64,000 bases of DNA from Haloarchaeobius salinus (GTDB taxonomy: Archaea; Halobacteriota; Halobacteria; Halobacteriales; Natrialbaceae): contig NZ_JANHAU010000004.1 of the NCBI RefSeq assembly GCF_024464185.1, forward strand, positions 1 through 64,000, in the 5' to 3' direction. Positions within the stretch are counted from its first letter, which is position 1, and each line of letters begins with the position of its first letter. A program made the translations under genes and the position numbers. The notes under the pieces were generated by a model. It did not search any database. It was not told the origin of the DNA and saw only the letters and a list, made by a program, of their open reading frames with translations. Below are positions 1 through 64,000 of this stretch, one piece after another.

Positions 1-82
1 CGGGGCGGGGGGGGCCCCCGCGTCCGACTGAGCCCCCGTAACCCCCGCCAACCCCCCCCCCCCCCCTGGCCCCCCCGATTCA
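1..82. repeat. low-complexity G/C tract with 15-C run
   Basis: The left edge is almost pure C and G, with G runs near 7-14 and an uninterrupted run of 15 C at 52-66. No gene is visible. Nothing else in the window looks like this. Homopolymers of this length are rare in haloarchaeal chromosomes, so this could be a contig edge or a slippage-prone site; the sequence cannot decide. Confidence 0.6.
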
Positions 83-116
83 CCGGGCGCTCACTGCGTT
101 CGCGCCCGGCCTTTTT
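83..116 (+). terminator. hairpin followed by T run
   Basis: An 8-bp perfect stem (CCGGGCGC at 83-90 with GCGCCCGG at 102-109) is followed by CTTTTTC. It looks like a terminator for a gene lying left of the window, or simply a stable hairpin. Archaeal termination depends mainly on the T run, so the assignment is tentative. Confidence 0.4.
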
Positions 117-138
117 CACCCATGTTTTTGCCGCGAGC

Positions 139-157
139 GGTGCGCCGGAGGCGCACC
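139..157. repeat. 8-bp hairpin with GGA loop
   Basis: GGTGCGCC at 139-146 pairs perfectly with GGCGCACC at 150-157 across a GGA loop. A weaker outer stem joins CCGC at 131-134 with GCGG at 161-164. The design (8-bp stem, purine triloop) is the same as in the hairpin array at 50.5-50.9 kb. Confidence 0.6.
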
Positions 158-220
158 CGAGCGGGAAAAAGATGGTCGGGATTCGCAAACCCTTTTGAGG
201 GTACCGTTCTCAGTCAGCGT

Positions 221-547
221 ATGAGCAACGAGTGGCCCCACGACCCGGACGGAGAGGAGGGCAGCGAGGGGATGCGCAAGTACGGGATGGCAGTCCTCGC
301 GAAGAAGCTCGACGAGGAGGAGGACTTCCCGCTGAAGGCAGCGGACTTCGTCGCGGAGCACGGTGACGAGCCGGTCAGACTGAACTCGAAGCGCGTCGTC
401 AGCGTCGCGGACATCTTCGAGCACGTCACGGAGGGCGAGTTCGAGGACATCGTCACGTTCCACAGGGCGGTCGGGAAGGCGATGCGTTCCGGCGGCTTCT
501 GGGAGTTCCACCCGAAGGCCGGCGAGTCGAACGTCAAGCACGCCTGA
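221..547 (+). CDS. small conserved haloarchaeal protein (DUF5785-like)
   Basis: The product is 108 residues, acidic and soluble, with no signal peptide or membrane segment. The start at 221 is chosen because the sequence from MSNEWPHDPDGEEGSEG onward looks conserved, while the longer upstream frame is basic and unlike a haloarchaeal protein. From memory it resembles the haloarchaeal family annotated DUF5785, whose function is unknown. It converges on the histidine kinase gene, with about 45 bases between the two stop codons. No catalytic motif is visible. Confidence 0.7.
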   Translation: MSNEWPHDPDGEEGSEGMRKYGMAVLAKKLDEEEDFPLKAADFVAEHGDEPVRLNSKRVVSVADIFEHVTEGEFEDIVTFHRAVGKAMRSGGFWEFHPKAGESNVKHA

Positions 548-592
548 TTCTCGCGGTCCTCGTCTCGACTGTGTCGCGCCGTGAGCGCCGGC

Positions 593-2566
593 TCAGTCCT
601 CGTCGGCCGCCTCGACCGAGAGCGGCTGCTCGTGTCCGAGCGGCCCGGTGCCGGCGTCCGTCACGAACTCGAACCGCGCGCCGCCGTCGGTGCTGCTCGT
701 GACCGACACCGTCCAGCCGTGGGCGGTCGCCACCTGTTCGACGATGGCGAGGCCGAAGCCGGTGCCGTCGTCGCTGGTCGTGTAGCCGGATTCGAACACC
801 TGCTCGTGTGCCTCCGGCGGGATGCCGGGGCCGTCGTCGGCGACGAAGAACCCCGTGGCGTCGTCTAGCGGGCCGATACGGACCGTCGCGTCGGTCCGGC
901 CGTGCTCGACGGCGTTCCGGAACAGGTTCACGAACAGGTCCGTGAGGCGGCCGCGGTCCGCCCGGAGGTGGACATCGTCGTCGACCGCGAGGCGTGCCTC
1001 GGGGAGGCGGACCGAGGACCACGCCTGGTCCGCGGTGGCCGACAGCGAGAGCTCGCCGGGTTCGTCGACGACCGAGCCAGTCCGGGCCAGCGAGAGCAGG
1101 TTCTCGATGAGCTCGCGCATCCGGCCGTGAGCCCACGCCACCTCGGCGAGGTCCTCGTCGTCGCCGATGCGCTCGATGGCCAGCTGGAGGTGTCCCTCCG
1201 CGATGTTCAGCGGGTTGCGGAGGTCGTGGCTGACGATGCTCGCGAACTCGTCGAGGCGCTCGTTCTGCCTGGCGAGTTCGCGCTTGCGCTCTTTCGTCGG
1301 GGTGATGTCGGCGTAGAAGCCGTACACCTCCTCGGTGTCGTCCTCGCCGACCGCTCCGCCGATGGGGACGACGTGGACGAGGAAGTCGCGGGGGCCGTCT
1401 GCCGCCTGCAGTCGGAGTTCCGTGGGTGCTACCTCGTCGGCAGCGGCCACCCCGGGGAACACCGCATCGCCACCGGCGTTGGGCGGGGCGAACAGCACCT
1501 CGTCGATGGGTGTGTCGACGACCCTCGCGGCGTCGCAGTCGAACGTCTCCGCGAACGCCTCGTTGACCGCGTCGATGGTCCGCCGGTCGCCGGTGGAGAG
1601 CCTGACGACGGGGTCGGGGACGTTCTCGAACAGCGCGGCGAAGCGGTCGCGCTCCTCGCGGAGGGTCCGCTGGAACCGGGTCCGCTTCACGCTCTCGGCG
1701 ACGTGCTGCATCAGGGTCTCCGCGAGCTCGAGGTCCGCCTGGTCGAACGCCGCGAGCTCCTCGGAGATGGCCTGGAACACGCCGATGTCGGAGATGGGGA
1801 CCGTCAGTCCGGACCGGTACGTCATCTGTGTCGGGTCCGCGTCGAGTACCTGGCGGAGGTCCTCGGTGTACATCGCCTCGCCGGTCCGGGCGACGCGGGC
1901 GGCGACGCTCTCCCCGTCGAGCGGCACCGACTCCACGCCGTCCTTCGGCATCTCGGACGACGTCTGGACGGGTGTCAGCCGCTCGTCCTCGACGAGGTCG
2001 ATGTTCGACATGTCGAACTCGAGTACCATCTCCGCCGCTTCGACGGCGACCTGGTAGATCTCGGCCTCGTCGGTACAGGCCTCCAGGTCCATCGCCACGT
2101 CGTGGAGTGTGTCGATCTTGGCTGCGGTGCTGTCGGGAGCGACCCGCGAGCTGTCCGTTCGTTCGAGCGCGTCCGCGACTGTCGTCGCGACGCGCTCGTA
2201 CGCCTCGTCGGTCGCCCGGACGTCGACCGGTCCGCTGGCACCCAGCTGTTTCGGGACGTAGGCGTCGACCCCCGCCTCGACGGCGTCGCTCGCGACCTCC
2301 TCGGAGCCCGCGTCGGTGAACAGTATCCTGACGAGGTCGGGGTAGCCGTCACCGAGTCGACGTAGCAGACCGACGCCGTCACGGTCGCCGAGGACGTGCT
2401 CGCTGACGACACAGTCGACCGCGGTGTCGGCGACCGCCTCCTCGGCTGCCGCCGCGGTGGCCGCGGACCGGACGGTCACCGACCGATCTGGAGCGGACAT
2501 CCGCGCGGCGAGTTCGTCGGTCACCGCCGGGTCTGCGTCGACGACGAGCACGACGTGATCTGACAT
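593..2566 (-). CDS. sensor histidine kinase with receiver, GAF and PAS domains
   Basis: The 657-residue cytosolic product has, in order, a receiver-like domain (about 1-120), a GAF domain (about 160-310), a PAS domain (about 320-445), the HisKA dimerisation helix with the phospho-accepting histidine in IVSHDLRNPL, and a HATPase domain with N box NLFRNAVEHG and G boxes DDGPGIP and GTGFGLAI. It should autophosphorylate in response to a small molecule or redox signal and pass phosphate to an unseen partner. The receiver has Glu56 (VVSEHVLG) where the phosphorylated Asp is expected. The start at 2566 is preferred over the longer frame because an AT-rich TATA-like element (ATTTAATTG, minus strand, near 2600) lies about 30 bases upstream. 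Confidence 0.9.
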   Translation of the reverse strand: MSDHVVLVVDADPAVTDELAARMSAPDRSVTVRSAATAAAAEEAVADTAVDCVVSEHVLGDRDGVGLLRRLGDGYPDLVRILFTDAGSEEVASDAVEAGVDAYVPKQLGASGPVDVRATDEAYERVATTVADALERTDSSRVAPDSTAAKIDTLHDVAMDLEACTDEAEIYQVAVEAAEMVLEFDMSNIDLVEDERLTPVQTSSEMPKDGVESVPLDGESVAARVARTGEAMYTEDLRQVLDADPTQMTYRSGLTVPISDIGVFQAISEELAAFDQADLELAETLMQHVAESVKRTRFQRTLREERDRFAALFENVPDPVVRLSTGDRRTIDAVNEAFAETFDCDAARVVDTPIDEVLFAPPNAGGDAVFPGVAAADEVAPTELRLQAADGPRDFLVHVVPIGGAVGEDDTEEVYGFYADITPTKERKRELARQNERLDEFASIVSHDLRNPLNIAEGHLQLAIERIGDDEDLAEVAWAHGRMRELIENLLSLARTGSVVDEPGELSLSATADQAWSSVRLPEARLAVDDDVHLRADRGRLTDLFVNLFRNAVEHGRTDATVRIGPLDDATGFFVADDGPGIPPEAHEQVFESGYTTSDDGTGFGLAIVEQVATAHGWTVSVTSSTDGGARFEFVTDAGTGPLGHEQPLSVEAADED

Positions 2567-2686
2567 GGGTGTCTTCGACTTCCAGTTGGAACGGATACAA
2601 TTAAATCGCGTGGCTGCGGCAGGACAGCATCTCGAATCTGGATGTAGTTCCACTTATACGGATGCAATCGAAAGCTCCGGCCAACA

Positions 2687-3445
2687 GTGACGAACACGCA
2701 GATAACGTTGATCCAGATCGACAACTACGGACCGTGGACGGTCACGCCGGAGCCGCGACGCGAGGTCGACCTCCAGACCCTGCAGTCCCGCCTGTACGCC
2801 GACCTCTCGCAGCTGGTCGGGAACCGCGACGGCTACGTCTTCTTCACGCGGTTCGACAACATGGTCGCGGTCACGAACGGACTCGACATGGACGACCACG
2901 CGCTCATCCAGGAGTCGGTTCGCAACCGCTATCCGGTGACCGTGAGCTTCGGCGTGGCGACGGGCACCTCGCCCGTGCAGGCACTCGCCGACGCGACGAG
3001 TCTCATCCAGGAGGCCGGGAGCGCACAGGACAAGTCGCGGCGCGAAATCCTCGACGGTCGCGTCATCGAGGAGGCGTTCCGGACCGACGACGACGTGCAG
3101 ATCGCCCACTTCGACGTCGTCGACGCGACGGGGAAGTACACCGACGAGCTCGACGCCTTCGGAGCCTTCATCGAGATCGAGCAGGCCTACGCGTCGCTGA
3201 TGCGGTACATGTACGAGGCCCACGACTCGCTCTCCTTCTTCGTCGGCGGGGACAACATCATCTCCGTCTGTCCCGACCTGGACACGGCGGCCTACGACGA
3301 CGCCATCGAGCACGTCCACGAGCAGACCGGCATCCCGGTCCGGGTCGGCGTCGGCGAGGGCTCGACCCCACACGACGCCGGCTACGCGGCCAAGCACGCG
3401 CTCGAGGTCGGCCGCGCGGAGGAGTCGCTCGTCGAGTTCCACTGA
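2687..3445 (+). CDS. gch3: GTP cyclohydrolase III (GTP cyclohydrolase IIa)
   Basis: The 252-residue protein matches the archaeal GTP cyclohydrolase III family (MJ0145 type), which opens GTP to the formamidopyrimidine nucleotide that feeds riboflavin and deazaflavin/F420 synthesis. Recognisable features are the N-terminal MTNTQITLIQIDNYGPWT and two similar halves, each with a polymerase/cyclase-like fold (GYVFFTRFDNMVAV and LSFFVGGDNIISV). The start is GTG. A TTATA element lies about 30 bases upstream at 2653. It diverges from the histidine kinase gene across a 120-bp promoter region. Confidence 0.9.
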   Translation: MTNTQITLIQIDNYGPWTVTPEPRREVDLQTLQSRLYADLSQLVGNRDGYVFFTRFDNMVAVTNGLDMDDHALIQESVRNRYPVTVSFGVATGTSPVQALADATSLIQEAGSAQDKSRREILDGRVIEEAFRTDDDVQIAHFDVVDATGKYTDELDAFGAFIEIEQAYASLMRYMYEAHDSLSFFVGGDNIISVCPDLDTAAYDDAIEHVHEQTGIPVRVGVGEGSTPHDAGYAAKHALEVGRAEESLVEFH

Positions 3446-3512
3446 CCGTCCGAAGGCGGTTCTTCGCAACCCGAGTACTTCGACGGGAAGGCCGATAAAG
3501 GTGCTGCAGGTA

Positions 3513-3522
3513 GATTTTATAG
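3513..3522 (+). promoter_or_regulatory. TATA box of the CBS gene
   Basis: The element GATTTTATAG centres about 27 bases before the ATG at 3545, the spacing expected for a leaderless haloarchaeal transcript. Confidence 0.6.
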
Positions 3523-3544
3523 CGGCCGTGTAAAACCGTCACAT

Positions 3545-4129
3545 ATGGAACGCGACGTGTCGATTCGTGACGTGACCGCGCGAGAGTTCGTCGGCGTCAG
3601 CGAGTCTGATTCGGTGCGCAGCACCGTCCAGCTCATGTCCGAGGAGGACGTCGGGAGCGTCCTCGTCATGCGAGGGAGTACCCCGGTCGGCATCATGACC
3701 GAACGGGACGTCCTCGAGATGGTGGCGACCGGCGAGGACGCCGAATCCACCGCCGTCGCGGAGCTGATGTCCCAGCCGGTCATCACGATGGCCGCGAGTC
3801 GACCGCTCGCCGACGCCGCCGAGACGATGTCGCGCGAGGAGATCCGGAACGTCGTCGTCACCGACGACACCGACGGCGAGGAGATCGTCGGCGTGCTCAC
3901 GGAGCGGGACGTGATCGAGGCGGCGAGCACCCTCCAGGCCTCCCGGTCGCTCGACACGGAGGCGGACTTAGAGGGCGTCGCGACCGCGGCGACGGCCGTC
4001 GAAAGCGAGGCTGCGGCCCCCGGTGACGAGTACGCCACGCAGGGCGTCTGTGAACTCTGTGGGGCGTTAGCCGACTCGTTACACGACTCGAACGGTCAGT
4101 TAGTCTGTTCCGACTGCCGACAGGTGTGA
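3545..4129 (+). CDS. CBS-pair protein with C-terminal zinc ribbon
   Basis: The 194-residue protein carries two CBS motifs (about 10-65 and 75-130; signatures VLVMRGSTPVGIMTERD and IVGVLTERDVIE) that normally bind adenine nucleotides and sense energy state. An acidic linker leads to a treble-clef or ribbon tail with two CxxC pairs (CELCG and CSDC), probably binding zinc. No enzyme domain is attached, so it may be a regulator acting on a partner. The gene stands alone under its own TATA box. Confidence 0.85.
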   Translation: MERDVSIRDVTAREFVGVSESDSVRSTVQLMSEEDVGSVLVMRGSTPVGIMTERDVLEMVATGEDAESTAVAELMSQPVITMAASRPLADAAETMSREEIRNVVVTDDTDGEEIVGVLTERDVIEAASTLQASRSLDTEADLEGVATAATAVESEAAAPGDEYATQGVCELCGALADSLHDSNGQLVCSDCRQV

Positions 4130-4174
4130 CGGTCATCTCCGTCTCTTCTCCGGGTCGATCGTCGACCTCGGGAG

Positions 4175-4184
4175 GCAAATTTAT
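4175..4184 (+). promoter_or_regulatory. TATA box of the permuted livK-like gene
   Basis: AATTTATAAC lies about 27-30 bases upstream of the ATG at 4211, which supports that start codon and a leaderless transcript. Confidence 0.6.
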
Positions 4185-4210
4185 AACACAGGGGTAAGTA
4201 TGACGGTAGC

Positions 4211-5515
4211 ATGGCACGGAAACTGCAACGGCGCGAAGTGCTGAAAACGACCGGAATCGCTGGAACCGTCGGACTGACGGGGCTGGCAGGCTGTCTCGGT
4301 GGTGGTGGCAGTGGTGGCGGAAGCGGACCCGACATGCTCACCATCGTCGGCTATCCCGAGGACGGTATCCAGCTGTTCCGGGACTACTACAGCAGCTACG
4401 GGAACGACACCGACATCCTCATCCCGGACGGCCTCCGCGACCCGGACCTTCCGGGACAGGTCGGCAACGACATGGAGAACGTCACCGGCACCGCTCCGGC
4501 CGCCGGTGGGCCGGCCCAGTCGGCCTACGAGTCCCTGTACGAGGACGTCTACGGCGAATCGCCGGGCGTCTTCTCGTCGCAGTCCTACGACTCGACGGCG
4601 GTCGGCATCCTGGCGAACGCGGCTGCCGGCGAGAACTCCGGCACCGCCATCCGCGACCAGATGCGCAACATCGCCAACCCCGACGGGATGGAGGTGACGC
4701 CGGACAACTTCGTCGAAGGTGTCGAGGCGGCCGCAAACGGGGAAGCGGTGAACTACCAGGGTGCGTCGAGCTCGGTCAACTTCGACCAGAACGGCGACCC
4801 CGCGTCCGCAGCGTACGCGCTGTGGGAGTTCAGCGACGACGGCACCTCCACCATCCGGACCGAGAACTTCGAGGGTGCGAACCCGGACGGCGAGGGCCCG
4901 TCCGCCGACGACATGCCCGGCGGCATGGGTCGCGAGATCATGGTCGGCATCCTCCTGCCGGAGACCGGCGCGCTCGCGTCGACCGGTGAGTCGATGATCA
5001 ACGCCGCACAGATTCCGGCCCAGCAGGTCAACGAGGCCGACATCGACCTCACGGTCGACACCCAGCTCGAGGACACCGAGACGAACTCCCAGTCGGGTGT
5101 CAGCGCGGCCAACTCGCTGGTCAACGGCGGCTACCCGTACATCTGCGGGACCGCGTCGTCCGGTGTCAACGTCCCGGTCTGCCAGGAGGTCCTCATCCCG
5201 AACGAGGTCGTCGGCTGCTCGCCGTCGAGTACGGCGCTGTCGGTGACGAACCTCGACGACAACGACTACATCTTCCGGACGGCACCGTCCGACCGGCTGC
5301 AGGGCCGCGTCATGGCTCAGATTGCCTCCGAGGAGCTCGAGGCGGAGTCGTGTGCGACGCTGTACATCAACAACGACTACGGCCAGCAGCTCTCCGAGCG
5401 CTTCTCCAGCGTGTTCGAGGACGAGTTCGACGGCGAGGTCTGGCGGCAGGTCGCGTTCAACCAGGGCGAGTCCTCGTACTCCTCCGTGGTCAGCGACGCG
5501 ATGTCGGCCGAGTAA
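4211..5515 (+). CDS. branched-chain amino-acid binding lipoprotein, circularly permuted
   Basis: The 434-residue lipoprotein has a Tat-type start (LQRREVLK) and a lipobox ending at Cys28. The mature part is a LivK/Peripla_BP_6 binding protein with its lobes in reversed order. A glycine/serine linker (30-39) runs straight into the second-lobe sequence PDMLTIVGYPEDG at residue 40. This lobe continues to about residue 235 (landmarks SPGVFSSQSYDS, YQGASSSVNFD). Then at residue 239 comes what is normally the mature N terminus, MGREIMVGILLPETG, followed by the first lobe (GTASSGVNVP, SPSSTALSVT, YINNDYGQQLSE). The protein stops after AMSAE, exactly where PDMLTI would follow in ordinary relatives. 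Total length is normal for the family, so nothing is missing. It faces the livHMGF operon and is probably its binding component. Confidence 0.85.
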   Translation: MARKLQRREVLKTTGIAGTVGLTGLAGCLGGGGSGGGSGPDMLTIVGYPEDGIQLFRDYYSSYGNDTDILIPDGLRDPDLPGQVGNDMENVTGTAPAAGGPAQSAYESLYEDVYGESPGVFSSQSYDSTAVGILANAAAGENSGTAIRDQMRNIANPDGMEVTPDNFVEGVEAAANGEAVNYQGASSSVNFDQNGDPASAAYALWEFSDDGTSTIRTENFEGANPDGEGPSADDMPGGMGREIMVGILLPETGALASTGESMINAAQIPAQQVNEADIDLTVDTQLEDTETNSQSGVSAANSLVNGGYPYICGTASSGVNVPVCQEVLIPNEVVGCSPSSTALSVTNLDDNDYIFRTAPSDRLQGRVMAQIASEELEAESCATLYINNDYGQQLSERFSSVFEDEFDGEVWRQVAFNQGESSYSSVVSDAMSAE

Positions 5516-5953
5516 GCGACGACCGGTCACTAGCGTTCTTTCTTTCGACCCCGACGACGACGGCCTGTACTGGCCAGTGTCGCTCAGGAGAGCGACAGGT
5601 TCGCGCTGTGTTACCGAGCACGACGGGCCCGCGACCGACACCCATCGATAGTAGTCACGGCGGCGTCAGCGCCACGGATCCGATACGACGCGGTTATCAG
5701 CGAAGCCACTCGAACCACCGCGTCACGGCACAGACCACCGAAGGAGCGCGGTAAGTTCGAACGACATGCGAACGACGCCGAGGTTACTCTCGTCGACCGC
5801 CTCCTGCTCGTCCCCCCGAAACCCATCGACCGCGGTGTCTGGAGCGCCGTCTGGAGTACCAGCACGTTACGTCGAACCGGTCGACAGCATACCTGCACGG
5901 CCGTATCCATAACAAAGGCCGTTCGCTTCCCGCCTTCTGATGGAGAGCCAGTT
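5516..5953. other. non-coding gap
   Basis: No credible gene is present; the open frames are basic and overlap out of phase. A T-rich stretch at 5533-5545 could end the preceding transcript. A hairpin joins TGTCGCTC (5578-5585) to GAGCGACA (5590-5597). No leftover binding-protein lobe is visible after the permuted gene. Confidence 0.5.
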
Positions 5954-6868
5954 ATGCCACCCAAGAAACTTCTCGCCATGGTACTCGCCGTCGCGCTCGT
6001 CGGCAGCACCGTGGCGTACGTAGCAGCCGTCGATTCGAATCAGCTCACAGACGAACATCAGGCCAGTCAGGACCAGGACACCTCGTTCCTGCGCGTCGTG
6101 CACGCATCGCCTGACGCCCCCGCTGTCGACGTCCGCGTCGAGAACCAGACCGTGCTCTCGAACGTGAGCTTCGGGGCCGTCAGTGACTACCTCAACCTGT
6201 CCGCGGGGACCTACAACGTCTCCATCCTGTCGAACGGAACGGACACCGCCGTGTTCGAAGGCGAGGTCACCGTCGAACCGCGAACCGTGACGACGGTCGC
6301 CGCGAGCGGCGAGGTAACCCAGAGCGGAAACACGTCGTTCGAACCGGTGTTCTTCGACGACAACGCGTTCACGCCGGGCGAGAACCAGAGCGCGCTGCGC
6401 GTCGTTCACCTCTCGCCGGACGCACCGCCCGTCGACATCACGGTGGCGAACGGGAGCGTCGTGCTCGCGGAGAACGTGACCTTCCAGAACGCGTCGGACT
6501 ACGTCTCGGTTCCCGCGGGGAACTACACCGCCGAGATCAGGCCGGCGACCGCTGGGAACAACGGGAGCGTCGTCACCACGGTGGACGTGTCCCTCGAGAG
6601 TGGGCAGGCGTACTCCGCGCACGCGCTCGGCTATCTGAACCCGGCGGAGGCACCGGCGGATTCGCCGTTCCAGGTCGTCCTCACCGAAGATGCATCGGTC
6701 TCCGTGCAGTTGCCATCCGATGAAGAGATGATGGACAACGGGACTGCCACCGACGACGCACCGACCACCGACGACGCACCGACCACCGACGACGCACCGA
6801 CCACCGACGACGCACCGACCACCGACGAAGAAACGACCACCGACGACCCAGTGAGCGTGGTCGCCTAG
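5954..6868 (+). CDS. exported DUF4397-type protein with Thr/Asp repeat tail
   Basis: The 304-residue product starts with a hydrophobic signal segment (about 5-26). Two similar beta-rich domains follow, each beginning LRVVHASPDAP or LRVVHLSPDAP (about 48-125 and 138-240), the hallmark of DUF4397. Many N-x-S/T sites suggest a glycosylated surface protein. The C-terminal 45 residues are a low-complexity tail of repeated DDAPTT units ending in DDPVSVVA. Function is unknown. It lies between the livK-like gene and the convergent liv operon and may be unrelated to transport. Confidence 0.8.
   Translation: MPPKKLLAMVLAVALVGSTVAYVAAVDSNQLTDEHQASQDQDTSFLRVVHASPDAPAVDVRVENQTVLSNVSFGAVSDYLNLSAGTYNVSILSNGTDTAVFEGEVTVEPRTVTTVAASGEVTQSGNTSFEPVFFDDNAFTPGENQSALRVVHLSPDAPPVDITVANGSVVLAENVTFQNASDYVSVPAGNYTAEIRPATAGNNGSVVTTVDVSLESGQAYSAHALGYLNPAEAPADSPFQVVLTEDASVSVQLPSDEEMMDNGTATDDAPTTDDAPTTDDAPTTDDAPTTDEETTTDDPVSVVA
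6747..6831 (+). repeat. 18-bp tandem repeat in the DUF4397 gene
   Basis: About four near-identical 18-bp units (ACCGACGACGCACCGACC and phases of it) encode the DDAPTT tail. Copy number could vary between strains through slippage without breaking the frame. Confidence 0.85.
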
Positions 6869-7032
6869 AGACCCCGGCCACCGTTTTCTCGTTCGGTGCC
6901 GATACTCGTCGTGCTCTGAGTCCAACTGTCGCCACGCGTGCTCGACGACGGCGAGAGACCGATCTCCGGTAGAAACGCACGGAGCCAGGCGGTCGGCCCC
7001 GTTCGACACACCGACGGACGTGCCGTCGGACG

Positions 7033-7809
7033 TTACCCGCCGAGGAAGTCCTGACGGACCTGCGGGTCGTTCAGCAGGGTCGTCCCCTCGTCCTCGTAGC
7101 GGTTCTTCCCGTCCACGAGCACGTAGCCGCGGTCACAGCGCCGGAGTGCCTCCTTCGCGTTCTGCTCGACCATCAGCACTGCCGTCCCGGCGTCGTTGAT
7201 GGCGTCGATGCGGTCGAACATGTCCGCGACGAGGTCCGGTGCGAGCCCGGCAGACGGCTCGTCGAGAAGCAGGAGGTCCGGGTCGAGCATGAGCGCCCGG
7301 CCCATCGCGAGCATCTGCTGCTGTCCGCCCGACAGCGTCCCGGCCTTCTGCGTCTGTCGCTCCTTCAGGATGGGGAACCGCTCCCACACCTCGTTCAGCG
7401 CCTCCTGTGGCACCTCGTCGAGGATGTACGCACCCATCTCGAGGTTCTCACGGACCGACAGCGAGCTGAACACGTTGTCGTTCTGTGGCACGTAGCCGAG
7501 GCCGAGATGGATGATGTCCTCGGGGCGCATCGCCGTGATGTCCTCGTCGTCGAAGGACACCGTTCCGCCCATGTGGGCCGTCAGGCCGAAGACGGACTTC
7601 ATCACCGTCGACTTGCCGGCCCCGTTCGGGCCGACGATGGTGACGTACTCCTCGTCGTTGACGTCGAGGTCGACGTCGGTCAGGATCTGGAGGTCACCGT
7701 AGCCGGCGTCCAGGTCGCGCACCGAGAGTAGGCTATCCTCGTAGAGGTTGACGTTCTGAGCGGCACTCGTGGCCGCCCCGCCGTCGGTGGCCGCGTCGTC
7801 GGGACTCAT
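7033..7809 (-). CDS. livF: branched-chain amino-acid ABC transporter ATPase LivF
   Basis: The 258-residue ATPase has Walker A GPNGAGKST, signature LSGGQQQML, Walker B LLLLDEPSAGL and the switch histidine in the form MVEQNAKEAL typical of LivF. It hydrolyses ATP to drive uptake of branched-chain amino acids or related compounds together with LivG. Its ATG overlaps the livG stop by four bases, so it is the last gene of the livH-M-G-F operon. Confidence 0.93.
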   Translation of the reverse strand: MSPDDAATDGGAATSAAQNVNLYEDSLLSVRDLDAGYGDLQILTDVDLDVNDEEYVTIVGPNGAGKSTVMKSVFGLTAHMGGTVSFDDEDITAMRPEDIIHLGLGYVPQNDNVFSSLSVRENLEMGAYILDEVPQEALNEVWERFPILKERQTQKAGTLSGGQQQMLAMGRALMLDPDLLLLDEPSAGLAPDLVADMFDRIDAINDAGTAVLMVEQNAKEALRRCDRGYVLVDGKNRYEDEGTTLLNDPQVRQDFLGG

Positions 7810-8672
7810 ACCTCACCTCCGAGGTAGGCCTCGATGACGTCTTCGTTGTTCCGTACCTCCTCCGGCGTCCCCTCGGTGAGGATGCGGCCCTGGTGCATGA
7901 CGATGACTTTCTCGCAGTTCTGCATGATGAGGTCCATGTCGTGTTCGACGATGAGGAACGTGTAGCCCTGGTCCCTGAGTTCGTGGATGTGTTCGAGCAG
8001 GCGCTCCTCCAGCGACGGGTTGACGCCGGCGAACGGCTCGTCCAGCAGGAGCATCTGCGGGTCGGTCAGCAACGCGCGCGCCAGCTCCAGCAGCTTCCGC
8101 TGCCCACCGGAGAGGTTCTCCGCGTACTCGTTCGCGAGGTGGTCGATGTCGAAGAACTCCAGGGTCTCCCACGCGCGTTCGAGGATATCCTGCTCCTGCT
8201 CCTTCACTTCGTTCCGGGCGTAGGGCAGGACCGAGCGCCAGAGCGCCTCGCCGCGCTGGTGCTTCGGCGCGACCATCATGTTCTCCAGGACGGTCATCTC
8301 GCCGAGCTCGCGGGCGATCTGGAACGTCCGGACGAGGCCGCGGTCCGCGACCTCGTACGGTTCGAGCCCGGTGATGTCCTGTCCGTTGAACTCGACGCTG
8401 CCGGCGTCGGGCTTGTGGGTGCCGGTGATGCAGTTGAACGTGGTTGACTTCCCGGCCCCGTTCGGGCCGATGAGGCCGGTCATGCTGCCCTTCTCGATGT
8501 CGAACTCGACACCGTCGACGGCCGTGATACCGCCGAAGTGCTTCTCGAGCCCGCGGACCTTCAGCGGTATCTCTGCGGTCTCGCTGGCCCCTGAGAGCGT
8601 GTTCAGTGACCGGTCATCGGCCTCGGTCTGCCCTGCGGCGGTCGCGTCGGAGGTCTCGGACTCGCTACTCAT
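7806..8672 (-). CDS. livG: branched-chain amino-acid ABC transporter ATPase LivG
   Basis: The 288-residue ATPase has Walker A GPNGAGKST, signature LSGGQRKLLELA, Walker B MLLLDEPFAGV and VEHDMDLI, the usual LivG form. The start at 8672 (MSSESETSDA) is preferred because it overlaps the end of livM by eight bases; a longer frame runs into livM. The N-terminal 45 residues form an acidic haloarchaeal extension before the ATPase fold. Confidence 0.93.
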   Translation of the reverse strand: MSSESETSDATAAGQTEADDRSLNTLSGASETAEIPLKVRGLEKHFGGITAVDGVEFDIEKGSMTGLIGPNGAGKSTTFNCITGTHKPDAGSVEFNGQDITGLEPYEVADRGLVRTFQIARELGEMTVLENMMVAPKHQRGEALWRSVLPYARNEVKEQEQDILERAWETLEFFDIDHLANEYAENLSGGQRKLLELARALLTDPQMLLLDEPFAGVNPSLEERLLEHIHELRDQGYTFLIVEHDMDLIMQNCEKVIVMHQGRILTEGTPEEVRNNEDVIEAYLGGEV

Positions 8673-10083
8673 CCGTCTCACCTCCGTCGGTCGCGACGGT
8701 GTCACCGCCACCCGAGCGCTTGATCGGCCGGGTCAGCGGGATGCTGGACGCCGGTTCCTTGCGGTGGCCGAGCATCCCGTCCGGCCGCCGGTGCATCAGT
8801 ACGATGAGCACGACGCCCATCAGGAACAGCTGGAGCTGCCTGATGCTGTCGAGCGTGAAGAGGAAGAACGGGACGACGTCCCCGCTCGTGATCGGGGCCA
8901 TCGCCTGGCCGAAGCTCGACGGTGCCTCGGGGTTACCGAGCGCCGTCTCGATGACGTTCTTGAAGTACCGCGGTCCCTGGAACAGGAACGCCGCGAACAC
9001 TGCACCGCCCATGACGCTACCGGTGTTCGACCCGGCACCACCGATGATGAGCGCGATCCAGATGTAGAACGTGATGCGCGGCCGGAACGTGTTCGGCGTG
9101 ACCGAACCCTGCGTCCCGAACCAGAGGATGCCGACCAGCCCCATCAGGGCACAGCCGACGACGAACGACTTGATCTTGAACATGTTCGTGTTCTTCCCGA
9201 GTGCGTTCGTCACGTCCTCGTCCTCGCGGATGGCCTTGAGAACCCGACCGAACGGGGAGTTCCCCGTCCGGCGGATGAGGACGTAGAACCCGCCGAGGAT
9301 GAGCAGCAGGACGGCCGAGTACGCGAAGTTGTCGACGACCGGCTTGGGGTTGTTCGGGATGTAGTTCGCCACGAAGTCGACCACGATACCGAGGTACACC
9401 TCGTTCCACAGCCACCCCTGTTCGCCGAACACGAGGTCGAACGGTGCGCTGAGTGCGCGTATCAGGCTTTCGAGGGGGTCCCGGTAGTCGAGGATGACCC
9501 CGTCACCGCCACCGAGACCGACGCGGTAGCCGGCGATGTCGTGGCCGCTCAGCGAGTCCGACAGCAGCGCGAACCGGACGATCTCTGAGAGTGCGATGGT
9601 GACGATTGCGAGGTAGTCCGCGCGCAACCGGAGCGCCGGGAGCGCGGCGATGAGCCCGAGCAGCCCGGCCGCGACCATCCCGCCGATGATACCGATCCAC
9701 AGCGGAAGGCCGAACCCACCGATCTCCGCCGCGCTCGTCCCGGAGCCGAACACCGGCTTCGAGAGGATACCGGTCACGTAGACACCGGTCGCCATGAACC
9801 CGACGATACCGATGTTGAACAGCCCCGTGTATCCCCAGTGCAGGTTCAACGCGAGCGAGGCCATGGCGAAGACGGCGATCCAGAACGTCAACTGGCCGAT
9901 CTGGTTCATCAGCCCCCGGAACGGGAAGCCGATGAACAGTCCGGCGAGCAGGTAGATGGCGTAGACGCCGACGAGCAGCGTCAGCAGCATCAACCCGTCG
10001 TTCCGGAAGTCGATGCCCATCACTACCGCACGCTGTTCCTCCTCACTTTGCCCGTACCCATCGCCTGATTCGTCGTCGCTCAT
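8665..10083 (-). CDS. livM: branched-chain amino-acid ABC transporter permease LivM
   Basis: The 472-residue protein has an acidic leader and about ten membrane segments. LivM landmarks are LHWGYTGLFNIGIVGFMA, the conserved ALPALRLRADYLAIVT and the long loop FGRVLKAIREDEDVTNALG that contacts the ATPases. The start at 10083 overlaps the livH stop (ATGA). A poorly conserved loop of about 90 residues after LSGHDIAGYRVG makes it longer than bacterial LivM. The C-terminal tail is cytoplasmic and ends in GGETDE. Confidence 0.92.
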   Translation of the reverse strand: MSDDESGDGYGQSEEEQRAVVMGIDFRNDGLMLLTLLVGVYAIYLLAGLFIGFPFRGLMNQIGQLTFWIAVFAMASLALNLHWGYTGLFNIGIVGFMATGVYVTGILSKPVFGSGTSAAEIGGFGLPLWIGIIGGMVAAGLLGLIAALPALRLRADYLAIVTIALSEIVRFALLSDSLSGHDIAGYRVGLGGGDGVILDYRDPLESLIRALSAPFDLVFGEQGWLWNEVYLGIVVDFVANYIPNNPKPVVDNFAYSAVLLLILGGFYVLIRRTGNSPFGRVLKAIREDEDVTNALGKNTNMFKIKSFVVGCALMGLVGILWFGTQGSVTPNTFRPRITFYIWIALIIGGAGSNTGSVMGGAVFAAFLFQGPRYFKNVIETALGNPEAPSSFGQAMAPITSGDVVPFFLFTLDSIRQLQLFLMGVVLIVLMHRRPDGMLGHRKEPASSIPLTRPIKRSGGGDTVATDGGETDE

Positions 10084-11198
10084 GCTGTAGACCTCCCTGA
10101 GAAGATGCCCTGGGGACGTACCACCAGGACGAGGATCATCACGGCGAACGCCGCCGCGCGGGCGAAGCCGGACGGGATCCAGATCACCGCCGTCGAAGCG
10201 GTGACTCCGATGATCAGGCCGCCCGCGATTGCGCCGTACACCGAGCCGATGCCGCCGAGGATGACTGCCGCGAAGATGAGCAGCAGCAGCAGCCAACCGT
10301 CGTTCCAGCTGAGCGTACCCTTCCAGAGCACGAACATGAAGCCGGAGACGCCGGTCAGCCCGCCGCCGATTATCCACGTCGCGCGGATGACGCGCTCGGT
10401 CGCGATACCGGTGATGCGTGCCAGCGACTCGTCGTCGGACATCGCCCGCATCGCCTTCCCCAGCTTCGTCCGCTGGAGCAGGATGTGGACGCCGAGCATC
10501 AGCCCACCGGCGACGATGACGAGCATCGCGTCGTGTGCGGTGAGCGACACCGTCCCGTCGATGAAGTAGGGCCGGATGCCGGGGAGGGTCCCGGTGTTGG
10601 TCGTCCCCCGGGTGCCCGAGTCGAAGACGAACTGGATGAGGTACCGCAGCGCGAACGCGACACCGACGCTCGTGATGAGCAGCGGAATCCCGCCCGAGCC
10701 GCGTATCGGTTTGAAGATTAGCTTGTCGATGGCGAGCGCGAGCACGATGGTGAACAGGCCCGAGACGATCAGGCCGGCGATCACGGCCAGTGGCGTCTGT
10801 ACGGCGTTGATGCCCAGCGCCCCGCCGAACACCGAGCCGCCGGCACCCACCAGTGCCAGCGAGCCGATGTTCGCCGAGGAGCCGAAGCCACCGGCGATGA
10901 TGTACGTCGTCGCCCAGCCCGAGAACGCCCCTGCTGTGATGTAATCACCGTGGGCGAAGTTCGCGAAGTTCAGAATGCTGTACGTCATCGAGAGCCCGAT
11001 ACCCGCCAGTCCGATGACGAGCCCCCGGAACAGGCCGTCGAGGACCAGGTTCAACACCCGGGCGATGGTGATGTCACCGACCGCGAGCTGTCTGAAGAGG
11101 TCGAGAACGAGCAGTACTGCGATGGCCCCCAGCACTACCGTCATCGGCTTCTCGACCAGAAGGTTCCGGCCTCTATCGTACGTGCTTGATTCACCCAT
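10080..11198 (-). CDS. livH: branched-chain amino-acid ABC transporter permease LivH
   Basis: The 372-residue permease has about nine membrane segments and the LivH signature GIGLSMTYSILNFANFAHGD near residue 60, plus the ATPase-contact loop LGKAMRAMSDDESLARITGI. It is the first gene of the liv operon. No binding-protein gene sits inside the operon; the only candidate nearby is the permuted livK-like gene at 4.2 kb. An AT-rich element (minus strand GATTTATC near 11236) is the likely promoter. Confidence 0.92.
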   Translation of the reverse strand: MGESSTYDRGRNLLVEKPMTVVLGAIAVLLVLDLFRQLAVGDITIARVLNLVLDGLFRGLVIGLAGIGLSMTYSILNFANFAHGDYITAGAFSGWATTYIIAGGFGSSANIGSLALVGAGGSVFGGALGINAVQTPLAVIAGLIVSGLFTIVLALAIDKLIFKPIRGSGGIPLLITSVGVAFALRYLIQFVFDSGTRGTTNTGTLPGIRPYFIDGTVSLTAHDAMLVIVAGGLMLGVHILLQRTKLGKAMRAMSDDESLARITGIATERVIRATWIIGGGLTGVSGFMFVLWKGTLSWNDGWLLLLLIFAAVILGGIGSVYGAIAGGLIIGVTASTAVIWIPSGFARAAAFAVMILVLVVRPQGIFSGRSTA

Positions 11199-11447
11199 GG
11201 ATGTCCCTTACACACAAAGCGGAACAAGGAGATAGATAAATCTTGCCCGTTCATACCCACTGTTTCATCTCGGCGGCTGCGTGCGATTGTTACCCAATCT
11301 CAATCCGTGTCCTCGGCATTTCAGTACACCACGTCAACCAGATGGGCGCAGGTCGGAGCCACTAGCCCGAACCGGCGTCACGTGGACCGAAGGCCTGGAT
11401 GGACCCACAAAGAAAACTCTTTCACCGGGCCCGTCACACCTCGAACC

Positions 11448-12659
11448 ATGCCGGTAGGGACCCTTGACGACCTCTCTGTCGCCGGGCGTCGAGTCGGGGT
11501 GCGCGTCGACATCAACAGTCCGCTCGACGGCGGGGACCTCGCCGACGACGCCAGACTCCGGGCCCACGAGCAGACCCTCTCCGAGCTCCTCGAGGAGGAC
11601 GCCCGCGTCGCCGTCCTCGCCCACCAGGGCCGCCCAGGCGGTGACGAGTTCGAGACGCTGGCCGCCCACGCAGAGCGCCTCGACGAGCTGCTCGACGCGC
11701 CCGTCAGCTACGCCGACACCAACCTCGGGTCGGCCGCCCGCGAGGCCGTCGACTCCCTCGACCCTGGGACCGCCGTCGTCCTCGAGAACACCCGTTTCTA
11801 CGCGGAGGAGTACATGGAGTTCGAGCCCGAGGTTGCGGCCGCGACCCACCTCGTCGAGGGGCTCGTCCCCGTCCTCGACGCCTTCGTCAACGACGCCTTC
11901 GCCGCCGCCCACCGCTCGCAGCCCTCCCTCGTCGGGTTCCCGCAGCATCTCCCGAGCTACGCGGGCCGGGTCATGGAGCGGGAGCTCGACGTGCTCGCCG
12001 ACGTCGAGGCCACCGAACGTCCCCGCGTGTACGTTCTCGGGGGTGCGAAGGTCTCGGACTCCATCGACGTGGCCTGGAACGTCCTCGAATCCGGACTCGC
12101 GGATCAGGTGCTCACCGCGGGCGTCGTCGGCAACGTGTTCCTGCTCGCCGACGGCGTCGACATCGGGGACGCCAGCGCCGACTTCATCTACGACGAGGGC
12201 TACTGGGACGAGATCGACCGCGCCGCCGACCTGCTGGACGCCCACGGCGACCGCATCCGGTTCCCACAGGACGTCGCGGTCGAGCGCGACGGCGAGCGAC
12301 ACGAGATCGGGCTGAACGCCCTGCCCGGGAACGCGGGCGAGGCCGCGATGGACATCGGCTCCGAGACGCTTCGGATGTACACGTCCGTGCTCGCCGACGC
12401 CCAGACGGTCATCCTCAACGGCCCGGCGGGCGTGTTCGAGGAACCCACGTTCGCGGTCGGGACGAAGGAGCTGTACCACGCCGCCGCGGACGTCCCCTAC
12501 AGCATCGTCGGCGGTGGCGACACCGCAGCGGCAATCCGCCAGCTCGGGATCGACGGTTTCAGCCACCTCTCGACGGGCGGTGGGGCCTGCCTCAGACTCC
12601 TCACCGGGCGCGAACTCCCCGCCGTGGAGGCGCTGCGAACCGGCTACGATGGCGATTGA
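11448..12659 (+). CDS. pgk: phosphoglycerate kinase
   Basis: The 403-residue enzyme interconverts 1,3-bisphosphoglycerate and 3-phosphoglycerate with ADP/ATP. Family landmarks are VGVRVDINSPLDGG (the usual RVDxNVP start), the substrate-binding SQPSLVGFP region, LGGAKVSDSI, NGPAGVFE and IVGGGDTAAA. The start at 11448 gives the conserved N terminus MPVGTLDDLSVAGRRV. The stop codon overlaps the start of the acetyltransferase gene by 11 bases, indicating co-transcription. Confidence 0.95.
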   Translation: MPVGTLDDLSVAGRRVGVRVDINSPLDGGDLADDARLRAHEQTLSELLEEDARVAVLAHQGRPGGDEFETLAAHAERLDELLDAPVSYADTNLGSAAREAVDSLDPGTAVVLENTRFYAEEYMEFEPEVAAATHLVEGLVPVLDAFVNDAFAAAHRSQPSLVGFPQHLPSYAGRVMERELDVLADVEATERPRVYVLGGAKVSDSIDVAWNVLESGLADQVLTAGVVGNVFLLADGVDIGDASADFIYDEGYWDEIDRAADLLDAHGDRIRFPQDVAVERDGERHEIGLNALPGNAGEAAMDIGSETLRMYTSVLADAQTVILNGPAGVFEEPTFAVGTKELYHAAADVPYSIVGGGDTAAAIRQLGIDGFSHLSTGGGACLRLLTGRELPAVEALRTGYDGD

Positions 12660-13137
12660 ACCGGCCATGCTCTCGGAGCTCGACACGCTCGTCGACCTGT
12701 GGGTCGACCTCGCCACGGAACAGGGACCCCACGGTTCCCACGTCCAACCGGCCGAGAACCGGACCACGATGCGCGAGCGGCTCGCACACCACGTCGTCGA
12801 CGGCTCCGTGCTCGTCGACCGCGTCGAGGACGAGGTCGTCGGCTTCGTCTCCTTCGAACGAACCGGATCCGAGGTGAGCGTCGACGCCGTCCGTGGGCTC
12901 GTCAGCAACCTCTACGTCGCCCCCGACTACCGGGGCGCGGGCCGCGGTGCCGCGTTGCTCGACGCCGCCGAGGCCGAACTGCGCGAACGCGGCGTCGACG
13001 TGGTCCAGCTCGAGGTCATGGCCAGCAACATACGCGCACGGTCGTTCTACTCGGAGCAGGGGTACGCCGAGCATCGCTACGTCCTCGAAAAACGCGTCGG
13101 AGTCGAAAGCCATACTAAGGCCAACGACCACGACTGA
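12649..13137 (+). CDS. GNAT family N-acetyltransferase
   Basis: The 162-residue protein has the GNAT fold: the acetyl-CoA loop VAPDYRGAGRGAALL (about 90-104) and the C-terminal LEVMASNIRARSFYSEQGY. The substrate cannot be told from sequence. The ATG at 12649 lies inside the end of pgk in another frame, so the two genes are translationally coupled. Confidence 0.88.
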   Translation: MAIEPAMLSELDTLVDLWVDLATEQGPHGSHVQPAENRTTMRERLAHHVVDGSVLVDRVEDEVVGFVSFERTGSEVSVDAVRGLVSNLYVAPDYRGAGRGAALLDAAEAELRERGVDVVQLEVMASNIRARSFYSEQGYAEHRYVLEKRVGVESHTKANDHD

Positions 13138-13149
13138 GTTGCGGACCGT

Positions 13150-13223
13150 GCCAAGGGAGCATGGGCGGTGCATGCACTCGACTTGTAATCGAGACTTCGT
13201 GGGTTCAAATCCCACCCTTGGCT
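13150..13223 (+). tRNA. tRNA-Thr (anticodon TGT)
   Basis: A full cloverleaf can be drawn: acceptor stem GCCAAGG/CCTTGGC, D stem GCAT/ATGC, anticodon stem CTCGA/TCGAG with loop CTTGTAA, variable loop ACTTC, T stem GTGGG/CCCAC with loop TTCAAAT, and discriminator T as in archaeal tRNA-Thr. There is no intron and no encoded CCA. Positions 8 and 14 are both G, where U and A are almost universal. Confidence 0.85.
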
Positions 13224-13253
13224 TCCTGCTGCGAACGAAGTGAGCAGCGGAAG
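13222..13253 (+). other. hairpin just after tRNA-Thr
   Basis: CTTCCTGCT at 13222-13230 pairs with AGCA plus GGAAG within 13243-13253, leaving a 2-base bulge and a 12-base loop. It begins at the last bases of the tRNA and may serve 3' processing or termination. Confidence 0.45.
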
Positions 13254-13272
13254 CCACAGGTGTGGATTTGAA

Positions 13273-13452
13273 CCAGGGAGCGGAACGAAGTGCAGCGACC
13301 GTGGTTCAAATCCCACCCGACGAACCCCTTCACCGACAGCACGGACACGACCAGGGAGCGGAACGAAGTGCAGCGACCGTGGTTCAAATCCCACCCGACG
13401 AACCCCTTCACCGACAGCACGGACACGACCAGGGAGCGGAACGAAGTGCAGC
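13273..13452 (+). repeat. 78-bp tandem repeat carrying tRNA T-arm copies
   Basis: Two identical 78-bp units begin at 13273 and 13351, with a 24-base start of a third at 13429. Each full unit contains GTGGTTCAAATCCCACCC (13301 and 13379), which matches the T arm and start of the 3' acceptor strand of the upstream tRNA-Thr except for one missing G. No frame with haloarchaeal composition crosses the region. The short stretch 13453-13543 before aconitase holds nothing further except the promoter area. Confidence 0.85.
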
Positions 13453-13543
13453 AACGGTGAGTCACCCTCGACGTCGCCCGATCGGTCGTCGGTGTCAGCG
13501 ATTCGGGGGACGATTCAAGTGATGCGTTATCGTATCTTGAGGT

Positions 13544-16321
13544 ATGTCAGATACCGACCCGCGGGACGCCATCCGGGAGTTCGAGTACGACGGTTCGTCG
13601 TTCAAGATGGCGGACCTCACGGTCCTCGAAGACCAGGGGCTCTGCGAGCTCGACAGCCTCCCGGTCAGCATCCGTGTGCTCCTCGAATCCGTCCTCCGGA
13701 ACGTGGACGGCGACACCATCACCGCGGCGGACGTGCGGAACGTCGCGTCGTGGCAGCCGGACGTCCCGGACGTGGAGCTGCCGTTCACACCGTCCAGGGT
13801 CGTCCTGCAGGACCTCACCGGCGTCCCGGCGGTGGTCGACCTCGCGGCGCTTCGCTCCGCCGTCGACCGGCAGGGTCGTGACCCCGGTATCGTCGAGCCC
13901 GAGGTACCCATCGACCTGGTCATCGACCACAGCGTGCAGGTCGACTTCTTCGGCTCCGAGGACGCCTACGAACGGAACGTCGAACTGGAGTACGAGCGGA
14001 ACGGTGAGCGCTACCGGGCCCTGAAGTGGGCACAGCAGGCGTTCGACGACTTCCGGGTCGTCCCACCGGGGACCGGCATCGTCCACCAGGTGAACCTCGA
14101 GTACCTGGGGCAGGTCGTCCACGCCCGGGAGCGGGACGGCGAGGAGTGGCTCCTGCCGGACACGCTGGTCGGCACGGACAGCCACACGCCGATGATCGGC
14201 GGCATCGGCGTCGTCGGCTGGGGTGTCGGCGGTATCGAGGCCGAGGCGGCGATGCTCGGCCAGCCCATCACGATGAAGCTCCCGGAGGTGGTCGGGGTCC
14301 GGCTCACTGGCGAGCTACCGGAGGGGGCGACCGCCACCGACCTCGTGCTGCACGTCACCGAGAAGCTCCGCGGCGTGGGTGTCGTCGACCGGTTCGTCGA
14401 GTTCTTCGGGCCGGGCGTCTCGAACCTCACCGTGCCGGACCGGGCGACCATCGCGAACATGGCACCCGAGCAGGGGTCGACCATCAGCATGTTCCCGGTC
14501 GACGAGGCGACGCTCGACTACCTCGAGCTGACGGGACGGGACGAGGAGCACATCGAGCTCGTCCGCGAGTACCTCGACGCACAGGGGCTGTTCGGCGAGC
14601 AGGACCCCGAGTACTCCGAGACGGTCGAGCTCGACCTGTCCTCCATCACGCCCAGCCTCGCCGGGCCGAAGCGGCCGCAGGACCGCGTCGAGATGCCCGA
14701 GATGAAGGGCCACTTCCGGGAGCTCGTCCACGGCGAGTTCGCGGGGGAGCTCGGGGACATCGACGAGGACGCACTCTCGCGCTGGCTGGAGGAGGCGAGC
14801 GTCGCGGACGACCGGCCCGACGCCGACATCCCGACGCCGGACGTCGGCCAGCTGAACAAGCGAGTCGAGGTGGACGTCGGCGGGGAGACGACCGAGATCG
14901 GCCACGGGAGCGTCGTCGTCAGCGCAATCACGAGCTGTACGAACACGTCGAACCCGTCGGTGATGCTGGCGGCGGGGCTGCTCGCGAGGAACGCCGTCGA
15001 ACGGGGGCTCGACGTGCCGGCATACGTGAAGACCAGCCTCGCGCCGGGGAGCCGCGTCGTCACCGAGTACCTCGAGGCGTCGGGACTGCTCCCGTACCTG
15101 GAGGAGCTCGGCTACAACGTCGTCGGCTACGGCTGTACGACCTGCATCGGGAACGCCGGGCCGCTGCCGGAGCCCATCGAGCGCGCCATCGACGCGGAGG
15201 ACCTCTGGACGACGAGCGTCCTCTCCGGCAACCGGAACTTCGAGGCGCGCATCCACCCGAAGGTGCGCGCGAACTACCTCGCCAGTCCACCGCTGGTCGT
15301 CGCCTACGGGCTCGCGGGCCGGATGGACATCGACCTCGAACACGACCCGCTCGGGACCGACGCCGACGGCGAGCCGGTGTACCTGGCCGACATCTGGCCG
15401 GACGCCGACGAGATTCACGCGGCAGTCCACGACAGCGTCGACGCCTCGATGTTCGAGGAGAAGTACGCCGAGGTGTTCGAGGGCGACGAGCGCTGGGAGG
15501 GCCTCGACGCGCCGTCGGGGACGGTGTACGAGTGGGACGATTCGTCGACGTACATCCGGGAGCCGCCGTTCTTCAAGGAGTTCCCGCTGGAGGAGCCCGG
15601 CGTCTCGGACGTCGAGGACGCCCGGACGCTCATGCTGCTGGGCGACACCGTCACGACCGACCACATCAGCCCGGCCGGCCCGTTCAGCCGCGAACAGCCC
15701 GCCGGCGAGTGGCTCGTCGACCAGGGCGTCGAGCCGTCCGACTTCAACACGTACGGTGCCCGTCGCGGGAACCACGAGGTGATGATGCGCGGCACGTTCG
15801 CGAACGTCCGCATCGAGAACGAGATGCTCGACGACGTCGAGGGCGGCTACACCATCCACCAGCCGACGGGCGAACAGACGACCGTGTTCGAGGCGAGCGA
15901 ACGGTACCGCGACGCCGAGACGCCGCTGGTCGTGTTCGCCGGCGAGGAGCTCGGGACCGGTTCCAGCCGCGACTGGGCCGCGAAGGGGACGGACCTGCTG
16001 GGTGTGCGGGCGACCATCGCGGAGAGCTACGAACGCATCTTCCGGGACAACCTGGTCGGGATGGGCGTCCTGCCGCTGCAGTTCGCCGGGGATGACTCCT
16101 GGGAGTCGCTCGGACTGGACGGCTCGGAGGCGGTCTCGATCCAGGGGCTGGACGACGGACTGGCAGTCGGCGACGAGCTCACCGTCGTCGCGGAGCGGGC
16201 CGACGGGTCGACCGTCGAGTTCCCGGTCACCGCCCAGGTCAGTACGCCCGCCGCGGTCCGCTACGTGGAGAACGGTGGTATCCTCCACCTCGTCCTCCGT
16301 CGGCTGCTCACGGAGTCGTAG
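13544..16321 (+). CDS. acnA: aconitate hydratase, AcnA type
   Basis: The 925-residue enzyme converts citrate to isocitrate in the TCA cycle. The cluster cysteines are in SAITSCTNTSNPSV and GYGCTTCIGNAG. Other signatures are GTDSHTPMIGGIGV, SGNRNFEARIHPKVRANYLA, LLGDTVTTDHISPAG and the swivel-domain GTGSSRDWAAKGT. Length is normal for AcnA/IRP1-type aconitases. The ATG at 13544 gives a usual N terminus. It stands alone, read toward the convergent membrane protein gene. Confidence 0.96.
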   Translation: MSDTDPRDAIREFEYDGSSFKMADLTVLEDQGLCELDSLPVSIRVLLESVLRNVDGDTITAADVRNVASWQPDVPDVELPFTPSRVVLQDLTGVPAVVDLAALRSAVDRQGRDPGIVEPEVPIDLVIDHSVQVDFFGSEDAYERNVELEYERNGERYRALKWAQQAFDDFRVVPPGTGIVHQVNLEYLGQVVHARERDGEEWLLPDTLVGTDSHTPMIGGIGVVGWGVGGIEAEAAMLGQPITMKLPEVVGVRLTGELPEGATATDLVLHVTEKLRGVGVVDRFVEFFGPGVSNLTVPDRATIANMAPEQGSTISMFPVDEATLDYLELTGRDEEHIELVREYLDAQGLFGEQDPEYSETVELDLSSITPSLAGPKRPQDRVEMPEMKGHFRELVHGEFAGELGDIDEDALSRWLEEASVADDRPDADIPTPDVGQLNKRVEVDVGGETTEIGHGSVVVSAITSCTNTSNPSVMLAAGLLARNAVERGLDVPAYVKTSLAPGSRVVTEYLEASGLLPYLEELGYNVVGYGCTTCIGNAGPLPEPIERAIDAEDLWTTSVLSGNRNFEARIHPKVRANYLASPPLVVAYGLAGRMDIDLEHDPLGTDADGEPVYLADIWPDADEIHAAVHDSVDASMFEEKYAEVFEGDERWEGLDAPSGTVYEWDDSSTYIREPPFFKEFPLEEPGVSDVEDARTLMLLGDTVTTDHISPAGPFSREQPAGEWLVDQGVEPSDFNTYGARRGNHEVMMRGTFANVRIENEMLDDVEGGYTIHQPTGEQTTVFEASERYRDAETPLVVFAGEELGTGSSRDWAAKGTDLLGVRATIAESYERIFRDNLVGMGVLPLQFAGDDSWESLGLDGSEAVSIQGLDDGLAVGDELTVVAERADGSTVEFPVTAQVSTPAAVRYVENGGILHLVLRRLLTES

Positions 16322-16351
16322 GGAGCGAGTCCCGGGCCGTCCCGGGCAGCG

Positions 16352-17248
16352 CTACCCGATCGTATCGTACTCGTCGTCGAACAGGTCGTACTCGTCTTCG
16401 TCCGCCGCCGGCTCGGTCGTGGCGGGTTCCTCGCGGTGGTCGACGTAGAAGGCGATGAGGTAGGTGCGGGTGAACGCGCCGACGATGCCGGCGGTGAGCA
16501 GGGTCGTGGCGACGACGATGCCGACCTCGGTTGCGGAGAGCTGCCCGTAGACGTTCTGGAACGTCTCGGGCTCCAGCGTCTCGGCGTTCTGGAGGTCGAT
16601 TCCGATGCTGGTCACCACGAAGTACGCCGTGAGGAGCGAGCTCAGGACGCCCGGAAGCCAGCGGACGACGGTGAACCCGATAGTGCTGAGGACGTTGCCG
16701 CGGACGAACCGGTAGCTCCGCTTGAAGCTGTCGAGGACGTCGGCGTCGTCGACGACGATGGCGGCCTCGTAGAACTGGAGGGAGACGACGGCCGCGAGGT
16801 AGAGGAGGAGGAAGAGGAGACCGACGACGCCGGGGACGAGCAGCGCGCCGGGTGAGACCCCGCCCTCCAGTCCGGAGACGCCGACGCTGAAGATGGTGAG
16901 GAACGTCAGGACGACGACGGCGACGAACACCACCACGAAGACGGCCAGCGCGAAGAAGATGGCCGCGACGAGCAGTGAGACGTAGTTCTCGCGGCCCGCC
17001 CGCCAGAAGGTGGCGAGCGAGGTCGTGCCGTCGAGCCCCTCGTACGCCATCCCGTAGATGCCGCCGATGAGGAACGGGACGAGGAGGACGGTGACGAGGT
17101 TGAACAGCGAGGCGACGATGGGGAGGCCGGTCCACTGGAGGAGGATCTGTGGCAGCTGCACGACGGCGAACACGGTGGCGGCGAGGAACAGGATGGGGTT
17201 CCGCGAGAGCGTCGACCCGGCGTGTTTCGCCGATGAGATTGCGCCCAT
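16352..17248 (-). CDS. haloarchaeal multi-pass membrane protein (DUF7847-like)
   Basis: The 298-residue protein has about six hydrophobic segments and a short acidic C-terminal tail (EPAADEDEYDLFDDEYD). It contains the amphipathic DDADVLDSFKRSYRFVRGN segment seen in a haloarchaeal family of unknown function. No catalytic residues can be pointed out. A TATA-like GATTTATAC (minus strand, near 17274) sits about 28 bases before the ATG at 17248. Confidence 0.75.
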   Translation of the reverse strand: MGAISSAKHAGSTLSRNPILFLAATVFAVVQLPQILLQWTGLPIVASLFNLVTVLLVPFLIGGIYGMAYEGLDGTTSLATFWRAGRENYVSLLVAAIFFALAVFVVVFVAVVVLTFLTIFSVGVSGLEGGVSPGALLVPGVVGLLFLLLYLAAVVSLQFYEAAIVVDDADVLDSFKRSYRFVRGNVLSTIGFTVVRWLPGVLSSLLTAYFVVTSIGIDLQNAETLEPETFQNVYGQLSATEVGIVVATTLLTAGIVGAFTRTYLIAFYVDHREEPATTEPAADEDEYDLFDDEYDTIG

Positions 17249-17345
17249 ACCCGGTCAGCCGCGGCGCGAGCGTATAAATCATGTCATGCTCGAATGATGA
17301 AAACGGACCGAAACCGTCGTGCCCGCGCCGGCCGTCGGTGGGCCC

Positions 17346-17786
17346 ATGCGAGTGAGTGTCATCGGCGGGAGCAGCGTCTCGGACGAGGAGTACGAGCGGG
17401 CCGCAGCGGTGGGGCGACTGCTCGCTGAGCACGGACACACCGTCGTCTGTGGCGGGCTGGGTGGTGTGATGCGAGGGGTCTGTGAGGGCGCGAGCGGGGC
17501 CGGCGGGCGGACCGTCGGCATCCTCCCGGGCGAGGACATCGCGGCGGCCAACGAGTACGTCGACGTGCCCGTCGCGACGGGGCTGGGCCACGCCAGGAAC
17601 GCGCTGGTCGTCATGAACGGCGACGCGGTCGTCGCAATCGACGGTGGTCCGGGGACGCTCTCGGAGCTGGGTCTCGCCGGCGTCTACGACCGGCCCGTCG
17701 CCGGGCTCGGCACGCACGACGTGGCGGGTGTGAGACAGGTCGACAGCCCGGCCGCCGCCGTCGCCCACGTCGAGGACGGTGCGTGA
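17346..17786 (+). CDS. TIGR00725/LOG-like Rossmann protein
   Basis: The 146-residue protein begins MRVSVIGGSSVSDEEY and has the nucleotide-binding GGLGGVMRGVCEGA and DGGPGTLSELGLA motifs of the LOG/lysine-decarboxylase-like superfamily, matching the short TIGR00725 group. Related proteins hydrolyse nucleoside monophosphates, but here the substrate is unknown. It diverges from the membrane protein gene. Confidence 0.82.
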   Translation: MRVSVIGGSSVSDEEYERAAAVGRLLAEHGHTVVCGGLGGVMRGVCEGASGAGGRTVGILPGEDIAAANEYVDVPVATGLGHARNALVVMNGDAVVAIDGGPGTLSELGLAGVYDRPVAGLGTHDVAGVRQVDSPAAAVAHVEDGA

Positions 17787-17950
17787 TGCTACCATGTGAC
17801 GAAAGCGGCTGTTGTAGTTATAGGTGCGTTTATTGACAGTCGGAGGGTAGGCAGCAGTGTCGGCACTGGACCCGCCCACTCTGACCGAAACCCGACGGAG
17901 GTGTTGCCCGACGCCTCCAGACCCCACTGCCGACAGTTTTCGAACGCCGA

Positions 17951-18688
17951 CTACTCCTCGAAGACCCGTGTGTGTAGCCCGTCGGCGACCACGTCCATGA
18001 GCGTCTGGAGGTTCCGGGCGTCGTCGCGGTTGTACCTGACCAGCGTGTCGAGGGCCTCGTCGCTGCCGCGCTCGTACTCGTGCCAGAGCCGGACGGCGTC
18101 CCGCCCGGTGATGTCCGGTTCGTCGCGGGCGATGCCGACCTCCTGCTCGATGCGCTTGAGGCCGCCGGAGAGCCCGAGACGCTTGCAGGGATACATCAGG
18201 TCCACGTGCGGTACGTCGACGTCCACGTCGAACGAGGTCTCGAGGAACGGCACGTCGAAGCGCGCCCCGTTGAACGTCGCGACGAGCGACGCGTCGTCGA
18301 ACTGTTCGCGGAGCGCGCCCGCGGTCAGGTCGTCGCCCCTGACGAGCGTCGTCGTCTCGCCGGCCTGGTGGAACGAGACCGTCGTCACGTCGTCGCGCTC
18401 CTGCGAGAGCCCGGTCGTCTCTATGTCGAAGAAGCAGGTGTCCTCGCGGAAGTTCTCGTAGAACCGCCAGCGCTCGCTGCTCGGGAACTGCTCGTCGAAG
18501 AACCGCGTGTCGCCTGCCGCCAGCCGGTCGGTCGCCGTCTCGATGAACGACTCGATGCGGTCGGCGGTCGTCGACCCGACAACCGACCCGTCGAACTCGT
18601 CCCAGTGCGTGATGCCGGCGCGCCAGAGGTCGCGCTCGGTCTGCTCGCCGACGCCCCGGACCGGAATGAAGCTGTTCTCGATTCGCAC
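17951..18688 (-). CDS. YprB-like 3'-5' exonuclease (ribonuclease H fold)
   Basis: The 245-residue protein has DEDDy exonuclease motifs: ExoI FFDIETTGL (about residue 86), ExoII ATFNGARFDVPFL and ExoIII YNRDDARNL. This matches the ribonuclease H-like YprB domain. The N-terminal 75 residues contain an HhH-like stretch (FIPVRGVGEQTERDLWRAG) that may bind DNA. It probably trims nucleic acid ends in repair. Confidence 0.85.
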   Translation of the reverse strand: MRIENSFIPVRGVGEQTERDLWRAGITHWDEFDGSVVGSTTADRIESFIETATDRLAAGDTRFFDEQFPSSERWRFYENFREDTCFFDIETTGLSQERDDVTTVSFHQAGETTTLVRGDDLTAGALREQFDDASLVATFNGARFDVPFLETSFDVDVDVPHVDLMYPCKRLGLSGGLKRIEQEVGIARDEPDITGRDAVRLWHEYERGSDEALDTLVRYNRDDARNLQTLMDVVADGLHTRVFEE

Positions 18689-18736
18689 GGTCGTACCTCG
18701 GTCAGCCGAGTAGAAAAGCTGTCGTTCCCCGTCGCC

Positions 18737-19135
18737 TCAGAGGTCCTCGAACGCCTCGATGCGCTCGCGCCACTCGTCGGGGACGGGTCTGGACTCCTTC
18801 GCCTCGGGGTCGTAGGCGACCTGTACGGTCTCGGCGGTCGCGGCGACCTCGCCGGCGGCCCGCACCTCGTAGGCGAAGGTGATGGTCGAGGTACCGATGT
18901 CGGTCACCCAGATGGCCACCTCCACGTCATCCTCGAGCGTGATGGGCCGGTGGAAGTCGATCTCGAGGTGCGCGAGGACGCTCTCCAGCGACTCCGGCGT
19001 CCCGAGCACCTCGGGCAGGTACTCGACGCGGGCGGCCTCCAGGTAGGAGGAGTAGATGGCGTTGTTCACGTGGCCCAGCAGGTCGACGTCGTTGTACCGG
19101 ACGTCGATGCCGACGGTGAAGGGGTGTTCGCGCAT
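18737..19135 (-). CDS. acyl-CoA thioesterase (hot-dog fold, FadM/YbgC type)
   Basis: The 132-residue protein has the 4-hydroxybenzoyl-CoA thioesterase signature VRYNDVDLLGHVNNAIYSSYLEAAR, including the catalytic Asp and the HVNN motif. It hydrolyses acyl-CoA, substrate unknown. The start at 19135 (MREHPFTVGID) fits the family; another in-frame start exists at 19159. Confidence 0.88.
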   Translation of the reverse strand: MREHPFTVGIDVRYNDVDLLGHVNNAIYSSYLEAARVEYLPEVLGTPESLESVLAHLEIDFHRPITLEDDVEVAIWVTDIGTSTITFAYEVRAAGEVAATAETVQVAYDPEAKESRPVPDEWRERIEAFEDL

Positions 19136-19225
19136 ACCCACCGTCACCGCTCGGGACACCTTCGTCTTGCGGTAGCGGCCAGCCTTCGTCGCTGTCGGGC
19201 CTGGCCGGCGGCGGCGACCCTCCGC

Positions 19226-21340
19226 TCACTCCTCGCCACGGGCGAGGTACAGCGTCCGGTCGGTGATCTGGATGAGTGCGTCGGCCCAGTCGTCGAGCGA
19301 CCCGGCGGTCGCACCGGGGATCTCGAGCACCACGACGCCGTCGTCGGCGACGCGCAGCTCCGCGTGCCCGCTCCCGTCCCGGTCCAGGTAGTTCCGGAAC
19401 TGGTACCGGAGCAGCTGCTCGCTCGGACCGGAGAGCTCGACGCCACCGTCGGGTACCAGTTCCAGCGTCGCGACCTCGCTCTCGGCGCTGGCGGTGAGAC
19501 CGTACGACTCGCCCGACAGCGGGAACGTGTAGTCGGTGTCGTCGAGCTCCTCGGCACCCTGCTGGAGCGGCAGCGAGCTCACGTCCGCGGAGATGCTCGT
19601 CCCGCCGACCTCCTGCGTGAGCGTCGTCAGCTCCTGCTCGACGAGGTCGCCGACGTCCATCGGTTCGTCCACGGCGTCCGACGAGCCGTCCCCGGCGGCG
19701 GTCCCCTCGGGTGGCTCGCTCGGCACCTCCGGCTCCCGCAGGACCGCAGCCGCGGCCGCCTCCGCGTCGGCGTCCGGATCCAGTTGATCGAAGACCGAGG
19801 ACGCACCGTCGTCCGAATCCGCCACCGACTCACCCGAATCGTCCGTCCCATCGGGGTCGGCGTTCTCGGCCTCGTTGTCCGGTCGCGCCGGCGTCTCCTC
19901 CGCCAATCTGTCGCCGGTCACCGGCTCGTCGGCCGCGTTCTCGAGGTCGTGCGTCCCGACCCACCCGTCGTCGTCGTCGAACTCGGAGAGCGGGGGCGCG
20001 GTCGCCGTGTCTGCCTCCCCGTCGATCACGCCCTCGTCAGCGCCGCCCTCCGTGGTCTCAGCGATAGCGCCGGTCGAGCGCGGGTGCGACTCGAACCGGG
20101 TCGCGTACCACGGCTCGTCGGCGGTCGTCGCGAAGCGGCCGTGCGCCCCGTCCCCGTCCGGTCCCGTGAACAGGTCGGGTGAGGGCCCCAGCCCGCGGTT
20201 CGTCCTGGCGTCGTGCCCGAAGGTACGGAGCGCCTCGGTCGCGGAATCGTCGGGCTCGATGGCTCCGTCGTCCGGTTGGTCGTCGTCGAGCAGCTGGGCG
20301 ACCGAACCGTCCAGTTCGTCGTCGTCCGGTCCGTCGACGCCGGCTCCGTCGCCGTTGACGACCGCAGCGGTTGCCCCCTCCTCTGCCTCGGCCGGTGGGT
20401 TCTGGGGGCCGTCCGCCGGGGTCGGCGCGTCGGCTTCGGCGTCGTCCTCGGCGGCATCGGCGTCGTGGTCGACGTCCGCCTCGGTCACGCTGTCGTCCTC
20501 GTCCACGCCGTCTGCTTCGGCTTCCTCGTCCGGCTCGTCCGTTCCCACCTCGTCCTCGCCGAGAGCTGGCTCCTCCGGTAGCGTGTCGGCCTCCATTCCC
20601 GTCTCGTCCTCCGTATCCGTCTCGTCCTCCGAATCCGTCTCGTCCTCTGAATCCGTCTCCTCTTCGATGCCCGTCTCGACGGCCTCGTCACCCTCGTCGG
20701 CCGCCGGCTCGTCCTCGTCCGTGGTTGGATCCGCGTCCGTCTCGTCACCCGGCTGGTCCGCCGCACCGTCGGGACCGAACTCGTCGACCCCGACGCTACG
20801 TGCGTCGACGCCGTCGTCCGTTCTGGCCGCGCCACCGGTCGACACGCCGGTGGCGGCCGTCGACCCGTCGCCTGGTGTACCGGCGTCGGAACCCCGCCGG
20901 CCGCTGCGGCCGTTCGCCAGCTGCACCCGGCCCACGACGCCCTCCGGCGAGGGCTGTGCCGACTGCAGGCCACCGACGGTCGACTGGCCGCTCGACGCCG
21001 TCGGCGTGCCGACACCCGGTGCGGCGACGTTCGGGGTCGTCGCAGGTACCGTACCGGGCTGGGGCTGTGGCTCCGCCACGGTGCGTCCGTCGGCAGTGGC
21101 GGCGTTCCGGCCGCCGGTCCGACCCTGTCCCTCACCGCGCATACTGTCGTGTATCCGCGTCAGTGTCCCGTTTATCGTGTCCAGATCCGAATCCACGTCG
21201 TCCTCGAGCGAGTCGACCTTCTCCGCGACGTCACGCAGCGCCAGCGCGACGTCCCACATGACGACCACGCCGAGGAAGACGAGCATCAGGAGGACCGTCA
21301 CTGCGACGCCGGCGAGCATCTCGATGCCTACTTCGACCAT
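19226..21340 (-). CDS. membrane-anchored protein with very long acidic linker
   Basis: The 704-residue protein begins with one membrane helix (about 8-30) and a coiled coil with heptad spacing (VAEKVDSLEDDVDSDLD). About 500 residues of low-complexity D/E/A/P/T sequence follow, including repeated DSEDET units. It ends in a compact domain of about 120 residues (from TSISADVSSLPL to LYLARGEE). I do not recognise the terminal domain; it has no obvious catalytic motif. The architecture is of an anchored tether or receptor with the globular end far from the membrane. The start at 21340 places the helix directly at the N terminus; a longer frame adds a basic, implausible leader. Confidence 0.75.
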   Translation of the reverse strand: MVEVGIEMLAGVAVTVLLMLVFLGVVVMWDVALALRDVAEKVDSLEDDVDSDLDTINGTLTRIHDSMRGEGQGRTGGRNAATADGRTVAEPQPQPGTVPATTPNVAAPGVGTPTASSGQSTVGGLQSAQPSPEGVVGRVQLANGRSGRRGSDAGTPGDGSTAATGVSTGGAARTDDGVDARSVGVDEFGPDGAADQPGDETDADPTTDEDEPAADEGDEAVETGIEEETDSEDETDSEDETDTEDETGMEADTLPEEPALGEDEVGTDEPDEEAEADGVDEDDSVTEADVDHDADAAEDDAEADAPTPADGPQNPPAEAEEGATAAVVNGDGAGVDGPDDDELDGSVAQLLDDDQPDDGAIEPDDSATEALRTFGHDARTNRGLGPSPDLFTGPDGDGAHGRFATTADEPWYATRFESHPRSTGAIAETTEGGADEGVIDGEADTATAPPLSEFDDDDGWVGTHDLENAADEPVTGDRLAEETPARPDNEAENADPDGTDDSGESVADSDDGASSVFDQLDPDADAEAAAAAVLREPEVPSEPPEGTAAGDGSSDAVDEPMDVGDLVEQELTTLTQEVGGTSISADVSSLPLQQGAEELDDTDYTFPLSGESYGLTASAESEVATLELVPDGGVELSGPSEQLLRYQFRNYLDRDGSGHAELRVADDGVVVLEIPGATAGSLDDWADALIQITDRTLYLARGEE

Positions 21341-21526
21341 GGGTGACTCTCCTGTTCGCGTACGCACGGTCCGTGTATAGAGGCTCGTCCGATATCGAAC
21401 GCTGAGTCGTGGCCCGATTCGTGCGACAGCGAGGACCCCCGGTCCGCGATGAACCCCGATGTGCGGTCGTGCGATGTCCGTGACAACCCGACGAACGGTT
21501 AACCGTCGGCGGTTCGTAGCGGTGGC

Positions 21527-21886
21527 ATGAGCGACGCAGCGGAGTCGAACGACGATGTCAGTACGAGTACGACCGAACCAGTCCACGTCGAGAGCGCCGG
21601 ACACCTCCAGACCCTGCTCACCGACGGGGACGTGGTGCTCGTGGACTTCCACGCGGACTGGTGTGGGCCCTGCCAGATGCTCGAGCCCGTCGTCGCCGAC
21701 ATCGCGGCGGAGACGGACGCCACCGTCGCGAAGGTCGACATCGACGAACTCCAGGCACTCGCACAGGAGAACGGCATCCGAGGGGTGCCGACGCTCCTGC
21801 TGTACGCGGACGGCGAGCTCGTCGAGCGGCTGGTCGGCGTACAGGAGAAGTCCACGCTCGTCGACCTCGTCGAGCAGCACGGCTGA
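21527..21886 (+). CDS. trxA: thioredoxin
   Basis: The 119-residue protein has the redox site WCGPC (Cys46 and Cys49) and the cis-proline segment GVPTLLLY. It reduces protein disulfides in the cytosol. A haloarchaeal acidic leader of about 18 residues precedes the fold. Confidence 0.93.
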   Translation: MSDAAESNDDVSTSTTEPVHVESAGHLQTLLTDGDVVLVDFHADWCGPCQMLEPVVADIAAETDATVAKVDIDELQALAQENGIRGVPTLLLYADGELVERLVGVQEKSTLVDLVEQHG

Positions 21887-21924
21887 CCGGTCGGTGGCGT
21901 TCGGTCAGCAGACGGCTCCGGGGA

Positions 21925-22614
21925 TCAGATCTCGATCCAGCCGCTCTCGGCGTCGCGGTCGCGGAGGTGCCACCGCTGCTCGAGGCGCTCCTCGTCGCCG
22001 TCCTCGGTCCGCCTGACCTCGACGACGGCGTCGAACAGTGGTTCGAGCAGATGTACGTAGTCGCTGTCGCGATCCAGCGGCAGGTGGAAGTGCCCCATCC
22101 CGTCGGCCTGCCGGGTCCGCGAGGTGACCATGTGGAGCAGCCGGAACACGTTCTGTGACTTGTGTTCGCGCAGCAGCGGCGTCACCGAGTCGAAGCAGAG
22201 TCGGAGTTCGCCCGGCTCGAGCTCGTGGTCGGCCTCCATCTCGTCGACGGCGTCGATGATGGCCGTCCCGAGCGTGCTCAGCAGCTGCGGGCCGACCACG
22301 GTCTCCTCGATGTCGTCGGGGACGCCCTCCGGACTCGCGGAGACACCCGCCTCGTTCTCCTGGCTGAGGATACGTGTCTCGCCCCGATGGTCCGTCGACG
22401 GTCCCTGTCCGCAGGTCTCCGTGCCCGTCGTGTAGACGTAGAGGCGCTGTCTGGGCTCGCCGCTGTCGCCCACGAGCCTGCCACAGGCCGCCCGGTGGGC
22501 CGTCGCGCTCGTCCGTCCGACCAGAAGGATGCTGCTGCCTTCGCGCTTGAGTGCCGAGAGCGTCTGCGCGAACGTCGTGCTCCCGGGAACCCCCCCACCG
22601 TGGTCGGTACGCAT
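21925..22614 (-). CDS. haloarchaeal RecA-like protein (DUF7504-like)
   Basis: The 229-residue soluble protein resembles the haloarchaeal family annotated DUF7504, thought to be a worn-down KaiC/RAD55-type ATPase. The segments SSILLVGRTSATAHRAAC and LRLCFDSVTPLLREHKSQNVFRLLHMVT correspond to the nucleotide-binding strand and the Walker B-like strand, but a proper Walker A lysine is missing, so ATP binding is doubtful. The start at 22614 follows an AT-rich TATA element (AATATTTATTG on the minus strand, near 22647) by about 28 bases. Confidence 0.7.
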   Translation of the reverse strand: MRTDHGGGVPGSTTFAQTLSALKREGSSILLVGRTSATAHRAACGRLVGDSGEPRQRLYVYTTGTETCGQGPSTDHRGETRILSQENEAGVSASPEGVPDDIEETVVGPQLLSTLGTAIIDAVDEMEADHELEPGELRLCFDSVTPLLREHKSQNVFRLLHMVTSRTRQADGMGHFHLPLDRDSDYVHLLEPLFDAVVEVRRTEDGDEERLEQRWHLRDRDAESGWIEI

Positions 22615-22778
22615 TCTTTCGTCGAATTGGAAACAGGATGCAATAAATATTGTGGCTGTTGGCTCACTGTAATAACGTGTTACCCACCGTGAAACCGAGC
22701 TCCGCGACGGGAGCTGTCGGGAGCCCCACGACGGTCGGTGGCGCATGGTTTTTGTCGCCTACGCGATAACGGTACGGT

Positions 22779-23597
22779 ATGAGCGATTCCAGGGACGACG
22801 ACATCGCCGCCGACGCCAGGGAGCTGGCGGGGGAGCTCCGGGCCCTCCGGGAGCAGCTCGACGAGCAACGCCGTCGGCCGCCGACGGGGCCGATGGGCAT
22901 CCCGCGCCCCCCGACACCACGGGAGTTCATGGAGTTCGCCGACGAGGTCGCCATCCCCGCGACCATCGCCATCCTGGAGACGAACATCCGACTGCTCGAG
23001 GCCCTCCAGCGCGCCATCCGGCTGGCAGACAGTGGCCGCCGCGCGGGTGAACGCGGCCGGGACGCCGGGGGGCGCGCACGCTCGACCGCCGAGTCCGTCA
23101 GCCGGGAGACGCTCTCGCGGGCATCAGACGCGCTCGCCGACCTCCAGTCCGTCCTCGAGGGGACCGAGCTGCCGGAGAACGAGTCCGCCCGCAGCATCCT
23201 CACCGAGGCGCGGGACCTCCGACAGGAGATACAGGAGCAGCTGACTGCGAGCCGGACGCGGGACCACACCCTGGACGAGTTCGAGGAGGGCGACGACGCT
23301 GCGGACGACGCCGGCACCGACATCGGTGTGACCGATGGGGACGAGACGGGGGAGGAGCCGGACGACGAACCGGTGTCCATCGACGTGGATGCGGAACTGG
23401 AGACGCTGAAACAGCAGTACGAGGACGAGAGCCACGGGGACGACGGACCGGACAGCTCAGCGGACGACGGTCCGGACAGCTCAGCGGACGACGGTCCGGA
23501 CGCTCCTGGAGATGACGGATCTGACACCCCTGGAGATGACGGACCGGGCGACTCCGGACACGACGGACCGACCGGCTCCGGCGACGACGGTCGGTAA
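22779..23597 (+). CDS. acidic coiled-coil protein, function unknown (DUF7547-like)
   Basis: The 272-residue protein has an N-terminal helical region (about 1-160) with a conserved-looking PRPPTPREFMEFADEVAIPA stretch and charged helices, then an acidic disordered tail with repeats of DDGPDSSA and related units. No membrane segment or catalytic motif is visible. It may belong to a haloarchaeal DUF family (DUF7547), from memory only. Confidence 0.65.
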   Translation: MSDSRDDDIAADARELAGELRALREQLDEQRRRPPTGPMGIPRPPTPREFMEFADEVAIPATIAILETNIRLLEALQRAIRLADSGRRAGERGRDAGGRARSTAESVSRETLSRASDALADLQSVLEGTELPENESARSILTEARDLRQEIQEQLTASRTRDHTLDEFEEGDDAADDAGTDIGVTDGDETGEEPDDEPVSIDVDAELETLKQQYEDESHGDDGPDSSADDGPDSSADDGPDAPGDDGSDTPGDDGPGDSGHDGPTGSGDDGR

Positions 23598-23604
23598 CGG
23601 CGGC

Positions 23605-23964
23605 CTAGACGGGGTCGAACCGGTAGCCGTCCCACTCCTGGCTCTCGGGTACCCTGATACCTGCATCGGGGTCGCGCAGCTCATCGACGTACACCGGCCG
23701 GACCGTGTCGCCGGTCTCGACGTCGTCGGTGGTCAACTGGCCGATGGCCCGGACGGCCTCGCCGTCGACGTCGAACTCGACGATGGCGAGCGCGTTGGGC
23801 TGGCGGACGCCCGGTGGGGTCGCCGTGGAGTTCGTCCAGGTGACGACCTCGGCCTCGTACTCGCTGAGGTCGACCGTCTCGACCGGTTCGCTGCCGTTCG
23901 GGCCGATCGGGTGGCCCGGGTAGGTGATGCTGCCGTCGTCGTACCGGTAGGCTTCCATGGTCAT
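23605..23964 (-). CDS. DUF35 OB-fold protein, thiolase partner
   Basis: The 119-residue protein has the DUF35 OB-fold pattern (EAEVVTWTNSTATPPGVRQPNALAIVEF, VRAIGQLTTDDVETGDTV). In archaea such proteins bridge thiolase and HMG-CoA synthase or bind acyl-CoA for thiolase-like partners. The usual N-terminal rubredoxin-type cysteines are absent. Its ATG overlaps the stop of the thiolase gene by four bases, so the two are translated together. Confidence 0.82.
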   Translation of the reverse strand: MTMEAYRYDDGSITYPGHPIGPNGSEPVETVDLSEYEAEVVTWTNSTATPPGVRQPNALAIVEFDVDGEAVRAIGQLTTDDVETGDTVRPVYVDELRDPDAGIRVPESQEWDGYRFDPV

Positions 23965-25115
23965 TCTGCTGCCTCCATGATGGTGGTGATGACGCAGTTC
24001 CCGAACCCGCCGACGTTGCACGCGAGGCCGACGTCGGCGTCGACCTGCCGTTCCCCGGCTTCACCGACGAGCTGGGCGTATATCTCGTAGCCCTGTGCGA
24101 CGCCGCTCGCGCCGAGCGGGTGCCCCTTCGACTTGAGGCCGCCGGAGGTGTTGATGGGGAGTTCGCCGTCCATCTCGGTCTCGCCGGCCTCGACGCGCTC
24201 CCACGCTGTACCCGGCTCGGCGAACCCGAGGCCCTCCATCTGGAGGAACTCGAGGATGGTGAACATGTCGTGGAGCTCCGCCACGTCGACGTCCTCCGGC
24301 TCCAGTCCGGCCATCTCGAACGCCTGCTCGCCGGAGTCGACGACGCCGCCCATCACGGTCGGGTCCTCGCGCTCGTGGACGACCTGGGTGTCCGTCGCGC
24401 CCGCGACACCGCTGACGACGGCGTAGTCGTCGGTGTACTGCTCGGCGACCGACTCCGGGCAGAACATGAGCGCCGCGCTGCCGTCGGTGATCGGACAGAA
24501 GTCGTACAGCCGGAGGGGGTCGGCGACGATGGGCGACTCCATCACCGTCTCCAGATCGACCTCCTTCTGGAACTGGGCGTGCGGGTTGTTCAGTCCGTTC
24601 TTGTGGTTCTTCACGGCGACCTTCGCCAGCGACTCCCGGGGCGCGTCGTACCGTTCGAGGTAGTGCCGCGCCGTGAGCCCGGCGAAGCTCGGCAGGGTGA
24701 CGCCGTGTTTGTACTCGACCGGGTGCGTGATGGAGGCGATGACGTCCGTCGCTTCCCCGGTCGTCCGGTGGGTCATCTTCTCGCCGCCGACGAGCAGCGT
24801 CATCTCCGAGGCTCCGGAGGCGATGGACTGCCACGCGGCGTAGATGCCCGCGCCGCCCGAGGACGAGGTCTGGTCGACCCGCTGGCTGTACGCCGGCATC
24901 ACGTCGAGGTCGTGCGCCAGCGCGTTCATGATGCCCGTCTGTCCCTCGAACTCCCCGCTGGCCATGTTCGAGACGTACAGGTGCTCCACCTCGTCGGGGG
25001 CGACCCCGGCGTCGTCGAGGCAGGCCTCGCCCGCCTCGGCGAGCAGGTCCATGACCCACGACTCACGCTGTCCGAACTTGGTCATCGACGCACCGATGAC
25101 TGCTACACGGTCCAT
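23961..25115 (-). CDS. thiolase-family protein with Ser at the nucleophile position
   Basis: The 384-residue protein has the thiolase fold of the archaeal SCP2-like group, with GHPLGASG and a C-terminal CNVGGFGNC that retain the second-lobe histidine and cysteine. The motif that normally holds the nucleophilic cysteine reads VDQTSSSGGAG, placing Ser84 at that position. Condensation or cleavage through an acyl-cysteine would therefore be altered. It is followed directly by its DUF35 partner. The ATG at 25115 is preferred; an in-frame GTG lies at 25127. Confidence 0.85.
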   Translation of the reverse strand: MDRVAVIGASMTKFGQRESWVMDLLAEAGEACLDDAGVAPDEVEHLYVSNMASGEFEGQTGIMNALAHDLDVMPAYSQRVDQTSSSGGAGIYAAWQSIASGASEMTLLVGGEKMTHRTTGEATDVIASITHPVEYKHGVTLPSFAGLTARHYLERYDAPRESLAKVAVKNHKNGLNNPHAQFQKEVDLETVMESPIVADPLRLYDFCPITDGSAALMFCPESVAEQYTDDYAVVSGVAGATDTQVVHEREDPTVMGGVVDSGEQAFEMAGLEPEDVDVAELHDMFTILEFLQMEGLGFAEPGTAWERVEAGETEMDGELPINTSGGLKSKGHPLGASGVAQGYEIYAQLVGEAGERQVDADVGLACNVGGFGNCVITTIMEAAE

Positions 25116-25238
25116 GGACGTGTCCACTCACGGCATCGGTTTAGTTATTCCCGTCACGACGGCTTTTTGCTCGCGTCGAACCCGGCCCGTGGTGGGGCCG
25201 TCCAGTCCGTGATCCCCATGTGGCGTGCATCGGGGTCC

Positions 25239-25289
25239 GACCGCCATCTGGGGTCGACCGCCATCTGGAGCCGACGGCCATCGGAGTCC
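25239..25289 (+). repeat. 17-bp triple tandem repeat left of the origin
   Basis: Three consecutive 17-bp units start at 25239, 25256 and 25273, based on GACCGCCATCTGGGGTC with increasing mismatches. They lie about 60 bases left of the first origin box. Nothing codes here. Confidence 0.7.
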
Positions 25290-25350
25290 GGCCGTCCGCG
25301 GGGACGGACCACCATCGGACCCGTCCGTCGTCGAGCGCGGGACATCCCCC

Positions 25351-25535
25351 CACCGTTGCAAGTGAAGCCGGCTCGTGCCCCGAGCCACCCCCACCACCGT
25401 TGCGAGTGAACAGTTGGTGGGCAACGCGAGCGGTTGTACCGGTGAACGGGGGGAGAGAGACACCACTGTTGCAAGTGAAGAGGCTGTTGGGTGGGGGTGG
25501 GTCGTGATACAGAGACACCACCGGTACGAGTGAAG
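25351..25535 (+). repeat. four forward origin boxes
   Basis: The forward boxes share the core CACCGTTGCAAGTGAAG with changes at a few positions; the third and the reverse box near 25770 are identical over CACTGTTGCAAGTGAAG. Spacing between starts is 44, 69 and 55 bases. Confidence 0.85.
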
Positions 25536-25631
25536 CCGGGAACCGGTGGGGACGACGACGGTCGAGTAGACACTCTCGCCGCCAGCATGGTCATCACTTC
25601 TCCGTGGCGTAGAACGCCTCTCGGTCTATTT

Positions 25632-25780
25632 TTCACTTGCAATCGTGGTGTGTACGAGTCGTCGCGAATGTACTGCCACCGAACCCCCCACCCGGATTTA
25701 TCAGTGCTTCACCAGAAACGGTGGTGTGCCGTCCCTCTAGGCACCCCTTCCTTCCTAGCTTCACTTGCAACAGTGGTGTC
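25632..25780 (-). repeat. three reverse origin boxes
   Basis: Two clear boxes (TTCACTTGCAATCGTGG at 25632; CTTCACTTGCAACAGTG at 25759) and one degenerate box (CTTCACCAGAAACGGTGG near 25707) mirror the forward set. An extra half box TCACTTGCAA sits at 25868-25877, next to the orc1/cdc6 promoter. Confidence 0.8.
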
Positions 25781-25867
25781 TGTGAGGGTGTGTTCTTCGG
25801 TGACGTTCGACACGATACGGAGACCACGACCGTGAACGACCGTGACGGTTCACACGAAACACTTGAA

Positions 25868-25893
25868 TCACTTGCAAAGGAGGTTCTTTTATA
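25868..25893 (+). promoter_or_regulatory. orc1/cdc6 promoter with half origin box
   Basis: TTTTATA at 25887-25893 lies about 26 bases before the ATG at 25916, fitting a leaderless transcript. The half box TCACTTGCAA at 25868-25877 sits just upstream, so the initiator could repress its own gene. Confidence 0.65.
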
Positions 25894-25915
25894 CCCGGAG
25901 TCACACCGGAAGGGT

Positions 25916-27142
25916 ATGCGCCGGTTCGAGCGCAAGCGCGCCATCTTCGCAAACAAGGACGCTCTTCGGGAGAGCTACCAGCCCGACAGCATCGAAGAGC
26001 GGGACGAGGAGATCGAGGCGTACATGGACGCGCTCCAACCGGTCGTCGACGGCTGGGAGCCGAACAACGTCTTCCTCTACGGCAACACCGGCGTCGGCAA
26101 GACCGCCGTCACCGAGTACCTCCTGTCGCTGCTGCAGGACGACGTCGAGGAGTACGACGACGTGGACCTCTCCGTCGTCTCGCTCAACTGCAAGCCGCTC
26201 TCCTCCTCGTACCAGGTCGCGGTCGAACTCGTCAACGAGCTCCGACCGGACGGCGGGGAGATATCGACGACGGGCTACCCCCAGCAGACCGTGTTCAACA
26301 AGCTCTACGAGGAGCTCGACGAGGTCGGCGGCACCATCCTGCTCGTCCTCGACGAGATCGACGCCATCGGCGAGCGCGACGAACTCCTCTACGAGCTCCC
26401 CCGTGCCCGGTCGAAGGGCGACCTGGAGGCGGCGAAGGTCGGCATCATCGGCATCTCGAACGACTTCAAGTTCCGCGACCAGCTCGACCCGCGCGTGCAG
26501 GACACGCTCTGTGAGCGCGAGCTCCAGTTCCCGCCGTACAACGCACAGGAGCTGACCAACATCCTCTCCTCGCGCGCCGAGATCGCGCTCCGGGAGGACA
26601 CCTACGACGAAGCGGTCGTGCGGCTCTGTGCGGCCCTCGCGGCGAAGGACCGCGGCTCCGCGCGACAGGCGCTCGACCTGCTCCTGCTCGCCGCAGAACA
26701 GGCCGAGAACGGCGACGACGACCACGTCTCCGAGCGCCACGTCGAGGCGGCACGCCACGAGCTCGAACGCGAACGCGTCGAGGAGGGCATCCGCCAGCTC
26801 ACCCAGCACGGTCACCTCGCCCTGCTCGCCGTCGTCTCCATCGCGGCCGAGGGCGACACCCCCGGACGGAGTCGGGCCATCTACGACCGCTACCTCGACA
26901 TCTGCGACGGCTACGGCGTCGACAGCCTCGCCCAGCGGTCGGTCCACAACCACCTCTCCGACCTGCGGATGCTCGGTATCCTGACCGCCCGGGAGAACCG
27001 CTCGGGCTCGCGGGGGAACTTCTACTCCTACGAGCTGGACGTCCCCCTCGAGTCCGCGCTCACGGCACTTGAGGACGAGCTCGACATGCAGCAGCGATTC
27101 TCCGACCTGCGGACCGTCGCGACGATGAACGAGGTCCGCTGA
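25916..27142 (+). CDS. orc: Orc1/Cdc6 replication initiator
   Basis: The 408-residue AAA+ protein has Walker A GNTGVGKT (56-63), Walker B LVLDEIDAIG, sensor 1 GISNDFKF and a C-terminal winged helix (about 325-400) that binds origin boxes. It recruits the MCM helicase at the origin just upstream. The start at 25916 is set by the TATA box; the open frame extends further upstream, but that part is cysteine- and proline-rich and reads through origin boxes. It is one of the several Orc paralogues typical of haloarchaea. Confidence 0.93.
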   Translation: MRRFERKRAIFANKDALRESYQPDSIEERDEEIEAYMDALQPVVDGWEPNNVFLYGNTGVGKTAVTEYLLSLLQDDVEEYDDVDLSVVSLNCKPLSSSYQVAVELVNELRPDGGEISTTGYPQQTVFNKLYEELDEVGGTILLVLDEIDAIGERDELLYELPRARSKGDLEAAKVGIIGISNDFKFRDQLDPRVQDTLCERELQFPPYNAQELTNILSSRAEIALREDTYDEAVVRLCAALAAKDRGSARQALDLLLLAAEQAENGDDDHVSERHVEAARHELERERVEEGIRQLTQHGHLALLAVVSIAAEGDTPGRSRAIYDRYLDICDGYGVDSLAQRSVHNHLSDLRMLGILTARENRSGSRGNFYSYELDVPLESALTALEDELDMQQRFSDLRTVATMNEVR

Positions 27143-27207
27143 GGCCACACACGACGAACGGCTCCCCCTCCCAAACGCATTTCTCCACGGGGACAGACCA
27201 CCGTTTC

Positions 27208-27879
27208 ATGTCGTCACCTCCGGTCCGAGACGGCCAGACGTCCGCCGAGGCTCCCGCGCCGCCGGACGGTGAGGCGTACGAACCCCCCAGGCGGGCCGGC
27301 TACCGCGCCGGCACCCCGTTTCGCTACTCCGCGCTGACGCTCACGCTGCTTTCGGTGGTCGTCAGCCCGATCGCGCTCGTCGTCTTCGCCTGGCTGGCGA
27401 CCACGACCGCCGGCTTCGAAACTGCGTTCCCGTTCGTCGTCTTCGAGGAGACCACCGACGGGTTCACGCTCGCGCTCGACATCGCCCAGTTCGGCACGGT
27501 GTTCGTCGTCGCGCTCGTCGGCACCGTCGTCCTCCACGAGCTGGTCCACGGACTCGTCTTCCGGCTGCTCGGCTTCGACGTCTCGTTCGGTGTCGCCCCC
27601 AGGCTCGGCGCGTTCTACACGGCGATCTTCGAGCAGTTCCAGACGCGACGCCAGCTCGCCATCGCCGTCCTCGCGCCGCTCGTCGTCCTCACGCCCATCG
27701 GCGTCCTCCTGCTCCTGGTTCCGGGGCCGCACGTCCCGTTCGTCTGGTTCGGGCTGGTCCTGAACACCGGCGGCGCGGTCGGCGACCTGTTCGTGGTCTG
27801 GCGGCTGCGCCGGCTCCCGCCCGGGACCCTGTTCTACGACGTGGACGCGTACACCTCGTACATCTACGAACCGGAGTGA
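27208..27879 (+). CDS. DUF3267 membrane protein, putative zincin
   Basis: The 223-residue protein has about four membrane helices and the zinc-protease-like motif LHELVHGLVFRLLG (HExxH-like) of DUF3267 at about residue 110. A proline-rich cytoplasmic leader precedes the first helix. The family is suspected to be an intramembrane metalloprotease, but activity has not been shown here, and a third zinc ligand is not obvious. Confidence 0.82.
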   Translation: MSSPPVRDGQTSAEAPAPPDGEAYEPPRRAGYRAGTPFRYSALTLTLLSVVVSPIALVVFAWLATTTAGFETAFPFVVFEETTDGFTLALDIAQFGTVFVVALVGTVVLHELVHGLVFRLLGFDVSFGVAPRLGAFYTAIFEQFQTRRQLAIAVLAPLVVLTPIGVLLLLVPGPHVPFVWFGLVLNTGGAVGDLFVVWRLRRLPPGTLFYDVDAYTSYIYEPE

Positions 27880-27939
27880 CTGTGTCGGGACCACGTGTCG
27901 GGCGGTCCGCAGGCGAGAAAGGGACCGGTCGCCGTCCGC

Positions 27940-28683
27940 CTACAGGTCCATCCCGCCGTTGGCGTCGATGACCTCGCCGGTGATGTACGAGGACTCCTCG
28001 CTCGCGAGGAACCGGACGATGGCGGCGATGTCCTCGATCTCCGCGAACCGTCCGAGCGGGATCTGGGAGACGATGCGCTCTTTGACGTCCTCCGGGACGC
28101 TCTCGAGCATGTCGGTCCGGGTGAAGCCGGGCGCGACGCAGTTGGCCGTCGAGCCGCCGCTCGCGAGCTCGATAGCGATGGTCCGCGTGAAGCCGAACAT
28201 CCCCGCTTTCGCCGCGGCGTAGTTGGCCTGCCCGAAGTTGCCCTGCTTGCCGACGATGGAGGAGATGTTGATGAGACGGCCCTCGGTCGCCTCCCAGATG
28301 TCGTCGTAGAACGTCTTCGTGCAGTTGAACATCCCGCCGAGGTTCACGTCCATCACCTTGTCCCAGTCCTCGCGCGACATCTTCACGAACCGGGTGTCCT
28401 TCGTGATGCCCGCGTTGTTGACGAGGACGTCGACGGAGCCGAACGCGTCGTGGGCCTCCTCGCGCATGGCCTCGACCTCGACCATGTCGGTCACGTCCGC
28501 CTGGGACGCGATGGCGTCACCGCCCTCCCGGCGGATCTCCTCGCAGGCCGACTCGGCCGACTCGGCCGACGACCGGTAGTTGACCACGACGTTCGCTCCC
28601 TCCCGACCGAGGTGCTCGGCGATGCCGCGTCCGATGCCGCGTCCTGCGCCTGTGATGACGCATGTGCGTCCGTCCATGTGCAT
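27940..28683 (-). CDS. phaB: acetoacetyl-CoA reductase (SDR family)
   Basis: The 247-residue short-chain dehydrogenase has the NADPH motif GAGRGIGRGIA, NNAG, catalytic Ser in NISSIVG and YAAAK (Tyr and Lys). Its place behind phaC and its haloarchaeal PhaB/FabG character point to reduction of acetoacetyl-CoA to 3-hydroxybutyryl-CoA for polyester synthesis. A separate TATA-like element (AATATTTAAG on the minus strand, about 28780) would give it its own promoter with a leader. Starts at 28683 and 28677 are both possible. Confidence 0.88.
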   Translation of the reverse strand: MHMDGRTCVITGAGRGIGRGIAEHLGREGANVVVNYRSSAESAESACEEIRREGGDAIASQADVTDMVEVEAMREEAHDAFGSVDVLVNNAGITKDTRFVKMSREDWDKVMDVNLGGMFNCTKTFYDDIWEATEGRLINISSIVGKQGNFGQANYAAAKAGMFGFTRTIAIELASGGSTANCVAPGFTRTDMLESVPEDVKERIVSQIPLGRFAEIEDIAAIVRFLASEESSYITGEVIDANGGMDL

Positions 28684-28880
28684 GATAGGTGTCCAGGGCG
28701 CGGACGACTCGGGCCACGGCGACGGCCGCCGGGGCCGGTCGTCCGTCCATACGGGATGTTCACGAAAAACGAACTTAAATATTCCTCAGGCTATGGAGTC
28801 GCCGAAACGATAGAAACCCAGTCGGCAGCGGCCACCGTTCCGTCGGAGACGGTCGGGTCGCCGCGCCGGTTGCTGGCCGC

Positions 28881-30260
28881 CTACGCGGTGTGGTCGGCCG
28901 CCGCGTCGATCCAGTCCTCGACGCGTGAGACCGGCAGCTCGGTCGTCTCGGCGAGGTCGACCGCGTCGGCGGCCGCGAGGGCGGCGATGGAGTCGACGCC
29001 GGCGTCGCGCAGGCGCTCGGCGTACGCCGGGCCGATACCGTCGATCTCCTCGAGGCCAGCCTCGTCGGTGCCCTCGACCTCGATCTCGACGCTGGAGTCC
29101 TCGCTGTCCTCGGCCGCGGCCGCGTCCGTCTCCGGTTCCGCGTCGACGCCGGGCGTCGACACGTCGCCGGTGTCGTCGACCATGCGCTCCCCGAACCACT
29201 CGCAGACGTCCGGCCAGAGCTCGGCGTGGCTGCGCGAGGAGACCGACATGCCGATGTGGCCCGTCGGGAACTCCATGATCGTCTTGTCGTCCGTCGCGAG
29301 CACGTCGTTGAACGGCTTCGACGCCTCCGGCGGGATGAGGTGGTCGTACTCGGCGACGATCTGGAGCACCGGCATCTGGATGTTGTCGATGTCGACGTGC
29401 TCGCCACCCAGGTACAGCTCGTTCTCCATGAGCTTGTTCTCCTGGTAGATGTCGCGGATGAACTCGTTGTACGTCTCGCCCGCGACGTCGATGCCGTCGC
29501 CGAGCCACTCCTCCATCCGGGCGAAGTTCTCCACGAAGTCCTCGTCCTCCATGTTCTCGTAGAACCGGACGTACTTCGTGACGTAGTTCTGGACGGGGTC
29601 CATCAGCGCGAAGCCGACGTCGAGGAACTCCGCGGGGACGTTCCCGAAGGTGTCCGTGACCTTCTCGGGGTCGTAGTGGTCCTCGGCACCCCAGAGCTCG
29701 AGCACGCCGGAGTCGCCGCCGAAGCAGAGGCCGGCGGCCATCAGCGCGAGCGTGTGGACCTTCTCGGGGTAGAGCGCGGCGTACATCGTCGACATCGTGC
29801 CGCCCATGCAGTAGCCGAGGACGTTGATGCTGTCCTGGCCGGAGCGGTGGCGGACCTCGTCGACGCAGTTGTCGATGTAGCGGTTGACGTAGTCGTCGAG
29901 TGTGAGCGAGCGGTCGAGGTTCGACGGCTCGCCCCAGTCGATCATGTAGACGTCGTAGCCGTTGTCCAGCAGCGTCCGGACGACCGACCGGTCGGGCTGC
30001 AGGTCGAGGATGTACGGCCGGTTGATGAGCGCGTAGACGATGAGGATGGGCACCGGCTCCTGTTCGTCCGTACGGGACTCGTAGTGGAGCAGCCGGAGCT
30101 TGTTCTCCTCGTAGACGACCTCGCTGGGCGTCTCGCCCACGTCGACATCCTGGAGCGTCTCCGCCCTGTCGGGTGCGACCTGGGACTTCTCGAACAGCTC
30201 GGAGGCGTTCTCCCAGGCCTGGCGCTGCATGTCGAGTGTGGCTGCGAACGGGTTCTGCAT
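28881..30260 (-). CDS. phaC: PHA synthase catalytic subunit, class III, with HhH tail
   Basis: The 459-residue synthase polymerises 3-hydroxyacyl-CoA with PhaE. The lipase-like box GYCMGG carries the nucleophile Cys151; the catalytic Asp is in [10 protein letters not shown] and the His in PTGHIGMS. After about residue 370 an acidic linker leads to a helix-hairpin-helix-like domain ([20 protein letters not shown]) absent from bacterial PhaC. It starts two bases after the phaE stop. Confidence 0.95.
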
Positions 30261-30261
30261 C

Positions 30262-30816
30262 TTACTCCTCCAGGTGTTCGAGGACGCGGTCGAGCTTCTG
30301 TTCGACCGCGTGCTGGCGACGTTCGAGCTCGACGAGACGGTCGCCGATCTCGACCACGTCGCCCTCGGTGGCGAAACCGAGCGTGTGGAGCGTGTCCTCG
30401 GCCGCCTCGTCGGCCTGCTGTTGCATCTCGAGCATCTGGCCGACGCTGGAGCCGGTCCAGGCGGCGAACGCGCTCGTCGACATGACCTCCTTGAAGGCCT
30501 GGTTCGCCGTGTTGAGCCAGATGTCACGGAACTCCTCGAACTCGACCTCCTCGCCCTGCATGCCGTCCTCGGTCCGCTCGATCATCTGCTCGGCGGCGTC
30601 CATCCAGGCCTCGTAGGCGCGCTTGTAGCCCTCGACGCTCTCGTCGAGGTCGCCCATCTCGCCGCTGGTCCCCTCGACCGTCTCGGACCACTGCTCGACG
30701 AACTCCGCCTGGGCCTCCATGTTCTTCTCCATCGCCTCGAAGAACTGCTCGTTCATTCGCGAGACGAAGTCGTTCCACTCGGTCGGCACCGTCGATTGGG
30801 GGTATGAGTCTGTCAT
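30262..30816 (-). CDS. phaE: PHA synthase subunit PhaE
   Basis: The 184-residue helical protein is the haloarchaeal type of PhaE, shorter than bacterial class III PhaE. It has long amphipathic helices, the [11 protein letters not shown]-like segment near the middle and a C-terminal coiled coil ([24 protein letters not shown]). It pairs with PhaC on the granule surface and is translated just before it. Confidence 0.93.
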
Positions 30817-30861
30817 TGTTTGAAGATGGGTTTCGCTGATTATAAAAGGTCTCGTCGGGGC

Positions 30862-31350
30862 TCAGGCCGAGAGCTCCTCGGCTGCGTCCTCGAGCTGCTC
30901 GGTCGCGTCCTCGAAGTTGCCCTCCATGCGCTCGTGGGCCTCGAGGAACGAGTCGAAGGAGCTGTCGACGACCTCGGTGTAGCTGTCCGCGTACTGGTCG
31001 AAGGCGTCGGCGTTCTCCTCCATGGCCTCGACGGCCGCCTCCATCATGCGGGCCTGGTTCTCAGTGAGCGCGTCGTACTGCTCGTCGAGCAGCTGTTCGA
31101 ACTCCTCGAAGTCCACGGAGCCCTCCGGCAGCATGGACTCGACGGCGTCGAAGTACGCGTGGAGCGCCTGCTTCGACAGCTCGGTGTTCTGCTCGCTGAG
31201 CGACTGGTACTGCTCGACGGACTCGGTCATCTGTGCGACCGCTTCCTTCTGGGCCTCGATGACGTCGTGAGTCGCCTGCTGGCTGCTCTCGAGCATCGTG
31301 CGCTGCATCTGGAAGACGGGCTTCATCGGGTTCTGGGTAGTTTCACTCAT
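30862..31350 (-). CDS. phaP: PHA granule phasin
   Basis: The 162-residue, strongly helical, glutamine- and glutamate-rich protein lies between phaR and phaE, the place of the haloarchaeal phasin that coats polyester granules. Long amphipathic helices fill the whole length (for example QQATHDVIEAQKEAVAQMTE). Its start overlaps the phaR stop by eight bases. Confidence 0.9.
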   Translation of the reverse strand: MSETTQNPMKPVFQMQRTMLESSQQATHDVIEAQKEAVAQMTESVEQYQSLSEQNTELSKQALHAYFDAVESMLPEGSVDFEEFEQLLDEQYDALTENQARMMEAAVEAMEENADAFDQYADSYTEVVDSSFDSFLEAHERMEGNFEDATEQLEDAAEELSA

Positions 31351-31669
31351 TGGAATCACTGTTGTTGCGTTTGACTGGGATGACTATCGTCTGGACGATG
31401 TCGCCTTCGCCGATGTCGAGCGCCTCGCGCTCGGCGTCGGGGATGCTGATGCGACCACTGCTCTGGACGCGGGTCTTGAACATCGCCGCGCCATGACTCA
31501 TCGCGGTCAGGTCGGACATCGTGTCCGACCCGCCGGCCCCGTTCTTGAGGAACTGGTCCCACAGCTCGGACTGGGACCCCATCATCTGCTCGCTCGCCTC
31601 CGTCATCTGCTCCTGCATCTGCTGGAGCATGAACGGGGACCACGGCATCTTCGGCGAATCGTCCGTCAT
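31343..31669 (-). CDS. phaR: PHA regulator, AbrB/SpoVT-type
   Basis: The 108-residue protein has an N-terminal helical, methionine-rich part (about 1-55) that could bind granules and a C-terminal AbrB/SpoVT swapped-hairpin DNA-binding domain (FKTRVQSSGRISIPDAEREALDIGEGD). In Haloferax mediterranei, PhaR of this type represses its own phaRP operon and senses granule formation. It is first in this operon. Confidence 0.88.
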   Translation of the reverse strand: MTDDSPKMPWSPFMLQQMQEQMTEASEQMMGSQSELWDQFLKNGAGGSDTMSDLTAMSHGAAMFKTRVQSSGRISIPDAEREALDIGEGDIVQTIVIPVKRNNSDSNE

Positions 31670-31689
31670 CACACAGTGATACAGCGGCC

Positions 31690-31702
31690 AGCAGTATAAA
31701 GA
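31690..31702 (-). promoter_or_regulatory. pha operon promoter
   Basis: On the minus strand TTTATAC (about 31695-31701) lies 26-32 bases upstream of the phaR ATG. The adjoining 31703-31889 separates this operon from the divergent MaoC gene and holds no other recognisable gene. Confidence 0.6.
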
Positions 31703-31889
31703 TTCCGCTGAAAACCAACGAGAACCATCGAGTGGGATTGAGTGGTTAGAATCTCCCTGTCCCCCTCCCGTCCCCACCGTCCACCGGTGTACCACACCGT
31801 ACTATCTGTCCGTGGATGCACGGAAACGGGCAGCGGTGACGTTGGCCGAGCCAAAGAAGTATTACGCACGCCTGTCTTAGAGCCCCACC

Positions 31890-32546
31890 ATGGGTGAACG
31901 AGAGAGCCGCGTAGCGTCGCCATTTACAGCGATGACGACGGCGTGGACCAGTTTCGCGGAGAGTGCCGTCAAGGGGGCGACGGCTGCCAACCGAGCAGCG
32001 TTCGCGGCCTTCACACCGCCGGTGGACGTGTCGTCCGTCGCCACGGACGACACGACGACGAGCGAGGACGACGAGGTCGTCGAGCCGTCCGTCCCGTCGG
32101 TGGTGTACGAACACGCCGACTGGACGTTCGAGCGGACCGTCGAGAAGGCGGCCGACATCACGGTGGGCGACACCGTCGTCTTCTCGAAGACGCTCAGCGA
32201 GGAGGACGTCCGCGCGTTCGCGGCCGCGAGCGGCGACACGAACCGACTCCACCTCGACGACGAGTTCGCCGAAGACACGCGCTTCGGGGGGCGCATCGCG
32301 CACGGGACGCTCGTCTCGGGGCTCGTGAGTGCGGCGCTCGCCCGCCTCCCCGGGCTGACGATCTACCTCTCGCAGGAGCTGACCTTCGAGGGGCCCGTCG
32401 GGATCGGTGACCGAGTCACCGCGACGGTCGAGGTACTCGAGGACCTGGGCAACGGCCAGTACCGCCTCTCGACGGTCATCGAGGACGACGAGCGGGTGGT
32501 GGTCGACGGCGAGGCTGTCGTCCTCATCGACGACCTGCCCGAGTAG
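31890..32546 (+). CDS. phaJ: MaoC-like (R)-enoyl-CoA hydratase of the PHA cluster
   Basis: The 218-residue protein has a disordered acidic leader (about 1-75) and a hot-dog hydratase domain with the hydratase-2 motif SGDTNRLHLDDEFAEDTRFGGRIAHG, containing the catalytic Asp and His. It can supply (R)-3-hydroxyacyl-CoA from fatty acid oxidation. It is divergent from phaRPEC, as in other haloarchaeal PHA clusters. Confidence 0.85.
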   Translation: MGERESRVASPFTAMTTAWTSFAESAVKGATAANRAAFAAFTPPVDVSSVATDDTTTSEDDEVVEPSVPSVVYEHADWTFERTVEKAADITVGDTVVFSKTLSEEDVRAFAAASGDTNRLHLDDEFAEDTRFGGRIAHGTLVSGLVSAALARLPGLTIYLSQELTFEGPVGIGDRVTATVEVLEDLGNGQYRLSTVIEDDERVVVDGEAVVLIDDLPE

Positions 32547-32645
32547 GGCCACCGGTGCAGACCGGTGAGCGACGCAGAGCAACGGCGGGATGGGTCACGT
32601 TGCACGCGCCGCGGCGGGCTGTTCGATATTTCCTCTAGAACCGAG

Positions 32646-32683
32646 TTAAATTTTATTTCCCGGGTTTCCGCCGGGTTTTAAAT
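32646..32683 (+). promoter_or_regulatory. AT-rich promoter with short inverted repeat
   Basis: GTTAAATTTTATTT is followed by CCCGG...CCGGG (about 32659-32675) and TTTTAAAT at 32675-32682. The last element fits leaderless start of the hydrolase gene at 32708. Confidence 0.5.
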
Positions 32684-32707
32684 CGCCTCCATCAGATGCG
32701 ATTGGTA

Positions 32708-33598
32708 ATGTCACACGGGCATGACAGCAGGGAACACGGCGCACAGAACGTCAGTCGACGACGGTTCCTCGGTACGGCAGCCACCGCAGCAGCCGGCACC
32801 GGGCTCGCGGTCGGCACATCGGGCACCGCGGCGGCAGCGGAGACCTACCCGCGCGTGACCACGAGAGGACACTACGACATCACGTGGTACGGCTCGGTCT
32901 ACCTGACCGACGGGCACACGGAGTGGGACTACGATACGGCCGGCGACATCCCCGGCCTCGACTCGGCGGCACCGGACGAACTGCTGGTCCACGTCCACGG
33001 CTGGATGAACGAACCCGACAGCGCCGTCGAGGGGTTCCAGACGGCGGAGTCCGCCTACCGGAACAACGGATACGACGGCGCGGTCGTCGGCTTCAGCTGG
33101 GACTCGGACTCCAGCGTCTTCGGCTGGTGGGACTCCACCGAGATCGCCGAGGACAACGGCCTGAAGCTCGCGAACTTCGTCAACGACTACCGGCAGGCCA
33201 ACCCCGGAACGACGATCCGGCTGGTCTGTCACTCCCTCGGCGCGCGGGTGACGCTGCGCTGCATCGAGGTGCTGAACGAGAACGGCATCACCGACGCCGT
33301 CCAGTCCGTGTCGCTGCTCGGCGGGGCCGCCGACAACGACGCCGTCTCGACCGGCGGCCGTTACGGCCCGGACCTCGCGGGCGCGGTCGGGCAGGTCGAC
33401 AACTTCTGGAAGTCCGACGACGACGTGCTCAACTGGGCGTACACGACCGCGGAGTTCGATTCGGCCGTCGGCGAGGAGGGCTGTGAGGGCACCGAACCCG
33501 GCAACTACCAGGACCACAACGTCGACTACGTGCCGGACCACTACTCGTACTACTACCCGAACGAGGGCTGTATCGGCGACGTCGTCGCGGAGTGGTAG
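32708..33598 (+). CDS. Tat-exported alpha/beta hydrolase
   Basis: The 296-residue protein has a twin-arginine signal (VSRRRFLGTAATAAAG, about 15-40) ending near AAAA and no lipobox cysteine, so it is probably released outside the cell. The hydrolase fold shows the oxyanion HVHGWMNEP and the nucleophile elbow CHSLGARV (GxSxG-like, with C for the first G). The substrate is unknown; esterase or lipase is likely. The ATG at 32708 is preferred from the TATA position; an in-frame ATG lies at 32696. Confidence 0.82.
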   Translation: MSHGHDSREHGAQNVSRRRFLGTAATAAAGTGLAVGTSGTAAAAETYPRVTTRGHYDITWYGSVYLTDGHTEWDYDTAGDIPGLDSAAPDELLVHVHGWMNEPDSAVEGFQTAESAYRNNGYDGAVVGFSWDSDSSVFGWWDSTEIAEDNGLKLANFVNDYRQANPGTTIRLVCHSLGARVTLRCIEVLNENGITDAVQSVSLLGGAADNDAVSTGGRYGPDLAGAVGQVDNFWKSDDDVLNWAYTTAEFDSAVGEEGCEGTEPGNYQDHNVDYVPDHYSYYYPNEGCIGDVVAEW

Positions 33599-33688
33599 CG
33601 CCGACCACCAGAGGCGGAGCCGCCCGCTGATTTTTCGCGACACTGCGCCCGACCAGGACCGAGTCCCACCGGGGACCACACCGGTTTC

Positions 33689-33702
33689 TTAGGCCCGCCT
33701 AA
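33689..33702. promoter_or_regulatory. iron-type operator palindrome 1
   Basis: TTAGGCCCGCCTAA is a near-perfect palindrome of the TTAGG(N4)CCTAA form, similar to sites for DtxR/IdeR-family metal repressors. It lies 60 bases before the glycosyltransferase start and 28 bases (start to start) from a second copy. Confidence 0.75.
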
Positions 33703-33716
33703 GATAGACAGTCTTT

Positions 33717-33730
33717 TTAGGCTGCCCTAA
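33717..33730. promoter_or_regulatory. iron-type operator palindrome 2
   Basis: TTAGGCTGCCCTAA repeats the same palindrome 18 bases upstream of the gene start at 33749, where it would block transcription start when the repressor is bound. Confidence 0.75.
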
Positions 33731-33748
33731 ACACGTTCGTAGTAAGCG

Positions 33749-34918
33749 ATGACAACAGCGGACATCTGCGTCGTCGTCCCGACCGTCCGCGAGTACGAGT
33801 GCATCCGCTCGTACGTCGCGAACGCACGGGACCACGGCTTCGACACGGACCGACTCCACTTCGTCCTCGTCACCGAGGACTTCTGTGACGCCGACGCGAT
33901 GCGCGAGATGCTCGACGACCTCGGCGTCTCGGGCCGCGTGTTCGACGAATCGGACCGCGAGAGCTGGTACGACGAACACGGCGTCAGCGAGTACAGCCAC
34001 CTGATTCCGGCGGCGAGTCACGCGCAGACGTCGTTCGGCCTGCTCTACCTCTGGAACGAGGAGTTCGAGTACGGCTTCTTCATCGACGACGACACCCTGC
34101 CCCACGAGGACCACGACTTCTTCGGCCTGCACATGGCCAACCTCGCCTACGAGGGCGAGGTCGAGCGCGTGGCATCCGACGAGCAGTGGGTGAACGTCCT
34201 CTACGAGAACGCCGACGAGCACGGGCTCTACCCGCGTGGCTACCCCTATGCCGCGATGGACGAGACCGTCGAGACGGACACGACCACGGTCGACCACGTC
34301 GTCGCCTCCCAGGGGCTCTGGACGAACGTCCCCGACCTCGACGCCGTCCGCATCCTGATGGACGGCGACCTGGAGGGCCAGGCCCAGACCCGCACGACCG
34401 CCGAGGACTTCGGCGAGCAGTTCGTCGCGGCCGAGGGCAACTACCTCACCGTCTGCTCGATGAACCTGGCGTTCCGCCGCGAGGTCGTTCCGGCGTTCTA
34501 CCAGTGCCCGATGGACGACAACCCCTGGAACGTCGGCCGGTTCGACGACATCTGGTCGGGCGTCTTCCTCAAGCGCGCGGCCGACGTGCTCGGCGGGCAG
34601 GTCCTCAACGGCGACCCCCTGTGCGAGCACAACAAGGCTCCGCGCTCGACGTTCGACGACCTCGCGAACGAGGTCGCCGGCCTGGAGTGCAACGAGCACT
34701 TCTGGGAGATCGTCGACGGCGAGGGCGCGGACGCCAACACCTACGCGGAGGTAATGGCCGCCATGGCGGACGCACTCGTCGAGGGCGAGTTCGACGAGTA
34801 CCAGAACGGCGAGTTCCTCAACTACGTCGGCGAGTACTGCCTCGACTGGCTCGACTGCCTCGACGAACTGGCACCGGTCGCGGGCCACGACCCCGTGGCG
34901 GCGACGGCCGACGACTGA
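33749..34918 (+). CDS. reversibly glycosylated polypeptide-like protein
   Basis: The 389-residue protein matches the RGP/UDP-arabinopyranose mutase family (often annotated alpha-1,4-glucan-protein synthase), best known from plants and found in some archaea. The N terminus ICVVVPTVREYECI is a GT-A nucleotide-sugar strand, FFIDDDTLPHEDHDFF contains the Asp triplet that binds metal and UDP-sugar, and NVGRFDDIWSGVFLK lies in the second half. It may interconvert UDP-sugars or glycosylate itself. It sits under two iron-type operators, upstream of the iron transporter. Confidence 0.82.
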   Translation: MTTADICVVVPTVREYECIRSYVANARDHGFDTDRLHFVLVTEDFCDADAMREMLDDLGVSGRVFDESDRESWYDEHGVSEYSHLIPAASHAQTSFGLLYLWNEEFEYGFFIDDDTLPHEDHDFFGLHMANLAYEGEVERVASDEQWVNVLYENADEHGLYPRGYPYAAMDETVETDTTTVDHVVASQGLWTNVPDLDAVRILMDGDLEGQAQTRTTAEDFGEQFVAAEGNYLTVCSMNLAFRREVVPAFYQCPMDDNPWNVGRFDDIWSGVFLKRAADVLGGQVLNGDPLCEHNKAPRSTFDDLANEVAGLECNEHFWEIVDGEGADANTYAEVMAAMADALVEGEFDEYQNGEFLNYVGEYCLDWLDCLDELAPVAGHDPVAATADD

Positions 34919-34930
34919 GCTGTATCGGCA

Positions 34931-34957
34931 GCTATAAACCATTTAGGTAGACCTAAA
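34931..34957 (+). promoter_or_regulatory. TATA box overlapping region with iron-type operator 3
   Basis: CTATAAACC at 34932-34940 is followed at 34942-34957 by the palindrome TTTAGGTAGACCTAAA, seven bases before the start of the binding-protein gene. Metal-loaded repressor bound here would cover the transcription start. Confidence 0.78.
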
Positions 34958-34963
34958 CCAACT

Positions 34964-36109
34964 ATGAACCACAACGACCACGACTCCACCGACGCCCCCG
35001 TCGGTCGTCGCCGCTTCCTCACGGCGGCCTCGGCGACGGGACTCGCGGCCTCCGCAGGCTGTATCGGCCTCTTCACGGGCGACGAGAACGAAGACGACGG
35101 CGAACTCGGCCTCATCGGCTCCGGGATGGACGGCCGGCCGGCACCGGGCGGCACACCGATGGCCGACATGCCCGACCTCTCGGGCACGCTCACGCTCTAC
35201 TCCGGGCGTGGCGAACCCCTCGTCAACACGCTCCTCGGCTACATCGAGGACCAGTACGAGGACTTCACGGTCGACACCCGCTACGAGGCCTCGACCACCC
35301 TCGCGAACCAGATCGAGACCGCGGGCAACGCCAGCGAGGCCGACGTGTTCCTGTCGGTCAACGCCGGCGCGCTCGGCCTCGTCTCCGACGCCGGCATGAC
35401 GGTCACGCTCCCGGACGACCTCCAGGAGCTCGTCCCCACCCAGTACCGCGACGACGACGGTGCGTGGATCGGTACCTCCGGCCGTGCACGGACCATCCCG
35501 TACAACACGGACGAGCTCTCCGACTCCGACGTGCCGGACGACATCCTCGACGTGCCGGACACCGACTTCGCGGGCGACATGGGCTGGGCACCGAGCTACG
35601 GCTCGTTCCAGGGCTTCCTCACCGCGATGCGCGTCATGAACGGCCGCGAGGAGACGAAGGCGTGGCTCGAAGCGATGCTCGACGCCGGCGTCACCCGCTA
35701 CAGCGACGAGTTCATCGTCTCGCGCGCGGTCGCCAACGGGGAGCTCAGCGCCGGCTTCGCGAACCACTACTACATCCAGCGCGTCCTCGCGAACAACGAG
35801 GACGCCCCCGTCGCGACGGCGTTCACGCAGAACGACGCCGGTGCCATCTTCAACGTCGCCGGTGCCTGCGTCGTCAGCAGCACCAGCGACGAGGACCTCG
35901 CGACGAACTTCGTCCGGCACCTGCTCTCGGCCGAGGCCCAGGAGTACTTCGCAACACGTACATTCGAGTACCCACTCATCCCCGAGGTAGAACCCGTCGG
36001 CGACCTCCCACCCGTCGACGAACTCGAGACGCCCGACTTCGATCTCGCACAGCTCTCCGACATCGGGCCGACGATCGATCTGATGCGCGAGGTGGGGATA
36101 CAGGTCTAG
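34964..36109 (+). CDS. iron(III) ABC transporter binding lipoprotein
   Basis: The 381-residue protein has a Tat lipoprotein signal (VGRRRFLTAA, lipobox SAGC at about 36) and an FbpA-type type II binding fold starting LSGTLTLYSGRGEPLV. The tyrosine pair in GFANHYYIQRV corresponds to the Fe(III) ligands of FbpA. An acidic glycine-rich linker of about 45 residues follows the lipid anchor. It is the first gene of an operon with permease and ATPase, under an iron-type operator. Confidence 0.92.
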   Translation: MNHNDHDSTDAPVGRRRFLTAASATGLAASAGCIGLFTGDENEDDGELGLIGSGMDGRPAPGGTPMADMPDLSGTLTLYSGRGEPLVNTLLGYIEDQYEDFTVDTRYEASTTLANQIETAGNASEADVFLSVNAGALGLVSDAGMTVTLPDDLQELVPTQYRDDDGAWIGTSGRARTIPYNTDELSDSDVPDDILDVPDTDFAGDMGWAPSYGSFQGFLTAMRVMNGREETKAWLEAMLDAGVTRYSDEFIVSRAVANGELSAGFANHYYIQRVLANNEDAPVATAFTQNDAGAIFNVAGACVVSSTSDEDLATNFVRHLLSAEAQEYFATRTFEYPLIPEVEPVGDLPPVDELETPDFDLAQLSDIGPTIDLMREVGIQV

Positions 36110-36112
36110 GTG

Positions 36113-37735
36113 ATGGCAGTCGAGCAGCACGACTCACGCACGGCAGACGAAGACGACGAGGGCGGCGAGAGCGGTGCGTACCCGCTCGGCCTCTCGCTCG
36201 CGAGTGCGGCCGTCGCCGCCGCGGTCGCCAGCCCGTTCCTCTGGGTGCTGCTCGCTGCCTCGAACGTCCCGTTCGACGTCGCACTGGACATCCTCACGCA
36301 GGACACGACGATCTCGGTGTTCGTCAACAGCACCGTGATGGTCTCCGGTGTCACCGTCCTCTCGATCCTGCTCGGGGTCCCGCTCGCGTTCCTGACCGTC
36401 CGGACGAACCTTCCCGGACGCCGCATCTGGACCGTCCTCGTCACGCTGCCGCTGGTCATTCCGAGCTACATCGGCGCGTTCGTGTTCACGAGCGCGTTCG
36501 GCGAGGGCGGCGACGTGAACGAGTTCCTCGCCCCGCTCGGTGTGCCACAGATCCCCGACATCACCGGGCTGGAGGGCGCGGTGCTCGTCATCACGCTGTA
36601 CACCTACCCGTACGTCTACATCACCGCCCGCGCCGGGCTGAAGACCGTCGATACGACGCTCGTCGACGCCGCCCGGACGCTCAGACACACCAGACTGGAG
36701 GCGATCCGTCGGGTCGTCCTCCCCCAGCTCCAGCCCGCCATCGCGGCCGGCGCGCTCCTGACCGCGCTGTACGCCCTCTCCGACTTCGGCACTCCCGCCA
36801 TCATGGGCTACAACGTGTTCACGACGGTCATCGAGTCGGCGACCCGTCGTGGCGGTGGCCTCGACCGGGCGGCGCTCCTCTCGCTCCAGCTGCTCGCCGT
36901 GACGGTGTTCATCCTCGCCGTCGAGAACCGCACGCGGAACAACGAGAAGTTCGCCGGCGGCCGACAGGGCGGACAGGCGTCGCTCGCCAGGCTCGGCGCG
37001 TGGAAGTGGCCCGCACTGGCGTTCTGTGCGCTCATCGTCCTCGTCGCCATCGTGCTCCCGGTGGTCATCCTCGTCGGCTGGCTGCTCGCCGGCCCGGAGG
37101 CCGGGTGGCGGGTGCCGTTCGAGCTGTCGAACCTGACCGACTCGCTGAAGCTGTCGGTCGCGGCGGCGCTCGTCGCGACGCTGGCGGGCCTGCCCATCGC
37201 GTACCTCTCGGCAAGACACGACACGCGGGTCGGCCAGCTCACCGAACGCCTCAGCTACTTCGGCTACGCCGCGCCGGGCGTCGTCGTCGCGTTCGCGCTC
37301 ATCTACCTCTCGACGCGGACGTTCCCGAGCCTGAACCAGGCGCTGCCGCTGCTCATCTTCGCCTACGTCGTCCGCTTCCTGCCCCAGTCCGTCGGGTCGA
37401 CGCGGGCGTCGTTCCTGCAGGTCAACCCGGCGCTGCCGGAGGCGGCCCGGACACTCGGGCGCACCTCCGTCGGGGCGTTCCGGGCCGTGACGCTGCCGCT
37501 CGCCGCCCCGGGATTGCTCGGCGGTACCGCGCTGGTGTTCCTGACGACGATGAAGGAGCTGCCGGTGACGCTCCTGCTCCACCCGACGGGCTACGAGACG
37601 CTGGTGATGCAGGTCTGGCAGGCCCACCGCAACCAGGCGTTCTACGACGCCGCCGTGCCCGCACTCATCCTGCTGGGCGTCTCGGCGGTCTCGATCTTCG
37701 TCATCCTCTCACAGGAGGGATACGATGTCAAGTGA
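36113..37735 (+). CDS. iron(III) ABC transporter permease
   Basis: The 540-residue permease has about twelve membrane helices in two fused halves, each with an EAA loop contacting the ATPase (VDAARTLRHTRLEAIRRVVLP and EAARTLGRTSVGAFRAVTLP), as in FbpB. The start is four bases after the binding-protein stop; an adjacent GTG at 36110 is an alternative. It overlaps the ATPase gene by 11 bases. Confidence 0.92.
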   Translation: MAVEQHDSRTADEDDEGGESGAYPLGLSLASAAVAAAVASPFLWVLLAASNVPFDVALDILTQDTTISVFVNSTVMVSGVTVLSILLGVPLAFLTVRTNLPGRRIWTVLVTLPLVIPSYIGAFVFTSAFGEGGDVNEFLAPLGVPQIPDITGLEGAVLVITLYTYPYVYITARAGLKTVDTTLVDAARTLRHTRLEAIRRVVLPQLQPAIAAGALLTALYALSDFGTPAIMGYNVFTTVIESATRRGGGLDRAALLSLQLLAVTVFILAVENRTRNNEKFAGGRQGGQASLARLGAWKWPALAFCALIVLVAIVLPVVILVGWLLAGPEAGWRVPFELSNLTDSLKLSVAAALVATLAGLPIAYLSARHDTRVGQLTERLSYFGYAAPGVVVAFALIYLSTRTFPSLNQALPLLIFAYVVRFLPQSVGSTRASFLQVNPALPEAARTLGRTSVGAFRAVTLPLAAPGLLGGTALVFLTTMKELPVTLLLHPTGYETLVMQVWQAHRNQAFYDAAVPALILLGVSAVSIFVILSQEGYDVK

Positions 37736-38876
37736 CGCAACCATAACCGCAGACGTGGAGACGGTGTACGAACGCCCGTCCGTCGAGGACGGCGAGCCGG
37801 TACTGGAACTCGACGACGTGTCGAAGGCCTACGGCCCGGAACTGGTGATCGACGGGCTCTCGCTGGCGGTCCGCGAGGGCGAGATCCTGACGCTGCTCGG
37901 CCCGTCGGGCTGTGGCAAGACGACGACGCTCCGGCTCATCGCCGGGCTCGAACGGCCCGACAGGGGTACGATCCGCGTGCGGGACGAGCGCGTCGCCGGC
38001 GGCGGCAGCTTCGTCGTCCCCGAGCAACGCGGCGTCGGCGTCGTCTTCCAGGAGTTCGCGCTGTTCCCGCACATGACCGCCGCGGAGAACGTCGCGTTCG
38101 GGCTGACCGACATGGACGACGCGGAGACGGCCGAGCGCGTCGACGAGATGCTCGACCTCGTCGACCTGCAGTCCCACCGCGACGCCCACCCGGACGAGCT
38201 CTCCGGCGGCCAGCAACAGCGCATCGCCCTCGCCCGCTCGCTCGCGCCGGAGCCGAAGATGCTCCTGCTCGACGAACCGTTCTCGAACCTCGACGTCGAC
38301 CTCCGTGTGGAGATGCGCGAGGAGGTCCGCCGCATCCTGAAGGAGGCCGGCGTCACCGCCGTCTCCGTCACGCACGACCAGGAGGAGGCGATGAGCATCT
38401 CGGACCGGGTCGCCGTGATGTCCGAGGGCCAGCTCGAGCAGGTCGGCCGCCCCGAGCAGGTGTTCCAGCACCCCGAGTCGCGCTTCGTCGCGGGCTTTCT
38501 GGGCCACGCCTCGTTCCTCTCCGGCTACGTCCACGGCGACGAGGTCGAGACGGGCGTCGGCTCGGTCGACCGCAGCGTCATCCACGGGCTCGCCGGGGAG
38601 TACGACGGGTCCCGCATCGACGTGCTGGTCCGTCCGGACGACATCCAGGCCCGACCCATCGCCGCCGACGAGGAGGCGAACGGCCGCGTCGTCTACCGGC
38701 GCTACCTCGGGCCGACCATCCTCTACCGCGTCGAACTCGAGAACGGCGACATCGTCGAGTGCATGCACAACCACACCGACCAGGTCGACCTCGACGAGTC
38801 CGTCCGGGTCGACCTGACCGCGGACCACGATCTCGCCTGGTTCCCCGCCACCGACGAGGACGGCTCCTACAGCTGA
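37725..38876 (+). CDS. iron(III) ABC transporter ATPase
   Basis: The 383-residue ATPase has Walker A GPSGCGKTT, signature LSGGQQQRIALARSL, Walker B MLLLDEPFSNLD, and a C-terminal TOBE-like region (about 280-370, LVRPDDIQARPI). This layout fits FbpC-type importers. It overlaps the permease and is followed four bases after its stop by a membrane glycosyltransferase gene. Confidence 0.92.
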   Translation: MSSDATITADVETVYERPSVEDGEPVLELDDVSKAYGPELVIDGLSLAVREGEILTLLGPSGCGKTTTLRLIAGLERPDRGTIRVRDERVAGGGSFVVPEQRGVGVVFQEFALFPHMTAAENVAFGLTDMDDAETAERVDEMLDLVDLQSHRDAHPDELSGGQQQRIALARSLAPEPKMLLLDEPFSNLDVDLRVEMREEVRRILKEAGVTAVSVTHDQEEAMSISDRVAVMSEGQLEQVGRPEQVFQHPESRFVAGFLGHASFLSGYVHGDEVETGVGSVDRSVIHGLAGEYDGSRIDVLVRPDDIQARPIAADEEANGRVVYRRYLGPTILYRVELENGDIVECMHNHTDQVDLDESVRVDLTADHDLAWFPATDEDGSYS

Positions 38877-38880
38877 ACCG

Positions 38881-41199
38881 ATGGCCGGCTCCGTCCCCGA
38901 CGCTCTCACGCGACGCCGTGTCCCCTCCCTCCTGCTCGCCGTCCTCGCGGCGGCGGTCGTCTTCGTCGTCGCCAGCGAACTGTTCCCGTACCACTCGGCC
39001 AACCACGACGAGGGCGTCTACCTCCACCAGGCGTCGCTGCTGCTCGACGGCCAGCTCTACGCGTACCCGCCCGACGGGCTGACCGAGGCGTTCAGGCCGT
39101 GGTTCTTCATCACCGAGGGCGATTCGATGTATCCGAAGTACGCACCGGTGCCGTCGGCGATGTTCGCGCTCGGGCTGGTGCTCGGCGAGCCGCGGTTCGC
39201 CCTCGCGGGCATCGGGGCGGGCATCGTCGTGCTCACCGCCGCGCTCGCCACGGAGGCGTTCGACCGGCGCGTCGGCGTCCTCGCGGGCGTGCTGGTGCTG
39301 TTGACGCCGACGTTCCTGCTCACCACCTCGGTGTTCCTCCCGTACGCGCCGACGACGCTGCTGAACCTCGCGTTCGCGCTCGCCTACGTTCGGGCCCACC
39401 GCCGCGGCTCGCGCCGGTACGCGGTGCTGGCCGGCCTCGCGGTCGCCCTGGCCTTCTTCGCCCGACCGTACACCGCGGTGCTGTTCGCGCTCCCGTTCGT
39501 CGGCCACGCCTGCTGGACGCTGGCGACGGCGTACCGGGGCCACGACGGGTCGGCGAGGGGGTACCTCCAGCACGAGTACGTGACCAGGAATCTCGTCGTC
39601 GCGACACTCGGGACCGTCGGCGTCGCCACGACGCTCGGCTACAACTGGCTCCTGACGGGCGACCCGACGGTGTTCCCGTACGCCGCGTTCGCGCCGCTGG
39701 ACGGCCTGGGATTCGGCCAGCGACGCATCCTGGAGCACGACCTCGTCTACACGCCCGGGCTGGCCGTCAGGACGAACGTCGTCCTCCTCTGGGAGTCCGC
39801 GACCCGCTGGACCGTCGGCGGCTGGCTCGGGACGGCCGCGTTCCTCGTCGGCGTCGGCGCGTGGCTGGTCCGCCGTGCCGGCGTCGTCCCAGCCCTCGGC
39901 CCCGACGCCGCGCCGACGTTCGACCGACCGCACTGCTCGGACGACTGTCTCGCCCTGCTCCTGCTCGCGGTCGTGCCCTCGGTCTGCGTCGGCAACCTCG
40001 CGTTCTGGGGGACCTACAACGTTAGTTCGGGCCCCGACGAGCTGGGTGACGGGCTGCTCTCGCTGTTCGGCCCGCTCTACCACTTCGACCTCGTCGTCCC
40101 ACTGGCGGTGTTCGGCGCGTTCGGCGTCGTGGCCGTCGCGGACGGCCTCCGGAGCCGCGTCACCGCGCGCCGGTCCGCGACCGCCGCCCGGGTCGTCCTC
40201 GCCGGCCTGCTGGTCGTCTCGCTCCCGGCCGTCGGCATCGCGGAGCGGGAGGCGCTCGGCGGCCCCGTCACCGAGCACGCGAACACGACCGAGAAGTACG
40301 GCACCATCTACGAGCCAGTCCTCACGACCGAGTTCGACGACGCGGTCGTGTTCGTCCCGACGCCGTACGGCGACTGGCTCGCCCACCCCTTCCAGACGCT
40401 CCGGAACGACGCCGGCTACGACGGCGACGTTGTGTACGCGCTCGACCGTGGCCCGGCGAGCGACTTCGCGGTGCTCGAGGCGACCGGCGACCGGACGCCG
40501 TACCGGTACACCTACCACGGCGAGTGGGTGCCGGACTCGACGGACCGGCCCATCGGGAAGCTCGCACGACTCGAGGTCCGCTCGGGCGAGCGGCTCGACG
40601 GCACGACCCGGGTCGCCGTGCCGTCGGGCGCGAACGGCGCGCTCGTCAGGCTGGCGGGCGACGGCGAGGTTCGCGAGTTCGTGGTCGAGGACGACCTCGG
40701 GGACCGGCTGGTCACGAACTGGACGGTGGGTCCGGACGGCCTCGGGCTCGCCGACGAGGACGGCCTCCGGGCGCTCGGGGAGAACGGGTCGGTACCGCTG
40801 AACGGGACCACGGAGTTCGCCGTCGCCGTCGTGTTGACCTACGACGGCGGCGCGACGCTCACCTACCGGCAGGAGCTGGACGCCCGCCGGACGACCGCCG
40901 GAGTCGAGGTTGTCTGGCCGCCCGAGGAGTCGGTCTGCCAGCTCGTCGTCGACTGTGGGCTCGAAGGGACCTACGTCCCCGACCACCCCGACGAACACAT
41001 CGACGGCGTCTGGATGGAGGGGACACTGGTGACAGCGTCGGCCGAGGAGAACGAGACCGCAGCGTCTCAGAACCGGAGCCGTTCGGTCAGCCCGACCTTG
41101 AGGATGGACTTGCCGATGGCGGCACCGCCCCCGATGGGGTCGAGCTTCGTCTCGCCTCGTCGCTCGTCGTACTCGATGGGCGTCTCGACCACGTCGTAG
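38881..41199 (+). CDS. GT-C type membrane glycosyltransferase
   Basis: The 772-residue protein has about ten or eleven membrane helices in the first 460 residues and an extracellular-type beta-rich region after that. The first external loop carries HSANHDEGVYLHQA with Asp43 and Glu44, the acidic pair expected in GT-C enzymes using polyprenyl-phosphate sugars. It follows the iron ATPase by four bases, so it should be co-transcribed. The last 44 residues (from 41067) are the antisense of the convergent glycosyltransferase gene and are basic, unlike the rest. Family assignment is by topology and motif only. Confidence 0.78.
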   Translation: MAGSVPDALTRRRVPSLLLAVLAAAVVFVVASELFPYHSANHDEGVYLHQASLLLDGQLYAYPPDGLTEAFRPWFFITEGDSMYPKYAPVPSAMFALGLVLGEPRFALAGIGAGIVVLTAALATEAFDRRVGVLAGVLVLLTPTFLLTTSVFLPYAPTTLLNLAFALAYVRAHRRGSRRYAVLAGLAVALAFFARPYTAVLFALPFVGHACWTLATAYRGHDGSARGYLQHEYVTRNLVVATLGTVGVATTLGYNWLLTGDPTVFPYAAFAPLDGLGFGQRRILEHDLVYTPGLAVRTNVVLLWESATRWTVGGWLGTAAFLVGVGAWLVRRAGVVPALGPDAAPTFDRPHCSDDCLALLLLAVVPSVCVGNLAFWGTYNVSSGPDELGDGLLSLFGPLYHFDLVVPLAVFGAFGVVAVADGLRSRVTARRSATAARVVLAGLLVVSLPAVGIAEREALGGPVTEHANTTEKYGTIYEPVLTTEFDDAVVFVPTPYGDWLAHPFQTLRNDAGYDGDVVYALDRGPASDFAVLEATGDRTPYRYTYHGEWVPDSTDRPIGKLARLEVRSGERLDGTTRVAVPSGANGALVRLAGDGEVREFVVEDDLGDRLVTNWTVGPDGLGLADEDGLRALGENGSVPLNGTTEFAVAVVLTYDGGATLTYRQELDARRTTAGVEVVWPPEESVCQLVVDCGLEGTYVPDHPDEHIDGVWMEGTLVTASAEENETAASQNRSRSVSPTLRMDLPMAAPPPMGSSFVSPRRSSYSMGVSTTS

Positions 41200-41816
41200 C
41201 CGCGCATCGCCGGACGGATCAACAGCTCGGCGGAGAGGCCGGTGTTCTCGGTCCAGGTGATGTCCTGGACGACCTCGCGACGGTACGCCCGCATCCCTGT
41301 CGTGGTGTCGTGGACGCGCTCGCCCATGAGCACCGACGCCAGCGCGGCGAAGGCGTGGTTGCCGAAGCGGTTGAACACGGGCATCGGCTCCGCACCGTGG
41401 TGGAGCCGGTCGCCGGAGACCACGTCGTAGCCCTCGTTGACGAGTTCGAGGAACCGGGGCAGGGCCTCCATCGGGTAGGTGTCGTCGCAGTCGGTGGTGA
41501 CGACGATGGGCCGGGCGGGCGTGAGCACGGCCTCGCGGACGGCGACGCCGTAACCCTGCGGTTCCTGCTCGACGACCGTCGCGCCGTGCTCGCGTGCGAC
41601 CTCGGCCGTGGCGTCGTCCGAGCCGTCGACGCAGACGACCTCGGCCCGGCCGTCGGTGACCTCGTCGATGTCGGTCAGCACGTGTTCGATGGCCGCTTCC
41701 TCGTTGTACGTCCCCATCACGACCGCCACGTCGTCGAAGGTGAACGGGTGGTCGTCGGACCGGCTGGCGTCGTCCGCGTCCAGGTCGGACGGGTCCACCG
41801 TGGAGTGCTCGCTCAT
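41067..41816 (-). CDS. GT2 family polyprenyl-phosphate glycosyltransferase
   Basis: The 249-residue enzyme is like dolichol-phosphate mannose/glucose synthases (AglJ-like): VVMGTYNEEAAIEHVL, the DxD region TTDCDDTYPM, and GMRAYRREVV. No C-terminal membrane helices are present. It could load sugars onto the lipid carrier used by GT-C enzymes such as the convergent neighbour. An iron-type operator lies 27 bases before its start. Its last 133 bases overlap the convergent gene. Confidence 0.88.
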   Translation of the reverse strand: MSEHSTVDPSDLDADDASRSDDHPFTFDDVAVVMGTYNEEAAIEHVLTDIDEVTDGRAEVVCVDGSDDATAEVAREHGATVVEQEPQGYGVAVREAVLTPARPIVVTTDCDDTYPMEALPRFLELVNEGYDVVSGDRLHHGAEPMPVFNRFGNHAFAALASVLMGERVHDTTTGMRAYRREVVQDITWTENTGLSAELLIRPAMRGYDVVETPIEYDERRGETKLDPIGGGAAIGKSILKVGLTERLRF

Positions 41817-41842
41817 CGGCTCTGCCTTACCGACGCGCCTAC

Positions 41843-41858
41843 TTTAGGCTTGCCAAAA
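41843..41858. promoter_or_regulatory. iron-type operator palindrome 4
   Basis: TTTAGGCTTGCCAAAA is an imperfect copy of the same palindrome, placed at the promoter of the GT2 gene on the minus strand. It is the weakest of the four. Confidence 0.6.
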
Positions 41859-41871
41859 ACGTCGGCTGTGG

Positions 41872-42222
41872 TCAGACCGGGTCGGTCTCGTGCAGGAACG
41901 TCTGGAACTCCATCTCCCGCCCGTCCGGGTCCGTCGCGAAGAAGTTGTAGATCCCGAACGCCTCGTTCACCGACGGCTCGTCGCGGGCACGGTCGGCGAA
42001 CCGTTCGTAGAACGCGTCGACGCCGTCCCGGTCCTCGGTGACGAAGGTGAGAACCCCCTCTGTCTCCGTCTCGTCGGCGTCACAGAAGCCGAAGAGCAGG
42101 TTGTCGTACTGCAGGATGGTGCAGGCGGACTGCTCGAGCCACACGTCGGCCCCCACCTCCGCGACGTAGAAGGCGGCGGTCTCCTCGTACGATTCGCTCC
42201 CGAAGAACACGAGTCCGGACAT
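41872..42222 (-). CDS. VOC (glyoxalase/bleomycin-resistance) superfamily protein
   Basis: The 116-residue protein shows the paired beta-alpha-beta-beta-beta units of the VOC fold (YEETAAFYVAEVGADVWLEQ, NFFATDPDGREMEFQTF, with the terminal Glu metal ligand). The substrate is unknown. It lies just outside the iron-operator cluster and shows no operator of its own. Confidence 0.82.
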   Translation of the reverse strand: MSGLVFFGSESYEETAAFYVAEVGADVWLEQSACTILQYDNLLFGFCDADETETEGVLTFVTEDRDGVDAFYERFADRARDEPSVNEAFGIYNFFATDPDGREMEFQTFLHETDPV

Positions 42223-42312
42223 GGGACAGCGTGGACCGCCCGTGGTAAAACGGTTCGTGCATCCGACCGGAGTTCACACAGGTATTTGTTGCTGGAACGG
42301 GAGCTTCGGTGC

Positions 42313-42969
42313 ATGGCTGACACGCGTCGGACACTGACGTACTTCGGACTCGTCGCCCCGGCGGTGGCGCTCGTGACCCTGTTGCTGGCCACGCTCGTCG
42401 ACCCACTGTTCAGCTGGCAGAGCCGTTCGCTGTCGAGCATCGGCGAGGCGAACGGGAAGGCCCTGCTCGCGGTCGGCACCGCTGACCAGCTCGCCTTCCT
42501 CCTGTTCAACGGGGGCCTCGTCTTCGGCGGCATCGTCGGCCTCCCGTTCGCGGCACGGCTCTGGTCCGAGACAATCAACGGGATCGAGAAGGCCGGTGTC
42601 GTCGTCCTCGCGGTCGCGCTGCTGTCGATGACGGGCATCGGCTTCGCGTACCTCGACGGCCCGGCGAACGCGCTCCACTTCCCGTTCGCGGCCGGCTTCT
42701 TCCTGCTCGCGACCGTCGCCCTGCTCGTCTTCGGGACCGGGTACGCGCTCGACCGGTCCCCGACGTTCGGGCTCGTCACCATGTGGCTCGGCATCGTCCA
42801 CCTGCTCCAGTGGGTCGTCTGGGTGCTGCTGGAGGCGATGGTCTGGACCGGCGACGGCGACACCTGGACCTACTTCGCCGTGCCCGAGGCCGTCGGCGCG
42901 GCGCTGTTCGGTGGGTGGGTCGTCTGGACCGCCCGCACGCTGCTGCGCGATGGGTCGCTCCCCTCGTAG
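42313..42969 (+). CDS. DUF998-type membrane protein
   Basis: The 218-residue protein has six membrane helices. The opening YFGLVAPAVALVTLLLATLVDPLFSWQ and the loop SIGEANGKA are typical of DUF998 in archaea. Function is unknown. Confidence 0.8.
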   Translation: MADTRRTLTYFGLVAPAVALVTLLLATLVDPLFSWQSRSLSSIGEANGKALLAVGTADQLAFLLFNGGLVFGGIVGLPFAARLWSETINGIEKAGVVVLAVALLSMTGIGFAYLDGPANALHFPFAAGFFLLATVALLVFGTGYALDRSPTFGLVTMWLGIVHLLQWVVWVLLEAMVWTGDGDTWTYFAVPEAVGAALFGGWVVWTARTLLRDGSLPS

Positions 42970-43043
42970 CTCGCAGCCGCTCCCGACGCGTCTCGACTGC
43001 CACGACGTACAACAGTTATCCCGGTAGAGCGTCACGCCCGGAC

Positions 43044-44681
43044 ATGGACAAGTGGCAGCGCCGGACCGCCTACTACCTCCTCGTGCTGTCCGGAATCATG
43101 CTGACCTACGCGGTCGTCTACGACTACGGGATGAGTGTCTACGAGGGCGAACCGAAGACGTTCCTCCACTCGCTCCAGGTCGTCGTCGAGACGTTCACGA
43201 CGACCGGCTTCGGCTCCGACTCGCCGTGGGAGACCCCCGAGATGAACGTACTCGTCATCATCATGGACACGACCGGGGTGGTCCTCATCTTCCTGGCGCT
43301 CCCCGTGCTGGTGTTCCCGACCATGGAGGACATCCTCTCGACGACGGTGCCGACGTCCGTCGACGACGACCTCGCCGGCCATGTCCTCGTCTGCACCTAC
43401 ACCGACCGGGGCGACGCGCTCATCGCCGAACTCGACGCGTGGGGTGTCGACTCCGTCATCCTCGAACCCGACCGGGACACCGCCGTCGAGCTCATCGAGG
43501 ACGGCTACCAGGTCATCAACGTCGACCCCGAACGCACTGAGGGGCTGGAGGCCGCCGGCATCGACCGGGCCCGGGCGCTCGTCGCCGACCTCTCCGACGA
43601 GGTGGACGCGAGCATCGTCCTCGCCGCCGGCGAAGCCGGGCACGAGGACCTCCAGGTCGTCAGCGTCGTCGAGGACCCCGAGAGCGTCCCGTACCACCGC
43701 CTCGCCGGTGCCGATGAGGTCCTCTCCCCCCGGCCGCTGCTCGGGCAGGGGCTCGCATCGAAGGTGACGACCGGCCTCTCGACGGAGCTCGGGGACGCAA
43801 TCGAGATCGGCGGCGACTTCGAGATCGCCGAGCTCCCCGTCCACAGCGCGAGCGAACTCGTCGGTGAGACGCTGGCCGACAGCGGCATCCGGGAACGCTC
43901 CGGGGTCAACGTCATCGGCGCGTGGTTCGACGGGGAGTTCCACAGCCCACCCGAACCCGAGACGGTGATCGACCGGGGCACCGTGCTGCTCGTCACCGGC
44001 GTCGAGGAGCAGCTCCAGTCGCTGAAGGAGCTGACGCTGTCGCGGGTTCGGGAGTTCCGCCGCGGCGAGACCATCGTCGTCGGCTACGGGCAGGTCGGCG
44101 AGACCGTGGCCGCTCACCTCGACGAGGCCGGCATCCCCAACCGCGTGGTCGACCTCGTCGCGGGCGAGGGCGTCGACGTGGTCGGGGACGCGCTCGACCC
44201 CGAGGTCCTCCAGGCGGCGGGGCTCGAAGACGCCCGGACGGTCGTCCTCTCGCTGCCGGACGACACGACGACGGAGTTCGCGACGCTGGTCGTCCGCGAC
44301 GAGAGCCCCGAGACGGAGATCGTCGCCCGTGTCACCGAGACCGAGAGCGTCCCGAAGATGTACCGCGCCGGAGCCGACTACGTGCTCTCGCTCGCGTCCG
44401 TCAGCGGGCGGATGATCGCCTCGACCATCCTCGAGGGCGAGAACGTCCTCTCCATCGACCAGCAGGTCGAGGTGATTCGGACCGAGGCCCCCGCGCTCGT
44501 CGGGCAGACGCTGGCCGAGGTGGACGTCAGGCGGCGGACCGGCTGTACGGTCGTCGGCGTCGAACGGGACGGCGAGGTCATCACCGACCTCGGACCGTCG
44601 TTCCGTGTCGCGGCTGGCGACGAGCTCATCGTCGCCGGCACCGACGCCGGGACGAACCGGTTCACCGAGCTCTGCTGCTAG
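43044..44681 (+). CDS. potassium channel with two RCK (TrkA) modules
   Basis: The 545-residue protein has two membrane helices around a pore loop with filter TTGFG (53-57), like MthK-type channels with Phe for Tyr. Two RCK-N/RCK-C modules follow (about 110-330 and 340-545). The second Rossmann motif VVGYGQVGETVAAHL is intact and should bind nucleotide; the first (VLVCTYTDRGDALIAEL) lacks the glycine motif. It probably gates potassium flow for osmotic balance. The stop shares the palindrome CTAG with the convergent gene's stop. Confidence 0.88.
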   Translation: MDKWQRRTAYYLLVLSGIMLTYAVVYDYGMSVYEGEPKTFLHSLQVVVETFTTTGFGSDSPWETPEMNVLVIIMDTTGVVLIFLALPVLVFPTMEDILSTTVPTSVDDDLAGHVLVCTYTDRGDALIAELDAWGVDSVILEPDRDTAVELIEDGYQVINVDPERTEGLEAAGIDRARALVADLSDEVDASIVLAAGEAGHEDLQVVSVVEDPESVPYHRLAGADEVLSPRPLLGQGLASKVTTGLSTELGDAIEIGGDFEIAELPVHSASELVGETLADSGIRERSGVNVIGAWFDGEFHSPPEPETVIDRGTVLLVTGVEEQLQSLKELTLSRVREFRRGETIVVGYGQVGETVAAHLDEAGIPNRVVDLVAGEGVDVVGDALDPEVLQAAGLEDARTVVLSLPDDTTTEFATLVVRDESPETEIVARVTETESVPKMYRAGADYVLSLASVSGRMIASTILEGENVLSIDQQVEVIRTEAPALVGQTLAEVDVRRRTGCTVVGVERDGEVITDLGPSFRVAAGDELIVAGTDAGTNRFTELCC

Positions 44682-45670
44682 TTCGAGTCGACCACGCGCT
44701 TGGGCCCGCGCCCGCGGAGCGTTCCGGCCTCGTTCGATATCTCGGTCCGTCGGAACCGCCAGACGCGCGCGCCGTCGCCGCCCTCGACCACGTCGACCTG
44801 CTTCAGGCCGGTCTTGATGCAGTTCCACCAGCCGGACGTCGAGTCGTAGCCCGCCGGGAACTCCTCGTACAGCTCCTCGACGAACTCGGACCGGCGGGCG
44901 CGGTCGGCGTCCTTCAGGTACGCGAGCGCCGCGCCGACGGCCTCCCGTCGCGGTTCGACCTTCTCCGGCGACCGCCCGGGCACGTCGAGGTCGTCGAGGT
45001 CAGCGATGTCCTCGCCGGGAGAGACGTCGTCGCTGCTGACGGCGATGCTCGTGTTCGACTGGTAGCTCAGTCCGGTCGTCGGGTCGCGCCCGAGGCGCTT
45101 GCGCGTCTGTGCGACTGCGCGCCGGGCGAACTCGTCCAGTCGCTCGCCCTCGACGCCCGCGAGCACGTCCGCCTCCTCGTTCAGGCGCTCGTCGGTGAAC
45201 CGCTTGACCTGCTCGGGTCTGAAGTTGCCACCGAGGTCGTCGGGCTCGGCGTCCGGCCCCGACTTCGGCACCATCGTCTCGCCGGTCCCGCCAGTCGTCG
45301 CCCCGCCATCGGCCGTCGCCGTCTGTGCGTCGCCAGCGTCGTCCGCGCCGCCGGTCGAGTCGCCCCCCGGGGACGGAGTCCCGTCGTCACCCGTCGACGC
45401 GTCCGCGGCGTCCGCCGTCGATTCCGTGTCGGACGGGGTCGCCGCCGGCTGCTCGCCGGTCGTGCTCTCGGCGACCTGCTCCTCCAGCTCGGCGACGCGG
45501 GCGGCGTACTCCGACAGCAGCTGGTCCCGCTCGGTCCCCTGCTCGATGGCCGCGCGGTTCCCGATGATCCAGTCGAGGTACTCCGGGATGTCCTCGAACC
45601 CGAGCAGGTCCGTCTCCATGTCGAGTTTCTCGACGGTCTCCTCGGGGACGTCGAGGCGGATTGTCGGCAT
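44678..45670 (-). CDS. unrecognised protein with RHH-like start and wHTH-like end
   Basis: The 330-residue protein starts MPTIRLDVPEETVEKLD, like a ribbon-helix-helix or similar short domain, then a coiled coil (LLSEYAARVAELEEQVAE), a low-complexity Thr/Asp/Gly linker, and a C-terminal domain of about 180 residues that could include a winged helix (RSEFVEELYEEFPAGYDSTSGWW). I do not recognise the family. It diverges from the UPF0058 gene across an inverted repeat and has its own TATA box (TTTTTATAA, minus strand, near 45697). Confidence 0.7.
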   Translation of the reverse strand: MPTIRLDVPEETVEKLDMETDLLGFEDIPEYLDWIIGNRAAIEQGTERDQLLSEYAARVAELEEQVAESTTGEQPAATPSDTESTADAADASTGDDGTPSPGGDSTGGADDAGDAQTATADGGATTGGTGETMVPKSGPDAEPDDLGGNFRPEQVKRFTDERLNEEADVLAGVEGERLDEFARRAVAQTRKRLGRDPTTGLSYQSNTSIAVSSDDVSPGEDIADLDDLDVPGRSPEKVEPRREAVGAALAYLKDADRARRSEFVEELYEEFPAGYDSTSGWWNCIKTGLKQVDVVEGGDGARVWRFRRTEISNEAGTLRGRGPKRVVDSN

Positions 45671-45702
45671 TTGTTCCCCGGTACGCCGGTCGGTTATAAA
45701 AA

Positions 45703-45751
45703 TTGTGGCCTACGACACTCGGCGGCCGCTCGACCGGCTGAGGGGCCACAA
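45703..45751. promoter_or_regulatory. inverted repeat between two divergent promoters
   Basis: TTGTGGCC at 45703-45710 and GGCCACAA at 45744-45751 form a perfect 8-bp inverted repeat with a 33-base spacer. The two arms lie next to the two TATA boxes, an arrangement suited to joint control of both genes. Confidence 0.6.
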
Positions 45752-45786
45752 CAATGCTTAAATCGGCCAATACCTTACACGGATTC

Positions 45787-46065
45787 ATGCACAAGGACGA
45801 GCTTCTCGAACTCCACGAGCAGATGGTCGATATCATGACGCACTTCGAGGCCGAGGGCGACGGCAACGACGAGCTGTTCCAGCAGTACCACGACCTCGAC
45901 GTCGACCCCTCGGACGTCCACAAGTCGAAGAGCGAGCACAAACACGCCGTGTTCGTGCTCGGCAACGCGCTCGCGAGCGTCATGAGCGAGGACGAGTTCT
46001 CCAGCGCCGGCCGCATCCAGAAACGCATGGAGGAGCTCGCGGACGACGCCGAATCCAAGATCTGA
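45787..46065 (+). CDS. UPF0058 family protein
   Basis: The 92-residue protein begins MHKDELLELHEQMVDIM and contains KSEHKHAVFVLGNALA, matching the archaeal family UPF0058, whose function is unknown. The start at 45787 is chosen because the family starts there and TTAAAT at 45758 is about 28 bases upstream. Confidence 0.9.
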   Translation: MHKDELLELHEQMVDIMTHFEAEGDGNDELFQQYHDLDVDPSDVHKSKSEHKHAVFVLGNALASVMSEDEFSSAGRIQKRMEELADDAESKI

Positions 46066-46155
46066 GGTCCCTCCGCGGCCGGTCGCCGGCGGAAGGTGCT
46101 CGTACAGCGGTGAATCCCCGGAAACTATTTGTCCCGGATGCGGTTGTAACCCTAT

Positions 46156-48555
46156 ATGGATTCGCGCAGGGTAGAGCGCGTCGAAGACTGGGACTCCCGC
46201 CCGTTCTCGGGCGGCTTCGAGGACCTCCGGTCGCTCGCGGACACGGAGTTCACCGGAGCCGTGACGGCGGGCGGGACGTGGCTGTTCATGCTGAACGGCC
46301 GCATCATCGGGGTCTTCGACGGGACTATCGACGACTTCGACGGCTCCTCGGGCACGACGTACGAGGCACCACATCCGTCCCTCCCGCTCCTCTTCGCGAT
46401 GCAGGAGACCGGCGGCGAGGAACGGGCGAACTACTACACCAACGACACACCGATCTCCGAGGCGGACTCGACGCTCACGTCGGGCAGCTTCACGGGCTAC
46501 ATCGAGCTCTCCGAGAACGTCCTCAGCGGCGACTACTACGTCGTCTACTACGGCGGTCGGTCGATGAGCTGTGCGTTCATCGGGAACCGGGAGCGTCTGC
46601 ACACGGGCGACGAGGCGTTCGAGCGCGCCGACGACGAGGTCGGCATCTACACCGTGATGGACGTCGAAATCGAGGTGACGGAGATCCCGGAACCGGAGCC
46701 CGAACCGGCAGACGACACGGGCGACGCCGCGGCTGGCGCTGCGGCGGGTGCGGCTGCTGGCGGTGACGATGCCGACGACGGAACCCGCCAATCCGACGCT
46801 CCCGCGAAGTCGAACGACGAGCCCGTGGTGGCGGACCCGGCCCCGGACGAGCCGGCCGAACCCACGGAGCCCGCGACGGGCGGCCGGGGCGACGACACGG
46901 GGACGGCCGCCGCCGACGAGAGCCCCGTCAGCGCCGAGGGGTCGGTCGTCCGGGACGCAGAGGAACAGACGGCACGCGACCAGCGTGACCCTGCCCGCGA
47001 ACGGGACCAGCGGACCCCCGCCGGCTCCGAGCCGGACGAGAGCCACACGCCGGAACCCCGCTCGGAGAGCGGCCGTGTGGAGCCGACCCGCGAGACGGGA
47101 GCGGACCCGGACCGGTCGGCCGGCCAGGGCGATGGGCCGAACCCAGGAACACAGACCGACGCCGACTCCGCACCGGTCACGACGACCGTCGAGGACGACC
47201 ACGACCCCGTCCAGATCCCCGACGAGGTGCTGGAGGAGGTCGAACGCGAGGCGGCCGCCGAGGAGGGCGAGGACCCGGTGTTCGAGGAGGAGGCCGAGTG
47301 GCGCGAGACGCGCTCTATCCCCTCCATCAACCCGGACCGCTCGGAGTCGACGGAGACATCGCCCCCGACCGACACCGCGCGGACGACGGGCCAGACGTCC
47401 AGCGGGAGCCGACAGAGCAGACGACAGCGGCAGACCCGCACCGAGACGCAGCAGTCGAACGGTGGGCCGTCGAACAGCACCCAACAGGCCAACGCCGGTG
47501 CGGAGGCACCGGCCGACACCGGCCGCCAGCCCAGACGCACCGAGCAGCAGTCGACGCCACCCACCGACAACGGGGGCACCGACGAGCCGCTCGAGCGGGA
47601 GATGCTCCAGCGCGAGGACAAGATCGACCGGCTCCAGCAGCAGCTCTCGAACGTCGAGGAGGAGCGCACCGAGCTCCGCGAGGAGCGCGACCAGCTCGCC
47701 GACGAGAACGCGGAGCTGCGCGGCGAGGTCGAGGACCTGGAGGCCGAGATCGCCGAGCTCGAGGCGGAGCTGACCGACCTCGAGGCCGAACTCGCCGCCC
47801 AGCGAGGGCCGGCCGCCGACGCCAGCACGCAGCTTTCGCCACAGCAGGCGCTCGAGGGGACGAACCTCTTCGTCCGCTACGGCTCGAAGGGCGAGCCGAC
47901 GCTCGACACCGCCCACGACGACGACGCGGACGCCGACGCGGTGAACGCGAACCTCCGCATCGAACACCACACGCAGTTCGAGGCCGAGGACGCCGCGGTC
48001 GACGGACGGCCGTACGTCGAGTTCCTGCACGACAGCATCGAGTTCCGGTTCGTGGAGTGGTTCGTCAGGGAACTGCTCTACGAGATCCGCGACACGGGCA
48101 ACGCGAGCGCGATGCGCGACCTCTACGACGCCATCCCCGAGGCCGACCGGGCCGAGCTCAACGGCTCGGTGTCGCTACGCTACGACGAGGACGGCAACGA
48201 GCAGCGCGAGCAGACGACGTTCGACGTGGTCGTCCGCGACCGCATGGGCAACCCGCTCGTCGTCGCGAACCTGAACGACTCCCGGGACCCGACAACCGAG
48301 GGGATGATGGTCGACCTCCAGGAGCGGGCGTCGCGGGTCAAGCGGACCAGCGAGAGCCTCGCCGGGGCGGTCGTCGTCACCGCCTCGTTCTTCGACCCGG
48401 GCGCGCTGGAGACGGCGTCGGAGGCCACGAGTGGGAGCTTCCTGAGTCGTGACTCGAAGAAGAGCTTCGTGAAACTGTCCCGGAAGTCGGGCTATCACCT
48501 CTGTCTGGTGGAGTCCCGCGGCGGGGAGTTCCACATCAACGTGCCGGAGCTGTAG
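46156..48555 (+). CDS. large DUF7527-like (HTR-like) protein with coiled coil
   Basis: The 799-residue protein has an N-terminal domain of about 175 residues (FTGAVTAGGTWLFMLNGRIIGVFDGT) found in haloarchaeal proteins once called HTR-like. A long acidic, polar, proline-rich linker (about 180-470), a coiled coil (about 485-555, LQREDKIDRLQQQLSNVEEE) and a C-terminal domain of about 230 residues follow. The last domain, with EFRFVEWFVRELLYEI and TTFDVVVRDRMGNPLVVANL, looks like a nuclease-type fold that has lost its active residues; this is inference. Function unknown. Confidence 0.72.
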   Translation: MDSRRVERVEDWDSRPFSGGFEDLRSLADTEFTGAVTAGGTWLFMLNGRIIGVFDGTIDDFDGSSGTTYEAPHPSLPLLFAMQETGGEERANYYTNDTPISEADSTLTSGSFTGYIELSENVLSGDYYVVYYGGRSMSCAFIGNRERLHTGDEAFERADDEVGIYTVMDVEIEVTEIPEPEPEPADDTGDAAAGAAAGAAAGGDDADDGTRQSDAPAKSNDEPVVADPAPDEPAEPTEPATGGRGDDTGTAAADESPVSAEGSVVRDAEEQTARDQRDPARERDQRTPAGSEPDESHTPEPRSESGRVEPTRETGADPDRSAGQGDGPNPGTQTDADSAPVTTTVEDDHDPVQIPDEVLEEVEREAAAEEGEDPVFEEEAEWRETRSIPSINPDRSESTETSPPTDTARTTGQTSSGSRQSRRQRQTRTETQQSNGGPSNSTQQANAGAEAPADTGRQPRRTEQQSTPPTDNGGTDEPLEREMLQREDKIDRLQQQLSNVEEERTELREERDQLADENAELRGEVEDLEAEIAELEAELTDLEAELAAQRGPAADASTQLSPQQALEGTNLFVRYGSKGEPTLDTAHDDDADADAVNANLRIEHHTQFEAEDAAVDGRPYVEFLHDSIEFRFVEWFVRELLYEIRDTGNASAMRDLYDAIPEADRAELNGSVSLRYDEDGNEQREQTTFDVVVRDRMGNPLVVANLNDSRDPTTEGMMVDLQERASRVKRTSESLAGAVVVTASFFDPGALETASEATSGSFLSRDSKKSFVKLSRKSGYHLCLVESRGGEFHINVPEL

Positions 48556-48570
48556 GAAGACGGAAACCCG

Positions 48571-48876
48571 TTAGTTCTCGATTTCGGCCGCGTCGTCGAT
48601 CTTCATCCCGTTCATCTTCTCGACGATCTCGTCGATCTTGCCGTCGAGCTCCTCGACGAACTCGAGCGTGCGGTCGGTCGTGATCGCACCCTGGCTCGAC
48701 GGCTCGATGAGGTTCTCCTCCTCGAGGACCCGCAGCGAGTAGCGGACCTTGTGGTGGGGGTAACCGGTCTCGTTGGACATCTTCACGATACCGATGGGCT
48801 CGTTCTCGATGACCATCTTCAGCACCTGCAGATGCCGTTCCAGCATATCGACTTCCTTCTCAAGTCGGTCTATCAT
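48571..48876 (-). CDS. small winged-helix regulator
   Basis: The 101-residue protein starts with a leucine-zipper-like helix (IDRLEKEVDMLERHLQVLKMVIENEP), then a helix-turn-helix and wing (GIVKMSNETGYPHHKVRYSLRVLEEENLI), and a C-terminal helix. It is typical of small haloarchaeal dimeric transcription factors. The start at 48876 fits the TATA box about 28 bases upstream. Flanking palindromes suggest it controls itself. Confidence 0.82.
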   Translation of the reverse strand: MIDRLEKEVDMLERHLQVLKMVIENEPIGIVKMSNETGYPHHKVRYSLRVLEEENLIEPSSQGAITTDRTLEFVEELDGKIDEIVEKMNGMKIDDAAEIEN

Positions 48877-48892
48877 GGCATTTGTTAACTTG

Positions 48893-48922
48893 TCGTACGG
48901 GGTTTTAAACCTTATCGTACGA
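48893..48922 (-). promoter_or_regulatory. TATA box flanked by TCGTACG palindromes
   Basis: TTTTAAA at 48903-48909 is flanked by TCGTACG (48893-48899) and TCGTACGA (48915-48922), 22 bases apart, two helical turns. This is a good candidate operator for the winged-helix protein. Confidence 0.65.
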
Positions 48923-49064
48923 ACGGGTCGAGAAGCGTGGCAAATCGGAGGTAGCAGTGGTTCGTGTATATGTCTTCTGGTCCGTGGGACCACGTCACAT
49001 CGGAGACGGCGGACCCGCCGTATCGAAATCGGTTTACCGACCGCTGAAGAATCGGCGCGTGTAA

Positions 49065-50441
49065 ATGACCGTAACCATTGTCGGGTCGCAGCTCGGCGAC
49101 GAGGGCAAGGGCGGTGTCGTCGACATCTACGGCGACGGGGCCGACATCGTCGTCCGCTACCAGGGCGGCGACAACGCGGGCCACACCGTCGTCTACGGTG
49201 GCACCGAGTACAAGCTCTCGCTCGTCCCCAGCGGGGTCGTCCGCGGCAAGGTGGGCGTCCTCGGCAACGGCTGCGTCGTGAACCCGGCGACGCTGTTCGA
49301 CGAGATCGATGACCTGCGCGACCGGGGGCTCGACCCCGACGTGCGGGTCGCCGAGCGGGCACACGTCATCCTGCCGTACCACCGCGTGCTCGACGGCATC
49401 GAGGAGGAGGTAAAGAGCGAATCGGACCAGGCGGTCGGCACCACGGGCCGCGGCATCGGGCCGGCCTACGAGGACAAGGCGGGCCGACGCGGCGTCCGGG
49501 TCGGCGACCTGCTCGACCCCGAGGTGCTCCGCGAGCGACTGGAGTACGTCGTGCCCCAGAAGCGGGCGCTCGTCGAGGACGTGTACGGGCTCGACATCGA
49601 CGACCTGGAGGACCCGGCGGCGTTCGACGTCGACGCGCTGTTCGAGCAGTACCGCGAGTTCGGTGAGCGGCTCGCCGAACAGGGGATGCCGGTCGTCTGC
49701 GGCGACTTCCTCGCCGAGGCCATCGACGACGGCGAGCAGGTCATGTTCGAGGGCGCACAGGGAACGCTCATCGACATCGACCACGGCAGCTACCCGTACG
49801 TCACGTCCTCGAACCCGACAGCCGGCGGCGCGACCACCGGCACCGGCCTCAGCCCCGGCGTCGTCGGCGACGGCGAGATCATCGGCATCGTGAAGGGCTA
49901 CCTCTCCCGCGTCGGGAGCGGCCCGATGCCGACCGAACTGGCCGGCGTCGAGGGACAGACCGCCGGCTACGACGGCGACGCCGGCGACGAGGAGGAAGAG
50001 CTCGCCACCTACATCCGCGACGAGGGCGGCGAGTACGGCACCGTCACCGGCCGTCCCCGCCGGGTTGGCTGGCTCGACGTGCCGATGCTCCGCCACGCCA
50101 CGCGCGTCAGCGGCTTCACCGGCCTCGCCGTCAACCACGTCGACGTGCTCGCCGGCATGGACGAGGTGAAGGTCGGCCACAGCTACACGCTCGACGGCGA
50201 GGAGCTGCTGACGATGCCCTCGACGACCGAGCGGTGGGCGCGCTGCGAGGCGAACCTCCGCACGTTCGACGGCTGGCCCGAGGTCGACTGGGACGACGTC
50301 GACGACTGGGACGACATCCCCGAGAACGCGCGCACCTACCTGAGCTACCTCTCGGACGAGCTCGACACCGACATCTACGCCGTCGGCACCGGGCCGGACC
50401 GCGAGGACACCGTCATCCTGCAGGACCCGTACGACCAGTAA
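49065..50441 (+). CDS. purA: adenylosuccinate synthase
   Basis: The 458-residue enzyme joins IMP and aspartate using GTP in AMP synthesis. Signatures are GSQLGDEGKGGVVD, GGDNAGHTVVYGG, GTTGRGIGPAYEDK and FEGAQGTLIDIDHGSYPYVT. Length is normal. It starts about 190 bases right of the divergent regulator gene. Confidence 0.96.
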   Translation: MTVTIVGSQLGDEGKGGVVDIYGDGADIVVRYQGGDNAGHTVVYGGTEYKLSLVPSGVVRGKVGVLGNGCVVNPATLFDEIDDLRDRGLDPDVRVAERAHVILPYHRVLDGIEEEVKSESDQAVGTTGRGIGPAYEDKAGRRGVRVGDLLDPEVLRERLEYVVPQKRALVEDVYGLDIDDLEDPAAFDVDALFEQYREFGERLAEQGMPVVCGDFLAEAIDDGEQVMFEGAQGTLIDIDHGSYPYVTSSNPTAGGATTGTGLSPGVVGDGEIIGIVKGYLSRVGSGPMPTELAGVEGQTAGYDGDAGDEEEELATYIRDEGGEYGTVTGRPRRVGWLDVPMLRHATRVSGFTGLAVNHVDVLAGMDEVKVGHSYTLDGEELLTMPSTTERWARCEANLRTFDGWPEVDWDDVDDWDDIPENARTYLSYLSDELDTDIYAVGTGPDREDTVILQDPYDQ

Positions 50442-50512
50442 CGGGCGGCTTGCGGTGCGGTGATTCTTCCGAACGCGATATCGACGATTGACCAGCCGGC
50501 AGGCGCGCGGCA

Positions 50513-50890
50513 GTCCTCGTCGCCGAGCACCGCGAGGCGGCGAGGACACGTTCGTGCGAGGTCTTCGGGAGCAGAGCGGGACCGGAGGTCCCGCTAGCAG
50601 CCGGCGCGGAGCGCCGGCGACGAAGCGACCGAAGGCTTACGAGAGCGTGCTCTCGCAGTGGATGAGAAGCGCAGGGAGCTCGCGACCGAGCATCGGTCAC
50701 GAAACACGTGCGTTTCGTGAGCCCGCCGGAAATCAGAGATTTCCGGAGATGCAGCCGGCTGGAGAGGCCCGAGGTGCGGTTGCGGTTCTGTGCGTGGGTG
50801 GGACTGAAAGGGGCGAGTCGCTGGAGGAAGGCGGCCGAATCAAGCGACACGAGAGCAAAGCTCTCGTTAGTCTGAGCGCGAAGCGCTCAG
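50513..50890. repeat. array of short perfect hairpins
   Basis: The 650-bp gap after purA contains at least eight near-perfect hairpins: 50513-50547 (12-bp stem with one wobble, 11-base loop), 50576-50594 (8 bp, loop GGA), 50600-50618 (8 bp, GGA), 50640-50655 (7 bp), 50684-50698 (6 bp, GCA), 50698-50719 (8 bp, 6-base loop), 50726-50746 (9 bp, AGA), 50849-50867 (8 bp, AAA) and 50872-50890 (8 bp, GAA). The open frame on the minus strand here is basic and Arg/Ser-rich and is not taken as a gene. The remaining part to 51094 holds only the Trm112 promoter area. Confidence 0.8.
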
Positions 50891-51094
50891 GCACCGCAGG
50901 AACGAGGAGCGCAGCGAGGCCCCCGACTCCAGCGACTCGGGGCTTTCTGGCTGTTCGCGGTCAAAGAGACTCCCACGACTGCTGAAACGTCTGAAACAGC
51001 CGTAGACAGCACACAGTCACACCTGCAATCGGACCCGACCACTCTCGGACACGGTTCCCGAAGCCTTTTGCTCTCCCTCTCCGACGCAGTGGGT

Positions 51095-51289
51095 ATGAAA
51101 GAATCCATGATGGACATCCTCTGCTGTCCGATGGACAAGGCCGACCTCGAGCTCGAGGTGGACCGCGAGGACGAGGACGAGATCGTCTCGGGTACGCTCA
51201 CCTGCACGGAGTGCGGGGAGACGTACCCCATCGAGGAGGGCGTCCCGAACATGCTGCCGCCGGACATGCGCGACGACGTGCCGGCGTAG
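51095..51289 (+). CDS. Trm112-like methyltransferase activator
   Basis: The 64-residue protein has the Trm112 zinc pattern CCP and CTECGETYPIEEGVPNMLP, with four cysteines likely to bind zinc. Trm112 in Haloferax activates several tRNA, rRNA and protein methyltransferases. The start at 51095 gives MKESMMDILCCPMDK, the family's usual beginning. Confidence 0.88.
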   Translation: MKESMMDILCCPMDKADLELEVDREDEDEIVSGTLTCTECGETYPIEEGVPNMLPPDMRDDVPA

Positions 51290-51349
51290 GGCGACGAACC
51301 AGCCGTATCGCGCCGAGCGATCACCGACGAACCGCACCACACACCGACT

Positions 51350-51934
51350 ATGGCACCCGAGACCCTCGTCGTCGATCTGAGCCGTGAGGAGCTCCACAGC
51401 ATCGAGCCAGCGGTCGAGGCGTTCGAGGTCCGGGGGCCGTTCGACGTGGAGCTCCGGAACCACGGCCGCGCGGTGCACGTCCACTGCAACGTCGACGACT
51501 CGCTGTCGCAGGTCGCCACGCTCTCCGAGACGAACCACTTCGTCGAGACGGAGTCGAGCACGACGTTCCGCGTCGAGGTACGGGACGGTCCGCGACCGGT
51601 GTCGGGTGCGCTCCGGTTCGTGGCGGCCTACGGCGCACAGGAGACCGCCGTGCCGGTGACGGTCAGTGACCCGGCGAGCGTGCCGATGGGCGAGCGAGCG
51701 AGCGTGTCGCCGGTCGAGACCGAGGCCGACACAGCGAGCGGTGGCTCGTCGGACGGGCCGGACCTCTCCGGACTCGTTCCCGACCGGGACGACGCACCGG
51801 TGCTCGCGATGGCCGGGGTCGCACTCGTGGTCGCCGTCGTGGCGATGGCGCTCGCGAACAGCGCCGTCGTCATGCTCGGCGTCGTCGCGGTCCTGATCGG
51901 AATCCTCGTCGCCGTCGCCGTGTTGGTGCGCTGA
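51350..51934 (+). CDS. membrane-anchored small protein (DUF7524-like)
   Basis: The 194-residue protein has a beta-rich domain of about 105 residues (LVVDLSREELHSIEPAVEAFEV), a linker, and two closely spaced membrane helices at the C terminus (about 146-193). It matches a haloarchaeal family I recall as DUF7524; function unknown. Confidence 0.7.
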   Translation: MAPETLVVDLSREELHSIEPAVEAFEVRGPFDVELRNHGRAVHVHCNVDDSLSQVATLSETNHFVETESSTTFRVEVRDGPRPVSGALRFVAAYGAQETAVPVTVSDPASVPMGERASVSPVETEADTASGGSSDGPDLSGLVPDRDDAPVLAMAGVALVVAVVAMALANSAVVMLGVVAVLIGILVAVAVLVR

Positions 51935-51960
51935 GCACTCCGGCTCCGGAAAACGGCGGT

Positions 51961-53061
51961 CTACTCCTCCGTCGGCACGCCACAGAGGCGGCCGTCCTCG
52001 TCGAACCGCTTCGCCCGCAGGTAGCGCGCCCGGTAGCGGTTCGCACCCTCGTACACGTCGGCCTCGCGGATCTCGTCGGTGCGACCGTCCGCGACCGCGT
52101 CGACGATGGCCTCCAGCTGCTCCTTCTCGCTCGGCGTCAGCTCGAACTCGTAGGTGCGCTCGGCCTCCTCCTCGAGCTTCGTCCACTTCCGGGCGGCGGC
52201 GACGACGAGCGAGCAGGGCTCCCGGCAGGGGAACGTCCCGTCGCCACCGGGCGTGTCGAGGTGGTCGTCCTCGTCGTACTGCCACTCGCGCCGTTTGAGA
52301 CACTGCGAGTCGACGCAGGCGGCCTCGGTGACCCACTCGACGGCCTCGCGGGGGAGCTCGTCGACGACGTCGTAGATGCCGGTCTGGCGCTCGGCGGTCT
52401 CCCGCCAGTGGCTCACGTCGAGCGTCCCCTCGTGCTCGCGATGCCAGTTCTCGACGGTCGCGGGGTAGACGAAGCCCAGCGCCTCCTTCAGCTCGCCGCT
52501 GGTGAGGTCCCGCAGCATCCAGCCGTCGACGAGCGAGGGCGCGGTCTTCAGCGGCCGGTAGCGTCCGCGGTCGTCGTACTTCGACAGGTCGCGCAGGTCA
52601 CGGGGCTCGTCGTGGACGGTGAGGTCCGCGGGGTCGGCCTCGCTGTCGTCGACGTGGCGGAGCTCGTACCGCCGGTAGCCGACCTCGCCGAGCTCGACGG
52701 TGACGAGTAGCTCTCCCCACTCGTGGTGGATACCGTCCGCCTCCATCGCGTCGTAGCGTGCCTGTACGGTGTGCTCGTCGGCCGCCTCCAGCCAGCGCAG
52801 GAAGTCGCGGCGGGCGGTTCCCTCGCCACCCACGACGACGGTCCAGAAGTGCCAGTTGGTGACCCACTCGGCGTTGGCGGCGGCGACGCGTTCGAGCTCC
52901 TCGACCGAGAGGTGCTCACGGTGGAGGTCCGGCACCTCGAACACGTAGCCGTCGTCCTCGTACCCCACTGTGAGCCCGTCGAACTCGACCGGGCCCTCCG
53001 TCACGGCGTCGACGAGGTCCTCGAACTGGTCGGGGGCGAGTCCGGCTTCGGTGGCAGCCAT
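51961..53061 (-). CDS. DR2241 family protein, CbiX partner
   Basis: The 366-residue protein matches the DR2241 family usually found next to CbiX in archaea. Four cysteines (CVDSQC and CREPC, about 250-290) may bind an iron-sulfur cluster. A role in siroheme or cobalamin ring metallation or in handling of sirohydrochlorin is inferred from its steady neighbour. It begins three bases after the cbiX stop. Confidence 0.8.
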   Translation of the reverse strand: MAATEAGLAPDQFEDLVDAVTEGPVEFDGLTVGYEDDGYVFEVPDLHREHLSVEELERVAAANAEWVTNWHFWTVVVGGEGTARRDFLRWLEAADEHTVQARYDAMEADGIHHEWGELLVTVELGEVGYRRYELRHVDDSEADPADLTVHDEPRDLRDLSKYDDRGRYRPLKTAPSLVDGWMLRDLTSGELKEALGFVYPATVENWHREHEGTLDVSHWRETAERQTGIYDVVDELPREAVEWVTEAACVDSQCLKRREWQYDEDDHLDTPGGDGTFPCREPCSLVVAAARKWTKLEEEAERTYEFELTPSEKEQLEAIVDAVADGRTDEIREADVYEGANRYRARYLRAKRFDEDGRLCGVPTEE

Positions 53062-53063
53062 CG

Positions 53064-53939
53064 TCAGTCACCCGACGCCGGCACGCCGCCGGTCGCCTCG
53101 CGGACCTTCTCGAGCGCGTCGCGCACGTCTGCTCCGGCCTCGGCGGCGCGTTCGAGGATGACGTCGGCCATGAACTCCTCGGTACCGACCGCGCCGGCGT
53201 ACCAGATGCGGTGGCCGTCGACCTCCGCGGGCGTGTCCCAGCCCTCGCGGTAATCGTCGGTGAGGCCCATGTCCTCGGGGATGTCCTCCTGGGTGTGGTA
53301 GCCGTCGGCGACGAACAGCGGGACGACGACGACGTCCTCGCTCTCGAAGTAGTCGGTGACGTCGTCGACCTCCGGCTCCTCGTCCATGTAGAGCGCCTTC
53401 ACCTCGTCGAAGCGGCCGGTGGCGCGGATGCGGTCGGCGTGGTACTCGATGGCCTTCGCGGAGTTCTCGTTGCGCTCGGTGCCGTGGCCGACGACCGCGA
53501 GGCCGAACCCCTCACCGACGTCCGGGTCCCCCGTGACCGTCTCGGCGCGCTTGACGATGACGTCGGACATCGCGTCGTGGGTGCCGACGGGGCCACAGTA
53601 GTGGATGGTCTTGTCGACGTCCTCGGCGTACAGCGTCGCCTGCGACGCGCTCGTGCCGTCGGAGTCCCAGAGCTCGGGCTCCCAGTCGTCGAGGCGGAGC
53701 TCGCGGGGGATGACCTCCTCGGTGAAGTAGCCCTCGCTGATGAACAGCGGGACGACGAACACCGCCTCGGACTCGACCGTCCGGAGGGCGTCGCGGAAGC
53801 TCGGCTCCTCCTTCCAGAACGCCTCGCGCACCTCGTCGAACGCGCCCGACTCTCGGATGGTGTCCGCGTGGGCGTACGTCGGCGCGCTCGACTCGGGATT
53901 GAGGTGCGACCCGTGTGCCACGATGACCAGCGCTTGCAT
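53064..53939 (-). CDS. cbiX: sirohydrochlorin chelatase CbiX, two-domain
   Basis: The 291-residue protein holds two CbiX domains in tandem. The first begins MQALVIVAHGSHLNP with the metal-binding histidine, the second has LAVVGHGTERNENS and VVVPLFVADGYHTQEDIP. It inserts cobalt or iron into sirohydrochlorin for cobalamin or siroheme. It is first in a two-gene operon with the DR2241 gene. Confidence 0.92.
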   Translation of the reverse strand: MQALVIVAHGSHLNPESSAPTYAHADTIRESGAFDEVREAFWKEEPSFRDALRTVESEAVFVVPLFISEGYFTEEVIPRELRLDDWEPELWDSDGTSASQATLYAEDVDKTIHYCGPVGTHDAMSDVIVKRAETVTGDPDVGEGFGLAVVGHGTERNENSAKAIEYHADRIRATGRFDEVKALYMDEEPEVDDVTDYFESEDVVVVPLFVADGYHTQEDIPEDMGLTDDYREGWDTPAEVDGHRIWYAGAVGTEEFMADVILERAAEAGADVRDALEKVREATGGVPASGD

Positions 53940-54070
53940 ATGCGTCGCTCAGGCTGGGATACCCTTAGTGACTTCGTCTGCGGCACCCACCGGCCGACCG
54001 CGTCCTGTGGCCACCCCAGGCCCACACGGACGGAAACGCCTAATTGTCATCGGTCGTAACACTCGCGAAA

Positions 54071-55276
54071 ATGTCCCCCCGCCCTCGCTCCCTCGTCGCG
54101 TTCGCTCTCCTGCTCGTCGTCGGTGCGGGCTGTCTGGGCCTCGTCGACGACGGCGAAACGGCGACCCCGACGGTCGACGGCGACGAGGCCGTCGATGCCT
54201 ACGAGTCCATCGACGGCGTCCACGCCGTCGTCGAGACGACCATCACCCACGGGAACAGCACCGAACACCGGCAGTCGGCGGTGTGGATCCGACCCGGGAG
54301 CGGTGCCGTCCGCGAGGAGATCCGCGAGCCGGCGTCCCGCGACGGCAACCTCGTGGTCGCGAACGGCTCGCAGCTCTGGGTGTACGACGAGAGCCGGCAG
54401 GTCGTCCGGACGCAGTCGTACGAGCGTGGCCAGGGCGACGCGGTCCGGATGGACGCGTTCCTCCGGCAGGTGTTCGACGCGGTCGCGGCGAGCGGGAACG
54501 AGACCGTCCGGTCCCCACCGACCGTCGGCATGGGGCCGGCCCCGTCGGTGCCCGTCGAGGGTGAGGCGGGCGACGAGGTCAGGAACGCGACGACGACCGT
54601 GGAGAACTACACCGCGACGTACGAGGGCACGGAGACCGTCGCCGGTCGCGAGACCCACGTCGTCGAGCTGGCCCCCAGCGGCGACGTGCCGACGGTCGCG
54701 TCGGACCTGCGCATCCGGTACTACCTCGACGCCGAGCGCTACTTCCCGGTGAAGGTGACCCGGTCGATGACGGTCAACGGGGAGGAGTTCCGCGTCGTCA
54801 CCCGGTACACGGACGTCGAGTTCGACCCGGGCATCGCCGACTCGCGGTTCCGGTTCGACCCGCCCGAGGAGGCGAGCGTGGTCGACCTCGACGAGAGCCA
54901 GGAGACGTTCGAGACACGCGCCGCGGCGGCCGCGAACGTCACGATGGCGCTTCCGGAGCCGGACGTGCCCGACGGCTACGAGCTGTTCCGGGTCGGCGTC
55001 CTCCGTGGCGAGATCACGACCGTGACCGTGTTCTACCGGAACGACGCCGGGGACGTGCTCTACGTGAGCAAGCACTCCGAACCGCGGTCGACGGGCTCGG
55101 CCGACGGTGTCACCGTCGACGTCGCCGGGAGCGAGGGTCGGTACGTCGCGACCGACTCGCTGGGTTCGGTCGTCTGGTCCTGCGCGGACGGGCGGCAGTA
55201 CGCGGTCGTCTCGGTGGAGGGCTCGCTGTCGCAGTCCGAGGTCGTCGCCATCGCGCGGTCGAGTGGCTGTGCGTGA
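54071..55276 (+). CDS. LolA-like lipoprotein with DUF4367-like end
   Basis: The 401-residue protein has a Sec-type lipoprotein signal with lipobox VGAGC (Cys about 21). A LolA/LppX-like fold follows (about 40-280; VHAVVETTITHGNSTEHRQSAVW, LRIRYYLDAERYFPVKVTRSMTVNGEE). The last 110 residues look like a DUF4367-type domain (VPDGYELFRVGVLRGEITTVTVFYR). It may bind lipid or act at the cell surface. Single gene. Confidence 0.82.
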   Translation: MSPRPRSLVAFALLLVVGAGCLGLVDDGETATPTVDGDEAVDAYESIDGVHAVVETTITHGNSTEHRQSAVWIRPGSGAVREEIREPASRDGNLVVANGSQLWVYDESRQVVRTQSYERGQGDAVRMDAFLRQVFDAVAASGNETVRSPPTVGMGPAPSVPVEGEAGDEVRNATTTVENYTATYEGTETVAGRETHVVELAPSGDVPTVASDLRIRYYLDAERYFPVKVTRSMTVNGEEFRVVTRYTDVEFDPGIADSRFRFDPPEEASVVDLDESQETFETRAAAAANVTMALPEPDVPDGYELFRVGVLRGEITTVTVFYRNDAGDVLYVSKHSEPRSTGSADGVTVDVAGSEGRYVATDSLGSVVWSCADGRQYAVVSVEGSLSQSEVVAIARSSGCA

Positions 55277-55277
55277 G

Positions 55278-55361
55278 CTACGTCGCGGGCTCGAACGCCG
55301 GTGCGAAGTCGACCTCGCCCGCGGTGTAGTGCTCGCCGTTCGAGCCGACGTACGTCGACAT
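55278..55361 (-). CDS. possible 27-residue peptide
   Basis: A short frame encodes a peptide running from MSTYVGSNGEHYTAG to FAPAFEPAT, with haloarchaeal codon use and no basic bias. It ends two bases after the LolA-like gene stop. No promoter stands out. The stretch 55362-55599 shows nothing further. It may be a small protein or a remnant. Confidence 0.3.
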   Translation of the reverse strand: MSTYVGSNGEHYTAGEVDFAPAFEPAT

Positions 55362-55599
55362 CAGCGACCCTCCGTCCGGCGTGTTCCGCGGTGGCTGTCT
55401 GCGGGCGCTACGGGCCGGTCCTCCCCGGAGTCGTGGTGAATCGAGCGACAGGGGACGGCTCGGCGGGCGGCTCCAAAGGCGTTCCCACGGTTGTGAAACG
55501 ATGGCACAGCGGGGTGCCGAGCGGTCCGTTCGACGCACTCGACGGTCGGTCGGGTCGCTGCAATCGCTCCGCTATCCGGTCGGATATCGGGAGAAGAAC

Positions 55600-55716
55600 T
55601 CAGTCGTCTCGCGGTTCGTCGGGGGACTCGCCGCCTCGCTCCCAGACGTTCGTGACGGACTCCCCGTTCGGTGGTGTGTGGCTCACGTCTTTCATCGTGC
55701 GCTTGTCGTTCGTCAT
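55600..55716 (-). CDS. possible 38-residue small protein
   Basis: The frame starts MTNDKRTMKDVSHTPPNG and ends ESPDEPRDD. A TTTTATA box (minus strand, 55742-55748) lies about 29 bases before the ATG, as for leaderless haloarchaeal genes. No domain is recognised. Confidence 0.45.
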   Translation of the reverse strand: MTNDKRTMKDVSHTPPNGESVTNVWERGGESPDEPRDD

Positions 55717-55740
55717 CGTGATACTTCGTAGCACAAGACT

Positions 55741-55803
55741 CGTATAAAACCGTTTCTGACGACTGGTTATAAGACTTAGTAGCATATTAATACCTAATAT
55801 TCT
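55741..55803. promoter_or_regulatory. AT-rich divergent promoter segment
   Basis: The segment contains TATAAAAC, GGTTATAAG, CATATTAAT and CTAATATTC and is far richer in A and T than its surroundings. It lies between the possible 38-residue gene and the aldo/keto reductase. Confidence 0.5.
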
Positions 55804-55876
55804 CCGCCTACCCACGGATGGCGACGGCCACGCCGAAGTGTCAAGGCCTATGCCGACCGCGGTCGAACCCTCGCGC

Positions 55877-56695
55877 ATGGAGTACGAAACGGTCCAGGGC
55901 ACCTCCGTCCCGAAGATCGGCCTCGGCACCTGGCAGACCGCCGGCCAGGAGACCTACGGCGCGGTCCGGACCGCGCTCGCCGCCGGCTACCGACACATCG
56001 ACACCGCCCAGGCGTACGACAACGAACGCTACGTCGGCAACGCCATCCACGACTCGGACGTCGACCGCGAGGAGGTCTTCCTCACCACGAAGGTCCGTCC
56101 CGACCGGTTCCGCCCCGGCCGCCTCAAGCGCTCGGTCGCCAACAGCCTCCGCGAGCTCGACACCGACTACGTCGACCTGCTGCTGCTGCACTGGCCCAAC
56201 CCGCTCGCCGACCTCCGCGAGACGATGGAGGCGATGGCCGACCTCGTCGAACGCGGCGACGTCCGCCACGTCGGCGTCTCGAACTTCTCGAAGAGACGGC
56301 TGATGAAGGCCCAGCGCGTCTCCCCCGAACCCATCTTCACCAACCAGGTGAAGTTCCACCCGTTCAAGCCCCAGCGCGAGCTGCTGCGCTACTGCCAGGA
56401 CTCGGACGTGCTGCTGACGGCGTACTCGCCGCTCGGGACCGGCGGCGTCCTCGGCGACGACCTCCTCCGACGCATCGGCGACTACTACGACAAGACCCCC
56501 GCGCAGGTCGCGCTCCGCTGGGCAACCCAGCACCAGAACGTCGTCGCCATCCCGAAGTCCACGAGCAAGGACCACATCGAGCAGAACGTCGACGTCTTCG
56601 ATTTCTCGCTGGACAGGGACGAGCTCGACCGCATCGCCCGCCCCGACCCCGTCAAGAACGGGCTGGCGTTCGCGAAGGGCACCATCGGTATCTGA
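55877..56695 (+). CDS. aldo/keto reductase
   Basis: The 272-residue NADPH-dependent enzyme has the family motifs IGLGTWQTAG, GYRHIDTAQAYDNE (catalytic Asp and Tyr), LLLLHWPNPL (His) and the cofactor site VVAIPKSTSKDHIEQN. The start at 55877 (MEYETVQGTSVPKIG) fits the family; a longer frame adds about 13 residues. The substrate is unknown. Confidence 0.9.
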   Translation: MEYETVQGTSVPKIGLGTWQTAGQETYGAVRTALAAGYRHIDTAQAYDNERYVGNAIHDSDVDREEVFLTTKVRPDRFRPGRLKRSVANSLRELDTDYVDLLLLHWPNPLADLRETMEAMADLVERGDVRHVGVSNFSKRRLMKAQRVSPEPIFTNQVKFHPFKPQRELLRYCQDSDVLLTAYSPLGTGGVLGDDLLRRIGDYYDKTPAQVALRWATQHQNVVAIPKSTSKDHIEQNVDVFDFSLDRDELDRIARPDPVKNGLAFAKGTIGI

Positions 56696-56843
56696 GGTCG
56701 ACACCCCCGAATCGGCCGCTGTCGCTCCTGTTGCTGGTCGGACCAGTACCGGCCGGATCGTCCCGACGCCATCGTCTCGCCCGGCACCCACCGGCCGTGC
56801 CCGGAACGTTCAACCGACCCACGCCCCAATCCACGCCCAAGCG

Positions 56844-58121
56844 ATGGCGGACTCCGGAGACGGACAGCGCGAACAGGCGGCGAGGCTCCCGGGCGTCGAG
56901 CCCGAAGAGGGCCCCGACCGCATCGTCCTGCACGTCGACATGGACTGCTTCTACGCGGCCTGCGAACGGTTGCGGGAGCCCGAACTCGAGGGCGAGCCGG
57001 TCGTGGTCGGGATGGGCTACGAGCCGGGCGACGACGCCGGTGCGGTGGCGACGGCGAGCTACGAGGCCCGCGAGTACGGCGTCGAGAGCGCACAGGCCAT
57101 CACGACCGCGCTGGAGCGCCTGCCCCGCCGTGCCGACGCCGACGCCGACGACCCCGAGGGAACCGGGCTCTACCGCCCCGTCGACCTGGACTACTACGAC
57201 TCGGTCGCGAGCGACGTGAAGGACATCCTCCACGACTGCGCCGACACTGTCCGCGAGGTGAGCATCGACGAGGCGTATCTCGACGTGACCGACCGGACGG
57301 ACTGGTCGGTCGCCGAGGGGTTCGCCCGCCACGTCAAACAGCGCATCGAGCGCGAGGTCGGCGTCGTCGCCAGCGTCGGCGTCGCACCGAACATGAGCGC
57401 CGCGAAGGTCGCCAGCGACCACGACAAGCCCGACGGCCTCGTAGTGGTGCCGCCCGACGAGCTTCGGCGGTTCCTCGACCCCCTTCCCGTCGAGGAGATC
57501 CACGGCGTCGGCCCGGTGACCGCACGGGAGCTCCGCGACGAGTTCGGCGTCGAGACCGCTGGCGACCTCGCCGCGTCGGACCGCCGGGCACTGGCGGACC
57601 GGTTCGGCGAGCGCGGCCCGGAGCTCAGGGACCGGGCACGGGGACACGACGACCGGCCGGTGACGCCCCGTGGACTGCCGAAGAGCTTCTCGCGGGAGTC
57701 GGCGTTCGGCGAGCCCGTCACGGCACCGGAGCCGAAGGTCGAGCAGGTGCGCACGCTGGCGGAAGCCGTGGCCGACCGTGCCGACCGGCGGGGTGCGCTC
57801 TACCGGACCATCGGCATCAAGGCCGTCGAACCACCGTTCGACGTGAACACCCGCGAGCGGTCGCTGCCGGGTCCCGTCGCCGACGAGGAGCTGGTCGTCG
57901 ACACGGCGCTGGAGCTCGTCGCCGAGTTCGACGACGTGCCCGTACGGAAGGTCGGCGTGCGCGTCTCGAACCTCTCGTTCACCGAGCGCAACCAGGCGAG
58001 CCTCGACTCCTGGGAGTCCGACGAGGGCCGGGCGGCCACCGACGGCACCTCTCGGAACCGCTCGCGTGCGTGGCGACCGGACGACTCGGACGGCCAGTCA
58101 ACGCTGACCGATTTCCAGTAG
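56844..58121 (+). CDS. dinB: DNA polymerase IV (DinB, Y family)
   Basis: The 425-residue polymerase has the Y-family motifs HVDMDCFYAACE and REVSIDEAYLD with the catalytic acidic residues, an HhH in IHGVGPVTARELRDEFG, and the little-finger domain (about 270-390). The extreme C terminus QSTLTDFQ is a PCNA-interacting motif. It copies past damaged bases. Confidence 0.93.
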   Translation: MADSGDGQREQAARLPGVEPEEGPDRIVLHVDMDCFYAACERLREPELEGEPVVVGMGYEPGDDAGAVATASYEAREYGVESAQAITTALERLPRRADADADDPEGTGLYRPVDLDYYDSVASDVKDILHDCADTVREVSIDEAYLDVTDRTDWSVAEGFARHVKQRIEREVGVVASVGVAPNMSAAKVASDHDKPDGLVVVPPDELRRFLDPLPVEEIHGVGPVTARELRDEFGVETAGDLAASDRRALADRFGERGPELRDRARGHDDRPVTPRGLPKSFSRESAFGEPVTAPEPKVEQVRTLAEAVADRADRRGALYRTIGIKAVEPPFDVNTRERSLPGPVADEELVVDTALELVAEFDDVPVRKVGVRVSNLSFTERNQASLDSWESDEGRAATDGTSRNRSRAWRPDDSDGQSTLTDFQ

Positions 58122-58189
58122 CGCCGGGCGCGGCCAATGGAACTTATATGGCCCGGCACCCGAGATGGGGTAGACGCACTCTCATCAGC

Positions 58190-59518
58190 ATGGCTGACGA
58201 CGATATGGACTTCTACGAACTTCTGGAGATAGACGAGGACGCCTCCCAGGACGAGGTGAAGGAGGCGTTCCGCTCGAAGGTACGGGAGTACCACCCGGAC
58301 CTCAACGACGACCCCGACGCCCCCGCCCAGTTCAACGCCCTGAAGAAGGCCTACGAGACCCTCAACGACTCCTCGGAGCGGAACGCCTACGACCGCCTCG
58401 GACACAGGGACTACGTCGCAAAGCGCATCGGCGGGTTCCCCTCCGGCGACATCTGGGGGAACCGCTCCAGCGGCGACGACGACGCCGGTGGACCGACGAG
58501 TCGGTCGAGCAGCTCGTCGACCCGGTCCACCTCGACGGGCAGTTCCACCGGCTCGACACGCGCCGGACGGAGTCGGTCCAGCGGTAACCGTTCGGGGAGC
58601 GGCAGCCGTTCGGGGAGCGGTAGCCGTTCGACGGCGAGCTCGTCCGCACAGTCGAGCGCGAGGACCACGGGCTCGTCTCAACGGACGAAAACGACCGCCA
58701 GCGCGACCGGGAGCGCGTCGTCGTCACGGGGCACCGGGGGGACCGCCACGGGAACCACGACCGGCGGGGGCGGGTCGACCACCGGTACCCGGTCCTCGCC
58801 TGCAGCGGGCACCAGCGCCGGCGGCTGGACCGACAACGCGCTGTTCAACTGGTGGAACGACCTGAGCCTCGGCTGGCCGCTCATGCTCTCGGCGGTCCTC
58901 CTCTACGTCGGTGGACTCGTCCAGTACGGGCTGGCCCACGAGAGCGGCCTCTCGACGCTCGCGGACCGTCTGCGCGCCGCCGGCACCGACACCGCCGCGC
59001 TGCAGGCCGCCCTCGTCGAGTCCCGGTACGGCCTCACCCAGCCTGCGACGTTCATCGTGGAGGACGGGGCACTGGTCGCCGAGCCACCGCTGCCGACACA
59101 GCAGTGGTACGGTGCACTCGCCGGGCTCGTCGGCGTCACCGTCCTCGCGTTCGGTCTCAACCGGGCGTTCCGCGCCCGCCGGCCGTACAAGTGGGTGACC
59201 ATCAACGAGACCGTCGGCGTCTCGCTCGCCGTCGCCATCGCGGCCGGCGCGTACGGCGGCCCCCTGCTGGCCGGCGCGCTCGTCATGCCGCTGGTCTACC
59301 TGGTCATCGTCCGTCACACCCGGATGGCGTTCCAGTTCAAGCCGACGTACCTCTACGTCGTCGGGGTCTCCGCGCCGCTGGTCGGGCTCGTGCTCGACGC
59401 GGCCGAGGCCGCACCCATGCTCGCGGTCGACCTCGTCGCGATGGTGCTGCCGCTGCTCTCCGTCGTGGTACTCCTCCTGAGTGCCTTCGTGCGCCCGAAG
59501 ATCGCGGCCCGTCTCTGA
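58190..59518 (+). CDS. DnaJ-domain membrane protein
   Basis: The 442-residue protein has an N-terminal J domain (about 5-68; FYELLEIDEDASQDEVKEAF and the HPD motif in YHPDLNDD). A Ser/Thr/Gly/Arg-rich linker (about 95-215) with repeated SGSRSG units follows, then a membrane region with about six helices. No zinc-finger or substrate domain of classical DnaJ is present. It could recruit Hsp70 to the membrane. A TATA element (ACTTATATG) sits about 45 bases before the ATG at 58190. Confidence 0.82.
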   Translation: MADDDMDFYELLEIDEDASQDEVKEAFRSKVREYHPDLNDDPDAPAQFNALKKAYETLNDSSERNAYDRLGHRDYVAKRIGGFPSGDIWGNRSSGDDDAGGPTSRSSSSSTRSTSTGSSTGSTRAGRSRSSGNRSGSGSRSGSGSRSTASSSAQSSARTTGSSQRTKTTASATGSASSSRGTGGTATGTTTGGGGSTTGTRSSPAAGTSAGGWTDNALFNWWNDLSLGWPLMLSAVLLYVGGLVQYGLAHESGLSTLADRLRAAGTDTAALQAALVESRYGLTQPATFIVEDGALVAEPPLPTQQWYGALAGLVGVTVLAFGLNRAFRARRPYKWVTINETVGVSLAVAIAAGAYGGPLLAGALVMPLVYLVIVRHTRMAFQFKPTYLYVVGVSAPLVGLVLDAAEAAPMLAVDLVAMVLPLLSVVVLLLSAFVRPKIAARL

Positions 59519-59543
59519 CCCCCCTCGTCTTCCTTCGCCCGTC

Positions 59544-60188
59544 TCAGCCGACCAGCGTCGCGACGCCCTTCGTCTGCCGGTAGTCCGAGTCGAGGATGGC
59601 CCGGAGTCGCTCGCGTAGCGCCGTCTCCTCCTCGTCGTCCCACGTCTCGGGGTCGGCAACCGGCACCACGAGGAAGCCGCGCCCGCGGACCTCGGTCGCG
59701 TGGATCGCCCGGCCGTCGATGGGGTTCGGGAACCGTCGGCGGAGCGTGGTGTACTCCCGCAGTACCCGGTCGATGGCCGTCGGGCCGACCGGGAGGATGA
59801 TGTGGGCGTTGATGGCCCGGAACTCCGCGTCGAAGAACCGCTCCATCAGCTCGTAGTCCTCGTCGGTGGGCAGCTGTCCGTCGGACAACCGGGGCATGAA
59901 CAGGTAGCTCAGGAAGAGGTTCGTCGGTTCGGGGCCGTCACTGTACGGTTCCGCGAGGAAGCCGACGTCGTGCAGCACGCGCTGCAGTCGGCGCGCACCT
60001 CCGGTCTCGGTGAACGGGACACCCGTCGTCTCGCCGCCGTGGTGGGCGGGCGACGCGCCGACGACGTGGAAGTCGGCGTTGGCGTCGCCGTAGCCGGGGA
60101 CGGCGGCGGGCCCGTCGTCGACCGGGGGGTACTCCGACGGCGGGCGTATGTCGAACGGGTTCGACACCCGGTCCGTTACGTTCTCCAC
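59544..60188 (-). CDS. uracil-DNA glycosylase superfamily protein
   Basis: The 214-residue protein shows the superfamily pattern with FHVVGASPAHHGGETTGVPF near the start and HIILPVGPTAIDRVL in the middle. It probably excises uracil or related bases, but the class is not clear and the usual family-4 cysteines are absent. Confidence 0.78.
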   Translation of the reverse strand: MENVTDRVSNPFDIRPPSEYPPVDDGPAAVPGYGDANADFHVVGASPAHHGGETTGVPFTETGGARRLQRVLHDVGFLAEPYSDGPEPTNLFLSYLFMPRLSDGQLPTDEDYELMERFFDAEFRAINAHIILPVGPTAIDRVLREYTTLRRRFPNPIDGRAIHATEVRGRGFLVVPVADPETWDDEEETALRERLRAILDSDYRQTKGVATLVG

Positions 60189-60281
60189 GCAATCCGGTAG
60201 TCAAGGGGGCCGTATCAAGTTCTCGGCTCCGGTCTCCCGGGCGACGATGCTTTGATTGTCCCGGTCGCCGTCGTCCGGCGT

Positions 60282-60854
60282 ATGAGCGACGACACCCCCG
60301 CGATGACGCGGTTCCCGGTCCCGGACGTCGACGAACTTCCCGACGACCTGCGCGAGCGCATCGACGAGGAGGAGGAGCGCGCCGGCTTCGTCCCGAACGT
60401 CTTCCTCGCCTACGGCTACAAGCCCTCGCACTTCCGCGCGTTCTTCGACTACTACGACGCGCTCGTCGAGGACACCGCGCTCGAACGCGAGGAGGTCGAG
60501 ATGATCGTCGTCGCGGTCAGCGGCGCGAACGACTGCTACTACTGCAACGTCGCCCACGGGGCGCTTGTCCGCATCTACGCGGACGACCCGCACCTCGCCG
60601 ACCAGCTCGTCTCAAACCACCGGATCGCGGACGTCGGCGACGGCCACCGCGCCATGCTCGACCTCGCGGTGAAGCTCACCGAGGAGCCCGCCACGGTCGA
60701 CGAGGCCGACTTCGAGACCCTCCGCGAGCACGGCTTCTCCGAGGAGGCCATCTGGGACATCGGGAGCGTCGCGGCCTTCTTCAACCTCTCGAACAGGATG
60801 GCACATCTGGCCGATATGCGCCCGAACGCCGAGTTCCACACGATGGGGCGGTAA
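60282..60854 (+). CDS. AhpD-like peroxidase-related protein
   Basis: The 190-residue protein has the carboxymuconolactone decarboxylase/AhpD fold with the redox pair in NDCYYCNVAHG, matching the uncharacterised peroxidase-related group. It may reduce hydroperoxides. It diverges from the glycosylase gene. Confidence 0.86.
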   Translation: MSDDTPAMTRFPVPDVDELPDDLRERIDEEEERAGFVPNVFLAYGYKPSHFRAFFDYYDALVEDTALEREEVEMIVVAVSGANDCYYCNVAHGALVRIYADDPHLADQLVSNHRIADVGDGHRAMLDLAVKLTEEPATVDEADFETLREHGFSEEAIWDIGSVAAFFNLSNRMAHLADMRPNAEFHTMGR

Positions 60855-61028
60855 CCACTCTCACACCGAAATCCCCACGAGCCGGGACAAACGACTGAAG
60901 CCGAGAGGCCATCGTGAGCCGGTGTTCGGGCTCGAGCGACGCACCTATCGAACTCGGTTAAATTTACCAACGGGAAAATCTCAAACTATGTCGAAAAGTG
61001 TATGGTGCATAATGGACCACAGTCTGAC

Positions 61029-61514
61029 ATGCGCCAGCTGGACGACACCGACCTGGAGATCCTCCGCCTGCTCCTCGAGGACGCGAGCAGGACGTACAGC
61101 GACATCGCGGAGATCGTCGACGTGTCCCCGCCGACGGTCTCCGACAGAATCGACCGCCTGCGCGAGATGGGCGTCATCCGCCGGTTCACCATCGACCTGG
61201 ACAGCTCGAAGCTCAACGACGGCGTCTCCGTCCTCGTCGAGGCCGAGCTCTCGCCGACCGTCGACGACGGCGTCCTCGAGCGCTTCGCCGCACTCGAGGA
61301 CGTCGAGCACGCGTTCCTCACCGCCGACTCGCGTGTGTTCCTCAACGCGAACGTCCCGGAGGGCGACGTTCGCCAACTGCTCGCGGGCGGGGTCGACCTC
61401 GACCTCGTCGAGCGGTTCGACGTGAGCCTGCTCGTGCAGTCGGAGTGGCGACCGAAGGTCAAGGACCGCGACGCGGGCACCGAGGGCGGACTCGAACAGA
61501 CCGTTCGCCAGTAA
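61029..61514 (+). CDS. Lrp/AsnC regulator without cysteines
   Basis: The 161-residue protein has the AsnC winged helix (DTDLEILRLLLEDASRTYSDIAEIVDVSPPTVSDRIDRL) and a second ligand-binding-like half. Haloarchaeal relatives next to copper chaperone genes often end in a cysteine-rich TRASH domain; this protein ends in a short polar tail and has no cysteine at all. An in-frame GTG at 61002 would add nine residues. Confidence 0.82.
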   Translation: MRQLDDTDLEILRLLLEDASRTYSDIAEIVDVSPPTVSDRIDRLREMGVIRRFTIDLDSSKLNDGVSVLVEAELSPTVDDGVLERFAALEDVEHAFLTADSRVFLNANVPEGDVRQLLAGGVDLDLVERFDVSLLVQSEWRPKVKDRDAGTEGGLEQTVRQ

Positions 61515-61605
61515 CCGGGCGGTCCGTTCGCGCAACCAACCCTCCCGATGGGAAGGCGGGGGGTCGACCAAAACTGTTCTATGCCCGGGTTACGCACGAG
61601 GTGCT

Positions 61606-61806
61606 ATGGCGACGCGCATCCGCGTCAACGGGATGACCTACGAGACACACGCAGCAGTCGTCGAAAAGGCGATCCGGATGGCCGACGGCGTCGACGCAGT
61701 CGAGACGGACGTCGACGAGTCCACGGCGACGGTCGAGGGCGACGCCGCCGTCGACGACATCCTCGAGAAGGTGGAGATGGCCGGCTACGACGCGGAACCG
61801 CTCTGA
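61606..61806 (+). CDS. HMA-domain protein lacking the metal cysteines
   Basis: The 66-residue protein has the ferredoxin-like HMA fold of CopZ chaperones (start MATRIRVNGM, then AVVEKAIRMADGVDAVETD and VEMAGYDAEPL). The metal loop that should read GMTCxxC is GMTYETH, so both cysteines are gone. Copper transfer by the usual two-cysteine route is not possible. It lies 91 bases after the Lrp gene. Confidence 0.82.
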   Translation: MATRIRVNGMTYETHAAVVEKAIRMADGVDAVETDVDESTATVEGDAAVDDILEKVEMAGYDAEPL

Positions 61807-61924
61807 AACGGCGCGTTCCCTCTCGGTGACGAGCGGCTGCGCCGGGGGTCCGATGGTCCAGTACCAGAACGCGCTGCAGGTCGCTGCGCTCCCCGCTCGA
61901 CTACGAGGCCGAGTTCGATAGCGC

Positions 61925-62995
61925 TCATTCGGCCTCGCCGTTCCCCGCCCACCGCAGCCCGTCCGCCCGGTAGCCGCCGGCGTCGCCCTGCTCGATCTCG
62001 TTCTCGACGGCACGCCTCGTCTCCTCGTCGATACGCACGAGGTGGCAGAGCGGGTGGCCCGGCTGGGCGAGCGGGTTCTCGAGGATACCGACGATGAGGC
62101 CGGTGAACGGCGCGGTGACGACGCGCTCCTCGGTCTGGAAGTGGTCAGACACGGTGCAGATGGTGTCGCCCTCGTGGACGAGCGGGTACGGTCCCCACTC
62201 CATGTCGACGAGGCCGCCGGAGTCCGCCCGGAGCCACGTCTTCTCCTTCGCGGAGTCGATGACCTTCCGCCACCCCGGCCAGGTGACGGGCTGGTCGGGC
62301 CGGACGCCGTACTCCGCGAGGACGCTCTCGACGCCCTCCAGCGCGCGGTCGATGAGCGGGCGCTGGAACCGGTGGGCCTTCCCCATCTCGACGGTGATGG
62401 TCGGGGTTCCGTCCGCGGTCGCGACGGAGCGGAGCATCCCGGACTCGGACTCGCCGGAGAGGACGACGTTCGCGCCGAAGGCGTGGGCGAGCCGCGAGAC
62501 CGACTCGTTCCCCATGTCGGCGCGGACGTGGTACATCGTCGTCCGGTTGCGGGTGGAGGTGTGGAAGTCGACGCCGAGGTCGCACTGCGAGACGAACGTC
62601 CGGTAGATGGCGCTCGCCATCCGTTCGGCCGTGTTCGAGTGGCTCCTCCCCGGGAACGACCGGTTGAGGTCCTGGTCGTAGATGGGGATGTAGCGCTGCT
62701 GGGCGAGGAACCCGGGGACGTTGAGCACGTGCAGACAGACCAGCGTCCCGTGGACGTCACTGGGGTCGTAGCGGTCCGCGATCTCCTGGACGACCTTCAC
62801 CCCGTTGAGCTCGTCACCGTGGATGGCTGCGGAGAAGAACACCCGCGGACCGTCGTGGGTGCCGTTGACGATGGTGACGGGTATCTCGACCGGGTCGCCG
62901 AGGTACGTCTCGCCGACCTCGTGTTTGAAGTGGCGTTTCTCGCCGGGGGAGACCTCCGCGTCGAACCGGAAGGGGCGTGGCCGACCGTCTGACAT
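61925..62995 (-). CDS. succinylglutamate desuccinylase/aspartoacylase family hydrolase
   Basis: The 356-residue zinc carboxypeptidase-like enzyme has the ligands in AIHGDELNG (HxxE) and DFHTSTRNR, with catalytic Glu in TITVEMG. A C-terminal beta domain (about 260-340) resembles that of the archaeal group. The substrate is not known. The ATG at 62995 is used; the longer frame has an unlikely leader. Confidence 0.86.
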   Translation of the reverse strand: MSDGRPRPFRFDAEVSPGEKRHFKHEVGETYLGDPVEIPVTIVNGTHDGPRVFFSAAIHGDELNGVKVVQEIADRYDPSDVHGTLVCLHVLNVPGFLAQQRYIPIYDQDLNRSFPGRSHSNTAERMASAIYRTFVSQCDLGVDFHTSTRNRTTMYHVRADMGNESVSRLAHAFGANVVLSGESESGMLRSVATADGTPTITVEMGKAHRFQRPLIDRALEGVESVLAEYGVRPDQPVTWPGWRKVIDSAKEKTWLRADSGGLVDMEWGPYPLVHEGDTICTVSDHFQTEERVVTAPFTGLIVGILENPLAQPGHPLCHLVRIDEETRRAVENEIEQGDAGGYRADGLRWAGNGEAE

Positions 62996-63103
62996 GGGCC
63001 GCGCTTCAGCGGGACCGGGCATGAAGGTTCAGGTTGTGGGTGGCGGAAACGCCAGCGACGGATACCAGCCTTTTTCGTCGTGACGTTGCAACCATCGAAC
63101 GGT

Positions 63104-63508
63104 ATGGACGCTACCGGACTGTCCCGACGGAAACTGCTCGGTGTCGGTGCATCGGCCCTCACTGTCTCCTTCGCTGGCTGCATGGGCGGTGGCGGCGACG
63201 GAGACGACGACATCCCCGAGAACACGGTCATCGTCGGTCCCGACAACCGCTTCGTCTTCGAACCGGACAGCCTCACCGTCTCCCCCGGGACGGAGGTCAC
63301 CTGGGAGTGGGAGAGCGACACCCACAACATCGTCGTCCAGAGCCAGCCCGACGGTGCCAGCTGGGAGGGGACCGAAGGTGGCGAGACAAACACCTTCAAC
63401 ACGGGCTACGTCTACAGCTACACGTTCGAGACCCCTGGCACCTACGAGTACGACTGTGCACCCCACCGCCAGCAGGGCATGGTCGGCGAGATCATCGTCG
63501 AGGAGTGA
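63104..63508 (+). CDS. halocyanin-type blue copper protein
   Basis: The 134-residue lipoprotein has a Tat signal (LSRRKLLGVG) with lipobox FAGC (Cys25), a glycine-rich linker and a cupredoxin fold. The type I copper ligands are His in SDTHNIV and the C-terminal CAPHRQQGM (Cys, His, Met). It carries electrons at the outer membrane face. Confidence 0.92.
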   Translation: MDATGLSRRKLLGVGASALTVSFAGCMGGGGDGDDDIPENTVIVGPDNRFVFEPDSLTVSPGTEVTWEWESDTHNIVVQSQPDGASWEGTEGGETNTFNTGYVYSYTFETPGTYEYDCAPHRQQGMVGEIIVEE

Positions 63509-63631
63509 TCAGAGCTCGACCCGGTTCAGCCAGACGAGCACGCCGTAGAACAGGATACCGACCGCGAAGACGGTCGCCGGGATGAGGAACGCGCCGAACG
63601 TGTCGTAGAGGACGCCGACGATGCTCGCCAT
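63509..63631 (-). CDS. 40-residue single-helix membrane protein
   Basis: A frame of 41 codons encodes MASIVGVLYDTFGAF followed by a hydrophobic helix (LIPATVFAVGILFYGVLVWL) and the end NRVEL. It starts 50 bases after the stop of the MscS-type gene on the same strand and ends next to the halocyanin stop. Placement and composition make it a credible small protein, perhaps attached to the channel. Confidence 0.6.
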   Translation of the reverse strand: MASIVGVLYDTFGAFLIPATVFAVGILFYGVLVWLNRVEL

Positions 63632-63681
63632 GTCGGAGACGACGGCCCGGACCTACTTCTACGCTGTCCCTTCCTGGTTGT

Positions 63682-64000
63682 TCAGTCGCCGCCGGATTCG
63701 GCGGCCGCGAGGCCGTCCGCGTCGGCGATGACGCTGCGGTCCGCGTCGGCGAACGAGAGCGTCACGTCGCGCTTCGGGAACGGCATCTCGATCCCCTCGT
63801 CCAGCAGCCGCCGGTAGATGGTCCGGTTGAGCCGGTGGCGGGCCTTCTGCTCGCGGCTCGGGCTCGACACCCAGCAGAGCAGCTCGTACTCCAGTCCGCT
63901 GTCTCCGAACTGCCGGAAGCGCATCCGGGGCTTCGGGGAGTCCTTCACGAGCGACTCGTCCTCGGTCACCCCGACGACCAGGTCCTCGAACACGTCGAGG
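63682..64000 (-). CDS. MscS-family mechanosensitive channel, C-terminal part
   Basis: The last 105 or so residues of the protein are visible; the start lies beyond the window. RMRFRQFGDSGLEYELLCWV and RLNRTIYRRLLDEGIEMPFPKRDV are the typical cytoplasmic vestibule end of MscS channels, which release solutes under osmotic downshock. A short tail (AAAESGGD) closes it. Confidence 0.87.
   Translation of the reverse strand, partial: LDVFEDLVVGVTEDESLVKDSPKPRMRFRQFGDSGLEYELLCWVSSPSREQKARHRLNRTIYRRLLDEGIEMPFPKRDVTLSFADADRSVIADADGLAAAESGGD

Follow-up and report, generated by a model that had tools for sequence, protein, structure and literature searches.

A naturally circularly permuted LivK-type binding protein in Halobacteriales and its probable recurrent origin at one locus

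Introduction

Most circular permutants are known as single ancient pairs of low sequence identity, and their origin and retention are hard to study. The gene at 4211-5515 of the window (the whole stretch of Haloarchaeobius salinus DNA analysed here, 64,000 nucleotides) raises the question of whether a LivK-type binding protein with its halves in reversed order is a natural, intact permutant, and how often such a chain order has arisen. Here, half A and half B denote the native first and second halves. Ordinary members of the family are designated N (A-B), the order of the window protein is P1 (B-linker-A), and a second permuted order is P2.

Results

Layout of the gene and protein

The gene consists of 434 codons running uninterrupted from ATG to TAA, without a frameshift (Table 1). 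An RREVL motif lies in the Tat signal, and the lipobox LAGC supplies Cys28. With an RRx hydrophobic-hydrophobic motif (QRREVL) and this lipobox Cys, the window protein is predicted to be a haloarchaeal Tat lipoprotein, in keeping with the earlier note, which took it to be exported with the signal kept in front. Pfam TAT_signal gives weak matches in N and P2 relatives. Upstream, the spacing of the TATA-like element fits a leaderless transcript, marking it as a putative promoter.

The second-half sequence had been placed at residue 40, behind the lipobox and a Gly/Ser stretch, and the native first half at residue 239. The layout read from the sequence agrees with the former position, and the PF13458 and 3td9 matches, beginning at aa 243 and 240, bear out the latter. 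The further claim that nothing was lost or doubled holds for the chain as such, which is intact and of full length, but about 16 residues of linker have been gained, for which ordinary (N) members have no counterpart.

Table 1 Features of the permuted gene, its protein and the surrounding locus (positions in the window).
Feature	Position	Strand	Evidence
Permuted (P1) LivK-type substrate-binding lipoprotein, 434 aa	4211..5515	+	Pfam PF13458 and PDB LivK matches, halves reversed
Tat signal peptide, aa 1-27 (QRREVLKTTG; MARKLQRREVLKTTGIAGTVGLTGLAG), ends in lipobox LAG/C	4211..4291	+	Sequence read-out
Cys28 and Gly/Ser tether, aa 28-39	4292..4327	+	Read-out; nearly all P1 relatives share the layout
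Half B, aa 40-222, native second half, begins PDMLTIVGYPEDG	4328..4876	+	PDB and rotated alignments, B-only tree
New linker ANPDGEGPSADDMPGG, aa 223-238, bridges old C-terminus and old N-terminus	4877..4924	+	Conserved across the main P1/P2 clade; no counterpart in N relatives
Half A, aa 239-434, native first half, ends SDAMSAE	4925..5512	+	Pfam and PDB matches, rotated alignment, A-only tree
Archaeal TATA-box-like AAATTTATAA, about 28 nt 5' of ATG	4177..4186	+	Read directly from sequence
CBS-domain protein, conserved upstream neighbour, synteny marker	3545..4129	+	Pfam CBS
DUF4397 protein between binding protein and livF	5954..6868	+	Pfam DUF4397
livF-type ABC ATPase	7033..7809	-	Pfam ABC_tran; NCBIfam LivF best match, below cut-off
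livG-type ABC ATPase (predicted start)	7806..8672	-	ORF; order conserved in relatives
livM-type permease (predicted start)	8665..10083	-	NCBIfam LivM best match, below cut-off
livH-type permease	10080..11198	-	Pfam BPD_transp_2

Rotation restores a colinear alignment

PF13458 matches aa 243-433 of the window protein at profile positions 2-189, and the unrotated protein matches the profile in two stretches (96.7 bits, 2.8e-27). After rotation, in which aa 239-434 are followed by aa 40-222, these merge into one stretch covering profile positions 2-315 of 343 (114.5 bits, 1.1e-32). The same pattern is seen with PDB 3td9 (LivK TM1135, Thermotoga), where query residues 240-432 align to chain residues 14-202 and query residues 39-159 to chain residues 204-327, in reversed order; the rotated sequence forms a single colinear stretch over chain residues 15-327 (E 1.8e-19 vs 4e-13 unrotated). 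At the seam, VSDAMSAE/PDMLTIVGYP pairs with LSVAMSFNPDAIYITGYY of 3td9 without a gap, in agreement with the earlier observation that the chain stops at AMSAE, just before the PDMLTI of ordinary members. The window protein is thus homologous to Peripla_BP_6 over the whole family profile but runs B-linker-A rather than in the canonical A-then-B order.

A full-length colinear alignment restored by rotation, together with homologues in both orders, is what characterizes a natural permutant. These comparisons confirm, at the level of sequence, that the window protein is a natural, intact circular permutant of the LivK (Peripla_BP_6) family, as the earlier note had proposed. Domain profiles report the permuted gene as a fragmentary match, a warning for annotation.

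Cut position and predicted fold

The AlphaFold model built with 23 P1 sequences reaches a pLDDT of 81 and a pTM of 0.82, with disorder limited to the first 37 residues; the halves are thus predicted to close into one fold. Half A ends in a helix (424-431) and half B opens with a strand (42-46), so that in the model the P1 cut is a helix-to-strand loop. A Foldseek search with the model returns leucine-binding proteins as top matches, aligned over about 195 of 345 residues (TMt 0.46-0.49); an alignment of only about half the length is expected, since the aligner follows chain order and the protein is a permutant.

Rotated residues 5-255 align to residues 3-251 of the E. coli Leu-binding protein, which places the cut near its residue 193 (interpolated). 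With lobe borders of that protein which we take to be 1-120 and 250-329 for lobe 1 and 121-249 and 330-346 for lobe 2, the P1 cut would lie inside lobe 2. Each half therefore contributes to both lobes, and the initial description of the halves as swapped lobes is inexact, the seam falling within the C-lobe. By the topology, lobe 2 carries the lipid tether in P1, and lobe 1 carries it in N and P2.

Distribution and the three chain orders

In an even sampling of the order Halobacteriales, full-length colinear matches in P1 order occur in 160 of 392 genomes, which represent 36 of 95 genera; G366, counted among these genomes, turned out to be P2. Named P1 hosts are Haloarchaeobius, Halorubellus, Halorubrum, Halorussus, Halobellus, Halostella, Haloferax and Haloglomus. 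Full-length colinear P1 relatives show 92-95% identity within the genus, 82-86% in another genus and about 50-80% across many genera. Among 247 genomes of the phylum outside Halobacteriales, none gave a match to the permuted form at E <= 1e-40. The dN/dS ratio is 0.07-0.27 among the closest species, and the P1 gene, judged by these ratios, is under purifying selection. The permutant had initially been treated as a singular case; it is instead widespread and recurrent, and a second permuted order exists.

Among 170 distinct homologues, 61 are N, 104 are P1 and five are P2. N members end directly after half B, without a linker remnant. P2 proteins run from the signal to half A from about residue 38-44, then half B, the linker and finally residues 1 to about 36-43 of half A, so that the chain opens within half A, after its first helix. 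The P2 hosts are G015 and G016 (L036, L037) and the MAGs L061, L062 and L063; the loci are L152:9311-10492, L153:9270-10451, L061, L062 and L063/L228. The P2 AlphaFold model, made from just five sequences, has a pLDDT of 37. A frameshifted P1 pseudogene at L168:8800-9600 (G041), with no liv operon nearby, is cut short behind the first half-A helix, near the P2 cut.

Locus and neighbours

As noted before, the P1 gene faces the liv operon, livFGMH being convergent with it. In the 19-20 kb loci examined, the binding-protein gene is convergent with livF-livG-livM-livH with few exceptions, no liv genes being found near L045, L168, L250, L252, L261 and L268. The gene at 4211-5515 shares this linkage to livHMGF. 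A CBS-domain gene lies upstream at many loci, and a phosphoglycerate kinase (pgk) gene, named from its sequence without a profile scan, is often located beyond livH. By this comparison of gene neighbourhoods, N, P1 and P2 are shown to occupy one orthologous locus.

Within the genus of the window, two genomes (G001 and G005; L150, L151) carry N at this locus and four (G000, G002-G004) carry P1. The N cassette of L150/L151 has diverged LivH (53-56% identity) and LivM (45-46%), so that the whole liv cassette, beyond the binding protein, differs strongly between species. Cassette exchange between lineages at this locus is likely, because the N cassette brings its own diverged LivH and LivM.

Tandem P1 pairs stand beside one livFGMH operon at L169:8380-11192 and also at L185, L186 and L187. 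Their linkers have diverged, and in L169 and L185 the livF-proximal copy has no clear lipobox Cys. The DUF4397 neighbour was seen only at L043, L159, L161 and L162 among the relatives' loci and is probably not part of the system. The C-terminal part of this protein holds an acidic repeat of TTDDAP type (6747-6847; 18 bp, 5.6 copies). Further along the window, at 13150-13459, tRNA-Thr(tgt) is followed by a 78-bp repeat (2.4 copies) with sequence like a tRNA 3' end (GTGGTTCAAATCCCACC), an arrangement similar to an integration site or to a tRNA end that has been duplicated.

Number of origins

All proteins were placed in a common A-then-B register before the binding-protein (SBP) tree was built. 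The tree contains a main permuted clade of 29 rows (support 99/89) that holds P1 and three separate P2 lineages, and the P1 groups b (L196, L199, L201), c (L194, L197) and d (L195, L198, L206) lie among N forms. The split is not an effect of chimeras between N and P1 halves, an explanation ruled out because the A-only and B-only trees repeat the grouping. In the LivHMGF tree, in which the SBP alignment plays no part, group b is nested within N forms (100/99), and c and d group with an N locus (100/99).

In AU tests, whose p-values are somewhat weakened by the groups having been named after the tree was seen, uniting all permuted forms as one clade was rejected (p 0.0006), as were the union of group b with the main clade (p 0.0003), of c/d with the main clade (p 0.011) and of b with c/d (p 0.0003). 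The union of c and d was not rejected (p 0.25), and these groups may be one lineage. All P2 forms as one clade (p 5.5e-6) and the union of L061 with L062/L063 (p 0.0001) were likewise rejected. With single P1 and P2 clades both rejected, at least three lineages of P1, and three of P2, are required if N is ancestral. More weight is given to the concordance of four data sets than to the AU p-values.

The linker sequences fit separate origins. The main clade and all P2 proteins have GxGPSADxxPGG or a variant of it. The linkers DENATAADPVGVDSFE of group b and PQPEPAGSGSGAD of group d show no relation to the main GPSADxxPGG; in group c, the L194 linker has a partial resemblance to it.

Discussion

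Proposed function and route of permutation

The P1 gene very probably encodes the lipid-anchored binding protein that serves the neighbouring ABC importer of Liv type (HAAT family), circularly permuted and refolding into a two-lobe clamp. Running as signal, Gly tether, half B, new linker and half A, the chain would still yield the ordinary clamp, since it is opened at a helix-to-strand loop and its original termini are connected by a flexible linker. A small amino-acid-like ligand would presumably be bound between the lobes and then passed to LivHM. The SPSST and GYPE motifs, located in different halves, are invariant or nearly so and align with Leu-bound 4n0q. A role in binding and transport is predicted from such sequence comparisons; in NCBIfam, neither the binding protein nor the permeases reach the cut-offs, and urea permease models score about equally for the permeases (LivH).

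Tandem duplication and trimming is the usual model for circular permutation (PMC2213659), and each permutation event at this locus may have followed that route. The earlier note had suggested as much, and the route stays a suggestion: among about 80 large loci, no fused intermediates or leftover half-genes were found beside the locus. The same loci contain true tandem copies at L169 and a separate ordinary paralogue at L052. No excess of microhomology was seen between the A/B junction and the Gly-rich tether, a shared word of at least 9 occurring in 5%, vs 3.5% of controls.

Alternative explanations

A normal gene mis-joined in the contig, or an annotation fault, would produce the same reading of the window, yet this is hardly conceivable: the open reading frame is single and uninterrupted, and the order recurs with a homologous linker in independently assembled genomes from separate projects, including named assemblies of many genera, on which grounds assembly error was rejected. 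Both refutations proposed at the outset, a normal order of the gene and a structure prediction whose halves do not close, failed: independent genomes of many genera have the reversed order, and the model closes into one fold. It is very improbable that the permuted gene is a drifting, non-functional by-product while the transporter uses another binding protein. Such a situation would be in line with the ordinary-order LivK paralogues found elsewhere in the window's genome and with the broken P1 gene of L168, in a region that has also lost liv. Against it stand the dN/dS values and the linkage to livFGMH, which is fixed across families; the remaining paralogues are located at other places, and several of them stand next to LivH copies of their own that are more distant.

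The number of origins is the harder point. In all P1 groups half B starts at the same place, mostly at a PD dipeptide, and this identical seam is most simply explained by common origin, against which the trees speak. The main rival for the shared seam is accordingly that P1 arose once, early, and that the N forms standing between P1 groups have returned to the canonical order. Minimum-change counts do not separate gain from loss, but reversal would need a second permutation that deleted the linker tracelessly, and N proteins end right after half B with no relic. The differing b and d linkers also tell against a single origin, and both the outgroup paralogues and the LivK proteins from outside haloarchaea run in N order, which leaves reversion unlikely. 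The seam is more likely shared through structural tolerance, because the P1 and P2 openings are both helix-to-strand loops; in alpha/beta lobes such loops lie away from the ligand cleft. We consider it probable that one orthologous gene was permuted at least three separate times at the same seam and that permuted genes were opened anew at a second loop on three further occasions, with chain order as an evolving character. A different matter is whether the permutation was adaptive, shifting the lipid anchor off lobe 1 and onto lobe 2 (in P2, back onto lobe 1) and altering how the clamp is presented to LivHM. This is a tentative idea: the shift of the tether follows from topology, tethering was put forward by Brautigam et al. 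as a reason why Treponema MglB-2 is permuted (PMC4990184), and LivH and LivM diverge together with the binding protein, but such co-divergence is expected for any linked cassette and neutral tolerance accounts for the data equally.

Relation to known systems

The LivK/LivJ Leu/Ile/Val-binding proteins (PF13458; 3td9, 4n0q, 1usg) are homologous to both halves of the window protein and share the liv operon as partner; the window protein differs in its order, reversed about the A/B junction, and in the extra linker between the old termini. The glycine-betaine- and molybdate-binding proteins and CysB have the Type II fold. They are related to one another by circular permutation (CPSARST, PMC2395249), an instance of permutation within binding-protein-like folds, as in the window protein; they differ in having less than 24% identity, in being detected by structure only and in offering no permuted orthologues at one locus (PMC2395249). 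Engineered ribose-binding protein constructs (7QSP, 7QSQ; PMC9815098) likewise cut and permute a type I sequence, but these are artificial permuted halves, not natural full-length genes.

The closest precedent is MglB-2 of T. pallidum (Tp0684, 5JX2), a natural circularly permuted glucose-binding protein for which 'Type Ic' was proposed and tethering considered a possible cause of the permutation (PMC4990184). Like the window protein, MglB-2 is a natural permutant among the lipid-tethered type I binding proteins of ABC importers, with extra sequence bridging the old termini (PMC4990184). It is proof that the class functions in permuted form. The differences are that it belongs to the sugar-binding MglB family of spirochaetes and Gram-positives, that it is cut elsewhere, strands 1-3 of the N-lobe having moved to the C-terminus, that its permuted parts have low identity to ordinary relatives, and that repeated origin is not reported in the passages considered (PMC4990184). 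The window protein therefore falls outside the Type Ic (TpMglB-2) group, as a LivK-family member cut in a helix-strand loop of lobe 2. No report of a permuted LivK, of a haloarchaeal permuted binding protein or of recurrent permutation at one locus was found in the open-access literature. The earlier statement that no permuted LivK had been described stands to that extent, with the qualification that a permuted type I protein, MglB-2, is already on record (PMC4990184).

Significance

Recurrence of the same seam may mean that the clamp tolerates ends only at certain loops off the cleft, or that selection favours a shift of the tether from one lobe to the other. Orthologues in ordinary, permuted and twice-permuted form (about 50-80% identity) share a locus and a transporter within one family, and ordinary and permuted orthologues occur even within one genus. 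With close orthologues of differing order at one locus, folding, tethering and the route of permutation become directly testable.
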